Assembly: GCA_029204225.1 (NCBI GenBank)
Contig: CM055112.1
Span: forward strand, 501,001-565,000
Direction: 5' to 3'
From: Diphasiastrum complanatum
Taxonomy: Eukaryota; Streptophyta; Lycopodiopsida; Lycopodiales; Lycopodiaceae
Length of the DNA stretch: 64,000 nt
Made by a program: the position numbers and the translations under genes. Positions 1-64,000 of the stretch are shown here, one piece after another. Position 1 is the first letter of the stretch, and each line of letters starts with the position of its first letter. The notes below the pieces were generated by a model. That model was given only the letters and a program-made list of their open reading frames with translations, was not told where the DNA came from and made no database searches.

Positions 1-142
1 CGAAGAGGAGATTTTTACGTAGGGGTGGTCCACCAGCACATTGTGTTACGCCCGAGGAGGTGCGTAATCACCCATCATATAGGACTCCAAAGGCATAGTC
101 TAGATCAGTTAGAGCTAAACGACGGGCGCATTTCAGGCGAAG

Positions 143-1060
143 ATGAGAGCCCTAGATAGGGTTGGTAGGTTATTTGAGGTGGGCAGATCGTTCCTAACTC
201 CATCCCATCATGATTTGGGATGGATGGAGTTTGCATGTGATTGTTGTTCGACCTTGCGATGGAAAATAGAAAGGAATAGCCATTTTTGTTGCATGAAAGA
301 CAAGGTGCGTTTGCCTTTGATGCCATCACCGCCTTCTGAGCTATTTCATTTGTACACGTCCTCCGATGACTCGGGAGCTCATTTTAGAAAGAATATTTGA
401 GATTATGATAACTCATTGGCATTCACATCTCTTGGAGTGAATATGGATAGATCCATCTCCAACTTCGTAGGCAGCGCGCATACACGTTTCGAGTGTCTAG
501 GCGGTTGTACCATCACATCAGTGGTTTGTTGTCATCGGATAGGCCTTCCTTTTCACAAATTTACTTCATGGATGGTGATGATTTGCAAGCGGATCATAGT
601 TCATTTCTGAGCCCTGAGCTTAGGCGTGATGGTCTCTTTGTCTTGCAGAGCATGATGGTGGATGTAAGTCCATTTGCGCAATGTTTTAAGAATGTTGCGC
701 GGATCATGCGGGCAAATGCCACAAAGGATATTCGTCTCCGCATAGTATCAGGTTGTTTGCAGAGTAGATTGAGCAGGCAATTCAATGCTCCCGCGAGCAA
801 TAAGATTGTGGTGCTTATGCCTTTAGACGAGACCCCGAGTGACGGAATGCGTGACATCATATTGCATTCCATTCAGGATGGTTTGCAATTCATCACACAA
901 TATCATTGGTCATATGATGCATTGCATTTTGTACTATTATTTTCATTTGGTACCGATGGGTAGTATCCGAAAATCCCACATGTGCACGTCAGAGATGACA
1001 CACGTGCTGATGATGGTGTCGATAATGGTGCACTTTCTGATGCCTTTGAAGAGCATTTAG
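143..1060 (+). pseudogene. Helitron RepHel N-terminal region, broken
   Basis: Three overlapping frames together read as the N-terminal part of a plant Helitron replicase. The first has a C-x-C-C pair and a CCMKDKVRLP stretch. The next contains AFTSLGVNMDRSI. The third has YHHISGLLSSD, FSQIYFMDGDDLQADH and LRRDGLFVLQSMMVDVSPFAQ. Frame changes occur near 400-420, 490-600 and 960, and a stop falls at 961. This region lies before the catalytic Rep domain and helps identify the family. It is non-functional as it stands. Confidence 0.8.
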
Positions 1061-1143
1061 AGGGTAGTCACAAAGCTGTCACCGTTCGAGAGTTTTACTG
1101 CTATCATTTATAGGTTAGTACAGAGCATATTTCACCGATCCAT

Positions 1144-2060
1144 TTGGGTGAAAGGCTGCTGCAAGAGTACGCATGTGACATGATGGCAAAGATGGTGCAA
1201 AATAACATGAACTACTACTACAATAATCAGCACAACTTTCGTAGAGAAACTTGTAGCGATATTGCTGATGTTGGGGGAGCTCATTCCTCTAGCGACATAG
1301 GAATGCGAGTAGTGCTTCCATCTTCATACATCGGTTCACCGCGTCATATGCATCATCAATACCAAGATGCTTTGGTCGTCGTTAGGGATTTGGGTTCTCC
1401 CAATCTGTTTATCATGATGACGATGAACCCAAATTGGTCGGAGTTGAGGAGAGAGTTGCAAAACCAGCAGATAGCTGTAGACAGGCCTGATTTGGTATCG
1501 AGGGTTTTTAGCATGAAGCTACAGCATTTGATTGACTTACTGAAGAACGATGGTATTTTTGGGCGCATTATAGGGAGGCTGCATGTCGTGGAATTCCTTA
1601 AGAAGGATTGTCTCACGGCCACCTTTTGATTATATTGGAGGAGCGGAGCAAACCCTTCACGGTTGGAGATTACGATCGTATTGTGTGTGCAGAGATTTCT
1701 GTGAATGAGGAAGATCCAAAATTGTATGAGATAGTGATGAGATCTATGATGCATGGTCCATGCAGAGCATCCTTTCTAAATGCCCAGTGCATGAAGGACA
1801 AAAAATGCTCGAAGAACTATCCAAAGAATTTTATTGATGAAACATCAATGGTGAAGGGATATGTTTTATATAGGCGGAGGGATAACGGAGTGACGGTGCA
1901 TTCACATGGAGTAGAGTTAGATAACATGTGGGTTGTACCGTACAACAGGTGATTGGCACTACATTTTCAGTGCCACTTGAACGTGGAGGTATGTGCACAT
2001 ATACGTAGTGTGAAGTATTTGTACAAGTACTTGTACAAAGGACTTGATATGATTACGGCG
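1144..2060 (+). pseudogene. Helitron Rep (HUH nuclease) domain, frameshifted
   Basis: Residues of the first frame (1144-1629) match Helitron_like_N: GMRVVLPSSYIGSPRHMHHQ, then LFIMMTMNPNWSELRREL and DRPDLVSRVFSMKLQHLIDLL. The HUH metal-binding motif survives as H-G-H at 1614-1622 but lies in a different frame from the upstream part, so a frameshift just before 1610 separates them. The continuation (1608-1952) includes DYDRIVCAEI and CMKDKKCSKNYPKNF. The two-tyrosine motif reads KYLYKYLYKG at about 2013-2042. Known chemistry of the family is single-strand nicking and ligation in rolling-circle transposition. This copy is dead. Confidence 0.82.
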
Positions 2061-2229
2061 GGGGCTGTAGAGAGCGGTGGTCAGACATCATAATGGATAA
2101 ATGAGATAGAGCAATTTCTTAATGCTTGATACTTCTCAGCCAGTGAGTCATGTTGGCGATTGTTGGGGCTTTCTATGGTGCTCATAAGCCCGTGGTGACC
2201 CGGTTGTCAATTCATCTCCCTGAACAAGA

Positions 2230-2640
2230 ATTGGTGTACTTCAGTGAGGGAGTGGATTTACAGGAGATCGTAGATGGGCGTTCAGGTACCACTTTGCATA
2301 TTCTTTGAGCTGAACATGGTGATTCGGAGGCTCGAGAGTTGTACCAGGACTAGCCGAGGCAGTATTGGTACAACAAGAGAACACGTAGGCGGAGTCGTCG
2401 AATCAACGTGCAGACAACCCCTACCATTGGTCGCATGTATTTTGTACACCCCTGCGAAGGGGAGAGGTTTTATATGCGAGTTCTTTTGGCTCATGTCAGG
2501 GGTGCAACCAACTTTGAAGACTTGTGCATGACTGATGGTGAGTTGTTTCAGTCGTTCAGAGGTGCTTGCAGACACAGACTTTTGATAAATGACGCAGATT
2601 AGTGGAGTAGTTGCCTGCGGGAGGCAGTGTTATGGGCACT
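2230..2640 (+). pseudogene. Helitron linker between Rep and helicase, broken
   Basis: Fragments in several frames read as the region that joins Rep to the Pif1 helicase in plant Helitrons. Visible pieces are HLPEQELVYFSEG near 2213-2251, then GRMYFVHPCEGERFYMRVLL and FEDLCMTDGELFQSFRGACR in the frame 2408-2602. A stop at 2600-2602 and several frame changes break it. The order matches the flanking Rep and helicase segments, which supports a single ancestral gene. Confidence 0.7.
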
Positions 2641-2899
2641 CCATCGCAACTTTGTCTCATGTTCGCTATGCTTCTTTTGACATGTGTCCCTTCCAACCCA
2701 TTGGAGCTCTGGAGGAGCATAGAGCCGCATTTAGTTGAGGATATATTCAAATGAGTGGGACAACCAATAACATGCGAAACCATTTATATGAGTCGGGTTT
2801 TAGTAGACAGAGTTGTTCTTGATGTGGAGTCGCACATGCAGGCAGCTAGAAAGTCGTTAGTGAATTTTGGGTTTAGAGTCCCCGATGTCGATTTTGGTT

Positions 2900-4463
2900 C
2901 AACTCCATTGTTTCAAGAGGAGATGTTTGTCAACGAGAACCCTTCAGAGGTTGAAGTTGACATCGAGAGATTGAACGTGGATCATCGTAAGATTTTCGAC
3001 CGTGTGGTACGTGAGCATGTTGTTCGGAGAGTGGGAGGAGTGTTTTTGTAGATGGTCCGGGTGGTACATGCAAGACGCACCTATATAGTGTCATGTTGTC
3101 AGCACAAGGGTGGATAGCATTGGCAGTTGCATCGTGTGGGATTGTTGCACTATTGATGAAAGGTGGTAGGACCGCACACTCTCGGTTTAAAATTCCTCCA
3201 ACGGAATTGAATGAGAGCTCGACATTCAACATTTCTAAGCAATCTACGTTAGGTACGCTTTTAATGGCATGTCGACTGATCATTTGGGATGAGGCTCCCA
3301 TGGTGCCTAAGTATGCTATAGAGTGTGTAGATTGATCTTTGCGAGACATATTGAGTATCCGTGCGCCATTTGGAGGAGTTATAGTTGTTTTCGGGGGTGA
3401 TTTTTGACAGATTCTACAAGTGGTACCACGTGGTAGTCGGGCGCAAATTGTCAACGCTTCACTGAAGTGTTCACGTTTGTGGAAACACATGGAGGTGCAC
3501 AAATTGACAAAGAACATGCACGTCATGGGCGTGGAAGGTGGCGATAAAGATGAGCAGTTGAGGTTTGTAGATTATTTGTTGAGTGTGGGAGATGGTCGTG
3601 AGCCCACATTCGTGCATCGCAATTCGGACCTGATTTCCCTGCCAGAGGGCATGTGCCTAAGGACGCGTGATGTGGGCGAATAGATTTCATTAACATTTCC
3701 TGATGTTGCACAACGTTTTAAGAATGTTGAGTTCTTGATGAGTCGTGCAATATTGACCCCATTGAACAAAGATGTGTATGAGATCAATGCGAGGGTTGTT
3801 GAGCAGCTTCCAGGTGACGTTTGCACTTTTTATAGTGTCGATAGTGTTGTTGAGTGTGAGGGCTCTACAACCGAGTGGGTGTCCTCCACATAAGTTGGTG
3901 CTGAAGATTGGGATGATTGTGATATTGTTACGATCGATAGCATCGCACAAGGGATTGTGCAATGGCACAAGATTGATCATCCTCAGATTGGGCAAACAGG
4001 TCATAGAGGCAGAGATAGTGACCGGGAAGAATATAGGGAGTAGAGTCCTTATTCCACGTATCCCTATAGTGTCGAGTGATTCGAACATACCATTTGAATT
4101 GCAGAGGGTCCAGTTTCCTAACGAGCAACATTTGCCATGACAATAAACAAAGCACAGGGGCAAACTATGGACACGATTGGATTGTATTTGCCCCAGCCTG
4201 TGTTTAGTCATGGACAGCTGCATGTTGCACTTTCGAGAGTGCGAAATGCAGCAAGTCTTCATGTGCTGATTATTGACAAAGACAATCGATTTATGGATGT
4301 GGATGGATGGCGAGCTACACTCAGAACATTGTGTATTCAGAAGTGTTGTAGTAGTAAGTTTGAAGTGATGTCTATGGTTTATGGTTTCGAGATGCAAGGT
4401 ATAGTTAGATTTAGAATTGGAGGTAGACTTAGCATTTGGGATGTAGGGTGGAGTTGGAGTTAG
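2900..4463 (+). pseudogene. Helitron Pif1-type DNA helicase domain, broken
   Basis: The SF1B helicase motifs are readable across several frames. Walker A appears near 3051-3080 as DGPGGTCKTH, with Cys where the lysine-loop glycine is expected. Walker B is IWDEAPMVP near 3283-3309. GGDFRQIL is readable near 3393-3420 only through an in-frame TGA in place of the Arg codon. LTKNMHV follows near 3508. The C-terminal part has MTINKAQGQTMDTIG (4137 onward) and the motif VI stretch HVALSRVRN near 4222-4248. Frameshifts or stops occur near 3045, 3333, 3680 and 4140. The helicase would unwind DNA during Helitron transposition, but this copy cannot be functional. Confidence 0.85.
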
Positions 4464-4618
4464 ACTTAGCATTTGAGATGTAGGGTAGAGTTAGAGTTAG
4501 AGTTAGCTTTGGAGGTAGACTTAGCATTTGGGATGTAGGGTAGAGTTGGAATTAGATTTGGAGTTAGACTTAGCATTTGGGATGTGGGGTAGAGTTAGAG
4601 TTAGAGTTAGATTTGGAG
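4401..4618 (+). repeat. Minisatellite, TTAGCATTTGGGATG units
   Basis: About four tandem units share AGACTTAGCATTTGGGATG followed by TAGGGTAGAGTTGGAGTT. Between them are variable runs of AGAGTT/GTTAGA hexamers, which give spacings of roughly 40-60 bp. The array follows directly on the Helitron helicase end. It has no coding potential. Confidence 0.8.
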
Positions 4619-4779
4619 AGAAAAATTTGTCAAATTTTGTACACAAAGAAGGTTGTGTAGAAAGAGGTTCTTTGATATAGTTGTCGAAGGCCGTTGAGCA
4701 TCACTTGGTTGAGGGTTACATTCACCAATTCGAGGTTTTGGAGTGTAGTGGAAGCGGTGAAAATGTTAGTCAAGTTGTA

Positions 4780-7030
4780 CTTTCGAGATATTTTTGGAGA
4801 CTTCAATTTTTGGAGTCACAAAATTTTTGAGACTCGAAACTCGAATTTTTGGAGACTTTAATGTTTTGAGTCTCGAAGTTTTTGAGACACGAAATTTTTG
4901 AGACTCGAAACTCGAATTTTTGGAATTTTCAAATTTTTGAAACACAATTTGTGGAAAGACGAATTTTTGGAGACTTCAGACGCGGATTTTTGGAGGCATT
5001 TTCGAAGACTTCAATTTTTTGAGACACAAAATTTTCAAGACTTGAAACTCGAATTTTTGGAGATTTCAACTTTTGGAGTCTCGAAATTTTTGAGACTCGA
5101 AACTCAAATTTTTGGAGTCTCCGAATTTTCGGAACTCAAATTTTGGAGACTCCATTTGTGGAGAGACGAATTTTTGGAGACTCAAGACACGAATTTTTGG
5201 AGATATTTTTGAGGTACATTTCGAGGTACATTTTGTGGAGACTTCAATTTTTGAGACACAAAATTTTCGAGACTCAATTTGTGAAGAGTCTAATTTTTGG
5301 ATACTTCAATTTTCGAGAACGAAATTTTCAAGACTTGAAACTCGAATTTTTGGAGATTTCTATTTTTGGAGTCTCGAAAATTTTAAGACTCGAAACTCGA
5401 AATTTTCTAGACTCGAATTTTTGAGGTATTTTTGGAGACTCGAAACTCAAATTTTTGGAGACACGAAATTTTAGAAAATCAAGACACGAATTTTTGAGGC
5501 ATTTTCGGAGACTTCAATTTTCGAGACACGAAATTTTTGAGACTCGAAACACAAATTTTTGGAGATTTCAATTTTTGGAATCTCGAAATTTTCGAGACTC
5601 GAAACTCAAATTTTCGGAGATTTCAATTTTTTGAGTTTCGAAATTTTTGAGACTCAAAACTCAAATTCGAATTTTTGAGGTATTTTTGGAGACTTCAACT
5701 TTTGGAGACACGAAATTTTTGAGACTCGAAACTCGAATTTTTGGAGACTTCAATGTTGAGTCTTGAAATTTTTGAAACACGTTTAGAGACTTGAAACTTG
5801 AATTTTTGGAGGCTCCAAACTTTCGAGACACAATTTGTGGAGAGACAAAATTTTAGAAAATCAAAACACGAATTTTTGGCATTTTCGGAGACTTCAATTT
5901 TTGAGACACGAAATTTTCAAGATTCGAAACTCAAATTGTTGGAGATTTCAATTTTTGGAGTCTCGAAATTTTTGAGACTTGAGACTCGAAACTCAAATTT
6001 TTCTAGACTCGAAACTCGAATTTATTCGAGACTCAATTTTTTACAACTCTAAATTGTCAAAACTCAATTTGTGGAGAGACGAATTTTTGGAGACTCAAGA
6101 CATGAATTTTTGAGACACGAAACTCGAATTTTTGGAGATTTCAATTTTTGGAGTCTCGAATTTTTGGAGACGCGAATAATCCGAGACTCGAAACTTGAAT
6201 TTTTGGAGATTTTGATTTTTGGAGACTCTAAATTTTCGAGACACAATTTGTGAAGAGACAAATTTTTGGAGACTCAAGACACGAATTTTTGGAGGTATTT
6301 CGAGGTATTTTTGGAGACTTAAATTTTCGAGACACGAAATTCGAATTTAACTAAACCTTCACGAAAATGTCACGAAATTTTTCTCAAGGCTTCACGAGAT
6401 TTTCGGATTTTGGAGACACAAAATTTTCGAGACACGAAATTTTCGATACTCGAAACTCGAATATTTGGAGACACGAAATTTTTGTCATTCAAGACTCGAA
6501 TTTTTGATGACATGAATCTTTTGAGACTCGGAACTCAAATTTTTTGAGACTTCAATTTTTGGAGACACAAAAATTTCGAGACATAAATTGTTGGAGATTT
6601 CAATTTTTGGAGTCTCACAATTTTGGAGACTCGAATTTTTGGAGATACAAAATTTTCGAGACTTAAAATTCGAATTTTGAGAGTCTCCAAATTTTCGGGA
6701 CTCAATTTTTGGAGACTCAATATTTTCGAAGTACATCTCGAGGGTCAGTGTCAATTTGTGTAAAGACGAATTTTTAGAGACTCAAGACACGAATTTTTGG
6801 AGGTATTTTTGAGGTACATTTTGAGGTATTTTCAAGGTACGAGGTACTTTCAAGGTATTTTTTGAGGTGCATTTCGAGATTTTTTGAGGTATTTTGATGT
6901 ACTTTTCGAGGTATTTTTGAAGTACTTTTGAGGTATTTCAAGGTACTTTCGAGGTACTTTTGAGAGTTAGTGTCTCAATTTGTGGAGAGACAAATTTTTG
7001 GAGACTCAAGACACGAATTTTTGGAGGTAT
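4780..7030. repeat. ~2.3-kb degenerate AT-rich satellite (TCGAA / TTTTTGGAGA words)
   Basis: The whole stretch is built from a few short words in shifting order: GAGACTCGAAACTCGAA, TTTTTGGAGA, TTTCAATTTTTGGAG, TCTCGAAATTTT and GACACGAATTTTTGGAG. In places (for example 5538-5640) a higher-order period of about 55 bp is visible. Several words are inverses of each other (TCGAAATTTT against AAAATTTCGA), so single strands could fold extensively. Open frames in it simply reflect the repeat (FLETR, IFGD peptides) and are not genes. I recognise no named family. Confidence 0.85.
6795..6975. repeat. GAGGTA(C/T)TTT decamer array
   Basis: Within the satellite, the repeat changes to short tandem units of about 10 bp reading GAGGTAYTTTT or AAGGTACTTTC, roughly 15 copies with small indels. 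On both sides the longer TCGAA/TTTTTGGAGA repeat resumes, so this is an internal sub-array rather than a separate locus. Confidence 0.7.
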
Positions 7031-7059
7031 TTTTGAGATACATTTTGAGGTATTTTTTC

Positions 7060-7600
7060 GAGGGTCAGTGTCGCATTCTTCGAGGGCCTCCCCCTCCAAA
7101 AAATATTTTTGAGTTATTTCGCGAAGGCATCGGAATATCGTAAAATTTTTGAGAAGCCTTCAGTGATTTTTGCGAAACCTTTAGAGAAATTTCGCGAAAT
7201 TTTCGCGACACTGTTCCTCCTCCTCAAGTGTCGCATTTTTTTCGAGGGTCAATGTCACGAACATAACTAAAGCCTTCGCAAAAATTTCGTGAAAATCCCC
7301 TAAAGGCTTTGCGAGGATTTGCCAATTTTTTTTGAATTTTTTGCGAGATTTTCGAGGCCTTTTTGCGTTTCGAGATATTTCGCGAAAGCTTCAGTGATTT
7401 TTGCGAGATTTTCGTGAAACTTTCAGGAAAATTGCGCGATTTTTTTGCGACATTGGCCCTCCCCCTCCAGAAAAATGCGACACTCCCCCTCCCCCTCCCC
7501 CTCCCAAAAATTACCTTCTCCTCTCAAAAAATACCCCCCCCCCTCCCAAACAATGCGATACGTCGGCTGGCACACTTCGGCCACGTACACACATATATCT
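7060..7600. repeat. Low-complexity region with TTCGCGAAA words and C-rich tracts
   Basis: The satellite passes into sequence with recurring TTTCGCGAAA/TTTTTGCGAGATTTTCG words, twice followed by CGAGGGTCAGTGTCGCA-like phrases. C-rich runs follow (CCCTCCCCCTCC at 7455-7507 and a C9 run near 7543). Frames through it encode proline-rich or glycine/glutamate-rich low-complexity peptides and are not credible genes. Confidence 0.55.
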
Positions 7601-7639
7601 TTCACCCGTCAACAAAGACATACTAAATTTCCAAATCAT

Positions 7640-7734
7640 CGGAAAATCATCGCCCGTCAACGAGATACTCAATTTCCAAATCATCAGTCGTCGCCTAGAT
7701 CGGCCGCCATTGCCCGTCAACGACGTGCACTCAT

Positions 7735-7777
<43 letters not shown>

Positions 7778-7850
7778 CTAGTAAAGAGTGTCCGTCGTTG
7801 ATGGGCATTGGACGACCGACGATCTAGCCTGTGATCTAGTGGATATGCCC
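7640..7850. repeat. Imperfect inverted repeat flanking a (TA)n tract
   Basis: Left of the TA tract the sequence reads CTAGATCGGCCGCCATTGCC, CGTCAACGACGTGCACTCAT, TACTATA. The right side, read as reverse complement, gives CTAGATCGTCGGTCGTCCAA, TGCCCATCAACGACGGACAC, TCTTTACTAGTATA. The arms are roughly 45-50 bp with mismatches, and weaker similarity continues outward. The TA run (about 7738-7765) forms the loop. The structure resembles a foldback element or a hairpin-forming site. No target duplication was found. Confidence 0.6.
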
Positions 7851-8084
7851 TCATTGACGGCGATTTGGGTGACGGGCGGTTCTAATGCGGTTTAAAATGG
7901 TGAGTAAGTCCGTCGATGACATATGGCTGACAATTTTGGTTACGGCCAATGGATTGGGTCGAAGGTCAATGGTTTGGGTTGAAAGTGGATATGCCCGTCG
8001 TTGATGGACAACCAACGATCTAGATGACGACCGATGATTTCGATGGTGGCTGATGGTTTAGGAGGAAAGCTGATGGTCGTTTAC

Positions 8085-8169
8085 GGATGGCCCACTATTC
8101 AAAGTAATATGTTAAGCTCGTCGTTGACGGACGACCTACTATTCAAAGTAATATGTTGTTCATGCATGT

Positions 8170-8209
<40 letters not shown>

Positions 8210-8345
8210 ATACATGCATGTGTACGAATATTTGCTTTTAGGTGTGTATGAGTGTGTGTGTGTGCATATTTTGTATGCATGTGTTTGCAAATGTCTGTTG
8301 AAGGGCGGCCCACAGTTCAAAGTGAATATGTTGTTCATGCATGTG
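8085..8345 (+). repeat. Direct repeats (TTCAAAGTAATATGTT) and (TG)n tract
   Basis: The phrase ATTCAAAGTAATATGTT occurs twice (near 8097 and 8140), and the related GTTCAAAGTGAATATGTTG occurs near 8316. Each is preceded by GGNGGCCCAC or GACGACCTAC. The later two run into TTCATGCATGTG. A (TG)n microsatellite occupies about 8168-8208, and TG-rich, purine-pyrimidine alternating DNA continues to about 8580, a pattern compatible with Z-DNA. Frames here are cysteine/valine or histidine/threonine low-complexity and are not genes. Confidence 0.7.
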
Positions 8346-8754
8346 GTATGTATGTGTGTTTGTGTGCATGTGTGAGGATGTTTTCTTTTAGGTTTATATG
8401 TGACGTGTGTGTGTATGTGTGTAGGGTGGGGGGTTTTCATATTTGATGTGTGTATGTGTGTGTGCATATTTGATTTGTGTATATATGTATGCATATGTAT
8501 ATGTGTGCATATTCAGTGTGTTTACAATTGTATATTTATGTTTGTGTGCATGCAAGTGTGTTTGTGTATGTGTGTACATTTGTGCATTTTGTTTGTTAAA
8601 ATCTTGGACAAAGAAGATTTTACAAAATTTTGAAATACATCATACACAAAAATTTACTTGCTCTTATCGAACAGCCATTACCATCAAAAGAATCTCATAA
8701 CATTTTTAGCTAAGAGACATTTTAAATAGTCCAAATATATATTTGTAACCAAAT

Positions 8755-9144
8755 TCAAAACATCCTATAAATGTCATTGCTTAAATTTAATATCATTAAT
8801 TGGCTATACACTAGGATATCTAACATCGCCTCAAAGGCAAACGCACTAATAGTGCTGCCATTCCTATAAACATATCTTAAATTACTAAGTAGCAAATCTA
8901 CGTTTAAGAGCAAACGAAATTGTAAATATGTGCCAATAATACTCTCTTCACTATTCAAATAATGAATATACAGCTCTAACAACCAAATGGTTGTGCTGCA
9001 AAAGATATGCTCTCCATCACCAAGCAACTCCCTAAACTCCACGGAAAATCGACGATGATTTACCATCAAGTTCACTATCTGCACAAACACACAGGTGGCC
9101 AACTGTGGGCAGAGTGCGAGTGTGCTTCCTAATGGTAAGAGCAA
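8755..9144 (-). CDS. Unrecognised open frame, 129 codons, possible gene fragment
   Basis: This minus-strand frame has normal amino-acid composition, unlike the low-complexity frames around it. It is leucine-rich and looks helical. Recognisable stretches are NHRRFSVEFRELLGDGEHIF, CSTTIWLLELYIHYLNSEES and AFEAMLDILVYSQLMIL. I cannot assign a family. It could be an exon or retained fragment of a helical-repeat protein, because the 5' part (MLLPLGSTLALCPQLA) looks less protein-like than the rest. No partner exons were found nearby, and a poly-G tract lies 150 bp upstream. It may also be a chance frame. Confidence 0.3.
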   Translation of the reverse strand: MLLPLGSTLALCPQLATCVFVQIVNLMVNHRRFSVEFRELLGDGEHIFCSTTIWLLELYIHYLNSEESIIGTYLQFRLLLNVDLLLSNLRYVYRNGSTISAFAFEAMLDILVYSQLMILNLSNDIYRMF

Positions 9145-9270
9145 GTTGTTTGGGCAAGAGGCCGATTGTTTTAGTGCTCGAGGGAGATGGGTGAGTGGGT
9201 TTTGTCATGTGACAAAAAAAAGATGAGGGAGTGTTGAAAAAAGAAATGCTTCTGCCCTTAAAAATCTTAG

Positions 9271-9287
9271 TTTTTTTTTTTTTTGGA

Positions 9288-9325
<38 letters not shown>
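9271..9325. repeat. Poly-T then 36-nt poly-G tract
   Basis: A run of about 14 T is followed by GGAGA and then uninterrupted G from 9290 to 9325. Such a tract would form G-quadruplexes and is prone to length error in sequencing and assembly, so its exact length should be treated with caution. Confidence 0.9.
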
Positions 9326-9326
<1 letters not shown>

Positions 9327-9965
9327 GGTTCTTTCTTGATGGGGACTATTTTTTGTCTCATAATTTTTTGGTAAAAAACATAATGATATGAATCTAAAAG
9401 TAAAAATATATGAAAGAAAAGAAACAAAGCATTACCTTCAAACATGGCATTTTGGTCACAACAAAATGACTATAATATGCCCCAAGATTATGCCCAACTC
9501 TGAAGTAGTAGTCATTTTGATGTTATATTCCATAGCACAATCTATAGTGCTTAAATAATGTAGCTACTAAACAATCTAGTAGTATGAAGGAGATGCAACA
9601 AATTCTATCACTTGAATCAAATAGTTATACACCATCTGAAGCGATTATTAACTTGGTAGTGTATTGAATTAGCCAACCACTCACACAATATCTCATTTTT
9701 TATAAATGATTGGAGCTAGAGCAAAGGAGATAGATCCAAGGAATCAAAGCAAATTGAGCAATCACCTACTTCATATTTTGAAACATGATGGCATAAATTG
9801 TTAAGCAAGCATATTAGAAAACAAAATTAATGCCAATTTTAAACATTCCATTTTTTTCACAACAATATGACAACTAAATGGCACAAAAATCATGGTTTGC
9901 ATTGCTACTAATTTTCAGCAATATATATAGAAGTTAAAAAACCAATCTTTGTCTACTAGGCATTG

Positions 9966-9966
<1 letters not shown>

Positions 9967-10036
<70 letters not shown>

Positions 10037-10062
10037 TGTGTGTGTGCGCGCATGTGTGTGTG
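9967..10062. repeat. Compound microsatellite (TC)n-(AC)n-TAG-(TG)n
   Basis: About 17 TC units run directly into about 16 AC units, then TAGTGTGTGTGTGCGCGCAT and further TG units. The (AC)n and (TG)n arms are complementary around the central TAG, so the block can extrude as a cruciform or adopt Z-DNA. Confidence 0.9.
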
Positions 10063-10064
10063 TA

Positions 10065-13000
10065 TCCAACCTAACTTTGTCTAGTTCTATTTTGGCATAA
10101 TAATGTATTCTAGCTTGGGCTAGGGCATAAAAGAAATTGCCAGCAATAGAGTCAAATTGTATGGCTCTGTTGCTAGCAAAAAAATCCAGTAACAAATCTA
10201 GATTGTATGGCTCTATTATTAACAAAAATCAAGAATCAAAGATAGACCAACAATACAGCCGCACAATTTGATTTTGTTGTTGAATTTTTGTTTTGCTTGG
10301 CCAAGACAAATTTTGTTTGCCAACAAGAAAGTCAGATTTTAGTTTTGAAAGAACCTTTTTTTTTGTTCCAGCTTGGGACAGAGCATAGATCAGTATGGTC
10401 CCAATCACAACTCCTCACTATGCCATATGATTTATTAGTTTTTAGTATGGTTTCAATCCAACAGAGCTAGTCTTGTATAAATATTCAATAGCGTAAGTAC
10501 TATGGTTGGAACAATCGTTCATGTAGAATGATAAGAACATTGAGCAAGGTCATAAAGAGCCCGCTCTGATACCAATTGCTGGGAGAGAGTGGCAGGTAGT
10601 GAAAGGTTGACTCATGCTCAGATACCACTATTGAAATAATGAGATAAGATGATAGTCTAATAACACTGATGGAGCCTAAGTAATGGAATATTCTTCTCGA
10701 AAAGTTTTATTTTAGAGATCATTCATGAATGCAAATTGTCTACATTGAAATTAAGAGCCATGGCTCTATCACTGTCTATGCGCTAGAGTGCTTTGATTCA
10801 CTATGTGTCATAATATGTAGAGTGTTAGAGATAGTATACTTTATATAGTTGGATTTCTATCCCTCTTTTATCTCTCTCCCTAAATCCAATTTTTAATCAA
10901 GACCAATTCAGTTACTGAACAATTTGTAGGTCATTGAATAGTTGGACAAAGTCTTACGACCTCTTAGAGACTTTTACGAGGACGTCTTCTTCTTATGACC
11001 ATCGGCCTGCCACGGGCCACTTACGACTTCTCACGAAGTCTTCATATAAAGTCTTACAAGCACTTACGACTATCAACCAATTATGACTATGACATTTGAT
11101 CTCCTAGTACAAGTCCAACCACTTGGTGTTCAGACATGTTCAAACATGAAGGCTTGGTACAGTGTCAACCACCTCTTGATCTAACAAGGCACTTCAAGCA
11201 AGTGCATTGAACTTTCTCACGATCTACCGTGCACTATCATACAATGATTGATCCAATGCCTTGTAAATTGATTCCAAATGCAACTCTTGTATATATATCT
11301 CATCAACAACAATCATTTGGAGTTAATTGTCAACCTTCATTATTCATCATTCAATCAAGAAGAGATTGATTCAAAGCGGCTTCCTTCCACCTTAGATTGT
11401 TCAAGAAAGAGAGTCAGTAACATGGACATATTTCGAACATGCAATTACAATTTTGCAGTTCTTTTGGGTGTTGAAATTCAATTTCAAGTAGGTAAATTCT
11501 CAGATACTTGGTGTACTTTCAGTCTAAATATCATAATTGTGGATTTGCTCCGTGAATTTTGATGGAAAGCATAGGATTTTTTATGAATTTAGTGAATTTT
11601 TCACCTAGAATTGATGGTTTTTGCAAGGAATTGATTATAGGATCTGGTGTAGTACGCTTTCCAGATTGTACTTACTGTTTTACAGTCATTAATTATAGAA
11701 TTTAATGATTGCATGATGTTTGAATAGTCAAAAAGTTGACTAGATAGTGATTTTGGGCCGTAAATGGGTTATAGAAACCATGTTTGACTTGAATCAAAAC
11801 TTTTAGTGCTTTCATGCAATGGATTTACATGGATTTGGATCTGATTGCACGAATTTGTGGATTTTCCCCACAAATTTTGGTCAAAATTAGTCCAAAAACA
11901 AGGTTTTTTTTTATGATTTTTGGACTAATTTTGGGGTAGATCTCAAAAGTCTCAGGCACGACTTGGTATGAGCATTTTTAGAGATGTAATGCAGTTGTCC
12001 CTAAGCTATCATGAAGTTTGGTAGGGATTAAACACCATTAGGCGGCTCAAAACACTCAAAAATAGTGTATTTTTTTATGATTTTTGAGCATGAATACCTC
12101 TCAATTGGAGGTCTGAACCTATTGGTTCTTGTTACAAGCTTAAATATATATTGGATTGCCTCTGATTTGAGTCATCATGCATCCAATTTGGATATATGTG
12201 CATTAGACACCAACATATTGAAGTTTTGCTTGTTGGAGGAGGCCAAAAATGTATTTTTTGCATGATCTGAGCCTGTGATTGCTTGCTGGACCTGTTAGAA
12301 GCTTCTATACCTCTCTAATGAACCTTAGTAGAGTGCTTGTAACCTCTGATCCAAGGCTTATTGGGCTGGGATGTGATTTCTGAGGATTCCTCTCTCCAAA
12401 AGTGCGCCCTCCTACATGTTTTTATGCATTTACTGCTCGCACGTGTGAAGCCAGGGTGGAAGGGTGATGTGGAAAGTGCCTTGTAGACCCACCCTCTATA
12501 TTGTGCTTTACAGTGACCAATTTGGTGTCTTGTAGAGAAAGTTATGGCCGTTTAAATTTTGGCAATTTTTGAACTAAAATTTGCAAAATTTCGGAATTGT
12601 TATGATGCATGCATGCTTGTAAATCAGTATAGTGCTTTCCTGTTGATGAAAATGTATGGATAGACCTGTATGCATGCTTAAATGCATGTTTCATGCATAA
12701 CCAGTGATTTTGATCAATAGAATTCTTGCATGTACCTATTTTTGGCAATTTTAGATCAAAAAGCAGATTTCCTAACAAATAGACCATTTACGAAATTTTT
12801 TTCATTTTCTTAAAAAAGTTCGTGCATGTCGAGTTAGTTCCATGCTTGATCTTTTGAAATGATTTCGATTTGAAATAGTGCTTGTGTTATTGCAAAATCG
12901 ATTTTCACAGTTGGTCCATTTCGAACGGATTTCGAAAATCCCAGTTTTTTCGCAAATTTTAGTGGTTGGTCATAAAAAGTTGTTGTTGTTTAATTTGATA

Positions 13001-13130
13001 TGATATTGATTTTGCAAAAGTTTGCACAAATGAGTGAAAGACCTTGCTGAATAATATCAGCCAGTTATGAAGGTTTTGAACGTTTCACTTATTAGTTGAT
13101 GATTGGATCTCGACTCATTTAAGAAAAGTT
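10065..13130. other. No gene seen; probable leader or eroded LTR DNA
   Basis: No protein family is readable. The string GCTCTGATACCA near 10562-10573 is the reverse complement of the TGGTATCAGAGC initiator-Met primer-binding site used by plant LTR retrotransposons, which hints at an eroded minus-strand element, though no matching LTR boundary was found. The part from about 11700 to 13130 probably includes the long 5' leader of the gypsy element that starts coding at 13150. Confidence 0.4.
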
Positions 13131-13149
13131 TGCATGTCAGGAAATCAAT

Positions 13150-13437
13150 ATGGCAGACGATAATGCAAATGTAGCTCTCGATGGTCAGGTGCCAATGCCT
13201 ACCTATCTGCAGATTTGCTAGTCATTAAGTCGAGCGCTTAATGAGATAAACAATAGGAACATTTTATGTGATCAACAAATGGAAGTATTGTTGAATCAAG
13301 TGAGAGCTTTGTCTATTTCGAATTTGGACTTTCAACCTAAACCTTTTTCAGGGGAGAAGAAAGAGAAGAAACTTGAAATTGTGGATGACTGGTTAACCAA
13401 GTGGACCGATTATTTTAATCTTCACGAAGTTCCATAA
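13150..13437 (+). pseudogene. Gypsy gag N-terminal fragment
   Basis: An ATG at 13150 opens a frame starting MADDNANVALDGQVPMPTYL. It has one in-frame TAG near 13219 and continues with FQPKPFSGEKKEKK and VDDWLTKWTDYFNLHEVP, ending in TAA near 13435. The FSG...W...W pattern is typical of the start of a retrotransposon gag domain. The frame is then cut by a deletion that joins it to the end of RT. Confidence 0.6.
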
Positions 13438-13438
13438 G

Positions 13439-14212
13439 TTGTTGTACCTCGGTCATAAGATCACCCATAGTGGGTTGGAGATTGACGAGAGTAAGGTCAA
13501 GATAATGCTTGAATGGCCGATACCAAAGATAGTTAGAGAAGTTAAATCTTTTCTCAATTTTACAATTTTCTTTCGTAAGTCAATTGAGGATTATGCTAAA
13601 GTGACAGCACCTTTAAATAATTTGAATAAAGACATAGTTAACAAAAAGAAAAAGAGAGGTCAACCTAGCGAATCTATTGAGTGGAATGATGAATTGAACC
13701 AATGCTTTGAGAAACTCAAGCAAATGGTTGCTTCAGCTCTTGTTTTATAGATCCCGAATTCTGATTTACCTTACATCGTGCGAATTGACGCAAGTGATTT
13801 GGCGATAGGGGCAGTTCTTCTATATCTATAGGATGATAGGCTGATAGCGTTTGAAAGCAAGATACTCACGGGGCCTTAGTTGCATTATACAACTCAGGAG
13901 AAAGAGTTATTTGCTGTGATACATGCACTTAAAACCTGGAGGCATTACCTTTATAGTAGTCAGTTTGTAGTGTATACAGATCACCAATTTCTGAAGTACT
14001 TTTGTGATCGGAACGATCTAAGGGGTCGTAAAGCTCGCTGGGTTGAGCTTATGCAGGAATTTGATCATGAGATCCGATATGTCAAGGGCAGCTCTAACCA
14101 AGTTGCGGATGTGCTTAGTCGGATTGGTGAATTAAATGAACTTTCATTCACCCAGATTTTCACTTATCTATATCTTTCACTGAGAGAAAAATGTGAATCA
14201 GATTCTCATTAA
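13439..14212 (+). pseudogene. Gypsy RT C-terminus and RNase H
   Basis: The frame 13439-13750 has YLGHKITHSGLEIDESKVK and FFRKSIEDYAKVTAPLNNL, the standard end of a Ty3-gypsy RT. A TAG at 13748-13750 separates it from the RNase H part. That part reads IVRIDASDLAIGAVLL, then TTQEKELFAVIHALKTWRHY, FVVYTDHQFLKYF and KGSSNQVADVLSR (frame 13880-14212). The D-E-D acidic residues are visible. Additional stops occur at about 13829 and 13877. Confidence 0.85.
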
Positions 14213-14329
14213 TAGAGATTTACTCACAGGGGTCTCAGGTTCTTAAGGAAGATAAGAAGATAGCAGAACAGTTCTCTTTTTGAGGTGGGTTACTATTTTG
14301 GAATGGAAAAATGTGTGTACCAGCAGATG

Positions 14330-15462
14330 GTGAGTTAAAGAAGAAGATTCTTTATGAGTGTCATGAAGTTCCATGTGCAGGTCATCCGGGTATACACAAG
14401 ACTTTGGGCTTGGTCAGAAGAGAGTTTTATTGGCCGAAACTCAAGCCATTTGTCATGTCTTATGTGGTTAAGTGTAGGCTTGCCAATTAGCCAAAGCAAA
14501 ACGCTTAAAGATTGGAGGGTTGTTACATCTCCGTTATATCCCTCAGAAGCGATGGATTTTGTGGTTGGACTTCCAAAGACCCAACGTCATAATGGACAAG
14601 TTGACAAAGTAAGCTACTTATATACCAGTCAAGTCAACTGATAAGGCTTCGGATTTAGCCCAGATCTTTGTGAAAATATTATTTAGGCTTTATGGAACTG
14701 CCAAGTGATATAGTTAGTGATAGAGATCCTAAATGTATAGGTCACTTTTGGTCGGCTGTATTCCATAAGCTTGAAACCTCGCTTAGTTTTGGTTCTTTTG
14801 ATCATCCTGAATCAAATGGCCAGACTGAGAGAACTAATCAGACTATGGAGGATATGTTGAGAACTTATGTGTCTCACAGGCAATCTCAATGGGAAGATTA
14901 CATTCCTTTGATTGAGTTAGCTTATAACAATAGGAAACATTTTGCTACTGGTTATAGTCCGTTTATGCTGATGTATGGTTTTCAACCTAGATGTCCGATA
15001 AATGTGGAGACAAAGTCTGTTAAGATCCAGAAAGTTGCAGATTTCTTGCATGATATGTGTGAAATGTTACAAGTGGCACATGATTGTATCCAAAGTGCTC
15101 AGGATAGAGCTAAGCACTATGCCGATCTTAAGAGGTCTCCCAGAGATTTTAAAGTTGATGACTGGGTATATCTTAGAATAGCTAAGGATTCTAAGACTAT
15201 GAGTACAGGGAAACATTATAAATTGTCTACGAGATATTGTGGACCATTTCAGATTATAAAGAAAATTGGTTCTTTAGCTTACGAACTAGATCTTCAGAAC
15301 AAGACTACAGCGCACCCTGTGTTTCATGTAAGCCGTTTAAAATTAAGTTTACATGAAGGTGACATAGTTGGTTCAGAGGAAAATCTTACCCATACTCATC
15401 GTTTAGTATTCCTTTGGAGAGTCGAAAGCATAAAGAAGAATTTCCCTAGTTTTCATTTCTAG
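14330..15462 (+). pseudogene. Gypsy integrase, interrupted
   Basis: The zinc-binding part reads ECHEVPCAGHPGIHKTLGLV near 14356-14415, with YWPKLKPF after it; frames and stops change through 14460-14690. The 3' part is an open 256-codon frame (14692-15462) with LPSDIVSDRDPKCIGHFWSA, HPESNGQTERTNQTMEDMLR, AYNNRKHFATGYSPFMLMYG and the C-terminal GPFQIIKKIGSLAYELDL. The second catalytic Asp and the Glu are therefore present. The frame ends 28 bp before the LTR with no chromodomain. Confidence 0.85.
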
Positions 15463-15477
15463 AGATAGAAATGGTTT

Positions 15478-15942
15478 AAGAGGGGAAGAATGTTATGTCC
15501 ATGTCCTGTACAAGGGAATCGGAATAATTTCTGACGTGGATAGCCGGTCACTCCAGTTGTATGTGGCTATTAGTTATGCTACATCATTCCGAACGTGGTC
15601 GTATTAAATAATTAATACTCATATGAGGGCCCAAACCTATAATTGGACATAGGAGCACATGCATGGTGAAGACTACTTTAATGCAAGAATACGAGGTCAA
15701 TAGCTCAATTTAGGTCGCATGGGGATCCTAAAGAGAAACTTGCCCATCCTCCTATTGTGAATTGTGATTCTTGAGCCAATTTCTCCTCTCCTCTCTTGTG
15801 TTCTTCACTGTGGCTTGGGGGTGGATTGGTTAGAGTATTGACTAGCCTCTCCATATTGGTTGGGTGGTTCATGCTTCACAGGGGTCCTTTTGGTTTGCAT
15901 GTGATTAGAATCCTGAAGATCTTCACTTGGTGTTTCTTATAA
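15478..15942 (+). repeat. Gypsy element G polypurine tract and 3' LTR
   Basis: The purine run AAGAGGGGAAGAA (15478-15490) directly precedes TGTTATGTCCATGTCCTG, the LTR start at 15491. The LTR ends near 15942 (TGTTTCTTATAA). It is related in order and in many phrases (ATGTCCTGTA, TTGGTTGGGTGGTT, GTGGCTTGGG) to the LTR at 34919-35414 of element E, so both come from one gypsy lineage. Confidence 0.75.
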
Positions 15943-15998
15943 TTACCATGGTCATTCAAATCATCATTCTAATTCCACTATAACAAATGCAATAATTT

Positions 15999-17035
15999 GT
16001 GTCGACTATAAATATCGAAGAACTCTAAGTAGAGCTTTCCAATGAATGAAACATGGATTGGACATGTATCAGCTTAGTGTACTAACTGAATAAGCAATGT
16101 CAGGTCTAGTACATATCATGGCATACATGAGAGAACCAATAATAGAATGATAAGAATATTGTTCATCTGTTCGACTTATTCGAATCACTGGGGACACTGG
16201 TCTTTTTGAATATTTCAAACTTGGATCCATTGGAGTTTTGGCTTGTTTATACTTGGCCATTTTATGTTTGAATAAGAAGTTATGAATGTACCTTTGTTGA
16301 CTGATATAAATCAATCGATGATCACGATCTTTGAAAATATGTATACCAAGGCCGAAATGGGCCTCCCCTAAATTTGTCATATCGAATTCATTCAATAACA
16401 TCTCTTTGACATTCTTCAGCATTCGAATGTCATTACTTAAAAGTAATGTGTCATCAACATATAATGTAATGATAACGAAGTTGAATTTAAAATTTGTAGT
16501 ATATGTTACAATTAGCTGAACTTGGTATAAAACCTTGATGAATAAAGAATTTGTTAATTCCACAAAACCATGCATGAGACGATTGTTTAAACTCATAGAG
16601 AGCTTTTCAAAGCTTGCATACCTGATGGGTTTTATCCTCCAACTCGTAGCCTTCGGGTTGAGACACATAAATGTCTTCCTCAATAACTCCATGTAAAAAT
16701 GCACTTTGCACATCCATCTAGTGAATCTCTAAAGCTGCCACTGTTGCAAATGAAAGTAAAAGTCTTCTCAATGAATGTTTGACCACATGACTAAATTACA
16801 AATAATCAACATTCGGGATTTGGGAGAATCGTCTAGAAACTAATCTTGTTTTCCATCGATCAACTGAACCATCAGCTTTGTACTTGATTTGATAAACCCA
16901 TTTGCAAGAAATGATATTTTTACCACGTGGCTCGCCGTCTGTAACAATCCATGTTTGGGTTTTTATAAGAGATTGATACTCTTTTTCCATCATTGATTTT
17001 CACTGATCTGTTTCTGGACTTGAAATTGCTTCCGA
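15999..17035 (-). pseudogene. Ty1-copia reverse transcriptase fragment (C family)
   Basis: On the minus strand the segment starts with [15 protein letters not shown] and NIISCKWVYQIKYKADGSVD, the beginning of copia RT. It continues with ITLYVDDTLLLSND (the YVDD catalytic motif), FDMTNLGEAHFGLGIHI, YISQQRYIHNFLFKHKM and SLMYAMICTRPDIAYSVSTL, ending in HWKALLRVLRYL near 16005. Stops and a frameshift near 16720-16790 break it. Its first 150 bases are a second copy of sequence at about 22045-22190, so it belongs to the same family as element C. Confidence 0.85.
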
Positions 17036-17883
17036 ATAACTTGGAGATGCTTACACAACAAGAAAGATAAAAAACTACCTCTACTTACAAGCAAGGTTGC
17101 AAAGAACCACAAAACATAACCAAATAGCATTAACCTTCTCTCCTTCTCACTCTCACACACACTCTCTCTTTTCCCTCTTCCTCAGCTCACTCCTCTACAA
17201 GCATAGAAAAACACCAAATCAAACATACATGCTACAAAGGGGCTAAAGTAGTAAGAAACTTATGCAAATTTGCATAATACATAGTCATACTAACATTAGC
17301 CAAACACCACATTTAGTACATATGGATCCAAAATAGCACCACTTAGCTCTCTTGCATTAAGGATCGAAATTACCTAGATGTCAAAACTACAAGCCTGTAG
17401 AGTGGTGTAAGTGATTTTTGCTCTTTGGGACCCACAGGGCTGGGAATTAGGGTTCTGGGTTCGCTTGACTCAATTTAGACTCATCATGATGTGCTTTAAA
17501 CATGCGAACCTAGATAGCAAAAATCGAGAGAAATATTGAGGTTTCTCTCTCCTATAGTGCCTTTGTCGTTGTGCTTGGCTGAATAGTGGAGCTTGGAAGT
17601 GTGCCGATCATTAGCAATGAGAATTTCCTTTACCGGCACTATTTTCAAGGAATATCCAAGCGATTAGTCCTTCCAACCCAAATGGATTGGCTTATAAGCA
17701 AAATCATAAACAAGTCTTGAATTCAATCGATCTATTGATTAATATAGAACATGGACTAACTATTTGCTGACTACATGGTGGTGGAGTATAAACATTTACT
17801 CGAGCTTGTAGAACTTAATAGATAAAGAGATTGTTCTTTACTTTAACTAAGAAAAATCAACAATAAATGGGTATTGTTTGACA

Positions 17884-18032
17884 TGATGGTGTACAATATA
17901 GGCATTCATGTAGGTTGTGGTCAATCAAGGAAAAATGATCCATCATATATAGTGACATGATGTTCTTGATGGTGTACAATACAAGCATGCATGTAGGTAG
18001 TGGTCAATCAAGGCAAAAGGATCCATCATATA
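17884..18032 (+). repeat. Two-copy tandem repeat, ~83-bp period
   Basis: The stretch from GATGGTGTACAATA through GGTCAATCAAGG to GATCCATCATATA occurs at 17884-17949 and again at 17967-18032 with about eight differences. It lies roughly 900 bp upstream of the E2 gene start and has no coding content. Confidence 0.8.
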
Positions 18033-18418
18033 AACTGGCATTATGCTGTTAATGTGTAGGTGTGGCAAAAGTTTGGGAACCTGTTTCTTGATTATCAACT
18101 AGCTTGATTTTAAACTTTCTTTACTTCAAAATTATCAAATTTGTAGGAAGAAGTTAAGCTAAAGCTACATGTGCATCTTATTCAAGATATACTTTCACCC
18201 GGTACTTCATCACACAACCACATCTATGAATTGAGATAACATTACTCACTAAAAGCACTTACTAAATTTGTTGCCTATCCTTCACAATAGCCGAGTTAAA
18301 TAAGAGTTGCTAATGTGTTGTGCTTGACGCAAACAAGATTTTTGGCTATCTATGGACAAGGATATCTTCAAACTTCATGCTGCAATGCAAAAAGAAGATT
18401 AAGAGCATATTTTGGATG

Positions 18419-18422
<4 letters not shown>

Positions 18423-18471
<49 letters not shown>
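18423..18471. repeat. (GA)n microsatellite upstream of the E2 gene
   Basis: About 24 GA units occur 460 bp upstream of the E2 start codon. GA/CT tracts are common in plant promoters and 5' leaders, so a regulatory role is possible but unproven. I saw no clear TATA box between this tract and the start codon. Confidence 0.85.
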
Positions 18472-18472
<1 letters not shown>

Positions 18473-18928
18473 ACAAAATAATGATGAGATGGAAGTAAAT
18501 TGTAATATTGCCATGTGGGTTGTTGCAAAAGTACTTCCATATAGACCTTTGCAGGCCTGTGCCTCCTCCTCCTCTTTCTATTTGTATGTCTACTAGGAAG
18601 GATCTGTCGCCATAGTGTCCTCATCATCTTGTGGGTTTGCGAGCTGTTGCTTCTACTAGACCTTCCTAAGCACATTCCTAATGTGGGTTCCTGCCCTTTT
18701 CTTCCCTAGGCTATCCGATGGCCTCTTTCTTATAAGCTGAGGGGCATGAGCTATGCTGGCTAGCCGAGTAAGGGCTGCATTTTCAATTGTACTACTAAAT
18801 CGAGGCAGAAATACACACAACGATCGGTTGGGTAGAGGCTTTCTTTGTTTGTATACTTTCAGAGTATTTGCTAGGGCAAGCTGAAGAGGAGAACGCTGAA
18901 TCTGCAAGGGATTGGCAGTAGGGTCATC

Positions 18929-18972
18929 ATGTCTTCACCAAGCAAAAGGAGGGAGATGGATGTCATGAAATT
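18929..18972 (+). CDS. E2 exon 1 (residues 1-14 and first two bases of codon 15)
   Basis: The ATG at 18929 begins [14 protein letters not shown], the characteristic start of plant UBC4/5/6. The donor is TT|GTGAGC. The next exon supplies the last base of Leu15. Intron 1 is 108 bp. Confidence 0.92.
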
Positions 18973-21900
18973 GTGAGCCATGATCTCAGATTCTGATGCA
19001 TAATTGCTGGATATCTCTTTTCAAACTTGGGTTTTCATGACTGGCCATTTTGGAGCTAAGAGTGTTATGTTGGCTGGCAGGATGATGAGTGATTATAAAG
19101 TGGAGATGGCCAATGATGGAATGAGCGAATTCTATGTGGAGTTTCAGGGGCCGCATGATAGTATGCCTGTCTTCCTTTTTATATGATCCCACGATCTTTT
19201 TGTTCCATGTGGATCTCAGAAATATATCTTTTCACTACTCAGGAGGAAAATGGCTGGCAATCAATCTAATATTTGACTGGGGGCTCCAATATAGAAACGT
19301 GTATCTAATATACCATGATCAATCAGGAAATTGGCAGAGGATAGCATAGCCTGAATGGCATTACTTCAAATAGGAGAAAAAGAGGAGGAAGAAAGTTTAG
19401 CTAATGCATTTCCTATAGAGTATGGCTTTAAAATCCTGTATACAAACCTATTTTTTGGAGGGATTTGCACCTTCAAAAGCCACATGATCATGTCTAAGTT
19501 TTTTTGGATAAATTTTTTTGTCACTATAGCAAGAGCTTCTTATTGCAATATTTTGTAGCAGGAGTCAGATCCTTCTTGGGGAAGGTAAGAGATTTGTTTA
19601 ACCTACCTATTGCATATATCACACCTTTTGGGTCTACAAAGAGGAGGAAAAATGGACCATGATACCACATATCATGGATCAGTGTATGTATCCTCTAGGA
19701 TGGTTGAAAGCGACATTAGATCTTTATTGTCATCATTGTCACATCCTATTTGGCCTAGTGAAAAGTATGGTTTACCTCCATAATTATTGTTAGACTATTT
19801 TGTGTGCTGAGTCGTCAAACAAGCAAATTTTCTACAAATGACGTAGACTTTTGTTATTTAAGGGTATGAAATGACAAAGGTGAGGGGCTTCAGCCAAAAT
19901 TCAAGTTACTTGGGAGATCTAAACATTTAGGATAAACCCATGCATTTTGCAAATTGAGATGAGAAGTACACAATGAATCTAAACATTAGTTCCACAAACA
20001 ATGTCAAAAATATGATGCATCATGTAGTCGAATCCAAGCTACCACATATGTTTACACAATCTTTTAGACTTGATGTAAGAGAAAATTATAGACACTTATT
20101 CGGACCCTTAAGTCATGATTAGGCACGTGGCCCCATTCGTTGCTTTGGGCCTCATGGTTCACTTGTTATATGCTTTTAGAATGTCCTATTGACTCCTATA
20201 CCTTTTAGTTATTTGGTGGGCTATGGTCTTGCCAAAGTCTTACCTTTACCACCAAGATCTCGATCATCTGTGCTGCAAGTCTTTCTTTTTGGATAAAATT
20301 TAATCATATGTCCAGGCTTGTTGCAAATATAGCAAAGATTTGCCTTTTTAGCCTTGATTCGGGACGTAAACTTTTTCATCTTCTTCTTCGACGGCCCATT
20401 TGTTCCAATTTGTCAAAGTATTTTGGAGCTCGGTTTGGACCTCGCTTCTTCCACTTCTTGGTTTTAGCGGTAGTTGGAATTTGTTAAAATTGCCTCCTGG
20501 ACACCACAACCTTGGAGTTTGTTAGAGTTAATGTACACATTGTTATCCCTAATGTTGTCATCTAGGATTATTGGGCCATGCTTGTGTGCTAATTCTAGGG
20601 GCCTTTACCTTGATTTAGTAAAGCCAAGTTAGAATTCACTTAGACTCAAGTTCGAGATTCTAGTGCTTGATTTGGAGCACAAGTTTTGCTATAGATAGGT
20701 GTTGGGTGCTTTTACCTTATATAGAGACATCAATTAGGCAATTGCGTTAAGGTTGTGTTTAGATTGCTTTTGCCTTTGGCATAGACCAAAGTCTATAAGT
20801 ATGGAGTGCGTCCTAGCTCATTTGCAATGGGACACAATTGGAGTTTAGTTTAGCCTCTAGCAAATTGCAATGAGACAGTGGGCACCGGGACTGGTCTGTA
20901 ATCAATTATCATGGATCAGGATTCAGCACTGATTCCTGAGTGCTCAAGGCTCAAGCCTCAGTGGTTGCGCCCAACTGCAAATCTGCTAGTCACCATGGTC
21001 CGCTAGTGAGCAGTGCTGACCCCTGAATCTTAGGTAGATAGGTCTGCAAAGACTTGCTAGGAGTTAGTTTTGACTTTGAGTGTTTGGTGCAGAAACACTT
21101 GTGAGGTAGCATATAGCTGAATTTTGCAGCAACTACACAATAGAGAAAGAAATCTTAATTTATGGATTGAAGAATTAACATGGAGAGCAATTAAAACATA
21201 CCAAGAGACCCTTACCTCACTACTCTGCCATTCTCCACACAATAGTTCATTGGAGTTACTGACCAACTTCCTCACTTCACACTGCTGCCTCCCTATCCTT
21301 GCCATCTAAAACTCATTGACACATCCATATCACCCCATCCCATTCAGCCTCCTCAATTTGAGGATGAGTGTTATTCCTTACATCTCGGAGTTGTCCATGC
21401 ACACTTACACGAACCACACTTTCGTGTACAACCCATCAATCCCTTCGTCGTACGCTTTTCCATAAAAAGCGTACCTATGAAGAACAAGAAGGAAAACGCC
21501 TTGTTGACTTTCTTTCCAGTTCCTTCACTAATGGTTTTTGGCAGGAGTTCATCCCTTTGCTCCACCCCCTCTTCTTGAGGAGTTGCGTACCTAGACTACG
21601 TACGCTGCTTCATTATACATTAAACCACTAGCACATCCATCTTTGTCTCCCCCCGTCGATGTGAGTTCACATTCTTCACCTCTAACATGGTCCTAGTGGC
21701 CATCAAGAGAATGAAGAGTCAATGGTGACCCCATGACTCCAGGTACGTTGTAACCAGCATGCTATCATGATCAAGCATGTTATTGTGAAGTTATATGGTA
21801 CAATTCTTCAATCGGTAGTGAGTTCTGAGGCTGAGACTAGGAGACTACATACATTGACCCAGGCAGATTTCCAAGCTCACTATTCCACTATTGACCATAT

Positions 21901-24900
21901 TTTTACTCTTGGGTAGACATAGGAGAGAGAAGGTTTGCTACTGTATTTTTGAATTTGAAAAAGCCTTTGACCTTGGCCCGCTTTCCCCTCTCATTCAAAG
22001 GTTGTGTGAGCTTGGTTTATGGATATAATTCTAGCGGTGATGGCACTTTGCAAGAAATGATATTCTTACCAACTGGCAAGTTTGTAATAGCCCATGTTTG
22101 GTTTTTTATAAGAGATTGATACTCTTTGTCCATCACTGATTTCCACTGATCTGCATCTGGACTGGAAATTGCCTTTGAATAACTGATTAGCTCCTCGACA
22201 AGATAACAAGTGGATATGGCGTTGTCGATAAATTTGTCGGGAGGAAATCCGTTTCAATTCGATCTTTGAAGAATTGGCTTTTCTGGTTGCTGCTATTGTG
22301 GCTGTGTCGAGTCGTCTTCCAAATCATTGATTGAAGTAGAGTCGAAATTCGAACTTGATGCTATATCAAGTGTTGATTCTACATATGCACCTTTCTCCTT
22401 TCCCTTGAGATTGACAAATTAATCTTCGAGAAAGATAGCATCTCTACTAACTGTAATCTTATTAGTCATTGGATTGTAAATCCTATAAGCTTTAAGATTT
22501 GGAAAATGTCCAACAATGATAGACTCGAAACTAATAGTGTCTAGCTTCGTACAAAGTTCTGTTGGAGTCTGTGTGATAGTGATACAACTAAAAGTTTGAA
22601 TATGGCAATATGCCTTACCGAAGATTTTGAACCTGTCCACACCTCTTCGGGTGTTTTGTCGAATAAGACTTTGGTTGTAAGTCAATTCTGAAGATATGCA
22701 GCCGTCTGCCCATAAAGTCTTCGATAGTCCTACATGTAGAATAATACTTTTCGCACTTTCGATAAGTGTTCAATTTTTACGTTCAGCCACTCCATTAGAC
22801 TGTGGAGAATAGTTGGTGGTATACTGCATAAGAATGCCATGAGCCTTGCAGTAATCTTTGAATTTAGTCGAAATGAATTCGCCTCCACCATCAATCCGAA
22901 TTGCTTTGATTTTCTTGGAAGTTTGATTCTCAACTTCTTGCTTGAATTGCTGAAAATACTTGAAGGCTTCTGATTTCTTCTTCAAAAAATAAACTGTTGT
23001 CCTTCTTGAATAATAGTCGATAAAGGTCACAAAGTACCCCTATCGAGAGAGTTGTCATGGGTCCACATGTGTCGCTATGCACAATATCTAACACAACTTT
23101 GGATGTGTGTTGAGAATCAGACTTCAAGGGAGTTCTTGTAGGAAATAGAAGCCTAAGGATCCAGGATCTTAACTATTCAATCACACAAAGCATTCTCAAA
23201 AGAAAGAGAGAGATGGCTAGAAACTCTCTTGTAGAAACTCGTGGACAGCCAAGGAGAATAGTCAGTATTGCTTACAAAAGTGTCTCATACAAATGGGATG
23301 CACACATATATATAGTCCAAGATGACTATCTAACTTCATGACTATTGGCTATTCAACTACTTGACTAGTGACTATCCAACTTTCTATAAGTTACATAGAA
23401 AGAATAAGGTACCTCTAATATGTCAAGTTGGGGTACTTAATGTCACAATTAGGCCTAGTGGACCCATGAGTCCCTACCAAGTTAATTTCATACTAACTTA
23501 GCTAACTCTAAGTTTAGTAGGCCTAATATAGTAAATGACCATGGTTACACAACTCTCGACCTTTTTGGGTCAAAGTAACCTATGGTAATGTAATCGATTC
23601 CATTTACATTCCAACACCTTCCTTAAATGGAAATGCATAACATAACCTGAAGTAACTTCTCGAAAGAGAAATGCAACTTGCTGTCCGAACTTCATGTCGC
23701 CAAATAAACTTCGCACCGAAGTAGTCGAAATCTCATCCCCAATCATGTCCAACATATAAAAGGAAAAGAATGCGTGATAATGAAGCATCAATTCGAAGGG
23801 TGAGGATTTGCATGCTCCATCCGAAGTAGGGAACCAACATAAACTTGGCAATAAGTCAAAACATGGACTTGTAATCCATCATAGGCTCCCACATCATTCA
23901 AAAATACTTCTTACCATAAGGACAATAAAAATGAGTACCAAACTCTTTTGGCATCACATCCTCCCAAACCTTACCATTAATGACTTGCTCACATAGAATA
24001 GGCAATGTACCAACATCATGATGAAGAGTAAGTGTAGAACCAAAAAAATCAGCAAGAGGTACTGATTTTAAAGAGGCATGTGCCTTCCCTTCATAGTAAG
24101 ACATTTCTTTGCTGTCCTGCAAAGTCTCCAATAGCCGACAAGGAACTGTTATGGGCTGTTCAACACTTTGCTGCCCAAACAACATGAATGAATATTCAAA
24201 GTGTAGTAGGGCGTGGAAACCCCTCCAAAGTTTGGGCTACATATAGCATGTTATGTATAGAGGTGGTGTCTTGCTAATTCTAGCTCTAGAACCCACATGG
24301 GTCCTTAACCTACTTGATTTACTTGCCTAATTAGCACAAGTGGGGTGTACTATGTACATAAATGTTTAACCCCCATGTCTTATGCACAACTTACAAGTTA
24401 CAAGTATACAAGCCTTAAGGGGCAAAATAGGCATTTTTTTCAACACCCCCACTCAATAGCTATATCCCATAGCAGGTTGTCCCTTTGACATACCTCAAAA
24501 CCCTCTTGGCTGCTTTCCAATGTGCTTCAGTTGGAGAACTCATGAACTGGCTTGCTACACCAACCGCATAGGAAATGTCTGGTCTCGTAGTGGTGAGATA
24601 AATCAGGCTACCCACAAGCTGTCTATAAAGAGTCTCATCCACAAAAGGAGTGCCATCATCTCTGGATGGCTTACTGCTGGTATCAATGGGCGTGGAAACG
24701 GGTTTGCAATCCTGCATGTTGAACCTGTTCAAAACTTCACATGCATAGTTGGCTTGGGAAATAAACACACAGTTTTCCTTTTTCCAAACCTCCAAGCCAA
24801 GACAATAATGGATTAAGCCCAAATCCTTCATCTCGAACTCATTTGATAAATGAGCCTTCACCTTTTCAATAAGCTGCCCATTGTTACCCGTGATGACCAA

Positions 24901-27900
24901 GTCATCCACATAGAGAACTATCAAAACAATGTTCCCATCTTCCTCCTTCACGAACAGGTTGCAATCCGACTGACTCTTTATGAATTGCTCCTTGGCAAAA
25001 TAGTCGTCAATACGACTATACCAGGCCCTGGGTGCCTGCTTCAAACCATATAAGGCCTTCTTAAGCCTGCATACCATACTTTCTTTGCCCTTAGCCTCAA
25101 AACCTTGTGGCTGTTCCATGTAGACTTCTTCAGCCAACTGTCCATTAAGAAAAGCACTCTTCACGTCCATTTGATGGACCTCCCAACCAAAAAATGCAGC
25201 CAATGCTAAAACCAACATGATAGACGTCATCTTAGCTACCGGTGCAAACGTCTCATCATAGTCTAAGCCCTCCTTCTTTGCATAGCCTTTAGCAACCAGC
25301 CTTGCCTTATGCTTTTCGATGCTCCCATCAGATTTGTATTTGGTCCTGTAGACCCACTTACAGCCAATAAGACGCTTCCCTTTTGGTAACTTCACCAAAT
25401 CCCATGTATCATTCTTGAGAATGGAGTCGTACTCCTCTTGCATAGCATGTTGCCATACCTTCTCATCTGCTGCCTCAACGAATGTATGTGGATCTTGTGA
25501 ATCCAAAATAGTAGGCATAAGTGCATAGTTTGTCTCCTGGTGTTCATGCTGCTGGGCTTGCCTTTGAGACCTCCTAGCCCCTGGATTGCTGCTCTCTCCC
25601 TCATCCATTATCAAACCATCCTGCACAGTTTGCCAATACCACTTGGGAAACTTCTTCCTTGCAGTTGGTGATGAAGACGGTGAATAGGACTCAACAGATT
25701 TGCCCCTTTCCTCCCGCTTCCTAGCCTCCTCGGATTCTTCCTCTTGATCACTCATATGATCATCCTGAGGCTCCCCAATATATGGATGTGGGTCATCAAG
25801 TATTGGCACAAATTCACTTGTACCATCCTCCATCTCAAGTTCCTCTATAGGAGGCGTTTGATCTTCTTCAAAGATCACATCTCGACTTATGATCCTCTTC
25901 TTGCTAGTAAGATCGTAAAGTCTGTAAGCTTTGCTTTCTTCACTGTATCCCAAGAAAATACTCTTTGCTGATTTTGCATCCAGCTTCTTCCTGTTATCCT
26001 TGGGAATATGGGCATAGACCGTACAACCAAACACTCGCAAAGCGCCTACCTTGGGCTTAATGCCGCTAAATGCCTCTTCTGGAGTCTTGCCTTCCACAGC
26101 TTTTGTTGGACTTCTATTCAACAGAAACACTGCTGTGTGCATTGCCTCGCCCCAAAAAGAGTTGGGCAACCCCTTCGCCTTGAGCATGCACCTTGCACAC
26201 TCCACAATAGTTCGGTTCTTTCTCTCTGCTACGCCGTTTTGCTGAGGGGTATGAGGAGCTGTAAGCTGCCTTTTGATCCCATTGGCCTTGCAGAATTCCA
26301 CAAATTCTATCTTAATGAACTCTCCACCACCGTCTGACCTGAGCATCTTTATCTTCTTTCCTGAATGTTCTTCTACCAAAGCTTTGAAATGCAGGAAGTA
26401 CTTGAATGCTTCATATTTTAACTTCAAGAAATAAATCCAAATCTTGCGTGAGAAGTCATCAATAAAGGTCATAAAGTAATATGCCCCCCCTGCAGATTTT
26501 GTTTGGGTTGGCCCCCACAAATATGAATGTATCAAGTCAAGTATGCCTGCTGCCCTGGTGGTACTTTCCTTGGGAAACTTATGTCTTTGTTGTTTTCCCA
26601 TAGCGCAAGCCTCGCAAAGTGAAGAGCTTGGCTTAACAACTGGAAGCCCCTCCACCATATGATGCTGGTTCAACACCTGCATGCTTTGGTAGCCAAGATG
26701 TCCATACCTCTCATGCCACAACCTATCCACATCCCTTCCTTTTGTTGTATAAGCATGCTGACTAGGGATAGAAGTGTATAACCTGTATAGATTATCTTCC
26801 TGCAATCCTTTGGCCACAACCTTCATATTATCACTCAAGTCCAACACAAGACAAGAAGTAGCATCAAATTCTACTTTCATATTTTGTTGAGTGATAGCTC
26901 CTACTGAAAGAAGATTTTTAGCAAGTCCTGGTACATATAAGACATTCTTAATGACTTTGACTTCTCCTAATGGAAGCTTTACAGGTACTGTGCCCTTTCC
27001 CTTGACCTTGTGTGTTGAGTTGTCACCTAGGCACACCTCTTGTCCATCACTAATCCCCACAAAGGTATCAAACCAATCCCTATGAGGGGTCATGTGCTTT
27101 GAAGCACTTGAGTCAATGTACCAACCACCTGTTGTAGCTTGTGAAGCCAATGCAATAGAGAATAACTCAGCTTGACTTATGTCACTCTGCTCCTCTCTTG
27201 CAACACTCTCAACAACATTTCCTCCTTGCTTCTTTGTGCCTTTATTTTGGTCTGCAAGCTTCTTCCTGCACTCAAAAGCAAAGTGTCCATATTTACCACA
27301 GTAATTGCAATTCCCCTTCCTTTGAGGTGTGGAAGAAGTATTCGAGGAGGGTTGTGCTTCTGACATCTGCAAGTTCTCCATTCCTTGCTCAAGTGTTTGT
27401 GGTGTTCCTTTGTTCTTGCCTTTACCTTTCTTCTTATCCTTAGCTGGATTTTGCTTCTTCTTAGAAGCAAAGGCATGCTCCTGGAAATCTTCCCTCTTGG
27501 AGAGATTAACTCTCCTCATCTCCTCCTGTAACAAGAGACCATAGACTTCTTCATAGGTAGGGATCTTCTCTCTTACTGATATCATCATCACAAAGTTCTG
27601 ATAAGCATATGACAAGCTATTCAGAACTATTGGCACCAAGTCTTTGTCAGCAATAGACTCTCCAAGTATAGAAAGCTGATATCTAATATCCTGAATCTTA
27701 GTAAGATGATCAGTAACTGTCTCCCCTGTCTCCATTTTGAGAGTATACAACTTGTTCTTTAAGTAGAGAAACCTGGTTGTACTTGCTGTCTCATACAATG
27801 CACAAAGAATGTGCCATGCATCCACAGGCCCTTTGGCTGACCTGATTAGAGGAATCACATTATCCCTCACTGACATGTTGATGATTCTGTGTGCCTTTTC

Positions 27901-30900
27901 CCCTCTCTTGATATAGTCCTCAAGCTCAAGTTCAGATGTTGGAACAGGCTCCTCACCTGTCACAAGCTTCCAACATTCTTTGTCTTCAAGAATGTTCTTG
28001 ATCTTGAATTTCCATATGGTAAAGTTAGTGCCATCAAGCCGGCTGGCTTCACTCAGCATGCTCTCTGCAAGACTAGACATAGCTGGATAGAAATAAAACA
28101 CAAAAGGCAAACTGGGGTTTTCACCCAACTAGGGTATGCAGCCACTTGCTCAATAACCCTCGGCTTCTGGATTTGAAATTATCCCCCTGTATGGCTGTCC
28201 TAGCCCTTGTCCAAGATCCACTCAAAACTTTCACTGAAGTCCCCACTGTAGAAAGCGCCCTCCTATAGTCCTGGCTGTCCAAAAAGACTCAAAATTTTTT
28301 GTCTCAAATTAGAAACTTTTTGGCTCCCTGTACTCCCCTTGCCAACAGTACTCCAACCATGCAGATAGCACAGAGATCAGATGCCCCTACAAAAAGTGCT
28401 CCCTCCTCAAAGGTAAGCTCCTCTCCAGGAATGGCAGGAATCTGATCAAAAACAGGTCCAAGCTTTCACCACACCACAGGCAACATAACCTGCTCTGATG
28501 CCATGTCATATTCCAAGGCCTAGCTATGGAGTATCATAACAGCATAGTAAGCACACTATGAAAGCTTCAGAAAACCAGCTATGGAGTAGAACACAAAAGC
28601 AAGAGAGAGAGGACTTCAAAGCTCACACAACATGAATGAATATTCAAAGTGTAGTAGGGCGTGGAAACCCCTCCAAAGTTTGGGCTACATATAGCATGTT
28701 ATGTATAGAGGTGGTGTCTTGCTAATTCTAGCTCTAGAAACCCACATGGGTCCTTAACCTACTTGATTTACTTGCCTAATTAGCACAAGTGGGGTGTACT
28801 ATGTACATAAATGTTTTACCCCCATGTCTTATGCACAACTTACAAGTTACAAGTATACAAGCCTTAAGGGGCAAAATAGGCATTTATTTCAACACATAGG
28901 AGGTCTTTTCATCAAAATGAACATCACGACTCACTATGATTTTATTAGTATCCATATTAAACAACCTATAGCCCTTGCTTTCGCTACTATAGCCAACAAA
29001 TATGCATTTAACTCCTTTATCATCAAGCTTAGTTCTTAGCTTATCGGGAATGAAAGCATAAGCCGTGCAACCAAAGATGCATAAGTGAGAAGCAGTAGGC
29101 TTCTTACCATACCAAACTTCATGAGGAGTTAATACCTTCAAGGCTTTAGTAGGACACTGATTACTAATGTAAGCCGCAGTTATAACCGCTTCAGCCCAAA
29201 ACTTGTGAGGTAGGCCCTTTGCCTTGAGCATGCATCGAGCCATCTCCATGATAGTGCGATTCTTTCTTTCAGCAACACCATTTTGTTGAGATGTGTAAGG
29301 GGTTGTCATTTGATGATGGATACCTTTGCTTTGAAGATAAGTACCGAACGTATTCTTTATATATTCCTCTCCTTGGTCGGTACGTAAGATCTTCAAAGAG
29401 TGCCCAAACTGATTTTCTATCATTGCTAGAAATTCCTTAAAGCGTTGAAAAACTTCAGATTTTGCCTTCATAGCATAAATCCATGTAAATCATTAAAGGT
29501 CATCAATAAAAGTAACAAAGTACTTACACCTTCCAATGGATTCGGTCCTCATTGGACCACATACATCACTATGAACCAAATCAAATCGGCCATCAACTCT
29601 AATAGTTCCATCAATTGGAAAAGCTTGCCTTTGAAATTTTCCAAGTATGCATCCTTCGCATACATGTCCTGCGGGATGCTCAATATTAGGAATGTCTTCA
29701 ACCATATTGAATTTTTTCAACATCTTCAAGCTAGCAAAGTTGAGATGTCCAAACCTAGCATGCCATAATTCGGCCAACTCCAAAGAATGTGAACTTGATG
29801 CAACAAAACAAAAAGATGATGAAGCTCTTCGCTCATAGGTATCCATAAGGAACCCGAGCAATGATCATAAGAGATCTCTTTGGGTCTTTGATAAGACATT
29901 TGTTTTCTTTGAATTCCACAACCAATCCTTGGTTCATAATTGTAGACACCGAAATGAGATTCTTTTTTATTTTTGGAACATAAAGTACATTACGAATGTA
30001 CTTCTCCTCACCATTGGGTAAGATAATGGGGATCACTCCAATACCTTTGATAGGATAAGAGGTGTTATCAACACCTTGAACTTTGCTTACATCATGCACT
30101 TTTACAAGCTTTGTGAAGACTTCTTTGTCATAAGTCTATGGCGTGTGGCACTGCTATCCATCACCCAATCAATAGATAAAAAAATAGCAACTTGTAAAGC
30201 TGAAGATGAGTTTTCTGCTGAAAAACCAGCAAGATTTAAAGTGGCAAAAATCTCGTCTTGAGGAGAGATGAGATTATTAGTGACAAAAGCATAATCATTA
30301 TTGAAAAGATTATCCTCCTTTCCAAATTGTTGTTCCAAAGTAATGATTGCGGTACTTGTATCGTTACCTTTCTCTTTTTCCTTTGCAAGCCTCTTCCTAC
30401 ATTCTTTGATGTGATGCCCAAACTTCTTGCAATAGTGGCACTTACCCTTCTTCTTGGAGCCTTGATCTTGAGCTTCCTTAGATTTTTGATCATCTTTGGA
30501 AGTTTTGAAAGAAGGCTTCCCTTTCCACTTGCCTTTGCCTTTGCCTTTTGCAAAAAACGCTTGATCTTCTTGTTCACCAAAGTTGATCTTTGTTTGCTCT
30601 TCTTGAAGAAGTAAGCCAACAAGTTCGTTGAAGGAGATTTGTTGTCCCCTAAGAGAAATGCTCAATGATGACACCAATGGAAGGTAAGAATTAGGAAGAG
30701 AGTTGAGAGTAATAGATACAAATTGTGAGTTCTCAATCACCTCATCAATACTAAGAAGCTCCTCTCGAAGATCCTTGATCTTCGTCAAGGGGTTTGTAAG
30801 CAAATCACCTTCTTGCATCTTCAAGATAGAAAGTTGATTTCGAAGATATACCACTTTTGCCGCATTCTTTACTTGAAACATCTTGGCAAGAGTCTCCCAA

Positions 30901-33900
30901 GCACTTTTGGAAGTCTTGCATGATCTAATATGAGGAAGGATAGATCTCTTCACTGATAATGCAATGACGGAATGTGCTTGTGCATCTCGTCGATCCCACT
31001 TCTTTTGCTCATCGGAAGACACCTCCGTAGACGATGAAGTAGTTGTTCTAGATGGTGTAATAGGTGCCAAGGTAGGCGGCCTCTCTTTGTCACCATTAAC
31101 TACTTCCCACAAACCTTTAGCAATTAGAAGGTTCTTAAGCATGTAGCACCACAAGGAATAGTTTGTGCCATCCAGCTATCTTCATTAAATAAAGAACCAA
31201 TAGACTCCGATTCTTTAGCCATAACAGAAAAATCAGCTTGTAGTAGATAGGAAATAGACTTTCCAAGACAAAATCTACTCAAAGGGCAACAACCTCATAG
31301 CTGAAATTATAAGCACAATAGATTGCAATACTCCACATGCAATTTGCTCAACAAGTAATGAAATAGGTGGCTGATTTTTGCACAAAAAACAGAATGCTCA
31401 CAAATAGGTAGACTTCTAATGAAGCCTAAACCAAAACCAGAAATTTGTGGCTAAAAAGAGTGCACACTATGTGTATATAGAGCTGATGGTAGCGCCCTAC
31501 TCCAAGCTCACGAACAGGGAAATTTTAGCAAGAAATGTGTCCAAAACACATGTATCTTCATTTAAGAAGTAAATATGAAATTTTCAGCATGTAATTGAGT
31601 CAAATCACATGCAATTGGTTTGAGCATGGGCGCCCTACTGCTCGCTCTCAAATAGGTGAAGGTGCCCTTCAATTTCCTGCAAAAAAGTTATAAGAAGATG
31701 AACAGATTCTTCTCCTGCAAAAATCAGCATCTTGATGATTTTCTGTAACCAAAAAGGGAAGAAGATAGCTTCCTATTGGGTGCCCTCCTGCAAGCAATAT
31801 GATCACCTAAAGGCTTTGATACCATGTAGGAAATAGAAGCCTAAGGATCCAGGATCTTAACTATTCAATCACACAAAGCATTCTCAAAAGAAAGAGAGAG
31901 ATGGCTAGAAACCCTCTTGTAGAAACTCGTGGACAGCCAAGGAGAATAGTCAATATTGCTTACAAAAGTGTCTCATACAAATGGGATGCACACATATATA
32001 TAGTCCAAGATGACTATCTAACTTCATGACTATTGGCTATCCAACTACTTGACTATTGACTATCCAACTTTCTATAAGTTACATAAAAAGAATAAGGTAC
32101 CTCCAATATGTCAACTTGGGGTACTTAATGTCACAATTAGGCCTAGTGGACCCATGAGTTCCTACCAAGTTAATTTCATACTCCTAAGTTTAGTAGGCCT
32201 AATATAATAAATGACCATGGTTACACAACTCTCGACCTTTTGGGTCAAAGTAACCTATGATAATGTAATCAATTCCATTTACATTCCAACAGTTCTAGCA
32301 TGCTTGGCTAAAATACAACTTCGAGAAACTGTACGGCCTGAAATATTGCTGCAGTTGAGATCTCGAGAACAATCCCTTTTGCTGACATATTTTGAAGACA
32401 AGTAAAATTGACATGAACCATTCTGTAATGCCATAGTAAATCTCTATCTTTCAAAGTAGAAGTAGATAGAGCTTGAATAGTCGAAGCATTGCAGTGACTA
32501 AGCGTATAAAAATTGCCTTGCCTCTTTTCAAGTGCGAGTATCTTTCTACTTTTATCTAATATTAAGCAAGTATTAGAATCAAACTCGACTTATATTCTAC
32601 TAATAGAGAGTAAATTTTTGATAAGATTTGGAACATGAAGACATTTGGAATAAAAGTAGTACCATCAATACTGTGAGTATCGCTATCGCCCAATGAAACA
32701 TATTTTTGAGTCATAGCTTGATTGTACTCATGAAACCCAATTCGCTGGCTCGTCATGTGCTGAGTAGCCCCTGAATCATATCTTGTCGGTCTTCATTTGC
32801 CATAAATGCTGCCTCATCAAGTTTTTTGTCGAAGTCTTTTGAACTTTCTGCTGCATTAGCATACTGCTGCAACAATTACAATTTTGATTTCGATGAAGCT
32901 AAATTCGAATTTGCACCTTGTTCTGAAACTTTTGTGCTTTCTTCGACTTCTTCTTCTTATCCAATTTCTTCGAATAATGAGCTTCAGATTTTGGTGTCGA
33001 ATGAGAGAATGAAGATCCATTTCTCCGAATCTCTTCCTGTAGTAGCATAGACAAAACTCGTGCTAATGTAAGACCTTGTTGAGTAGAAATAATGATTACC
33101 CAATTTTTGTAGGTATCAGGAAGGCTCGACAGGAGAGTCATGACGACATCTGAATCGTTGATTTATGCGCAACTTGCAGAAATCTACTCAAGAAGATTCC
33201 TGAAGTTGTTCAAGTGATTTGATCAAGCTGATGTGAGGAGACTTGAAGCTGTCCCAATGTGAATCCAAGACCGTGGGATAATCCTGAATCCAAATAGCGT
33301 GGTAGAATAGGGAACCTAGTTCTATCTAACTTTAAAAAGTGAGTCCAATAGTAGTCGGGTTTGACCCTAACTAGCCCTGCCATACTCGATCAAGATATGC
33401 TTTATACAGGAAACATTTGATGTAATCGTGGGTGCTCGATGGAAGGTCTGTGATAGGAATGCCAAGTGTGTCAAGTAAATGGGAGCCGTGATAGTTGCTA
33501 CCCCTGGCTATAAAGGTGCTGAGATGATGTAAGTGTTGCCTGTGTGTATCTTTGCTCAAGTGTGGAAAACAACTGAACTCATTGAATATATGTATAAGCT
33601 GAAAGATGGCGCCAAGCTGTAAAGGTGGTGTTCGATTTCATTCCTTAAATCATTTTGTAATGTTGAACTACTTACTCGGCAGTTTTTCACATTGTCGAGA
33701 CAATGTCGATGGTTTCGAAGGCTGTCAGCAGAAATACAGGTATTGTCGACGCAGTGTCGAACGGACCTAAACTATTATTCGAGGGTTACCGAATAACGAC
33801 TTTAGTAGGTCTGGTTGTTGAGTCTTATCCATTACATGTTTTGGGTCCAATCTCATATTTCCACGTGGCACCTACTAGGTGGATGACGACTCATTCCGTT

Positions 33901-36900
33901 AAGGCTGTGCCATCAACAACTATAAATAGATTAGTAGATTAGTTCATTTCAAGATATAGAAGAGAGCAATTCATAAGTTGAATCAGTTCAAGTTTTTGGA
34001 GTAGTCACTCTTCTTCTTCTCCTCTCGCTGTTCCGCCATAGGCGTAGACTGATCGTTAATAAGCTATCGTGATTACAATTTATGTATGAGTGACATTCAT
34101 AGCAAAATTAGATGCGCTATTATTATAGTGTAATCAGAGTAGATTGCGGATGTATTTTCATCATTTAGTAATACATACTAAATTTGACACATGACTTGTC
34201 TTGTCTTACTTTTCTGTTATTCATGCTATTATGATTTGATTTTGATAATTGGCAATAATGCGATCTAGTTCTATCATTCATTTTCCGCACTTGTGATTGA
34301 TAATAAGTTGTGTTGATTATAGAGTCGAAACTATCGAAGTCGAATAATTATCTGATTATATGTGGCTTATTTTCCAACATGGTATCAGAGCTTTGTTCAA
34401 AGCTTGGTAACTAGTTCAAAGTTTTCATAATTACTGCCAGGTTTTCAATATTATATTTGTCTATGATGGATGCGTCATCCTCTAATTCTTTTGAAAAGCT
34501 AGATGGCGACAACTATCACTTATGGAAATTCAAAATGAGGGAGATCCTACAAGCAAAAGAGCTTTGGGAAGTTGTCGAAGGTACTGAGGTTAAGCCTATT
34601 GTAGATCCAGCGGCCCATTACCAAATGGAAGCAGAAGGATGGGAAGGCCTTCGCCCTTATGACTCTCAATATCAGAGATAATCATATCAGTCATATTCGA
34701 CGTGCTCGAACTTCGTTAGAAGCTTGGAATATTCTAAGCACTCTCTATGATATTAGAGATGTGACTGCCAAACTTCACTTGAGGAAAAAGTTTTTCTCAT
34801 TCAAAATGGCTGATTCAGATTTGTTGAGATTGGACATTTCCAAGGTACCCCAAGGGAGCAGAGGATTTGTCATGGATGTTCTTTATCAGAGGTGGAGCCT
34901 GAGGATCACTTTCTACTCATATTATTACGTCCATGTCCTGTATATGGGATTCGGTATAATCCTTAGACTTGGACACCCGCTACTCCAATACACGAGATTA
35001 TTAGTTATGCCTTGTTATTCCAGACTAGGCTAGAAATGTAATTAATAACCTTGTCAGGACCCAGTCACACATCTAATGACATGTGGAGCTATTGCATGGG
35101 TTAGGACGAATATTCGCATGGTGTAGAGTATCAATAGCAATGACTTGCATGTATGGGAATATTGTATGCTTGCATGGGCACATACACAGATAAAGCAGGG
35201 GCTATATAGTCATGAAGAAACTCGCCCTACTCCCATTCCTGTTGTGAGATTTCATTGCCAGTTCTCTATCTCTACACCTGCAACCTATCTTGTGGCTTGG
35301 GAGTGATGCTATTGGAAATTGATCAGTAGCTTCTTATTGGTTGGGTGGTTTTGCCCCACTATTATTCCTTTGTATGTGTTTTGTAAGCAGGATCTTGACG
35401 TGCTTTCCCTTATAGTGGTATTAGAGCAAGGCTTACGTAGATCGAAGGACTTAGAGTTGTTGAGCTTTTCATCGATTCTTTGGTAGAGAGCAATCTGTTT
35501 TCTCTTCCTGGTGGTGAACCAACCATAGTTACCAGGGAACATGGGAACGCAGGTTTTTGGGGACCTTAGCACCTGCACCATGCAATCCTATTCAATCAAA
35601 GCTTGCTTCCTCTTCTTTCGAAGCTATGAGTAAGGCCAAAACATTGTTTGTAGGAGCGAGCGAAGGTATATTTAGGTGCATGAACAATGGAGGAAAGGGA
35701 GATTGTGAGGTTGAGATAGAACCTTGGTGGAAAGAAAGAGAAGAATGATCAGAGTGGGTGGTGGGGAAGATCTGGAAGGCGGATCCCATGAGGTAGTCGA
35801 CAATGTTGTGTCTGCCGCTGCGAGGATAGCATGTGTAATTGCTCGAATCTAGCCAGTTGTTAAAAAGTAATGTATATTCTGTACTCCTAATGTTTCTGGG
35901 CCATGCCTATTTGTTGTTCTAGGGGCCTATACTATTTTACATGGTCAAGGTCAAAGTTCTTAGTCTATTCAACATTCTATGCATATAGTAGGGTTCATAA
36001 GGCCTATAATTGATCATTGGGCTCTGTTTTTGGTCTTAGTAATTGGTTAGGGCTTTATCTGATATAAACAGTCATAGTTTTTTGTGCCCTCCTTTGCTTC
36101 TGCTACCTATTCTTTTGCTATGGCATCCGCAAGCAACACCAGTCAAGATTCACGGGGATTAGATGCAGTATGTTCCAAGGTGGATGCTATCGAAGCTACT
36201 CTTAAGCTGATTTTGGAGAAGGGGCTAGTGTTCCTGAGAGAGTCAGTGGTACGGGTATGGAAACAAAAAGGACATTGTCAACGGGCCATGAAGCTGAGTT
36301 GGGGTTTCAAAAGAGGAAGCTACCTACTATCAAGGATCTAAAACGTCCGAAGTTCACCAGAGAAGTATATATGAGGACCACAGATGCCGTTGAGCACTGT
36401 TTGCAAAAATGGGAGAAAGCATTTCAGATGTGTGGCATAGACGATGAAACTGAGATGATTGCTGAAGCACATATCGTTGTCAAGAGTCAGCACAAAGGTG
36501 GTGGAGGAAGGTGGAAAAGGATGACCTAGTTCCAACCACATGGGAGGCATTCCCGCAAATGTTTACGCAAAATTGCCTATAGATGAAAATATTAGAGCCA
36601 TGCAACAATGAACTTATTTGAAGCAGGGTAACTTGAGCGTGTAGGATTATGCAGACAAGTACCGAGAGGCTTTGTTACGCATTCCTCAGGAAGTTCCTAC
36701 GTGCATGCAAGTATTTCACTTTGTGGAGGGACTTTGAGAGAGTATTCGCCCTTTCGTGCGGAAGGAGCAATCTCATGATTTGCGGGGAGCCATACAGATG
36801 ACTTTGTATTATGAAGATGGAAAAAGAGGCCCGGACCCTATTGCAGTAGCTAGTACAAGTGGTCAGCGACCTTGGGGACGCAAGGGCAAATGGAACAAAA

Positions 36901-39900
36901 AGAGAAAGTTTGAATGTCAAACCAGTCAGTGGCAAGCTCAGGGTGACCAAAAGGGAAAGGGTGCAGGGGCCCCCAAAGGCAAAGGGTTGTATGGGCAGCC
37001 CAATGCCCAAAAGGGTCAATGTCCTTCAATGCTGTCACCTCAGGACCAAGAATGTGCAAAGAGGGAGAATCTCTGTTTTGGATGTTTGGGGCAACATAGG
37101 TGGAAAGAATGTCTAGGGAACTTGATGCGGACCACATATAATCTTCACGTGGACCAGATGAACTAGGGTGATGATTCTATGATAGTCGAAGAGATTGAGC
37201 AGGAAGCCAATCCAGATATCCCATGCCTCATGAATGTTTCGGTGGTCAGGAGAGTGGACACGACTTCACTAGCACTTTTGTCAAAGTCGGCTAGCCAAGG
37301 ATATCAATTTCATAACACTTCTCTTATTGTTATGCGAGGACAGCTGTGCGGTAGAGATGTTCAGGTTCCCTGTCGATAGATGTCCTTACAGAATGAATCT
37401 TAAGGAGGAAGAGGAAGTGAGACAGATGGTCAATGATTATCTTGCCAAAGGGCAGATACGACCAAGTTATTCCCCTTTTGCCTCTTCGGTCATTCTTGTA
37501 AAAAAGGAAGATGGATCATGGCGTATGTGTGTGGAGTATCGAGGTTTAAACAAGATAACGGTTAAATATCGATATTCTATGCCACGTATAGATGATCTGC
37601 TTGATGCCTTGTCAGTTGCCACTGTGTTCAATAAAATAGACCTAAAGAGTGGATACCGTCAAGTTTGAGTTCGTGAAGAGGATGTACACATGTGAGAGAA
37701 CACAAATGATGAGAAACTCCAACTGTCCCATTGCAAATGAGATAGAGCACACTACATACTTATAAACTTTGGTCTATGCCGAAAAGCAAAAGCAGCCTAA
37801 AAGCAATTGCCTAATTGATGTCTCTATTTAAGGTAAAAGCACCAACACCTATTTATAGCAAAACTTGTGCTCCAAATCAAGCACTAGAATCTTGAACTTG
37901 TATAACTATAGTCTAACTTGACTTTTACTAAATATAGGTAAAGGCCCCTAGAATTAGCACGTAGGCATGGCCCGATAATCCTAATTAATCCTAAATGACA
38001 ACATTAGGGGTACTAATGTGAACATTAACTCTAACACTCCCCCTTAATGTTTACATTGTCAAGAACTATGCATAGCACGAGTTTGCATATGTCCCCAATG
38101 ACGCCCATATAACGAAGATTCTCAATTCTTGTAGAATCCACGATCGACTTTGATCTCAATCTCTTCAGTACTGGATGTAGAACTTCCTATGTATAATGAT
38201 GTAGAATTTCTTTGAATGTCGATCTTGCTTCATAATACATATGACTTTCCAATTTTATGCTTTAGTCTTCATATCCCTTTAGTGTATATGTGTGACCACC
38301 ATGAGTGCAACACATCACCCGATTCCTTGACTTCCTTTGAATCAAAGAACTTTGACTCCCCCTGAATCAAAGAATTTAGACATGATAACCTTTGCCTTGA
38401 CCCTGAGAACTTTGCTTGAAGATTGACTCTCTTGGTCTCTTCCCAAGCTACCACAAATATGTAAGGATCTCACCAACATCCATAAAGAAAAAGTAATCCT
38501 CTTTGATTATTATAGCACCACGATGACAATCATAAGTAGAACATAGATTCACAAATATCAACTTCAAATCTCATACATCAACACCCGCGTTAGAAAACTG
38601 TACTTCATAAGTAGTTGGCTCCACTTGTGTCGATTCCTTGAATTGAATCCACTTCAATTCTCCTACAGTTTCATAAGTTACCACCTGTGATGGAGTTGAT
38701 GAACTTAGCTGAACTACTGGTTGTACTCCTCATGTTAGAGCATCCCCAATAGAAAGATAAAATGTATACAATACTCCCTCACTCCAAAGTAAATGATACT
38801 CCCTCTCAAACATGTTCTCACACAAAGTACTTGACATTATCTACTCCTTGGAATCTCCTGCCTCTATCTCTTGCCCCAAACAACTTTCCAACCTAGAAAG
38901 CATCTCATCATGACATCTATTTATTCTGACACTTTGTCATATGCAACTTCCCAACTGGTGTACGTCCATCTTCCTTGAAGAAACTTGCTTCACTTAAGAA
39001 GACTTCATATTGATTTTCTAAGGCTGATCAGTAATTGTCAATTCATAGAAATGAACCTTGTTGTTTTTCTTGAGGCTAAACAACAACCTGTACTGTTGAT
39101 TTTCAACGGCTAATCAACAACCTTAGCTTCCAAATCTTATTGGAAACAACATAATCTACCACATGATAGAACACGAACTTGGATAGATTCAAGAACTTGA
39201 AGAAACAACTTTTCTCCAACTCAAAACAGATTTTCCTAGTAGAATTTATCTCACTTGGTACCACCACATGAACAATCAGCTATGACTTGGATGATATCCA
39301 AGAATTACTTGACAACCATAGCAAACAATCACTTTGATTGATCATAAATCTCAAGTGATACTAGTTCAGACATACAAGAAAGTTTCTACCACATAACCAA
39401 GCTACTATGACTTGGATAGAAACCAAACCGATGCAACGTAGAATGACAACCACATGGTCATAATGAGAGTGAGGGGGAGAGAGTGAGAGATGAGTCATTG
39501 CATACTAGTGAGGGAGTGAAAGATGAGTTAGTGTACCAGTGCGTCAGATTGACGGGCAGGCCCTTCTAGAAAATAGGTTCTTCTTAAAACTAAAGGAATG
39601 CCCATTTATTTTCTTTCATATTTGAAGGGTACACGATTTGAATGCCCTTCATTTGAAGGGAAAAAGGCCTATGATGGGCATTTTTCCCTTCAATCTGCAG
39701 CATTGACTTAGGTGGCCAATATGCATGAATGCATGGGGAGGAGGGCCATGCATCCTCCTCCTCCCCATACATGCATCCTCTTTTTTTAAATTTTTAGTTC
39801 AAAAAATGTGTATGCATGGGTGAGGGGAGGAGGATGCATGGGTCCCCTCACCCATGCATAAAAGTGGAACAAAGTTTAAATCATAGTTGCATTGCGTTTC

Positions 39901-42634
39901 TGAAACGTGTTTCAGAATCGCGTTTCGGAAATTTTTGAAAAAATTCCAGAAACGTTTTTTTAAATTTTTTTTTTTTTTTGGGTTTTTGTTTTGGGCAATA
40001 TGGGTATCAGATGAAAGCTCTAATTAAGAGCATAATTACTGTGTAATTTGCCGACTGTTTCGGGTGCAGGATGGTCCAGTTCAGGTGCATTAGTCCATGT
40101 TGGGTTCTGTCAAGGATAAAAATTCAAAACTAACCTCTAGCATTTATTTAATTCTCGGGGGGCTAATGCCCCCCGAACCCCCTTAGCATTTATTGAAAAC
40201 CAGAGCAAATAACAACCAAATAGCTATTGAAAATAAGATCTGTTTGTGCCCCATCTACTGCACTTCTGAGAGGCAAAACGCTCGTTTGACCATTGATCCC
40301 CTAAAAAAATTTCAGCCATAAGCTATTTTTCCAAATTTTTTTTTTTCTTTGCGATTCTGGGAGGAGAAACGCGTTTTTCAGAAACGCGGTTTCTGAAACG
40401 TCTCCTCCCAGAAACGCGATTCTGTGCAACTATGGTTTAAATATATATCTTAGAAGCCCGTTCTGACCAAAATGGGTCGGAACGTTCTGTTCCGACCGTT
40501 CCGTATGTTCCGGAACGTACTGGGTCGGAACGATTTTTTGTGAGTGCATTCTGCATTTGCATTTCATCGATGACTGACATATTTTCTAATTTTACCTGTT
40601 GCTTCAAAAAGCAATTGCTTTCATGAAGAGATTGACATTCTTGCTTGAGAATCGTCCTCTCCTGAATTCAGCAAGAAAAAGATGAAGTGAATACTGAAGA
40701 ACGGTCTATAATAATCTACAATGCAGCTCAGTCAAACTGACTATATAGCTGGAAACCGGGGAAATTGTGCATATCGAGAATATTCATCATATGAAGTGAA
40801 GGCTAATGCTCATCCATTTCGCATATCTATGTTCTTCCTAACCATAAGTCCTGGCATATGGAATGACCTTGTTCAGAACGTGTCCAGTACTGAAGGTGAA
40901 ATTTAATTCTTTATAAAAACTAAAGCGATACTAAAAAAACATACGGAATCTGTACAGAACAGAATACAAGGGAAAAAGGAACTCCAAAAACAGGCATCTA
41001 TGTCTTAAACCGAAATTCACTTCACACGACCTTGATGACAGGCATATATCAGAATGGAACGTGGAAAATTCGTGTGGAGCTGCCTGATGCATATCCGTAC
41101 AAATCCCCCTCCATTGGATTTGTCAACAAGATTTTTCATCCCAATGTTGACGAATTGTAAGTCCTTTGTGATGTCCTTCATTACTGCTATCTTGGTTGTG
41201 TCATATAATTCCACAGGGTTCACTTACACATAGCTGGGTCCCTTTTTGCAATCTGCAGGTCAGGTTCTGTATGCTTGGACGTCATTAATCAGAAATGGAG
41301 CCCGATGTTCGGTAAGCCACACGGGTTGTTATACAAAAAGCCATGTGGGTATTTTGGTCTTGCAAAAAGCCAATGGGGTTTGAACTTGTTGGCTTCAAAT
41401 TCTTGTGAGCACAAACATACGATCTTTCAAAAAAGTGCTTAGGTTGCCACTGAATAGAAAAACTGGGTGAATGAAACATGTTTTTGGCAGATCTTATCAA
41501 TATATTTGAGGTATTTCTTCCTCAGCTTTTGCTCTATCCTAACCCCACTGATCCGTTGAATGGGGAGGCAGCTGCACTGATGATGCGTGACAAAGAACAA
41601 TACGAACAAAAAGTGAAAGGTGTGTCTTTACTCCTATCTCATCCTATAATCCGAGCGATGACTTATTGAGCTATTTTGTGAATTGGGTGGTTGCGGCCAA
41701 GAGTTTTCAGCATTTTGGTTGAGGTAAAAGTCATTCCTTTTAGGTGTATGTTGTTTTGAACCCTGTTAGAATCTTCAAAGTCCAAAGTTACTAGAAATGA
41801 ATAGAATTTGACTAACCAGCTTGTTTCAGACGAAATTCGCCCTTATAAAGGTCACACTTCCTTTAATCTAGTCTGGAACATTGATTGGACCAGGTTGGAA
41901 ATGCTATGAACAAGGTTCAGGAATTAGGTCCAAAAGTTTAGTCTGATAGGAGCCACCGATGTCGTATGTAGTTGCAGAGCTTTGTTTTCGAAATCACTTC
42001 TTTCTTTCACTGAAGTAATCTAGTCCATATTTGTGATTTTCGAGATTTGATCGTGATCTTGAAGATTTGATCTTATGTTGCAGGCGAAAATTCTTCTTTT
42101 AGGTGACATTAAAGTGCTGGTGCATTTAGTTGCTACCCACTAGAATATGCTTGTAGTACCATCACTAAGTGGAGTTTTTGGCAAAACACCAAAACCCAAA
42201 GCCTTTTTGTATGAAATTGATGCTAGAAACTTCCAATTCATGAGTAATCTCTATTCCATTGGCAATGATGTGATTACTAGTTGCTGTTAGAGAGTTTATA
42301 AATGATACTTGGAGTGGTATGCTCTCATTGAATTCGCTGTGCATTAGTGTGGCAAATTTGATACTTGATGAGAGACTCTCAAATGCATGTTGTCCAAAAA
42401 TTGTAGCATTTCTGTACTAGCGCGGTTGAACTCCACCATTGAAGTGCTGGAGGTCAATATATATTTGAATCTGTCCTAACGAGTACCTTGTTTTTGGTTA
42501 TCTTAGAATATTGTGAAAGATATGCAAAAGCGGAGGACATCGGCAGCCGCCCTGAAGAAAGCAGTGAGAGTGATTTGAGTGATGATGAATATGCTTCCAG
42601 TGATGAAGAAATGGCTGGTCAAGCTGACCCGTGA
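18929..42634 (+). CDS. Ubiquitin-conjugating enzyme E2, UBC4/5/6 (UBE2H-like) group, six exons
   Basis: Six exons (18929-18972, 19081-19160, 41042-41156, 41259-41311, 41491-41619, 42507-42634) join in phase at GT-AG introns and give a 182-residue protein; the Arabidopsis UBC4/5/6 proteins are of similar length (183-187). It starts [20 protein letters not shown]. The HPN motif is at residues 74-76, the thioester Cys is C85 (SVCLDVINQ), and [20 protein letters not shown] follows. An acidic Ser/Asp/Glu tail ends in GQADP. The enzyme accepts ubiquitin from E1 and passes it on with an E3 ligase in cytosol and nucleus. No key residue is missing and no exon has a stop, so it looks functional. Intron 2 is 21.9 kb of mostly transposon sequence. 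Subgroup assignment rests on the N-terminus and tail. Confidence 0.93.
19081..19160 (+). CDS. E2 exon 2 (residues 15-42)
   Basis: Acceptor GGCTGGCAG precedes G|ATGATGAGTGAT. It encodes [20 protein letters not shown] and FQGPHD. The donor A|GTATGC begins the 21.9-kb intron 2. Ser42 is completed by GC at 41042. Confidence 0.92.
19200..20230. other. Intronic sequence without recognisable features
   Basis: Only short frames, none resembling a family. A frame at 19134-19349 starts from exon 2 and is a read-through into the intron, not a separate gene. Confidence 0.5.
20230..20480 (-). pseudogene. Retrotransposon gag zinc-knuckle fragment
   Basis: The minus strand encodes [18 protein letters not shown] at about 20286-20343. 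This is a CCHC zinc knuckle (C-x2-C-x4-H-x4-C) whose last Cys is replaced by Tyr. A lysine-rich stretch precedes it, as in copia gag. It lies next to a family F LTR on its right and could be part of the same eroded element. Confidence 0.6.
20520..20855 (+). repeat. Family F LTR, plus orientation, degenerate
   Basis: The sequence begins TGTTAGAGTTAATGT and continues with GATTATTGGGCCATGC, CTAATTCTAGGGGCCTTTAC, GATTTGGAGCACAAGTTTTG and TTTGCAATGGGACA. It matches the reverse complement of 37691-38036. The 3' end is eroded near 20855. Confidence 0.75.
20860..21700. other. Intronic sequence, nothing recognised
   Basis: Short frames on both strands (for example 21368-21631 plus) have no family signature. 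The stretch separates the family F LTR from the LINE fragment. Confidence 0.4.
21720..22050 (+). pseudogene. LINE-type reverse transcriptase fragment
   Basis: Plus-strand reading gives [20 protein letters not shown], then [18 protein letters not shown] and [20 protein letters not shown]. The QAGF...YSTIDHIF...FxKAFD order is characteristic of plant L1-type LINE RT. Stops interrupt it (after TLG near 21913, and near 22027). It ends abruptly at the copia C fragment near 22045. Confidence 0.65.
22041..23136 (-). pseudogene. Copia element C, left part: integrase to RT start
   Basis: On the minus strand this follows the integrase core: [16 protein letters not shown], then [38 protein letters not shown] and [13 protein letters not shown]. 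The DDE residues are present. Next comes [20 protein letters not shown], then the RT start (KEYQSLIKN...KNIISCK) ending at 22041. Frameshifts occur near 23030 and 22730. Element A interrupts it at 23137, and its N-terminal half continues at 32292. Confidence 0.82.
23137..23616 (-). repeat. Element A 3' LTR (480 bp)
   Basis: Starts TGTAGG on the plus strand and ends TTCCAACA. The minus-strand purine run GGAAGG directly precedes it at 23617-23622, consistent with a polypurine tract. GTTCT precedes it as the target duplication. Confidence 0.9.
23617..24178 (-). other. 3' remnant of element A, unidentified frame
   Basis: Where RT and RNase H would be expected only 562 bp remain. A minus-strand frame (24185 to 23898) reads [40 protein letters not shown] and [11 protein letters not shown], which I cannot assign. 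A second frame follows to the LTR. It may be the untranslated tail of A or unrelated captured sequence. Its right edge is the breakpoint of the deletion that also removed the end of B's 3' LTR. Confidence 0.45.
24179..24445 (-). repeat. Element B partial 3' LTR
   Basis: Homology with the 5' LTR begins at 24179 in the phrase ACAACATGAATG and ends TTTCAACA at 24445. The missing outer part, and missing element A sequence beyond it, point to one deletion. Confidence 0.88.
24460..28080 (-). CDS. Element B gag-pol polyprotein, open but lacking RNase H
   Basis: A single frame of about 1206 codons; I start it at the Met at 28080 ([20 protein letters not shown]), where similarity to other copia gag proteins begins, although the frame is open 16 codons further. 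Order: gag, zinc knuckle [14 protein letters not shown], protease [11 protein letters not shown] (DSS in place of the usual DSG), integrase [11 protein letters not shown] with LRSDGGGEF and [15 protein letters not shown] with [10 protein letters not shown]. The frame ends [12 protein letters not shown] directly before the polypurine tract, so the RNase H domain (DADWAGD, SSTEAEY in relatives) is absent. The product would be a retrotransposon polyprotein acting in cytoplasmic particles. It looks young but probably needs RNase H in trans. Confidence 0.9.
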   Translation of the reverse strand: MSSLAESMLSEASRLDGTNFTIWKFKIKNILEDKECWKLVTGEEPVPTSELELEDYIKRGEKAHRIINMSVRDNVIPLIRSAKGPVDAWHILCALYETASTTRFLYLKNKLYTLKMETGETVTDHLTKIQDIRYQLSILGESIADKDLVPIVLNSLSYAYQNFVMMISVREKIPTYEEVYGLLLQEEMRRVNLSKREDFQEHAFASKKKQNPAKDKKKGKGKNKGTPQTLEQGMENLQMSEAQPSSNTSSTPQRKGNCNYCGKYGHFAFECRKKLADQNKGTKKQGGNVVESVAREEQSDISQAELFSIALASQATTGGWYIDSSASKHMTPHRDWFDTFVGISDGQEVCLGDNSTHKVKGKGTVPVKLPLGEVKVIKNVLYVPGLAKNLLSVGAITQQNMKVEFDATSCLVLDLSDNMKVVAKGLQEDNLYRLYTSIPSQHAYTTKGRDVDRLWHERYGHLGYQSMQVLNQHHMVEGLPVVKPSSSLCEACAMGKQQRHKFPKESTTRAAGILDLIHSYLWGPTQTKSAGGAYYFMTFIDDFSRKIWIYFLKLKYEAFKYFLHFKALVEEHSGKKIKMLRSDGGGEFIKIEFVEFCKANGIKRQLTAPHTPQQNGVAERKNRTIVECARCMLKAKGLPNSFWGEAMHTAVFLLNRSPTKAVEGKTPEEAFSGIKPKVGALRVFGCTVYAHIPKDNRKKLDAKSAKSIFLGYSEESKAYRLYDLTSKKRIISRDVIFEEDQTPPIEELEMEDGTSEFVPILDDPHPYIGEPQDDHMSDQEEESEEARKREERGKSVESYSPSSSPTARKKFPKWYWQTVQDGLIMDEGESSNPGARRSQRQAQQHEHQETNYALMPTILDSQDPHTFVEAADEKVWQHAMQEEYDSILKNDTWDLVKLPKGKRLIGCKWVYRTKYKSDGSIEKHKARLVAKGYAKKEGLDYDETFAPVAKMTSIMLVLALAAFFGWEVHQMDVKSAFLNGQLAEEVYMEQPQGFEAKGKESMVCRLKKALYGLKQAPRAWYSRIDDYFAKEQFIKSQSDCNLFVKEEDGNIVLIVLYVDDLVITGNNGQLIEKVKAHLSNEFEMKDLGLIHYCLGLEVWKKENCVFISQANYACEVLNRFNMQDCKPVSTPIDTSSKPSRDDGTPFVDETLYRQLVGSLIYLTTTRPDISYAVGVASQFMSSPTEAHWKAAKRVLRYVKGTTCYGI
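28489..28894 (-). repeat. Element B 5' LTR (391 bp) and primer-binding site
   Basis: On the plus strand the LTR runs TGTCATATTCC (28504) to TTTCAACA (28894). CTGCTCTGATGCCA immediately before it is the reverse complement of an initiator-Met primer-binding site. Beyond 28894 element A integrase coding resumes. Confidence 0.9.
28895..31222 (-). pseudogene. Element A gag, protease and integrase, broken
   Basis: The gag part (31154 to 30102) has [20 protein letters not shown] (a TAG sits just before the preceding LDG), [16 protein letters not shown], a lysine-rich run and the zinc knuckle [14 protein letters not shown]. Protease begins [10 protein letters not shown] but a frameshift and stop follow near 30100. 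Further frames give [39 protein letters not shown] (integrase zinc region) and, in 29471-28895, [28 protein letters not shown] and [19 protein letters not shown]. The sequence stops where B inserted. A non-autonomous relic. Confidence 0.88.
31223..31824 (-). other. Element A 5' leader with primer-binding site
   Basis: Non-coding sequence between gag and the 5' LTR. The last bases before the LTR (31812-31824, read on the minus strand TGGTATCAAAGCC) are the primer-binding site. Four dispersed GGGCGCCCTAC or GGTGCCCTCC-like phrases recur (about 31492, 31628, 31670 and 31780). Confidence 0.7.
31825..32291 (-). repeat. Element A 5' LTR (467 bp)
   Basis: Starts TGTAGGAAATAG and ends CATTCCAACA, followed by the GTTCT target duplication. 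It lacks a short stretch (ACTTAGCTAACT region) present in the other LTR. Confidence 0.9.
32292..33300 (-). pseudogene. Copia element C, right part: gag, protease, integrase start
   Basis: From right to left on the minus strand: gag with [19 protein letters not shown] and [17 protein letters not shown], then a lysine-rich stretch, a protease region with [16 protein letters not shown], and the integrase zinc region [20 protein letters not shown]. It joins in order with the left part at the GTTCT duplication. Frames are interrupted several times. No LTR of C was located with confidence. Confidence 0.78.
33301..33660. other. No recognised feature
   Basis: Short sequence between copia C and the LTR of copia D. 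No family signature seen. Confidence 0.4.
33662..34378 (+). repeat. Copia element D 5' LTR with TATA box
   Basis: The right boundary is clear: TTTTCCAACA at 34378 is followed by the primer-binding site TGGTATCAGAGCTTTG (34379 onward). The left boundary TGTTGAACTACTTACTC near 33662-33664 is my best guess. A TATAAATA box lies at 33921-33928, preceded by a CCACGTGGCA palindrome near 33862. Repeated TGTCGA words (33690-33760) may be regulatory. Confidence 0.7.
34457..34860 (+). pseudogene. Copia element D gag N-terminal fragment
   Basis: ATG at 34463 or 34466 opens [20 protein letters not shown], then [20 protein letters not shown], a standard copia gag start. A frameshift near 34660 moves the sequence into [20 protein letters not shown] and [20 protein letters not shown]. 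Similarity ends near 34815-34860, where gypsy LTR sequence takes over. The rest of element D is missing. Confidence 0.82.
34919..35414 (+). repeat. Gypsy element E 5' LTR
   Basis: It shares ATGTCCTGTA, ATTAGTTATGC, TTGTGGCTTGGG and TTGGTTGGGTGGTT in order with the 3' LTR of element G. The right edge is set by the primer-binding site TGGTATTAGAGCAAGGC at 35415. The start is eroded: the expected TGTTATGTCC reads TTATTACGTCC. Confidence 0.75.
35858..36075 (+). repeat. Diverged family F-like LTR fragment
   Basis: The phrases TGTTAAAAAGTAATGTA, CTCCTAATGTTTC, TGGGCCATGCC and GTTCTAGGGGCCTATAC follow the same order as in the family F LTRs (20520 and 37691 inverted). It probably marks another, older insertion within element E. 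Confidence 0.5.
36084..37166 (+). pseudogene. Gypsy element E gag with zinc knuckle, broken
   Basis: Frames read in order: [20 protein letters not shown] and [20 protein letters not shown] (36257-36529), [20 protein letters not shown] with stops (about 36620-36680), then [20 protein letters not shown] and a basic Gly/Lys stretch. A CCHC-like [15 protein letters not shown] follows near 37070-37115. This is a retrotransposon gag nucleocapsid. At least three frame breaks and a stop near 36737 disable it. Confidence 0.75.
37327..37680 (+). pseudogene. Gypsy element E reverse transcriptase N-terminal part
   Basis: The frame reads [20 protein letters not shown], then [53 protein letters not shown] and [13 protein letters not shown], the first RT motifs of Ty3-gypsy. 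TGA follows at 37666-37668, and family F sequence begins at 37691, so the YLDD half is lost. The protease between gag and RT is also largely missing. Confidence 0.88.
37691..38053 (-). repeat. Family F LTR, minus orientation, with polypurine tract
   Basis: On the plus strand the LTR runs TGTGAGAGAACACAAATG (37691) to TAACTCTAACA (38036), 346 bp. CTCCCCCTTAATG beyond it is the reverse complement of a polypurine tract, so it is the 3' LTR of a minus-strand element. It is the inverted counterpart of 20520-20855. Confidence 0.82.
38054..39560 (-). other. Probable eroded interior of family F element; no gene recognised
   Basis: By its position behind the polypurine tract this should be the interior of the minus-strand family F element, but I could not read RNase H, RT or integrase motifs in any frame. 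It could be a non-autonomous element with a non-coding interior. No second flanking F LTR or primer-binding site was found on its right. Confidence 0.4.
39590..39870. repeat. Foldback sequence with nested hairpins
   Basis: The perfect 17-bp arms TATGCATGGGTGAGGGG (39811-39827) and its complement (39844-39860) flank a 16-nt loop. Just left, ATGCATGGGGAGGAGG pairs imperfectly with CCTCCTCCTCCCCATACATG. Further left, CCCTTCATTTGAAGGG is a short hairpin (about 39647-39660). Together these suggest a foldback or MITE-like insertion. No target duplication was identified. Confidence 0.6.
39881..40435. mobile_element. 555-bp MITE-like element with terminal inverted repeats
   Basis: The left end reads TCATAGTTGCATTGCGTTTC and the right end, as reverse complement, CCATAGTTGCACAGAATCGC. 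Both are flanked by TTTAAA (39875-39880 and 40436-40441), a candidate target duplication. Inside each end, several palindromic GAAACGCG/CGCGTTTC words repeat (for example TTTCTGAAACGTGTTTCAGA at 39897). There is no transposase. A 6-bp duplication does not match the common hAT (8) or PIF (3) classes, so the superfamily is open. Confidence 0.65.
40475..40497. repeat. Perfect short hairpin GGTCGGAAC/GTTCCGACC
   Basis: Nine-base arms with a 5-nt loop. Further TTCCG/CGGAA words follow to 40530. It lies immediately right of the MITE-like element and about 540 bp before E2 exon 3. Confidence 0.75.
41042..41156 (+). CDS. E2 exon 3 (residues 42-80)
   Basis: Acceptor CTTGATGACAG. It encodes [20 protein letters not shown] and [17 protein letters not shown], which includes the HPN motif needed for the catalytic oxyanion environment. 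The donor is GAATT|GTAAGT. Confidence 0.93.
41259..41311 (+). CDS. E2 exon 4 with catalytic cysteine (residues 80-98)
   Basis: Acceptor TTTTTGCAATCTGCAG. It encodes [17 protein letters not shown]. The active-site Cys85 accepts ubiquitin as a thioester. The donor is TTCG|GTAAGC. Confidence 0.93.
41491..41619 (+). CDS. E2 exon 5 (residues 98-141)
   Basis: Acceptor GTTTTTGGCAG. It encodes [20 protein letters not shown], then [20 protein letters not shown]. This is the C-terminal helical half of the UBC fold. The donor is AAAG|GTGTGT. Confidence 0.93.
42507..42634 (+). CDS. E2 exon 6, acidic C-terminal tail and stop
   Basis: Acceptor GGTTATCTTAG after an 887-bp intron. It encodes [20 protein letters not shown], then an Asp/Glu/Ser-rich tail ending EEMAGQADP and TGA (42632-42634). 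The acidic tail is typical of this E2 subgroup. The 3' untranslated region probably extends a few hundred bases; ATGATTATATATG near 42733 and TATGTAAAAAG near 42770 are possible polyadenylation context. Confidence 0.93.
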
Positions 42635-43019
42635 TTATGGGTGGAACAGCGTTGGGCATGATTTTGGGAATGCCAAATAGAGTAGATTCTGGTCTATGAC
42701 ATATCTTGGAACTTTATTGTGGGGCTGTGGTAATGATTATATATGATTGAACACTTATCTAGTTTATCTTATGTAAAAAGTTGTGGCATTTGATTTACTC
42801 ATTCATACGTGTCAGAGTCTAGGTTGGGACACAGCATAGAGTGCAAATGCACCTGAAATCTGTACAGTTGTCAATTTCTTTGTCTTAATCTTTTATGGTT
42901 GTTATGTTTGTTTGTTTTTCATAGACAAATTGGGTGGGGTCTCAAATGCACAATACCCGGCTCTCTTTCTGAATAGAGGGACTTTTTAGTAACTTACTAC
43001 CAAGCTTTGTTTTTGTTGC

Positions 43020-43680
43020 AGGATGCTGATTTATTCAAAGAACATGCACAGCATACAGAAAGTTGCAATATTTGGGACACACTATTTTGAAACAATGCAT
43101 TCCAGTCGATACATCTAAAATTGAAGTTACTGATGATTGGCCTTCCTCACAAAACGTTAAAAGCTATTATCAAAATGTAAAAGGTTTTAGTTGCATCTTT
43201 AAGCGAGCTAATGAAGAAAGGGAAGAGGGATAAAATTTTTGTACCGGAATGCAGATCAATTTGTGGAGAAAGATTTCAAGAATTTACAAGCCTTATTGAT
43301 GCAAGAAGATCATGCTATTTTTAACAAGTCTAGAAAGTTACAATTATTTTAGCAAAATTCTTCTACTCATAAACTAGAATTTCCCGCTTGAGACATTGCC
43401 ATCTAAGGTGTCAAATTTGATATCGATAACATTAGTTTGAGATGTTTCTTTGCTGAAAATGAATTTCAATTTTAGACAACAAAGGTGGATTGAGCTCCTT
43501 GAGGAATATGATTTTGAAATTGAGCAAAGAATTGGAAAGATACGTAAAAGCTGATGCTCTTACACAATGCCATTTCAACCCTTAAGAACTGCTATTGTTG
43601 ATTCAAGAAGAGAGGATCTTTTAAGGTATAGACATTCTAGTGAATGCATGATCTTTAAAGAATAAACGGTATGAAAATAT
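43020..43680 (+). pseudogene. Ty3-gypsy RT/RNase H remnant
   Basis: Strongly decayed. The clearest part is RQQRWIELLEEYDFEIEQRI with GKIRKS at about 43476-43550, the end of a gypsy RNase H domain. Upstream, DQFVEKDFKNLQALLMQEDH is readable near 43250. Many stops; no flanking LTR seen. Confidence 0.5.
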
Positions 43681-43777
43681 TCAAAATTGGTAATGTGCTA
43701 TTGTACTATGACATTAGATGACTTTCCATTCCTGATGTGAAACTGTTAGAATTCAGCACCTTAGGATAGACATGACG

Positions 43778-43929
43778 TTTTCATTGTCATCTTCAAAATA
43801 AACGATTTCGTTGTATAAGCCTTTCCTTGGCCATGGTTGAAAGAGATGTTAAATTTTCATTGTCATCTTCAAAATAAACGATTTCGTTGTATAAGCCTTT
43901 CCTTGGCCATGGTTGAAGGAGATGTTATA
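43778..43929 (+). repeat. 76-bp tandem duplication
   Basis: A 76-bp unit starting TTTTCATTGTCATCTTC and ending GAGATGTTA occurs twice back to back (43778-43853, 43854-43929) with very few differences, so the duplication is recent. Confidence 0.9.
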
Positions 43930-44329
43930 AATTTATGCCTTTGCAACAAGTAACTCTCATTGTAGGGTTATAAGTTGATTTTTAATGGGTTTATTTTGTC
44001 TTGGGGCCTTTGAAATGATGTTGTGTCCCCTCCACTTTACACTTCAGCTCCTCCAAGCTATCTTCTATATGTATCACAAGTTCTTGTCACAACAAAATGA
44101 ACTTGACATTCATGGTAGAAGCTACCCATATTTCCAACCACTTCATGTCACAGCATTTGAGTGCAACCAATATCTCTCCACCAAATCCTAGTTGGGCAAT
44201 GGAGTTTCTAACCTTACCCTCTTGAGTTCTTTTACCATCGCAATTGGGTAATTTTCTCTCCAAGATCTCTCGGCCCATGAGGAACTCTCTTTCCAAGTCT
44301 TCAAGAATGTTGCTACCATCTATTTCATT

Positions 44330-44917
44330 AGTGAGATTAAGAGGGATATTTGTGTACTTCCAAATCTTTGTGATTTCATCTTGATTTCATTTGTTGAAGA
44401 TTAATTGAGTTCTAAGTGCATTGGAATAGGTTGAAGAAGTTTGATATCATGGCAAACCAAAGAGGGTTCTTGTTGGAGGCAATGATAGACTTACCTCAAT
44501 CAACTACTCAATATGGAAGGTAAGGATGGAATCCTTGCTAAATATGAATGGTATGATGGATATTGTGTTAGGTATTGAAGATGAACATGATATTATCCAA
44601 GATCAAATCATTTATTGAAGGAAGGTCAAGAGGTCTTTACACATCATCAAGATGAATATGTCAAATGAGCTTCTCAAGGAGGTAGGAGCTTGTACTTCAT
44701 CTTATAAGGCATGGAGGACTCTTCAAAGCATTTATGAGTCAAAGTACACATCTAGGGTGCTCACTCTAAGAAGGAAAATTCTTCAAAGTTATCAAAAGGA
44801 AGGTGAAAGTGCTAACTCTTTCTCTTAATGGTGATCTAGCATGTGTCGGTGATGCTATTGGTAACATTGAAATTGTTCAGGTGTTTATTAATGGCTTAGG
44901 AGAGGGTTATGCTAAAA
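44330..44917 (+). pseudogene. Copia gag fragment of the element H family, plus strand
   Basis: The leader before the gag start resembles that of element H. ATG at about 44448 starts MANQRGF; after a frameshift the sequence continues as NDRLTSINYSIWKVRMESLL, SLHIIKMNMSNELLKEVGAC and YESKYTSRVLTLRRKILQSY. Stops occur near 44617 and 44825. It ends where minus-strand element J begins, so the two lie in opposite orientations. Confidence 0.8.
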
Positions 44918-45368
44918 AACCTTACTATTATTGTGACTGGATTCAATGTCTCTACTACTCAAATTGAATCTACCAAAAACTCGTGTTCTACTTCCCACAC
45001 TTTCCAAAAGTGTTTATTCAAATCTTTTAGACTAATACAACTTTGAAAAGTCAAACTCTAAGTCTAATATGAAATTGGCCTCAACTATGTATAAACTATG
45101 ACCAATCTTGACTAAACTACTTGAAATTTTTCACACTCCCTCTTCAACTAGTTTAAGTTTAACCATAGAACTTTGATCCAACTTTCGAATGATCTCCATC
45201 CTAAGTATAGGCCTCATTTCTAATGTTCTAAACTACTTTCCATATTTGATATAGATAATAGTGTCCACTTGGGATGCTTCACTATTTCTTACATCAATTT
45301 TACATGTCAAGATGTGAATAGAACATGAAGAATAAAATAGAATCTAATGAGATAATTCCTCCATGTTA

Positions 45369-46358
45369 TTAACTTTGAACTCTCTGAAAAATTATAGCAA
45401 CCAAACAATAAATGTGAGTGATCACCATTTGCTTGCATGTCTTCTCCATCTTTGTCCTTCTCATAGCTTTGGCACTTTCACACAAAGTCCTATTCTTCCT
45501 CTCGGCCACTCCATTTTGTTGTGGGGTCCTTGGTGTTGTATACTCCCTCTTGATTCCATGCTCATTACAAAAGGCCTTAAACTTGGTAGATATGTATTCT
45601 CCACCATTGTCACTTCTTAAGCACTTGATCTTTGTGAAAAATTGGTTTTCCCTTGCATTCTTGAACTTAACAAAGCCATCATACACTTCATTTTTGCTCT
45701 TTAGTAGATAGATCCAACAAAATCTACTAAAATCATCAATGAAAGTTACATCTATCTTAGCTCCACTATTGCTAATTGTAGTAATTCCATGAACATCCAA
45801 ATGTACATTTTGAGAAGGCTTTGTAGATCTAGATGTAGATCTAGTATAAGGTAGTCCATGTGACTTTGACAAAGCACAAGACTCACAAACACGATTACCA
45901 ATCACAACTTGCTTCCTAGCCATTACCTCCAATGACTTGAAGTTGAGGTGTTCCATCCTTTTGTGCCAAACCTCTTGAATAGAAATTTCCTCCCTTGCAA
46001 CACATCCAACTTGGTTAGCAATAACACAAGCATCTAGTTTGAACAACTTCCATTGCCTTTAACCTTTTGCAATCAAGATATCTTTCCTTTTGATCATACA
46101 AACATTTCCATCAAACTCAACTTTGAGGCCTTTACTTAACAATTGACACACACTAAGTAAATTCTTGGTAATAGATGGAATGAACAAAACATTTTTCAAA
46201 TGAACATTCCTATTTGTAGAGAGAGAAATATGAATTGTGCCAATCCCTTTGATTGCACACTCACCATCATTGGCCGTGTAGATAACCCTCTTGTCATTTC
46301 CATATGCCAACAAAGAACTGAAGTACTCTTTGTGAAAAGTCATGTGCTCCACTATCAA
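45369..46358 (-). pseudogene. Element J protease and integrase, broken
   Basis: The protease-region frame (46358-46059) reads VIYTANDGECAIKGIGTIHI and LKNVLFIPSITKNLLSVCQL. Integrase (46046-45369) reads [60 protein letters not shown] and [20 protein letters not shown]. It ends in CESAKAMR followed by unrelated residues, so the deletion begins there. Stops and a frameshift separate the two frames. Confidence 0.85.
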
Positions 46359-46370
46359 TCCACCATGGAT

Positions 46371-47272
46371 CTAGATGTCCATCACTAGCAAGCTACATGA
46401 AGACATCACAAAGGCATCATCATTTGTATTTTGAACATCCAATCCATCCTCATCAAGAGTTAGATTACCTTGCTTGTCTCCTTTATTTCTCTTCTTCTTG
46501 TAGCACTCACTTGCAAAGTGTCCTTTGATGCCACAATAGAAGCACTTGAGCTTTGACCAATCTTTCTTTTTGCCATTTGAAGAAGCCTCCCCTTGATCTT
46601 GCCCTTTAGACCACTTGCTTTTGCTTTTGCCCTTGAATTTGCCTTTGATGAACATAGTCTCCTCTCCAACTTGAGATGTTGATGAAGATCCACCTCTTGC
46701 TTTAAGCCTATATTCTTCATTGATCAAGATCTCTTGAAGATCCATCATAATTGGGAAATTTATTTGAATAGAAAGAATTTGTACAATGTTAGCATGAGCA
46801 TCCAACAAACCATTAAGAATAACTTGAACAAGCTCTCCTTCCTTAATGCTCTCATCAATTCAAGCCAGCTCATCATTCAAAACTCTACTCTCAAAACAAA
46901 AGTATTTGGACTTTCTTCATTCTTTTGCAAACATTTAAAGATTTGTCTTCTTAGAGTCAACACTCTAGCAGTATATTTGGATTCATAAAGCTTCTTCAAA
47001 GCTTTCCAAACCTCACTTGATGAAGTACACTTACCAACTTCCTTGAGAAGTTCATTGGTAACATTCATCTTTATCATATGTAGAGCTCTTTTGGCCTTCT
47101 TGTTGTACCTCAATTGTTCTTGTTGTGTTGTTGTCCTCTCTTCCAAACCTACAACAATATCCAAAACATCATTCATCTCAAGCAGTGATTCCATCCTCAC
47201 TTTCCACAATGAGTAATTGCTTGAGGTAAGCCTATTATTGCCTTCCAACATGTATCCACTTGATGTAGCCAT
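46371..47272 (-). pseudogene. Element J gag, broken
   Basis: The start codon at 47272 gives MATSSGYMLEGNNRLTSSNY and LWKVRMESLLEMNDVLDIVV, close to element H. A frame break follows near 46870. The second half (46808-46371) carries ANIVQILSIQINFPIMMDLQ, a Lys/Ser-rich stretch and the zinc knuckle CFYCGIKGHFASEC. Confidence 0.85.
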
Positions 47273-47648
47273 GTTGCAATGATCTGATCCTTCTCTTCCA
47301 ACCTGTTCCAATGCACAAAGCACTCTTTTGAAATACAACAAATGTTTTTAAAAAGAAATCACAAAGATATGGAACCTCTCAATTCTCTTCTAGCACTTAG
47401 ATCAAGCAAATCAACACATAGAATACTGAAATCTTGATCCAACCTATGATCTATCCTCATTCTAGTGACTCTTGCCAGAAGGAGGAGACTCTACCATTTT
47501 GGAGAGCCAAAGCATCCTCATTTGCTAATCCCTCATGCTAATGCTATTGTTATGCTTTCTAGTTGCTTTCTATTTTTTTGTTCTTGTTTTGATTAGTTAT
47601 GGTTTTTTCCATTAGCATGCATATTGAGCATTTGAGCTAACCTCCCAC

Positions 47649-47759
<111 letters not shown>

Positions 47760-49080
47760 GTTGTATGCTTGTGATTAGAGTTAGTGGGAGTAGTGTAAAA
47801 AATGGTAGAATTAAGGAAAAAAATAAGAAACATCTAAAAGTAGCATCTTGGCATAGGTAGGCACCTATCTAGTGAACTAACCCTCTTTGACAGGAGGAAG
47901 GGCTGCTCACGACTATATCTACACGCCCTACACTCTCATGAGTGATAATGGCATCGTGGTATTGGGGAAAATCCTCTATACAAGGCCTGATTTTGTTCAT
48001 CAATATAAAATTATCGCATCGTCAAAATTATATTGCAAGGGGCAATGACTTGGAAACAATGGATGGGACACTATTTGCTACTCCCATCAACAACAGCTGC
48101 TTATGCAAGTATTGGTCGCCACCAGCCTTTCCAAACACTTCTTGAAGAGATCATGATAGGCTCATCATCCAACAAACCCTTAGGTTTTACGTAAGCGATA
48201 TCTATCTATGCATTTCATGACACATTCTATCACATTCTATCATCAACACTAAACGTGTCGACAACCTTCTACCAGAACAAATGCATATAGGTGTCATGGG
48301 ACCGTTACCTATTTAGGTGGGAGATACTATTGGACACTTGGTGGGTCTCGCCACTAAAGTACTGTTTGGTTAGATTACTAAGTGGGCCCCACCACCATAC
48401 ACTCTGTACATTTAGGAGTAATAAGTGTGAGGGCACTGACTTCATGTGTGTATAAGCCCACCCCAATGAGCATGTCAATAAGATTTGCAAAACTTGTAAA
48501 ACTAGGAATATGACGAGTATAAAATATTTAAAAATACCAAAGTCAAGCTCACATGGTTCTAAGTTGGAGGAACTCACATGATTCATGTGAGGACCCTCTC
48601 ACTCCAAATTGAACTCACATCATTCATGTGAGAGGCACAACCATTGGATTTCTCATGAAGGGCTTGGATTAAGATCCTTGTCAATTAGAATTAGCCAACT
48701 AGTAATCAAGGGTAGGGCCTTCCCCAAGAATAAAAAGGCACCGCTTGGACTCATTTTTCATGTTCATACAAGAGGAGGAGATAATGCCTATTTGACAATT
48801 TGAATATCCCTGCACCTCACTCTCTCTTCATTCTCTTTCATTGCTTTTGCTATTTACATATGTTCTCTATTTGGTTATTTTTGCTATCTACTTGTTTTTT
48901 CAGTGAAAAGAGAGAGGGAAAGGTGTAAGAGACTGCCCTTGCCAATTCACGCTTGTGGTTAGTTAGGTGGTTAACTAGGTGTGGTTAGCTAGGTGGGTTG
49001 TGCTTGTAAGCTAACTTCAAAAGGGAAACACTACTCCCTTGGGAATGATATTCTACGCGTGACAAGTGACCGAGGCCACT
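47760..49080. other. No gene recognised; palindromic CTCACATGATTCATGTGAG
   Basis: The stretch between the two CT tracts has only short frames. CTCACATGATTCATGTGAG, a perfect 8-bp-arm palindrome, occurs near 48573, and a one-base variant occurs about 40 bp later. Otherwise nothing recognised. Confidence 0.45.

Positions 49081-49084
<4 letters not shown>

Positions 49085-49167
<83 letters not shown>
49085..49167. repeat. (CT)n microsatellite, ~82 bp
   Basis: Uninterrupted CT dinucleotides. It is the second long CT tract within 1.5 kb. Confidence 0.95.
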
Positions 49168-49170
<3 letters not shown>

Positions 49171-49649
49171 TGATGTGCTAAGCCACATATGGTGTCATTC
49201 CCAAGGCAACTCTTGGGCGTCTGAAGCCCCAAGGCAATTACAATCACCTTGATAATATTGTTTCTATCCATGTACATGTAGATTCTTATACAGAACCTTT
49301 TTGAATCCAAGTTGGCCATTATCCCAAGGTACCTCCTCCTCTAATTTATTGTAGGGATAACTATATGCTATATTGAAGTCGATGCTCATTAAAACTTGAG
49401 AAATTTGTGCTCTCGTCAACTCACTAAAGAATAAGCAAGAATACTTTGCTTTTGTTTTTTTGCATTCATATACTTTGACGTCTCATGTAAAAGGGAGGGG
49501 GGGGATGAAAGGAACAAGGAGAGAGGAAAGGTTGCAGCTCTAAGAAAAAGAAAATATTGTGATTGAGGCTCATGGCTAGGAGGTGGGCGAAAGGTAGTAG
49601 TAACGCCTTAGGTGACTTCCATTCATCAAGGCAAAAAACATGCTTCCAT

Positions 49650-50300
49650 CTAGGTTTGCTAACTTCATTGCCCCATTACATAAATCTTGGTCACCTTGTA
49701 AGGTCCTAACCCAACAAACTTAAGCTTTTCTTTTGTGACCTTACTATTATACATGAGTGTGAGGTCACTAACATATAGATCCTTACTCTTCACTAGGCGA
49801 TCATGCCAAGCCTTTTGCCTCTTTTTCTCTATTTGTATTGCTTGGATGCCCACCATTCTAGTTTCACACATATTCATCAATAGCCGCAACCTCCTTTGGA
49901 TGGACCTGTTGGTACCTATGTGTTCTTGTATGGTTATGCGAAGGTTGGAAACGATGGATTCAGTTGGAATTAGCGGCATTTAGGTCATAACTAATTGAAG
50001 GGGGATATGTGTTGTGGCAAGTTTGAAGGTCGTACGAGATGCCCATAAGGCAGCTTGAAACTTGTGATCCCCATACAATTGGCTAGCTTCTATTATTTTG
50101 GTGATGATAGCGCACACAATTTTGTTGGATGATTCAACTTGTCCATTACAGTGTCGATAATATGGGGTGCTTTTACGATGCATAACTAGGTACTCAATTA
50201 GCAATACCTACATTGTCTCATTTAAGAAGTGGGTACCCTGATCACTAACCAGTTCTTATAGACAACCGAATCAAGTGATAATATTTTTGTAAAGGAACTT
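49650..50300 (-). pseudogene. Ty3-gypsy integrase C-terminal fragment, copy 1
   Basis: The minus strand reads DQGTHFLNETM near 50240, HRKSTPYYRHCNGQVESSNK, KFQAALWASRTTFKLATTHI, IEKKRQKAWHDRLVKSKDLY and KFVGLGPYKVTKI. These are the catalytic Glu region and the C-terminal domain of gypsy integrase. Stops lie near 49980 and 50205. Confidence 0.75.
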
Positions 50301-50539
50301 AGTTGTGCTTCTGGCACCACCTACTCTGATAGCTTTTGCTTCCAATAATGGATGTAGAGGCACCAATCTTGCTCATTTGCATTTAGTGGCCTATTGGCAA
50401 ACATCGTAACGTTTTACAAATAGTGAATATCTCTGTGCATTGTTGGCCACCAAAAGCCTTCTTGAAGAATTTTCTTGATTGTGGCTTCAAACTCAAAGCA
50501 TCCCCTGAGAGACACTAATGATGGATTGAATTTCATGAG

Positions 50540-50995
50540 CTATTAAATATCGTATAAGGATATGGTCAATTCCAAGTCAATACCAAGTGTGTCTCACACA
50601 ACTTGTGTAGCGCTTTGTGATGAAGGTGGAGCGGTCTTGTATCATCCCGAACTGTTGCATTGTGGTGATCCAAAAGGATGGGACAAGAAATTCCATCGGC
50701 ATTATTGCATCTTGGCCATACACCGGTTGGAATGACGTTTGTTTCTATGCTACCTTTGTATGCAGTTATAAAAGCCCACATAAGTGTAGCTTGTCTCTCA
50801 ATCTAATCTGCTTGCCTCCATTTCAATGCCACATAGAATCTTATTCAAAGATTCAGCTTGGCCATTGCCTCTAGGATAATAAGGCATGTTGAAACGATGG
50901 ATCATGAAGAACTCTTCTAATAATACCTTGATGGTCTCGTTGACAAAGTGAGTCCCTCGATCATCGACTAGCTCAACTAGACATCTGAAGCGCAT
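50540..50995 (-). pseudogene. Ty3-gypsy integrase fragment, copy 2
   Basis: It reads LVDDRGTHFVNETIKVLLEE and MPYYPRGNGQAESLNKILCG, the same integrase region as the copy at 50130-50300 but diverged. It therefore represents a second element or a duplicated segment in the same orientation. Confidence 0.7.
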
Positions 50996-51039
50996 AATGA
51001 TATTTTCTTATAGGAATTTGGTGGTGGACCGAACATCTG

Positions 51040-51836
51040 CTACGCACGTTGTGTTGGCTTCAACCTATTTTGTGAGATATATAATCTGTAGCCACGATAA
51101 TTTATCGGGCTTATTTTTGAAAGTGAAAAAATGTACAATACATTTTCAAGTCTTGATTTTCTCTTATTTGAGAGAGTAAGAGAAATCGAGCCAATACCTT
51201 CAATGACACACTCACCATCATTTTCCATGTAGATCACTTGCTTGACTCCATCATAAGTGACTAAGGAAGAAAAGAATTTCTTATGACTAGTCATATGAGA
51301 ACTAGCTCTATCAATCCACCATGACTCTTTGTCACTTTCTCTTGAGATAAGACTTGAAGACATCATAAGAGTACAAACAACTTCATTACTAACATCTTCA
51401 TCAATAGAAAGTTGCTTTGCTTGCTATCTTTTAATTGCTCTCTTTTCATTTTATAGCATTCATTAGAAAAATGACCCTTTTTGCCACAATAAAGGCACTT
51501 GAGTTTAGACTTATCCTTCTTACCACCATACAAAGATTTTGCCTCACCTTGCCCTCGATTCATGGTACTCTTCTTGTTCCACTTGCCTCCTCCTTTGCCA
51601 TTGCCTTTGGTGAAGAGTGCCTCTTCATCTCCAACATTGGTAGAAATCGGTTCACTTTTCGACTTAATATTGGCAACCCTATCCTCTTCAGCCATCAACA
51701 CCTCTTGCAATTCTTCAATAGATTTAAAAGTTCTTTGAATGTCATTTGGCCACTTGCCAAATATTGCCCTAATTGGTAGTTTCCAAGTACTTCCCAAAAA
51801 ACGTAGTTTTACTTGACTAGATTCAATGTATCTCAA
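51040..51836 (-). pseudogene. Copia element K gag and protease fragment
   Basis: The gag frame (51836-51363) has ELQEVLMAEEDRVANIKSKS, a Gly/Lys-rich stretch and the zinc knuckle CLYCGKKGHFSNEC. A frame change leads into SWWIDRASSHMTSHKKFFSS (the protease Asp with DRA in place of DSG) and VIYMENDGECVIEGIGSISL. It ends near 51110. Same broad lineage as H and J. Confidence 0.82.
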
Positions 51837-51989
51837 TCAACCAATAGAAATAGTCCAAATCCAACCTTATTACTTCGCCTACCTGTAAAAGATAGTAAGG
51901 ACACTATTTTTAGGCCTTATTGACATAAAGAAATAATTGTCTAAATTGAAATCTAAGTTCGGCCTCCAAATTGCCAAATAGAACCAACA

Positions 51990-52240
51990 AAACTAGCCTT
52001 CTTCAACTAGTTTTACCACCCATCTTAAGAATGATCTCCATCCTAAGAATAGATCTCCTCTCTATGGTTTTTTAATGCTAAAAATAGAAATATTCATAAT
52101 TGATATAGATAATAGTGACCATATTGGACACTTCACTATTTACTACATCAATTTTACATATCAAAATAAAAAACCAACATGAAAAGTAACATAGAATCAT
52201 TATGAATAGATTCCTCCATGCTTCCACCTTTTATAACTTT
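51990..52240 (-). repeat. Pre-polypurine non-coding segment shared with element J
   Basis: CTTCTTCAACTAGTTTTACC, GAATGATCTCCATCCTAAG, TTGATATAGATAATAGTG and ATTCCTCCATGCTT occur here in the same order as at 45146-45365 in element J. It probably represents the region between pol and the 3' LTR of another H-family copy. Confidence 0.65.
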
Positions 52241-52437
52241 GGAACAGTTCACAGTATAACTTGACTAAACTCAAAAATATTCCCTCCATTGGTTACGAAA
52301 AGGGCATTATTTTCACTGGATCTAGAATATGACCGCCATCCCTAAATTTGAATCAGAAAAAATAGCAAATGTTTACATATGCATTCCTTCCACAAGAATG
52401 AAAATATGGGTGCCATCTCCAATTATGTACGCCATCT

Positions 52438-52833
52438 TCACACTGGAATGCCTCTACTAGAGTATGCATCTAATAGATGTGCATTATCCTTATTTCCACT
52501 AAGTTCAACATAAGTAGAGTACAATGAATAATGGGAGCTCCTTAAAGGAACATTCCCATCAGTAAAACCTAGAATGTTCAAAACATAAGATCTTTTGACG
52601 AAAATGATTTTATTTGTCTTAACAAATTTATGTCCTCCTAGATAAAATGATAAAGCTTTAACTGCCATTATCAGACTCTCCCCAACTGGGCTCAGCTTCG
52701 AATGAGCAATACAGATCTCATTCTCCAGAAAATGCCTTAGATAGTGGCCAAGTCCCCTATCCCTCTGGAACGAGGATGCATGTTATCTGTTACCACCTCA
52801 TCTCACAGCAAAGTCATCAATTATGAGAGCATC
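52438..52833 (-). pseudogene. Left divergent gene, 3' exon, unknown function
   Basis: Acceptor TTCTTATTGCAG precedes 52833 on the minus strand. The frame encodes DALIIDDFAVR, then two in-frame stops (TGA near 52801, TAA near 52786). After them RDRGLGHYLRHFLENEICIA, HSKLSPVGESLIMAVKALSF, YLGGHKFVKTNKIIFVKRSY and VLNILGFTDGNVPLRSSHYS follow, ending GIPV-stop at 52438. It continues in phase from the exon at 52910-53216. I recognise no family. Both stops are one C-to-T change from CGA and CAA. Confidence 0.5.
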
Positions 52834-52909
52834 CTGCAATAAGAAATATGTTAAGAAAAATACATTCAGCAGTTAAAACATTCTAATGCAAGGAAGTTTA
52901 AACACTTAC

Positions 52910-53216
52910 ACATTCTTCATCATCAGCAGCAACCAGATCAAGATGATCAATATTATGACCACCTACTGAAGTGGAATCATCTGTGAAATGCATTGATGAT
53001 GGACGAGGGAAGCCCATCTGGGATTGAAATGCTGTGAATTCTTCATCGGATGGTCTGCCTCATCCATCCTCAGCAATATTTGATAAAGTCTTAGTCAAGC
53101 ACTCTTCACCCGTCATAAGTCCCTCCTCATCATCATAATCAATTCCAGCAACAAGGTCATCTATTTCAAAATCTACAAAGTTGGAGAATTCAGAAACTGT
53201 GCCGGATAATAAACAT
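52910..53216 (-). pseudogene. Left divergent gene, middle acidic exon
   Basis: The exon encodes an acidic stretch: FVDFEIDDLVAGIDYDDEEG, LMTGEECLTKTLSNIAEDG, then an in-frame TGA near 53061, then GRPSDEEFTAFQSQMGFPRP and HNIDHLDLVAADDEEC. The donor GTAAGTG lies at 52909-52903 (minus strand). The 5' boundary is uncertain: an acceptor CCGGCACAG at 53197 would fit, but the join to the upstream exon in phase was not resolved. Acidic character suggests a regulatory or chromatin-binding segment, but that is speculation. Confidence 0.45.
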
Positions 53217-53244
53217 AGCACCTCACTTCACGATAGTAAAAAAA

Positions 53245-53912
53245 CTAACATAAATCAGCTGTAGTAAAATATACATCATCATTTATATAATATAATGGCA
53301 AATTGAAAAGACATTTAGACTCCTCTATAGGGATCGATTCATCGACAAATGTATTCTGGCCAATAAAAGAATCCCAGAGCACATCAGTATTTACATCAAT
53401 AAAGTCACTATCCTTATTAGGGGTGTCGATTAGGAAGTGACTGATATCCTTAATAGATAACTGAACAGAGGATAATGCAAGATGAGAGTCAGCAGCAGAA
53501 ACTTCCTCATCATCCGGGATTTGAACTAGCACAAAAAGTACGAAACCACTCTGGTATTCAACCAATCGACATTTTTTGTTGCAATAAGGACACATTGAAT
53601 TGCTTTTAAAAAGATCAAACAATTTGGTGAACATTCTATCTAGTCTATGTCTGAAAGTTGGAAAGAAACGAACAAAATCAGTATAATGCATGTACGAGAG
53701 TGAACCTATGGGGATAACAAGCTTACTGAGTACATCCCTGAATCTAACATAATGTTCATAAAATACGTCAGAATTGGGTTGTGCAATCTTAAAAGCATGT
53801 AAATATGGCCTAAATAGGCTGAGGAAGTAGTCTAGATTTTCATTAATCCCAAATTTAGTGAAAAATGAACTTAGGCCCGAATCTCGTGTAGATTGAGGAA
53901 GAGGCCATGGCA
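53245..53912 (-). CDS. Left divergent gene, 5' exon, unknown function with CPYCNKK motif
   Basis: An open frame on the minus strand spans 54009-53245, but its first 30 codons overlap a repeated promoter-like motif. I place the likely start at the ATG near 53910 (MASSSIYTRFGPK, in a neighbouring frame, so a one-base shift may exist). The main frame reads FFTKFGINENLDYFLSLFRP, SDVFYEHYVRFRDVLSKLVI, FVRFFPTFRHRLDRMFTKLF and SNSMCPYCNKKCRLVEYQSG, then an acidic end. The paired cysteines hint at a zinc-binding element. I recognise no family. It diverges from the CENH3-like gene across element H. Confidence 0.45.
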
Positions 53913-53914
53913 CT

Positions 53915-54085
53915 ACGACAGATATCGCACCTGTGCGTGAGGGAGACAAAACGAAACAAAAGTAACTGTAAAGATCGCGCACAAGAGGGATATGTACGAC
54001 AGCTAGCATCTGAGTATCGCACTTGTGCGCAGGTAGGGATCGAGGAATAAAATGTACAACAAAGCGCGTGCAAAAGAGCGATATG
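53915..54085. promoter_or_regulatory. Left array of alternating TATCGCACTTGTGCG-like motifs
   Basis: Four motif copies about 40-52 bp apart alternate in orientation: GATATCGCACCTGTGCG (53923), inverted CGCGCACAAGAGGGATAT (about 53974), GTATCGCACTTGTGCGC (54013) and inverted GCGTGCAAAAGAGCGATAT (about 54063). CGCACTTGTGCG is itself a near-palindrome. The array ends a few bases before the candidate ATG of the minus-strand gene. The same motif recurs on the right of element H (60363-60625). Confidence 0.6.
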
Positions 54086-54139
54086 TTGTGAATTTCGAAA
54101 AAAAAGGCAAAAAATTTAATCGGGTTTCATGCCTTTGAT

Positions 54140-54256
54140 AGTGAATTTTCACACGTGTGGCCAATGGTCAATAAACATGTGTTCATTTTCGATTGGTTTG
54201 CAGGCATTGGCACGTGTGAGGTGACACCTGAACACGTGTGAAATGACACAAGGACA
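54140..54256. promoter_or_regulatory. CACGTGTG palindromes left of element H
   Basis: CACACGTGTGG (54151), GCACGTGTGAGG (54209) and ACACGTGTGAAATGACAC (54233) contain the G-box core CACGTG. The cluster is continued at 60121-60305, so before the insertion of element H it was one region. G-boxes bind plant bZIP and bHLH factors in known promoters; the role here is inferred. Confidence 0.55.
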
Positions 54257-54909
54257 TGTGAAAAATTGTCAACTAGTAGTATTTTCCTAACTTGAGATTT
54301 TGTAGGCCTATGGCCAAATAAAAGTTAGAGATAGGTTCATACATGTATGTAGAGGCCCAAAGTATGTGTACACTACTTTTGAGGTCACATTAATTAGAGG
54401 AGGTCGAGTGTGGAGCTCTTCTATTGGCTCATAATTTGGTGCATTCCTATTTGACCAAATTTCTAGGTAGATGGGTGAATCCTATTGGACCCCAATTTTA
54501 GCCTATCATAAGACAAGTGGCCAAGAGGCACTATGGCTGCTATAAATAGCCATCTCCACGAGTATGTACACATCTCATTTTCATTCTATTGAATGAATGT
54601 TATGCTCTTTGAAGATCCATCTTCTTCTCTCTCACTTTTTTGTTCATATCTTGCATTCTAGCCACTAGAATTGTGATTTCTTTGTTGCTATGGCTTCACA
54701 CGTGTGAAATGCAGGTTGTAGGCTCTGAAGTACGGACAGGGACAGCAAGTTTCTGTTTGTGGAAGCTTATGATCAGATCTTGATGTTTAGTTGATGTTTA
54801 GTATGCTTAACATCACAATTTCTATCATTTTTTCAATCTAGATGTGCATAACTTCCATGGCCAAGATCTTTATGAAACTTTAGCATCTTTTGGATCTGAG
54901 TTTTTCACA
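54257..54909 (+). repeat. Element H 5' LTR
   Basis: 653 bp, TG...CA ends. A TATAAATA box at 54541-54548 should direct transcription, with the leader running into the primer-binding site at 54910. ACACGTGTGAAATGCAG near 54698 is another CACGTG-containing word. Confidence 0.95.
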
Positions 54910-54927
54910 TGGTATCAGAGCATTAGG
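54910..54927 (+). other. Element H primer-binding site
   Basis: TGGTATCAGAGCATTAGG directly follows the LTR. It is complementary to the 3' end of plant initiator methionine tRNA, the usual primer for reverse transcription. Confidence 0.93.
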
Positions 54928-55518
54928 CGGCCAAATGTGCAGGTTTTGCCAGATTTAGAAGAGATTTGTGGGCGAGTTTGCTTTTGTAGCATTCCAATCA
55001 AGTTTCTAGCTAAAAATCTTGTTGATTTATGTGTAGAAATTGGATCTTTGTGATCAAAACATCATTTGTATGCATTTCAATTGAAGTAGGGCGAATTCCC
55101 TCTGTACTTATCAGAATAAGGAGACAAAATTTGTTTTGGAAAGAGGGAGATGCAAGATCCAACAAGATCCTATTAGTTTTCCATTCTAGCATATAGTTTT
55201 TTGATTCAATTTCTTGCTTCTTCATGTCAAAAACTTCAAAATTGATGTAACCCTCTGATTTTCAGTTTGCTGAATGATTCAAGAGTGTATTTCAATCTTA
55301 GGAGTGAGGGAAAAGCAAGTATATTGAGGTTTGGTCTTGGTTTGATCAAGAAATCATAAAACTAGTGGCTAAAATTGAGGAAAAAGTGAGGAAAAGAGAG
55401 AAAAAGTAAGGTTTTAGGTTCCAAATCTTTGTGATTTCTTCTTGTGTTTCATTTGTTGATTCAAGAGAGTGCTTAGTGCATTGGAACAGGTCAAAGATCA
55501 GAGATCAATCATTGCAAC

Positions 55519-58500
55519 ATGGCTACAAATGGAGGCTACATGTTGGAAAGCAATGATAGGCTTACCTCCCTCAACTATTCTACTTGGAAAGTAAGGATGG
55601 AGTCTTTGCTTGAGATGAATGAGTTGATGGATATTGTTGTAGGTGTGGAGGAGAGACCTTTGGCACCTCAAGAACAATTGAGGTATGACAAGAGGGCAAA
55701 GAAAGCCCTTCACATGATCAAGATGAATGTGACAAATGAGCTTATCAAAGAGGTTGGTAAGTGCACATCATCTAGTGAAGCTTGGGAAGCCTTGAAGAAG
55801 GTTTATGAATCCAAGTCTACTTCTAGAGTGTTGACTTTAAGAAGGCAAATCTTTTCTTGTATGCAAAAGAAGAGTGAGAGTGGACATGCTTTTGTTTTGA
55901 GAGTTAAAGCATTGAATGATGAGTTAGCATGCATTAATGATGGCATAAATAATGAGGAGCTTGTTCAAGTGATTCTCAATGGCTTGTTGGATGATCATGC
56001 TAATCTTGTTCAAAGTTATGCTATCCAAAAATGTTTACCAAGTGTTGGAGACTTGCAAGAGGTCTTGTTGGCTGAAGAATTCAGGTTGCAAGCAAGAGTG
56101 GGAGCATCTTCTACATCTCAAGGAGGAGAAGAGGAGGCAATGTTCTCTAAAGGCAAGTTCAAGGGCAAAGGTAAAAGCAATTGGTCTAAAGGGCAAGACC
56201 AAGGTGAGCACTCTACTTTTGGCAAAAAGAAGGATAGATCTAAGCTAAAATGTTTCTATTGTGGAGTCAAAGGGCATTTTGCTAGTGATTGTTTCAAGAA
56301 AAAGAGGGATCAAGGGGAAAAGCAAACCAATCTAACTATTGATGAGGGTGGGGATGAGCTTCTTTCAAATGATGCTTTTGTTATGTCATCTTGCTTGTTG
56401 GCTAATCATGGAGACATTGATCCTTGGTGGATTGATAGTGGAGCCACTTCTCATATGACATATCATAAAGAGTATTTTTCATCTTTAATGGCATTTGATG
56501 GTGATAGGAAGGTAATCTATACCGCAAATGATGGTGAGTGTACAATCAAGGGGATTGGCACAATTCCTATTTCACTTTCTACAAATAGGAATATAGAATT
56601 GAAAGATGTTTTGCTCATTCCATCCATTACCAAGAACTTACTTAGTGTAAGCCAAATGCTTGACAAAGGATTCAAAGTTGAGTTTGATGGTGATGCTTGC
56701 TTGATCAAAAAGGGGTGTAGTATCATTGCAAAAGGGAAAAGGCAAGGGAAATTGTTCAAGCTTGATGCATGTGTTGTTGCTAACCAAGTTGGATGCATGG
56801 CAAATGAACAAATGTCAATTCAAGAGGTATGGCATAAAAGGATGGGACATCTCAACTACAAGGCCTTGGAGGTAATAGCCAAAAAGGAGGTAGTAAGGGG
56901 ACTTCCCAAGTCTCTTACTTGCTTGAATCATGTTTGTGAAGAATGTGCTTTGTCTAAATCACATAGATTGCCATATACTAGATCTATATCTAGATCTAAG
57001 ATGCCTTTTTCTCTCTTGCATTCGGATATTCATGGTGTTACTACAATTAGCAATGGAGGTGCTAAGATGTATGTAACTTTCATTGATGATTTTAGTAGAT
57101 TTTGTTGGGTTTATCTACTAAAGAGCAAGGATGAGGTGTTTGATGTGTTTGTCAAGTTCAAAGTTGCTATTGAGACTCAATTTACAACCAAAATCAAATG
57201 CTTGAGGAGCGACAATGGTGGTGAATACATTTCTAACAAATTCAAAGCCTTTTGCGATGAGCATGGGATCAAGAGGGAGTACACATGTCCAAGAACACCA
57301 CAACAAAATGGAGTGGCCGAGAGGAAGAATAGAACCTTGTGTGAGAGTGCAAAGGCAATGAGATTGAATGCTAATCTTCCTAAAACTTTTTGGAGTGATG
57401 CTTTGTTGTGTGCAAATTTCCTATGCAATAGATGGCCAAGTGTTGTATTGGAAGGAAAAACCCCTTTTGAAGCTTTGTTTGGTATGAAGCCTAATGTCAA
57501 GTTTCTAAGAACTTTTGGATGCATTTGCTACTTCAACATTACTCTTGATGATAGAACTAAGGAGGATCCATCTTCAAGAAAGGGCATTTTTGTTGGTTAT
57601 AGTGAAGTAAGCAAAGCATATAGGATTTATGTTCCTTCAATCAAGAAAGTGTTCACAAGTAGGGATGTCATTTTTGATGAAAGTAATATTCCAAAAGTTG
57701 TTTCAAGTGATGATGGTGTTGTTGCAACTAATGTGCTTGATGACAATGGAGTTGATGACACATTGGATGTGGATGTTGAAGAAGCCTCTTCAAGTCAAAT
57801 TCCAAGGAGAACTCCAAGGCATAAAGTGAAACCCTCAAGGCTCACTTATGATGGCAAAGGTAAGCAAGTGGTGGATGGATCCAACTATGCTTTCCTAACT
57901 TCTTTTGATGTACCTTCATGTGTAGATGAAGCAAGGCAAAAAGAGGAATGGATCCAAGCAATGGATCTTGAGTTTGAAGCACTTATGAAGAACAACACAT
58001 GGAGATTGGTGGAGCTTCCAAAGGGCAAAAGTGCAATTGGATGCAAATGGATCTTCAAGGTAAAGACAAATCAAGATGGATCTATCAACAAGTTGAAGGC
58101 AAGGTTGGTGGCTAAAGGTTATGCTCAAGAGCATGGCATTGACTATGAGGAAACCTTTGCACCCGTGGCAAAGATGGTGAGCATAAGAGTAATCATTTCC
58201 CTTGCAACTCTTTATGGATGGGATCTTTGGCAATTAGACATTTCTAATGCTTTCTTGAATGGTGATCTTGAAGAGGAAGTCTACATGGAGCAACCCGAGA
58301 GCTATGTTTCTCATAGCAAGCCTAATCATGTGTGTTTTCTACAAAAAAGTTTGTATGGTCTTAAGCAAGCACCAAGGAGTTGGTATGCTAGGCTTAACTC
58401 TTTTCTACTTTCTCAAAACTTCACTATGAGTGAGTATGATCATTCACTTTACTTTAGAATTAGTGCTAATGATGTTACAATCCTTCTAATTTATGTGGAT

Positions 58501-59469
58501 GACATTATTTTAAGTGGAGGGAACAAGGAAGATATAGAAGATATCAAGAAAGCACTAAAAAAGGAATTTGAAGTGCATGATCTTGGTCTTTTGAGCTATA
58601 TCTTAGGAATAGAAGTAATTAGAACTTCTCAAATCACTTTTATTTCACAAGAGAAGTATGCTATTTCTATTCTCAATAGATTTCATATGGTAGATGCAAA
58701 TCCTATTGATACACCTATGGAATCACATGTAAAGCTAACTATAAGAGGTAATGAAAGATCCTTCGAGGACATTACTCTCTATAGGAAGCTAATAGGTTCT
58801 CTTATATATCTAACCATCACAAGACCTGATTTATCTTATTGTGTTGGTAGATTAAGCCAATTCATGCAAGATCCTAGCATAGAACATTGGAAACTAGGAA
58901 AGAGGATCTTGAGATACATCTCGGGAACAAAAGATTTTGGCATTGTTTATAGAGGATCATCACCTAACTTATTTGGTTTTTCAGATTCAGATTTTGCAGG
59001 AGACCTTATGGATAGAAAATCCATAAATGCACATGCTATTTTCATAGGTGATGGAGCTATCTCATGGATGTCGAAGAAACAAGCAACTATATCACTTTCT
59101 TCTAGTGAGGCCGAGTACAAAGCTTTGACATCATGCACAAAGGAGATGGTGTGGATCAAGAGGATGATTATGGAGCTTCACTTGCTGGATTTTTCAGAGA
59201 GTCCAATCATCTTTTGTGACAACCTTTCAGCCCAAAGTCTAGCAAGCAATCCGGTTTTCCATGCAAGGAGCAAACATATCGAGGTGGCTTACCATTTTGT
59301 GAGAGAACAAGTGTTGGCAAAAGAGATCAAGCTTGAACATGTCCCATCAAAGGAATGTGTGGCTGATATCTTTACCAAAGCATTGGGAAAGGACTTATTT
59401 TTCAAGCATAGAACAAGTCTTGGTGTACTTTCTAAATCTATGCTAAAACTAGTTGAAGAGGGAGTGTGA
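55519..59469 (+). CDS. Element H gag-pol polyprotein (1316 aa), intact
   Basis: ATG at 55519 is the first in the leader-proximal frame and gives MATNGGYMLESNDRLTSLNY. Domains in order: gag (1-240), zinc knuckle CFYCGVKGHFASDC (about 244-257), protease WWIDSGATSHM (Asp near 307), integrase zinc region WHKRMGHLNYK (from about 437) and DDE core ([32 protein letters not shown]; about 520-600), RT (from about 811) with IYVDDIILSG near 993, then RNase H with FSDSDFAGD and SLSSSEAEYKAL. All catalytic motifs are present and there is no stop or frameshift. The polyprotein is cleaved by its own protease in cytoplasmic particles. The last codons (LKLVEEGV) overlap the polypurine tract and the first LTR bases. 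Confidence 0.97.
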   Translation: MATNGGYMLESNDRLTSLNYSTWKVRMESLLEMNELMDIVVGVEERPLAPQEQLRYDKRAKKALHMIKMNVTNELIKEVGKCTSSSEAWEALKKVYESKSTSRVLTLRRQIFSCMQKKSESGHAFVLRVKALNDELACINDGINNEELVQVILNGLLDDHANLVQSYAIQKCLPSVGDLQEVLLAEEFRLQARVGASSTSQGGEEEAMFSKGKFKGKGKSNWSKGQDQGEHSTFGKKKDRSKLKCFYCGVKGHFASDCFKKKRDQGEKQTNLTIDEGGDELLSNDAFVMSSCLLANHGDIDPWWIDSGATSHMTYHKEYFSSLMAFDGDRKVIYTANDGECTIKGIGTIPISLSTNRNIELKDVLLIPSITKNLLSVSQMLDKGFKVEFDGDACLIKKGCSIIAKGKRQGKLFKLDACVVANQVGCMANEQMSIQEVWHKRMGHLNYKALEVIAKKEVVRGLPKSLTCLNHVCEECALSKSHRLPYTRSISRSKMPFSLLHSDIHGVTTISNGGAKMYVTFIDDFSRFCWVYLLKSKDEVFDVFVKFKVAIETQFTTKIKCLRSDNGGEYISNKFKAFCDEHGIKREYTCPRTPQQNGVAERKNRTLCESAKAMRLNANLPKTFWSDALLCANFLCNRWPSVVLEGKTPFEALFGMKPNVKFLRTFGCICYFNITLDDRTKEDPSSRKGIFVGYSEVSKAYRIYVPSIKKVFTSRDVIFDESNIPKVVSSDDGVVATNVLDDNGVDDTLDVDVEEASSSQIPRRTPRHKVKPSRLTYDGKGKQVVDGSNYAFLTSFDVPSCVDEARQKEEWIQAMDLEFEALMKNNTWRLVELPKGKSAIGCKWIFKVKTNQDGSINKLKARLVAKGYAQEHGIDYEETFAPVAKMVSIRVIISLATLYGWDLWQLDISNAFLNGDLEEEVYMEQPESYVSHSKPNHVCFLQKSLYGLKQAPRSWYARLNSFLLSQNFTMSEYDHSLYFRISANDVTILLIYVDDIILSGGNKEDIEDIKKALKKEFEVHDLGLLSYILGIEVIRTSQITFISQEKYAISILNRFHMVDANPIDTPMESHVKLTIRGNERSFEDITLYRKLIGSLIYLTITRPDLSYCVGRLSQFMQDPSIEHWKLGKRILRYISGTKDFGIVYRGSSPNLFGFSDSDFAGDLMDRKSINAHAIFIGDGAISWMSKKQATISLSSSEAEYKALTSCTKEMVWIKRMIMELHLLDFSESPIIFCDNLSAQSLASNPVFHARSKHIEVAYHFVREQVLAKEIKLEHVPSKECVADIFTKALGKDLFFKHRTSLGVLSKSMLKLVEEGV

Positions 59470-60117
59470 AAAATTGTCAACTAGTAGTATTTTCCTAACT
59501 TGAGATTTTGTAGGCCTATGGCCAAATAAAAGTTAGAGATAGGTTCATACATGTATGTAGAGGCCCAAAGTATGTGTACACTACTTTTGAGGTCACATTA
59601 ATTAGAGGAGGTCGAGTGTGGAGCTCTTCTATTGGCTCATAATTTGGTGCATTCCTATTTGACCAAATTTCTAGGTAGATGGGTGAATCCTATTGGACCC
59701 CAATTTTAGCCTATCATAAGACAAGTGGCCAAGAGGCACTATGGCTGCTATAAATAGCCATCTCCACGAGTATGTACACATCTCATTTTCATTCTATTGA
59801 ATGAATGTTATGCTCTTTGAAGATCCATCTTCTTCTCTCTCACTTTTTTGTTCATATCTTGCATTCTAGCCACTAGAATTGTGATTTCTTTGTTGCTATG
59901 GCTTCACACGTGTGAAATGCAGGTTGTAGGCTCTGAAGTACGGACAGGGACAACAAGTTTCTGTTTGTGGAAGCTTATGATCAGATCTTGATGTTTAGTT
60001 GATGTTTAGTATGCTTAACATCACAATTTCTATCATTTTTTCAATCTAGATGTGCATAACTTCCATGGCCAAGATCTTTATGAAACTTTAGCATCTTTTG
60101 GATCTGAGTTTTTCACA
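59465..60117 (+). repeat. Element H 3' LTR
   Basis: 653 bp, same length as the 5' LTR, TATAAATA at 59749-59756. It is followed by GGACA, the target duplication. Confidence 0.95.
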
Positions 60118-60120
60118 GGA

Positions 60121-60320
60121 CACGTGTCTCGTGTTCATTAGTCGGATGGACAACACGTGTTGTTCTCGCATTAAGCCATATAATCCCACATGTGTGAAAT
60201 GACAACCTGACATGTGTCAAATGATCATTCGCTGACTTGTCACCACGTGTCACTTTTTGATGACTTGACAGTTCGCACGTGCGACAAGACGTTCTTTCGC
60301 ACGTGCGAACCGCAATATAA
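60121..60320 (+). promoter_or_regulatory. Cluster of CACGTG palindromes and TATA-like box
   Basis: Within 190 bp occur ACACGTGTC, ACACGTGTTG, CACATGTGTG, GACATGTGTC, CCACGTGTCAC, TTCGCACGTGCGA and TTCGCACGTGCGAA (a perfect 14-bp palindrome near 60296-60309). CAATATAAAATC near 60312 could act as a TATA box. The cluster continues that at 54140-54256 before element H inserted. Interpreted as a shared promoter of two divergent genes. Confidence 0.55.
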
Positions 60321-60362
60321 AATCACAAACTCCGATGAATTTTTTTCACTTTTTTTTTTCCC

Positions 60363-60625
60363 TCCGCATATCGCACTTGTGCACCACTTTCATAATCGAT
60401 ATTCTGCCTACTGCATTTCATGCGCACAGGTCCAATATTTCTGCTTACGTGTCTCCTCATATCGAACTTGTGCACCTCTCTTCTATATTCAACGATCTCT
60501 CTTGTATTGGGCTCGCACAAGTCCGATATATCGTACTTTCTTTTCGTACATATCGCTCCTCTACAAACACTTCAAAATCCTCCCCTTCTTATCCTGGTCG
60601 TCATGCACAAGTGCAATATCCCCCA
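60363..60625. promoter_or_regulatory. Right array of alternating TATCGCACTTGTGC-like motifs
   Basis: Six motif copies, mostly 40-55 bp apart, alternate in orientation: CATATCGCACTTGTGCAC (60367), inverted GCGCACAGGTCCAATAT (60422), CATATCGAACTTGTGCAC (60458), inverted CTCGCACAAGTCCGATAT (60511), weak CATATCGCTCC (60549) and inverted ATGCACAAGTGCAATAT (60603). The last lies 30 bases before the ATG of the CENH3-like frame. The pattern mirrors the left array. Confidence 0.6.
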
Positions 60626-60647
60626 GTATACTTCTACGGATAGGAGC

Positions 60648-61034
60648 ATGCAGACGAGGAGGGATTTCTTCTTTGCTGGCTCATCCTCAGCCCCTACGGT
60701 TGCCATTACACCTCCGGCTAGATCTAGAAGGCGCAACCATTGCAGGTGGCTCTCTGATATTCATAAGTATTAGACATCAACCGCTTTGTTGATTCCCAGA
60801 GCTCCATTCTACTGTGCCGTCCATCACATAACTAGAAATGATCTCGGTCAGCTTGTTAGATTCACACCCTCTGCTCTTCAGTGCCTTCAGGAAGCTGCTA
60901 AGGACTACATGAGCCTTTTTTTTGAAGATTCATTTTTGCTTGCTATTCATTCTAAGAGAGTCACCATTATGCCTAAGGACTTTCAGTTACTGATGAGAAT
61001 GAGGGAGAGATTTTGCAAGTTATACATGTCTTAG
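60648..61034 (+). pseudogene. CENH3-like histone H3 frame with in-frame TAG
   Basis: From ATG 60648 the frame encodes a short Arg/Ser-rich tail, DIHKY, an in-frame TAG (60771-60773, where H3 has Gln), then TSTALLIPRAPFYCAVHHIT, VRFTPSALQCLQEAAKDYMS, LFFEDSFLLAIHSKRVTIMP and KDFQLLMRMRERF, ending TAG at 61032. This is the H3 histone fold: alpha-N, alpha-1, loop 1, alpha-2, HSKRVTIMPKD. LLIP.APF, the T-P-x-A-L stretch and a loop 1 one residue longer than canonical H3 resemble plant centromeric H3, which replaces H3 in centromeric nucleosomes. With the TAG it cannot make a full protein unless read through. It could be a decayed gene or a captured copy. Confidence 0.72.
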
Positions 61035-61625
61035 CCTGCTGCTCCTAGACCTGTTCATCTAGATAGGACTGATCTTCCTACCAAGCGTCCTAGGAAGCAG
61101 ACAGCCCCCAAGAGAGCCCCAAAGAAAGTAAGGAGGGTAGATTCTGCGAAGCCTAACCCAGATGCAAATGTAGATAATGCTGCCCTAGATAAGGTTGTAT
61201 ATATAGCTACATCGAATTTGGAAACTCCTGTAATTCCTATAGATACTACTCATCCACCTCCTTCAGATCTTTATACATATATAGATTCCGATGATTATCT
61301 TAAACTTGAGAAGGACATAGTCAATGCTGTAGATACAATTGGTATTCCATTTTGTTTTAGAATAGAGGAACTTGACTATAGTATAAATTATAGAGTTGTT
61401 GATTGTTTGGATCTCAAAAATAGACGGGCTTCTATCAATGATCTTGTGAGAGTCTGGGATTACACTCTTGCAATATGACATTGCAAGAGATTCATCCAAT
61501 GAATTGCTGGTGCTCAGTAGCTTTTTGTTTCAGGCCTTCAAGGAGAATAACGACACATTGTCACAGTGTCTGACTAGTGGATTCACACCAGCAACAAAAT
61601 ACATGGTCGTGCCTTATCATACCAA
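61035..61625 (+). pseudogene. Basic extension in frame with the CENH3-like region, and following exon
   Basis: The same frame continues after the second TAG: a basic PTKRPRKQTAPKRAPKKVRR stretch, then PPPSDLYTYIDSDDYLKLEK, FCFRIEELDYSINYRVVDCL and RRASINDL, with a TGA at 61476 if not spliced. A GT-AG intron of about 90 bp (CTT|GTGAGA near 61445 to TTTTTGTTTCAG near 61535) would remove the TGA in phase. It joins to AFKENNDTLSQCLTSGFTPA and TKYMVVPYHT, which ends at donor GTAAGA at 61626. The basic run resembles a nuclear-localisation or DNA-binding tail. Whether the histone part and this part form one protein is uncertain. Confidence 0.5.
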
Positions 61626-61732
61626 GTAAGATATGCTAAGTGCTTCTTGTTGTTTAATGCTTTATCATTGGCATTATCAATGGAAATAGTTCTCAGAATT
61701 GCAGCTAATAGACTTTCTATCTTATTTTGCAG

Positions 61733-61919
61733 TGATCACTGGAGTTTAAACCTGATCTCTATTAAGAAATCTGTAGATAATATTGTTAAGAGATTTTGTG
61801 TCAAGATGAACCTGGCTAGCGATACACATCAGAATGTAGATATATACTTGCCATATTTAAGTAAATATTCTCCAACAGATGTTTCCCATTCAGTGGACTG
61901 GCAGATCGTTAGTTTGGAG
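61733..61919 (+). CDS. Exon with DHWSL motif, Ulp1-protease-like (tentative)
   Basis: Acceptor CTTATTTTGCAG and donor GAG|GTAAAT frame an exon that joins upstream in phase and encodes DHWSLNLISIKKSVDNIVKR, then NVDIYLPYLSKYSPTDVSHS and VDWQIVSLE. Preceded by YMVVPYHTN, this resembles the Ulp1/SENP C48 block in which the catalytic His sits in an HW motif after a hydrophobic-P strand. The Cys-containing block (DCG) is not visible downstream, so a working protease is unlikely. Plant transposons of the MULE and CACTA type are known to carry Ulp1-like genes. Confidence 0.4.
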
Positions 61920-62002
61920 GTAAATTTTGTCTTTCTTAACAACATTTTGAATTCTAATGTATTTGTTTCATTCTAATTCATTCTGTTTCTTAATCAAGCC
62001 AG

Positions 62003-62116
62003 GTGTACAAATTTAGACAAGAAATTAACCTAAGCATATTGGCTAGGGCAAGGCTTCAGCCTCCCGTTGTTGATGATGGTGCAAAGGATGATGTAACTAT
62101 ACTAAATAAAGATTAG
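62003..62116 (+). CDS. Last exon of the CENH3-like/Ulp1-like gene
   Basis: Acceptor CTTAATCAAGCCAG precedes VYKFRQEINLSILARARLQP and PVVDDGAKDDVTILNKD, then TAG at 62114-62116. It joins in phase (0) with the exon ending at 61919. It converges with a minus-strand frame that starts just beyond. Confidence 0.45.
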   Translation: MYKFRQEINLSILARARLQPPVVDDGAKDDVTILNKD

Positions 62117-62399
62117 AACAATACAGATAGCATAGAACAAAAATAGATTGCACATGTATATTAGTTCAAAGTCTTGATCCAGTGGTAGCCATGTACCTTC
62201 AATTTTCTTGTATCTCTGATAGCTAAATATGAGACTGAGCATTTGCTTTTCGATATGATAGCGAAAGATCATTGAAGACTTTTTAATCCTGCATTCTATG
62301 TCATTATTTGTTTCACTATCCCAGCCTTGATCCATGAGATCTGACAAAGTCTCATATGATAAATCATTGCAAACAAATAAAGTTGGTGTCCTACGAACA
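62102..62399 (-). CDS. Convergent unknown gene, possible 3' exon
   Basis: The minus strand has an acceptor-like TTTTTTCTTGAGTGCTAG before 62399, then SVRRTPTLFVCNDLSYETLS, DLMDQGWDSETNNDIECRIK and MIFRYHIEKQMLSLIFSYQR, with a hydrophobic end. Its phase with the preceding exon was not resolved. The 3' end overlaps that of the plus-strand gene by about 15 bp. Confidence 0.35.
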
Positions 62400-62431
62400 C
62401 TAGCACTCAAGAAAAAATCAACAAATATATT

Positions 62432-62744
62432 TTATGAGATAAACCAACTTAGGTGAACAATTTTCGAGCCAGTGCTTATCTTCATAGCATTTTTAATATC
62501 AATTAGTAGCTTGCATCTCAAGGATTCAGAAACAATACTGTCAAGATTAGGCCACTCATCACTTTGAAAACTAGACAATGGAATTGCTTCGAGCTTGCCA
62601 AAACCTCCATCTGTTTGTGGTGTATATAAAGATTCATAAAAATAGATACCACAATCTGCAAGTTCCTTTGGACTTCTTCCTCTGTATTGCAACTTTCCAA
62701 CATTAGAGTGAATCACGTCCAATGATTGTGCTGACTCCCATTCA
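62432..62744 (-). CDS. Convergent unknown gene, middle exon
   Basis: It encodes EWESAQSLDVIHSNVGKLQY, RGRSPKELADCGIYFYESLY, FGKLEAIPLSSFQSDEWPNL and KNAMKISTGSKIVHL. Acceptor CATAAG lies at 62745-62750 on the minus strand. It joins in phase 2 to the exon ending at 62873. No family recognised. Confidence 0.42.
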
Positions 62745-62872
62745 CTTATGCACGACGGATATAAATTTGAAAGAAAAAAAAATGTTGAGGCATTTAAATC
62801 ATAATTTGAAGAGCATCAATAAAGAAAATCACCTATGATTGTTGTAGAGTGCATATGTTTTGATATACTTAC

Positions 62873-63182
62873 AATTACATTTTCGATGATCATGAGGATT
62901 GATATCATGTACTTTGATTTCTGAATGCATATATACATGTTGTACTAAAACTTCTGATATCGATTGACCTCTCGAGGTAGTCTTAAACTCCAGAATTTTT
63001 GCTTTCCAATAAGATTTGTATGTCATTTTTGCTCTTTTCTTTTGTCGAAAATTGCCCTTTGATGATGGATACAGCAACACCCATGAATTCTTCATATATT
63101 TTGTTGGCTTCCAGTTATCAACTTCATCTTTCTCATTGTAAAGAATCACAGACTCGACTGTAGATCTGGGTCTCCTTGCCAT
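62873..63182 (-). CDS. Convergent unknown gene, first exon
   Basis: Met at 63182 (MARRPRSTVESVILYNEKDE) starts the likely protein; the frame is open upstream to 63320 but that part looks random. It continues KPTKYMKNSWVLLYPSSKGN, FRQKKRAKMTYKSYWKAKIL, QSISEVLVQHVYMHSEIKVH and HDHRKCNCK, with donor GTAAGTA at 62872. Basic and Cys/His-rich at the end, so nucleic-acid binding is possible. No family recognised and no stops within the exon. Confidence 0.42.
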
Positions 63183-63539
63183 TGCTATTTTCAAAGCTTG
63201 GGCGCCAAAAATCTCTTTGATATGATACTTAATTTCAATTTTTTGTATTACATTTAATCTAATGTGAATGCCACCATAGTCACAATTACTGTGTATACCA
63301 TATTTTAAATAAATGTACATACTGTATTTCTATAATTGTAACTAGTATGGTTAGCAAATTTTATTATACTAACCAGCATAGTGAGTAAATTTAACTTGAG
63401 GTATTGACGTTGGGCAGATTAGCACGTGTCGAGCAGGAAGAAGAAACCAATGGGATAAGTCCATGCTGCTCGGACACAAATTTTAAAGTTTTCTATATTG
63501 TATTTTTATTTCTCAGTTAATTTGAACTACGTTACGTAG

Positions 63540-64000
63540 ATTTCAAATCCGTGCATTTTGATTGGGCATGGTGACGGTCGAAACTAGAGAAAAAAAATAA
63601 AAGTACATTTACAAAAGGTCTTTTTTTATTTTGGAACTCCTCTAATGCTTCTTCTTGTTGCTGATTTGAGTGACTGGTTGTAGCACTATGTGCTTGTTGT
63701 TGGAATTGCTTCTTCTTTTTGTTGTTGTATTTCAAAGTTCGACAGTCCTTGATTTTGTGCAGAAGAGTTTTTGCACTGGTTGGAATGATGAAGAGCTTGA
63801 ATTCGATCCTAAACCGAAATTTGGCCTAGACTGCATGTTGCTCTTCTTGTCAGTATAACCTGACTTTGTAGATCTCTTGGATCTAAACTTCTGATTTTTC
63901 AAATATAGAGCCCGAGGATCTGATCCTGAGCCTAAGGAGGATGCTGATCTTCTAATCTCCTCTTGTAGGAGCAATGAAATTACTCTTGACAGAGTGAGGT
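63540..64000 (-). pseudogene. Copia gag fragment running off the right edge
   Basis: The minus strand from 64000 reads [17 protein letters not shown], close to element C gag ([17 protein letters not shown]), then SASSLGSGSDPRALYLKNQK, a Lys/Ser/Gln-rich linker and, with a frame change near 63735, further Gln/His-rich sequence. The zinc knuckle expected next was not found before 63540. It continues beyond the window. Confidence 0.7.

What the first reader, a model, noticed from the sequence alone, without database searches (positions are those of the whole stretch)
60648..61034. Centromeric-histone-like H3 fold in a transposon-rich locus, with a stop where Gln should be
The frame carries the whole H3 histone fold. 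LLIP.APF, the T-P-x-A-L stretch and a loop 1 one residue longer than canonical H3 are like plant CENH3. The HSKRVTIMPKD block is very well kept, while the rest is strongly diverged. TAG at 60771 replaces the alpha-N glutamine codon. It may be a decaying CENH3 paralog, a captured copy in an unknown transposon, or a fast-evolving H3 variant.
Basis: partly seen in the sequence, partly recalled or inferred. Interest (0 to 1): 0.88.

Follow-up and report, generated by a model that had tools for sequence, protein, structure and literature searches.

The report
Transposon-encoded histone H3 fused to protease
The odd histone in this window is one dead copy of a gene carried by a repeated jumping element in a large plant-like genome, and that gene joins a histone H3-like domain to a SUMO-protease-like domain, which suggests that a transposon keeps its own altered histone to act on its host's chromatin.

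Summary
The H3 fold is real (Pfam Histone E=1.4e-20), and so is the TAG at 60771. It is not a lone CENH3 paralog. The 1.745-Gb host genome holds at least 150 homologues (capped list) and 307 places matching a 32-base piece of the domain, control 0. The gene sits in an 8-9 kb element with 35-bp terminal inverted repeats; 2,378 such ends match within 3 mismatches, control 0. One copy is open over four inferred exons and encodes 479 aa: a tail with one lysine, an H3 fold (E=3.1e-24), a linker and a Ulp1/C48-like domain (E=1.3e-7). Between copies dN/dS is 0.10-0.12 in the H3 fold and 0.58 in the linker. The window copy is decayed: two stops, one frameshift, catalytic exon missing. At the Gln codon 25 of 36 copies have CAG, 6 TAG. 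A second amplified H3-like family shares the genome. Best reading: a transposon chromatin effector, probably anti-silencing; its function is inferred. Transposase class, target-site duplication and expression are unresolved, and the C48 catalytic Asp is missing.

The parts
52452..63647 (+). Remnant of one transposon copy (left part lost; right terminal inverted repeat ends at 63647), interrupted by a Copia insertion
   Evidence: Homology to other fetched copies starts at about 52452 and stops at 63647, where flanks diverge
63613..63647 (-). Right terminal inverted repeat, diverged (6 mismatches in the 23 terminal bases)
   Evidence: family repeat CATTAGAGGAGTTCTCAATATCAAAAAGACCCTTT counted genome-wide
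60648..61031 (+). H3-like tail and histone fold of the element's gene (start of other copies aligns four codons upstream)
   Evidence: Pfam PF00125 E=1.4e-20; copies aligned
60771..60773 (+). In-frame TAG at the alpha-N Gln position; CAG in 25 of 36 copies
61032..61034 (+). Second in-frame TAG, where many copies read Gln
61035..61475 (+). Lys/Pro-rich linker and start of the Ulp1-like part (exon 1, up to a frameshift near 61470)
   Evidence: same region in other copies
61450..61625 (+). End of exon 1 in the shifted frame
61626..61732 (+). Intron 1 (GT-AG, inferred)
   Evidence: read; matching GT-AG intron in copy c3a
61733..61919 (+). Exon 2, with the His motif NDHW of the C48 domain (187 nt, as in c3a)
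61920..62002 (+). Rest of intron 2 running into exon 4; exon 3 (Gln/Cys motif) is missing here
   Evidence: No exon 3 hit in the window copy; exon 3 found in 25 of 36 copies
62003..62116 (+). Exon 4 remnant, ends at a TAG
53248..54009 (-). Gene A of the element (divergent; unknown protein with a CPYC motif); remnants continue to about 52452
   Evidence: open frame; dN/dS 0.41 over 9 copies; no Pfam match above cut-off
62105..63329 (-). Gene B of the element (unknown protein, several exons)
   Evidence: frames; dN/dS 0.27 and 0.35 over 10 copies; no Pfam match
60123..60635 (.). Part of the A/H3 intergenic region with many CAC[GAT]TG-type motifs (rest at 54010-54251)
   Evidence: 11 seen against 1.4 expected, 0 of 300 shuffles as high; motif chosen by eye
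54257..60117 (+). Young Copia retrotransposon inserted into the intergenic region (LTRs 54257-54909 and 59465-60117, 1 mismatch in 653; target duplication GGACA)

Best explanation
The feature is a decayed copy of a gene carried by an amplified DNA transposon with terminal inverted repeats. The gene encodes a histone H3-fold domain fused through a Lys/Pro-rich linker to a Ulp1 (C48) SUMO-protease-like domain. Most likely mechanism: the H3 fold pairs with host H4 and enters or binds chromatin. Its consensus tail has a single Lys, in an H3K4-like context, and none at K9 or K27, so it could not take the usual silencing marks there. It brings the protease-like domain to chromatin, where it removes or binds SUMO and counters host silencing of the element, perhaps at the motif array of the element's own divergent promoter. 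Shown here: the transposon context, the fusion, the copy number, purifying selection on the fold, the tail composition, the motif array. Inferred: splicing, H4 pairing, nucleosome entry, SUMO activity and anti-silencing.
For: 150 scored matches (capped list), at least one on each of contigs C1 to C23. 307 places match a 32-base histone piece, control 0. Terminal repeats: 1,154 forward and 1,224 reverse, control 0. One copy (c3a) reads open for 479 aa over four exons set by GT-AG sites, with Histone E=3.1e-24 and Peptidase_C48 E=1.3e-7, both above Pfam cut-offs. dN/dS in the H3 fold 0.124 (528 pairs, 33 copies) and 0.102 (21 pairs, 7 mostly intact copies), against 0.587 and 0.575 in the linker. 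In the C48 part, where covered, His 22 of 22, Gln 23 of 23, Cys 21 of 24. RF of loop 1, IH.KRVTIMPKD and QL of helix 3 are kept. Motifs CAC[GAT]TG 10-12 in each of four copies against 1.1-1.4 expected. Published parallels, passages read: VANC proteins bind motif arrays in noncoding parts of VANDALs and remove silent marks (PMC10398659); some VANDALs carry a Ulp1 domain (PMC13317346); ULP1d acts on KNL2 and CENH3 loading (PMC12903445).
Against: By the Ulp1 alignment the catalytic Asp position holds Val in 26 of 26 covered copies, so the domain may be inactive. The window copy on its own gives no Pfam C48 match and only weak SENP2 matches (E 0.05). No transposase profile was found in the frames tested. 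The two copies with both ends intact show no target-site duplication. 31 of 36 copies carry a stop or frameshift in exon 1. No transcript data exist here. Copies were picked by protein similarity in the H3 fold, which biases its dN down. Silent divergence of the fold (0.43-0.49) is higher than in the other parts of exon 1 (0.21-0.30), which I cannot explain. Fold models were weak (pLDDT 36 and 58). One of four motif forms was not significant in c1a (29 of 300 shuffles).
Confidence: 0.6

Rival explanations
1. Targeting module: the H3-like fold joins or mimics CENH3 or another H3 chromatin so that the element's machinery is led to particular chromatin for insertion; the Ulp1-like part acts on loading factors such as KNL2.
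For: CENH3-like traits LLIP.APF and a longer loop 1; the tree puts the element proteins beside plant CENH3 (85/94); ULP1d removes SUMO from KNL2 and affects CENH3 loading (PMC12903445, passages).
Against: Matches occur on each of C1 to C23; clustering near centromeres was not tested and centromere positions are unknown. A clade with H3 is not rejected (p-AU 0.072). The second family has an H3-length loop 1.
Confidence: 0.2
2. Passive cargo: the transposon once captured an H3 and a Ulp1 gene and has since copied them without using them.
For: 31 of 36 copies have a stop or frameshift in exon 1; plant transposons capture host genes (PMC13317346, passages).
Against: dN/dS 0.10-0.12 in the fold with dS above 0.4; Ulp1 His, Gln and Cys mostly kept; one open 479-aa copy.
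Confidence: 0.08
3. Decaying paralog of the host's CENH3 or H3, or a multigene host family, unrelated to transposition.
For: Significant H3 match and CENH3-like traits.
Against: Shared terminal repeats at 2,378 places, the same neighbouring genes in other copies, about 50% identity to H3, while 13 host genes are 97-99% identical to H3.
Confidence: 0.03
4. Endogenous DNA virus: the histone, Ulp1-like and unknown genes come from a large virus that integrated and was then copied.
For: Viral histones exist (PMC9145170, passages); the other genes of the element have no Pfam relatives.
Against: An 8-9 kb unit with short inverted repeats, spliced genes and over two thousand ends fits a transposon; a scan of viral contigs with the H3 part confirmed no relative.
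Confidence: 0.04

Closest known systems
VANDAL transposons with VANC and Kaonashi (Ulp1) genes, Arabidopsis
   Same: Plant DNA transposon with a motif-rich noncoding region and, in some, a protein that carries a Ulp1 domain; VANC removes silencing (PMC10398659, PMC13317346, passages read)
   Different: A histone fold in VANC is not known to me (recalled); no MULE transposase was recognised here; inverted repeats are present here, while the Ulp1-bearing group is non-TIR MULEs (PMC13317346)
Plant CENH3
   Different: Hundreds of transposon copies, fused protease-like domain, no RPGT before alpha-N; plant CENH3 is usually single-copy and intron-rich (recalled)
Canonical histone H3
   Same: Fold and the KRVTIMPKD block
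   Different: 48-52% identity; consensus tail with one Lys; C-terminal fusion
Viral histones (bracovirus H4; histones of large DNA viruses)
   Same: A mobile parasite that encodes a histone; bracovirus H4 alters host expression through its tail (PMC5423620, abstract start in search listing; PMC9145170, passages)
   Different: Here a transposon, an H3-like histone and a protease-like fusion
Ulp1/SENP proteases (C48)
   Same: Profile match with His, Gln and Cys mostly kept
   Different: Asp position is Val; joined to a histone

Membership tests
Histone H3 | Histone fold by profile | tested here: met
   PF00125 E=1.4e-20 for the window, 3.1e-24 for copy c3a
Histone H3 | Tail with modifiable Lys at 4, 9, 27, 36 | tested here: not met
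   Consensus tail has one Lys, in a KQT context like K4; none at the aligned K9, K27 or K36
Histone H3 | RPGT before alpha-N | tested here: not met
   Absent in both families aligned
Plant CENH3 | Loop 1 longer than in H3, LLIP.APF | tested here: met
Plant CENH3 | Groups with CENH3 in a tree | tested here: inconclusive
   Beside plant CENH3 85/94 (not starred), TE plus H3 not rejected, p-AU 0.072; host CENH3 not identified
Plant CENH3 | Loads at centromeres | not testable with these tools
   needs localisation
Peptidase C48 (Ulp1) | Catalytic-domain profile | tested here: met
   PF02902 32.1 bits against cut-off 20.7 in copy c3a; the window copy, without exon 3, gives none
Peptidase C48 (Ulp1) | His-Asp-Cys triad with Gln | tested here: not met
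   His 22/22, Gln 23/23, Cys 21/24 covered copies; Asp position Val in 26/26
TIR DNA transposon | Terminal inverted repeats in many copies | tested here: met
   2,378 ends, control 0; both ends in c1a and c3a
TIR DNA transposon | Target-site duplication | tested here: inconclusive
   None in the only 2 of 10 copies with both ends intact; more flanks could not be fetched
TIR DNA transposon | Recognisable transposase | tested here: inconclusive
   Gene C in the left half of c1a looks enzyme-like by eye (KLDE, AGDLK, CLYC), but has no Pfam match above cut-off and no PDB hit
VANDAL/KIU MULE | MULE transposase | tested here: not met
   No MULE or other transposase profile in the c1a gene C pieces given to Pfam

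The most novel reading that the evidence does not exclude
A selfish histone: the transposon encodes its own nucleosomal H3, whose tail cannot be marked for silencing (no K9 or K27), with a tethered SUMO protease or SUMO reader, and uses it to build or poison chromatin over its own motif array. At least two diverged families of amplified H3s share one genome and may record an old arms race.
Probability: 0.3. Interest if true: 0.95.

Novelty: categorically new. Interest (0 to 1): 0.86.

Why it matters
Transposons are silenced in part through marks on histone H3. An element that carries its own H3, with one lysine in the tail and a SUMO-protease-like arm, would be a direct counter-weapon and a new way for a parasite to act on chromatin. 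It would also bear on the origin of histone variants such as CENH3 and on genome growth in this plant lineage. In the rows listed by my literature searches no title or abstract start reported a transposon-encoded histone; several searches listed only part of their hits, and the library holds open-licence papers only.

Tried and rejected
A protein database search for the C-terminal part could not be made (database switched off). Structure prediction of exon 1 alone (pLDDT 36) and of the H3 fold with 19 rows (pLDDT 58) was too weak to use, so I ran no fold search. A scan of viral contigs with the H3 part confirmed no relative. My first gene model took 61920-62002 as a true intron 2; comparison with other copies pointed to a lost exon 3 instead. 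A first C48 test used exons of several copies and was replaced by a single copy. A CENH3 query did not single out the host's CENH3. A sliding comparison of DNA identity showed no marked dip or peak at the H3 fold, so its higher silent divergence stays unexplained. The host's identity was not tested: size and contig number fit Diphasiastrum complanatum as I recall it.

Full report
Observation. The frame at 60648-61034 reads as stated, with TAG at 60771 and again at 61032. Pfam gives Histone at E=1.4e-20 with X at the stop and 3.2e-17 for the part after the stop alone; the best PDB matches are H3-type chains (E from 3.8e-16). The match is real.

Genome context. The window is G000:C21:501001-565000 of a 1.745-Gb assembly of 5,176 contigs. 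Contig C23 has 42.5 Mb and C24 10.9 Mb, which suggests 23 chromosomes. Size and number fit the clubmoss Diphasiastrum complanatum as I recall it; this is an inference, and no tool here named the species. That the genome is a plant's is likewise inferred.

Copy number. A protein search with the H3 part gave 150 scored matches of 5,903 first-look candidates, at 81-100% identity, with at least one on each of C1 to C23 (capped list). A 32-base piece of the histone coding sequence occurs 138 times forward and 169 reverse within 3 mismatches, control 0. Ten regions of 20 kb around copies were fetched. They share a unit whose ends are inverted repeats beginning CATTAGAGGAG: 7 of the 10 and the window show at least one such end within 6 mismatches of 23. 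The 35-base end occurs 1,154 times forward and 1,224 reverse in the genome, control 0. Two of the ten, c1a and c3a, have both ends intact, 9.0 and 8.0 kb apart; neither shows a target-site duplication, so the class of transposon is open.

Genes of the element. In c1a, from left to right: gene C (+), gene A (-), the H3 gene (+) and gene B (-). A, B and C have no Pfam match above its cut-off; gene C has no PDB match. dN/dS is 0.41 and 0.35 for two parts of A, 0.27 and 0.35 for two parts of B, and 0.52, 0.55 and 0.84 for three parts of C (4 to 10 copies each; the last value is weak).

The H3 gene. It has four exons, set by GT-AG sites and homology, not by transcripts. Exon 1 holds the tail, the H3 fold, a Lys/Pro-rich linker and the start of a second domain; exon 2 holds NDHW; exon 3 holds SPQQNDSFSCGW; exon 4 ends the protein. 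Copy c3a is open over all four and encodes 479 aa, though c3a as an element has lost part of gene B. Pfam finds Histone at residues 26-123 (E=3.1e-24) and Peptidase_C48 at 327-437 (E=1.3e-7, 32.1 bits, cut-off 20.7). A query made of exons of several copies gave C48 at 7.3e-10 and PDB Ulp1 chains at 1.6e-4 and 2.9e-4. The window copy alone, without exon 3, gives no C48 match and SENP2 only at E 0.05. Of 36 copies examined, 29 have an exon 2 match and 25 an exon 3 match; where covered, His is kept in 22 of 22, Gln in 23 of 23, Cys in 21 of 24. By the alignment the catalytic Asp position holds Val in 26 of 26. Whether the enzyme works is therefore open.

Selection. Over 33 copies (36 less L014, L015 and L016; some other near-duplicates such as L008/L009 stayed in), dN/dS is 0.124 in the H3 fold (528 pairs), 0.404 in the tail, 0.587 in the linker and 0.311 in the C-terminal part of exon 1. 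In seven mostly intact copies it is 0.102, 0.323, 0.575 and 0.242. The copies were chosen for protein similarity of the fold, which lowers dN there; but silent divergence of the fold is high (0.43-0.49), so choice alone is unlikely to make the contrast. Why silent divergence is lower in the rest of exon 1 (0.21-0.30) is not explained.

Decay. The window copy has two in-frame stops and a frameshift, and lacks exon 3. In exon 1, 31 of 36 copies have at least one stop or frameshift. At the alpha-N Gln, 25 of 36 copies have CAG and 6 TAG. Of 52 stops in exon 1 of the 36 copies, 30 are TAG where the common codon is CAG, and C-to-T plus G-to-A changes number 1,137 of 2,857. This fits loss of methylated cytosines in silenced copies (inference). 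A Copia element with nearly identical LTRs (1 mismatch in 653) and a GGACA duplication landed between genes A and H3.

Sequence traits. The consensus tail is MDRRKQTRRDFFSAGSSSAPAVAITPPARPR.RNRSRW. It keeps K-Q-T-x-R as around H3K4 and SAPA as from H3 S28, but has no Lys at the aligned K9, K27 or K36. RPGT before alpha-N is absent; RF in loop 1 and IH.KRVTIMPKD are kept. The roles of H3 residues are recalled.

Relatives. Five of these were fetched: they are one distinct family with its own tail, FLIP.AP and an H3-length loop 1; Pfam Histone E=3.1e-30 for a majority-like sequence. Whether that family sits in the same kind of element was not tested. In a tree of 23 rows the two families form one clade (96/93) beside plant CENH3 (85/94, not starred); holding them with H3 instead is not rejected (p-AU 0.072). 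Raw identity is slightly higher to H3 (first family 48-52%, second 54-55%) than to plant CENH3 (44-50%, 48-52%). A CENH3 query gave host H3, both families and perhaps further ones, but no clear host CENH3.

Mechanism. Shown: a transposon family carries a gene that fuses an H3 fold to a C48-like domain, and the fold is conserved while copies multiply. Inferred: the protein enters or binds chromatin and counters silencing. The A/H3 intergenic region holds 10-12 CAC[GAT]TG motifs in each of four copies against 1.1-1.4 expected, 0 of 300 shuffles as high (motif chosen by eye after reading the sequence). This recalls VANC, which binds motif arrays in noncoding parts of VANDALs and removes silent marks (PMC10398659, passages), and Ulp1-bearing VANDALs (PMC13317346, passages). 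ULP1d acts on KNL2 and CENH3 loading (PMC12903445, passages), which also supports the rival targeting reading.

Novelty. In the listed rows of searches (20 of 64; 0; 15 of 47; 3 of 3; 10 of 1,901; 6 of 47), no title or abstract start reported a transposon-encoded histone. In the viral-histone review PMC9145170 the two passages found under 'transposon' and 'transposable' name none. Subscription papers and bioRxiv's own holdings are outside the library, so the claim of novelty is limited to these searches.

Noticed in passing
L052-L056; table: A second, distinct amplified H3-like family (KWLQDIRSYQKSVKFLIP.AP...), 54-55% identical to H3 in the two rows compared, with many open frames of 200-400 aa in the table; its carrier element was not examined.
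   Followed up: partly
table: Matches to CENH3 residues 2-93 at about 47-50% identity may be a third H3-like family that keeps more of the region before alpha-N.
   Followed up: no
window 54010-54251 and 60123-60635: Many palindromic CAC[GAT]TG and TCGCAC motifs in the divergent intergenic region of the element.
   Followed up: partly
exon 1 of 36 copies: 30 of 52 in-frame stops are TAG where the common codon is CAG, a CHG site.
   Followed up: yes
window 54257-60117: Young Copia element with an open 1316-aa frame, LTRs differing at 1 of 653 sites and a 5-bp duplication GGACA.
   Followed up: yes
window 4781-7062: Array of diverged direct repeats (about 65-75% alike) with an open reading like FWRLETQIFGD.
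   Followed up: no
window 1144-1629: Helitron_like_N domain, E=1.3e-35.
   Followed up: no
G000: 13 nearly identical full-length H3 matches in single open frames: 9 on C11, 3 on C5, 1 on C23.
   Followed up: no
c1a (L035-L036), left half: Gene C looks enzyme-like by eye (KLDES, HLAGDLKTL, HPCLYC) but matches no Pfam family above cut-off.
   Followed up: partly
exon 1 of the H3 gene: Silent divergence is higher in the H3 fold (0.43-0.49) than in the rest of exon 1 (0.21-0.30); unexplained.
   Followed up: partly
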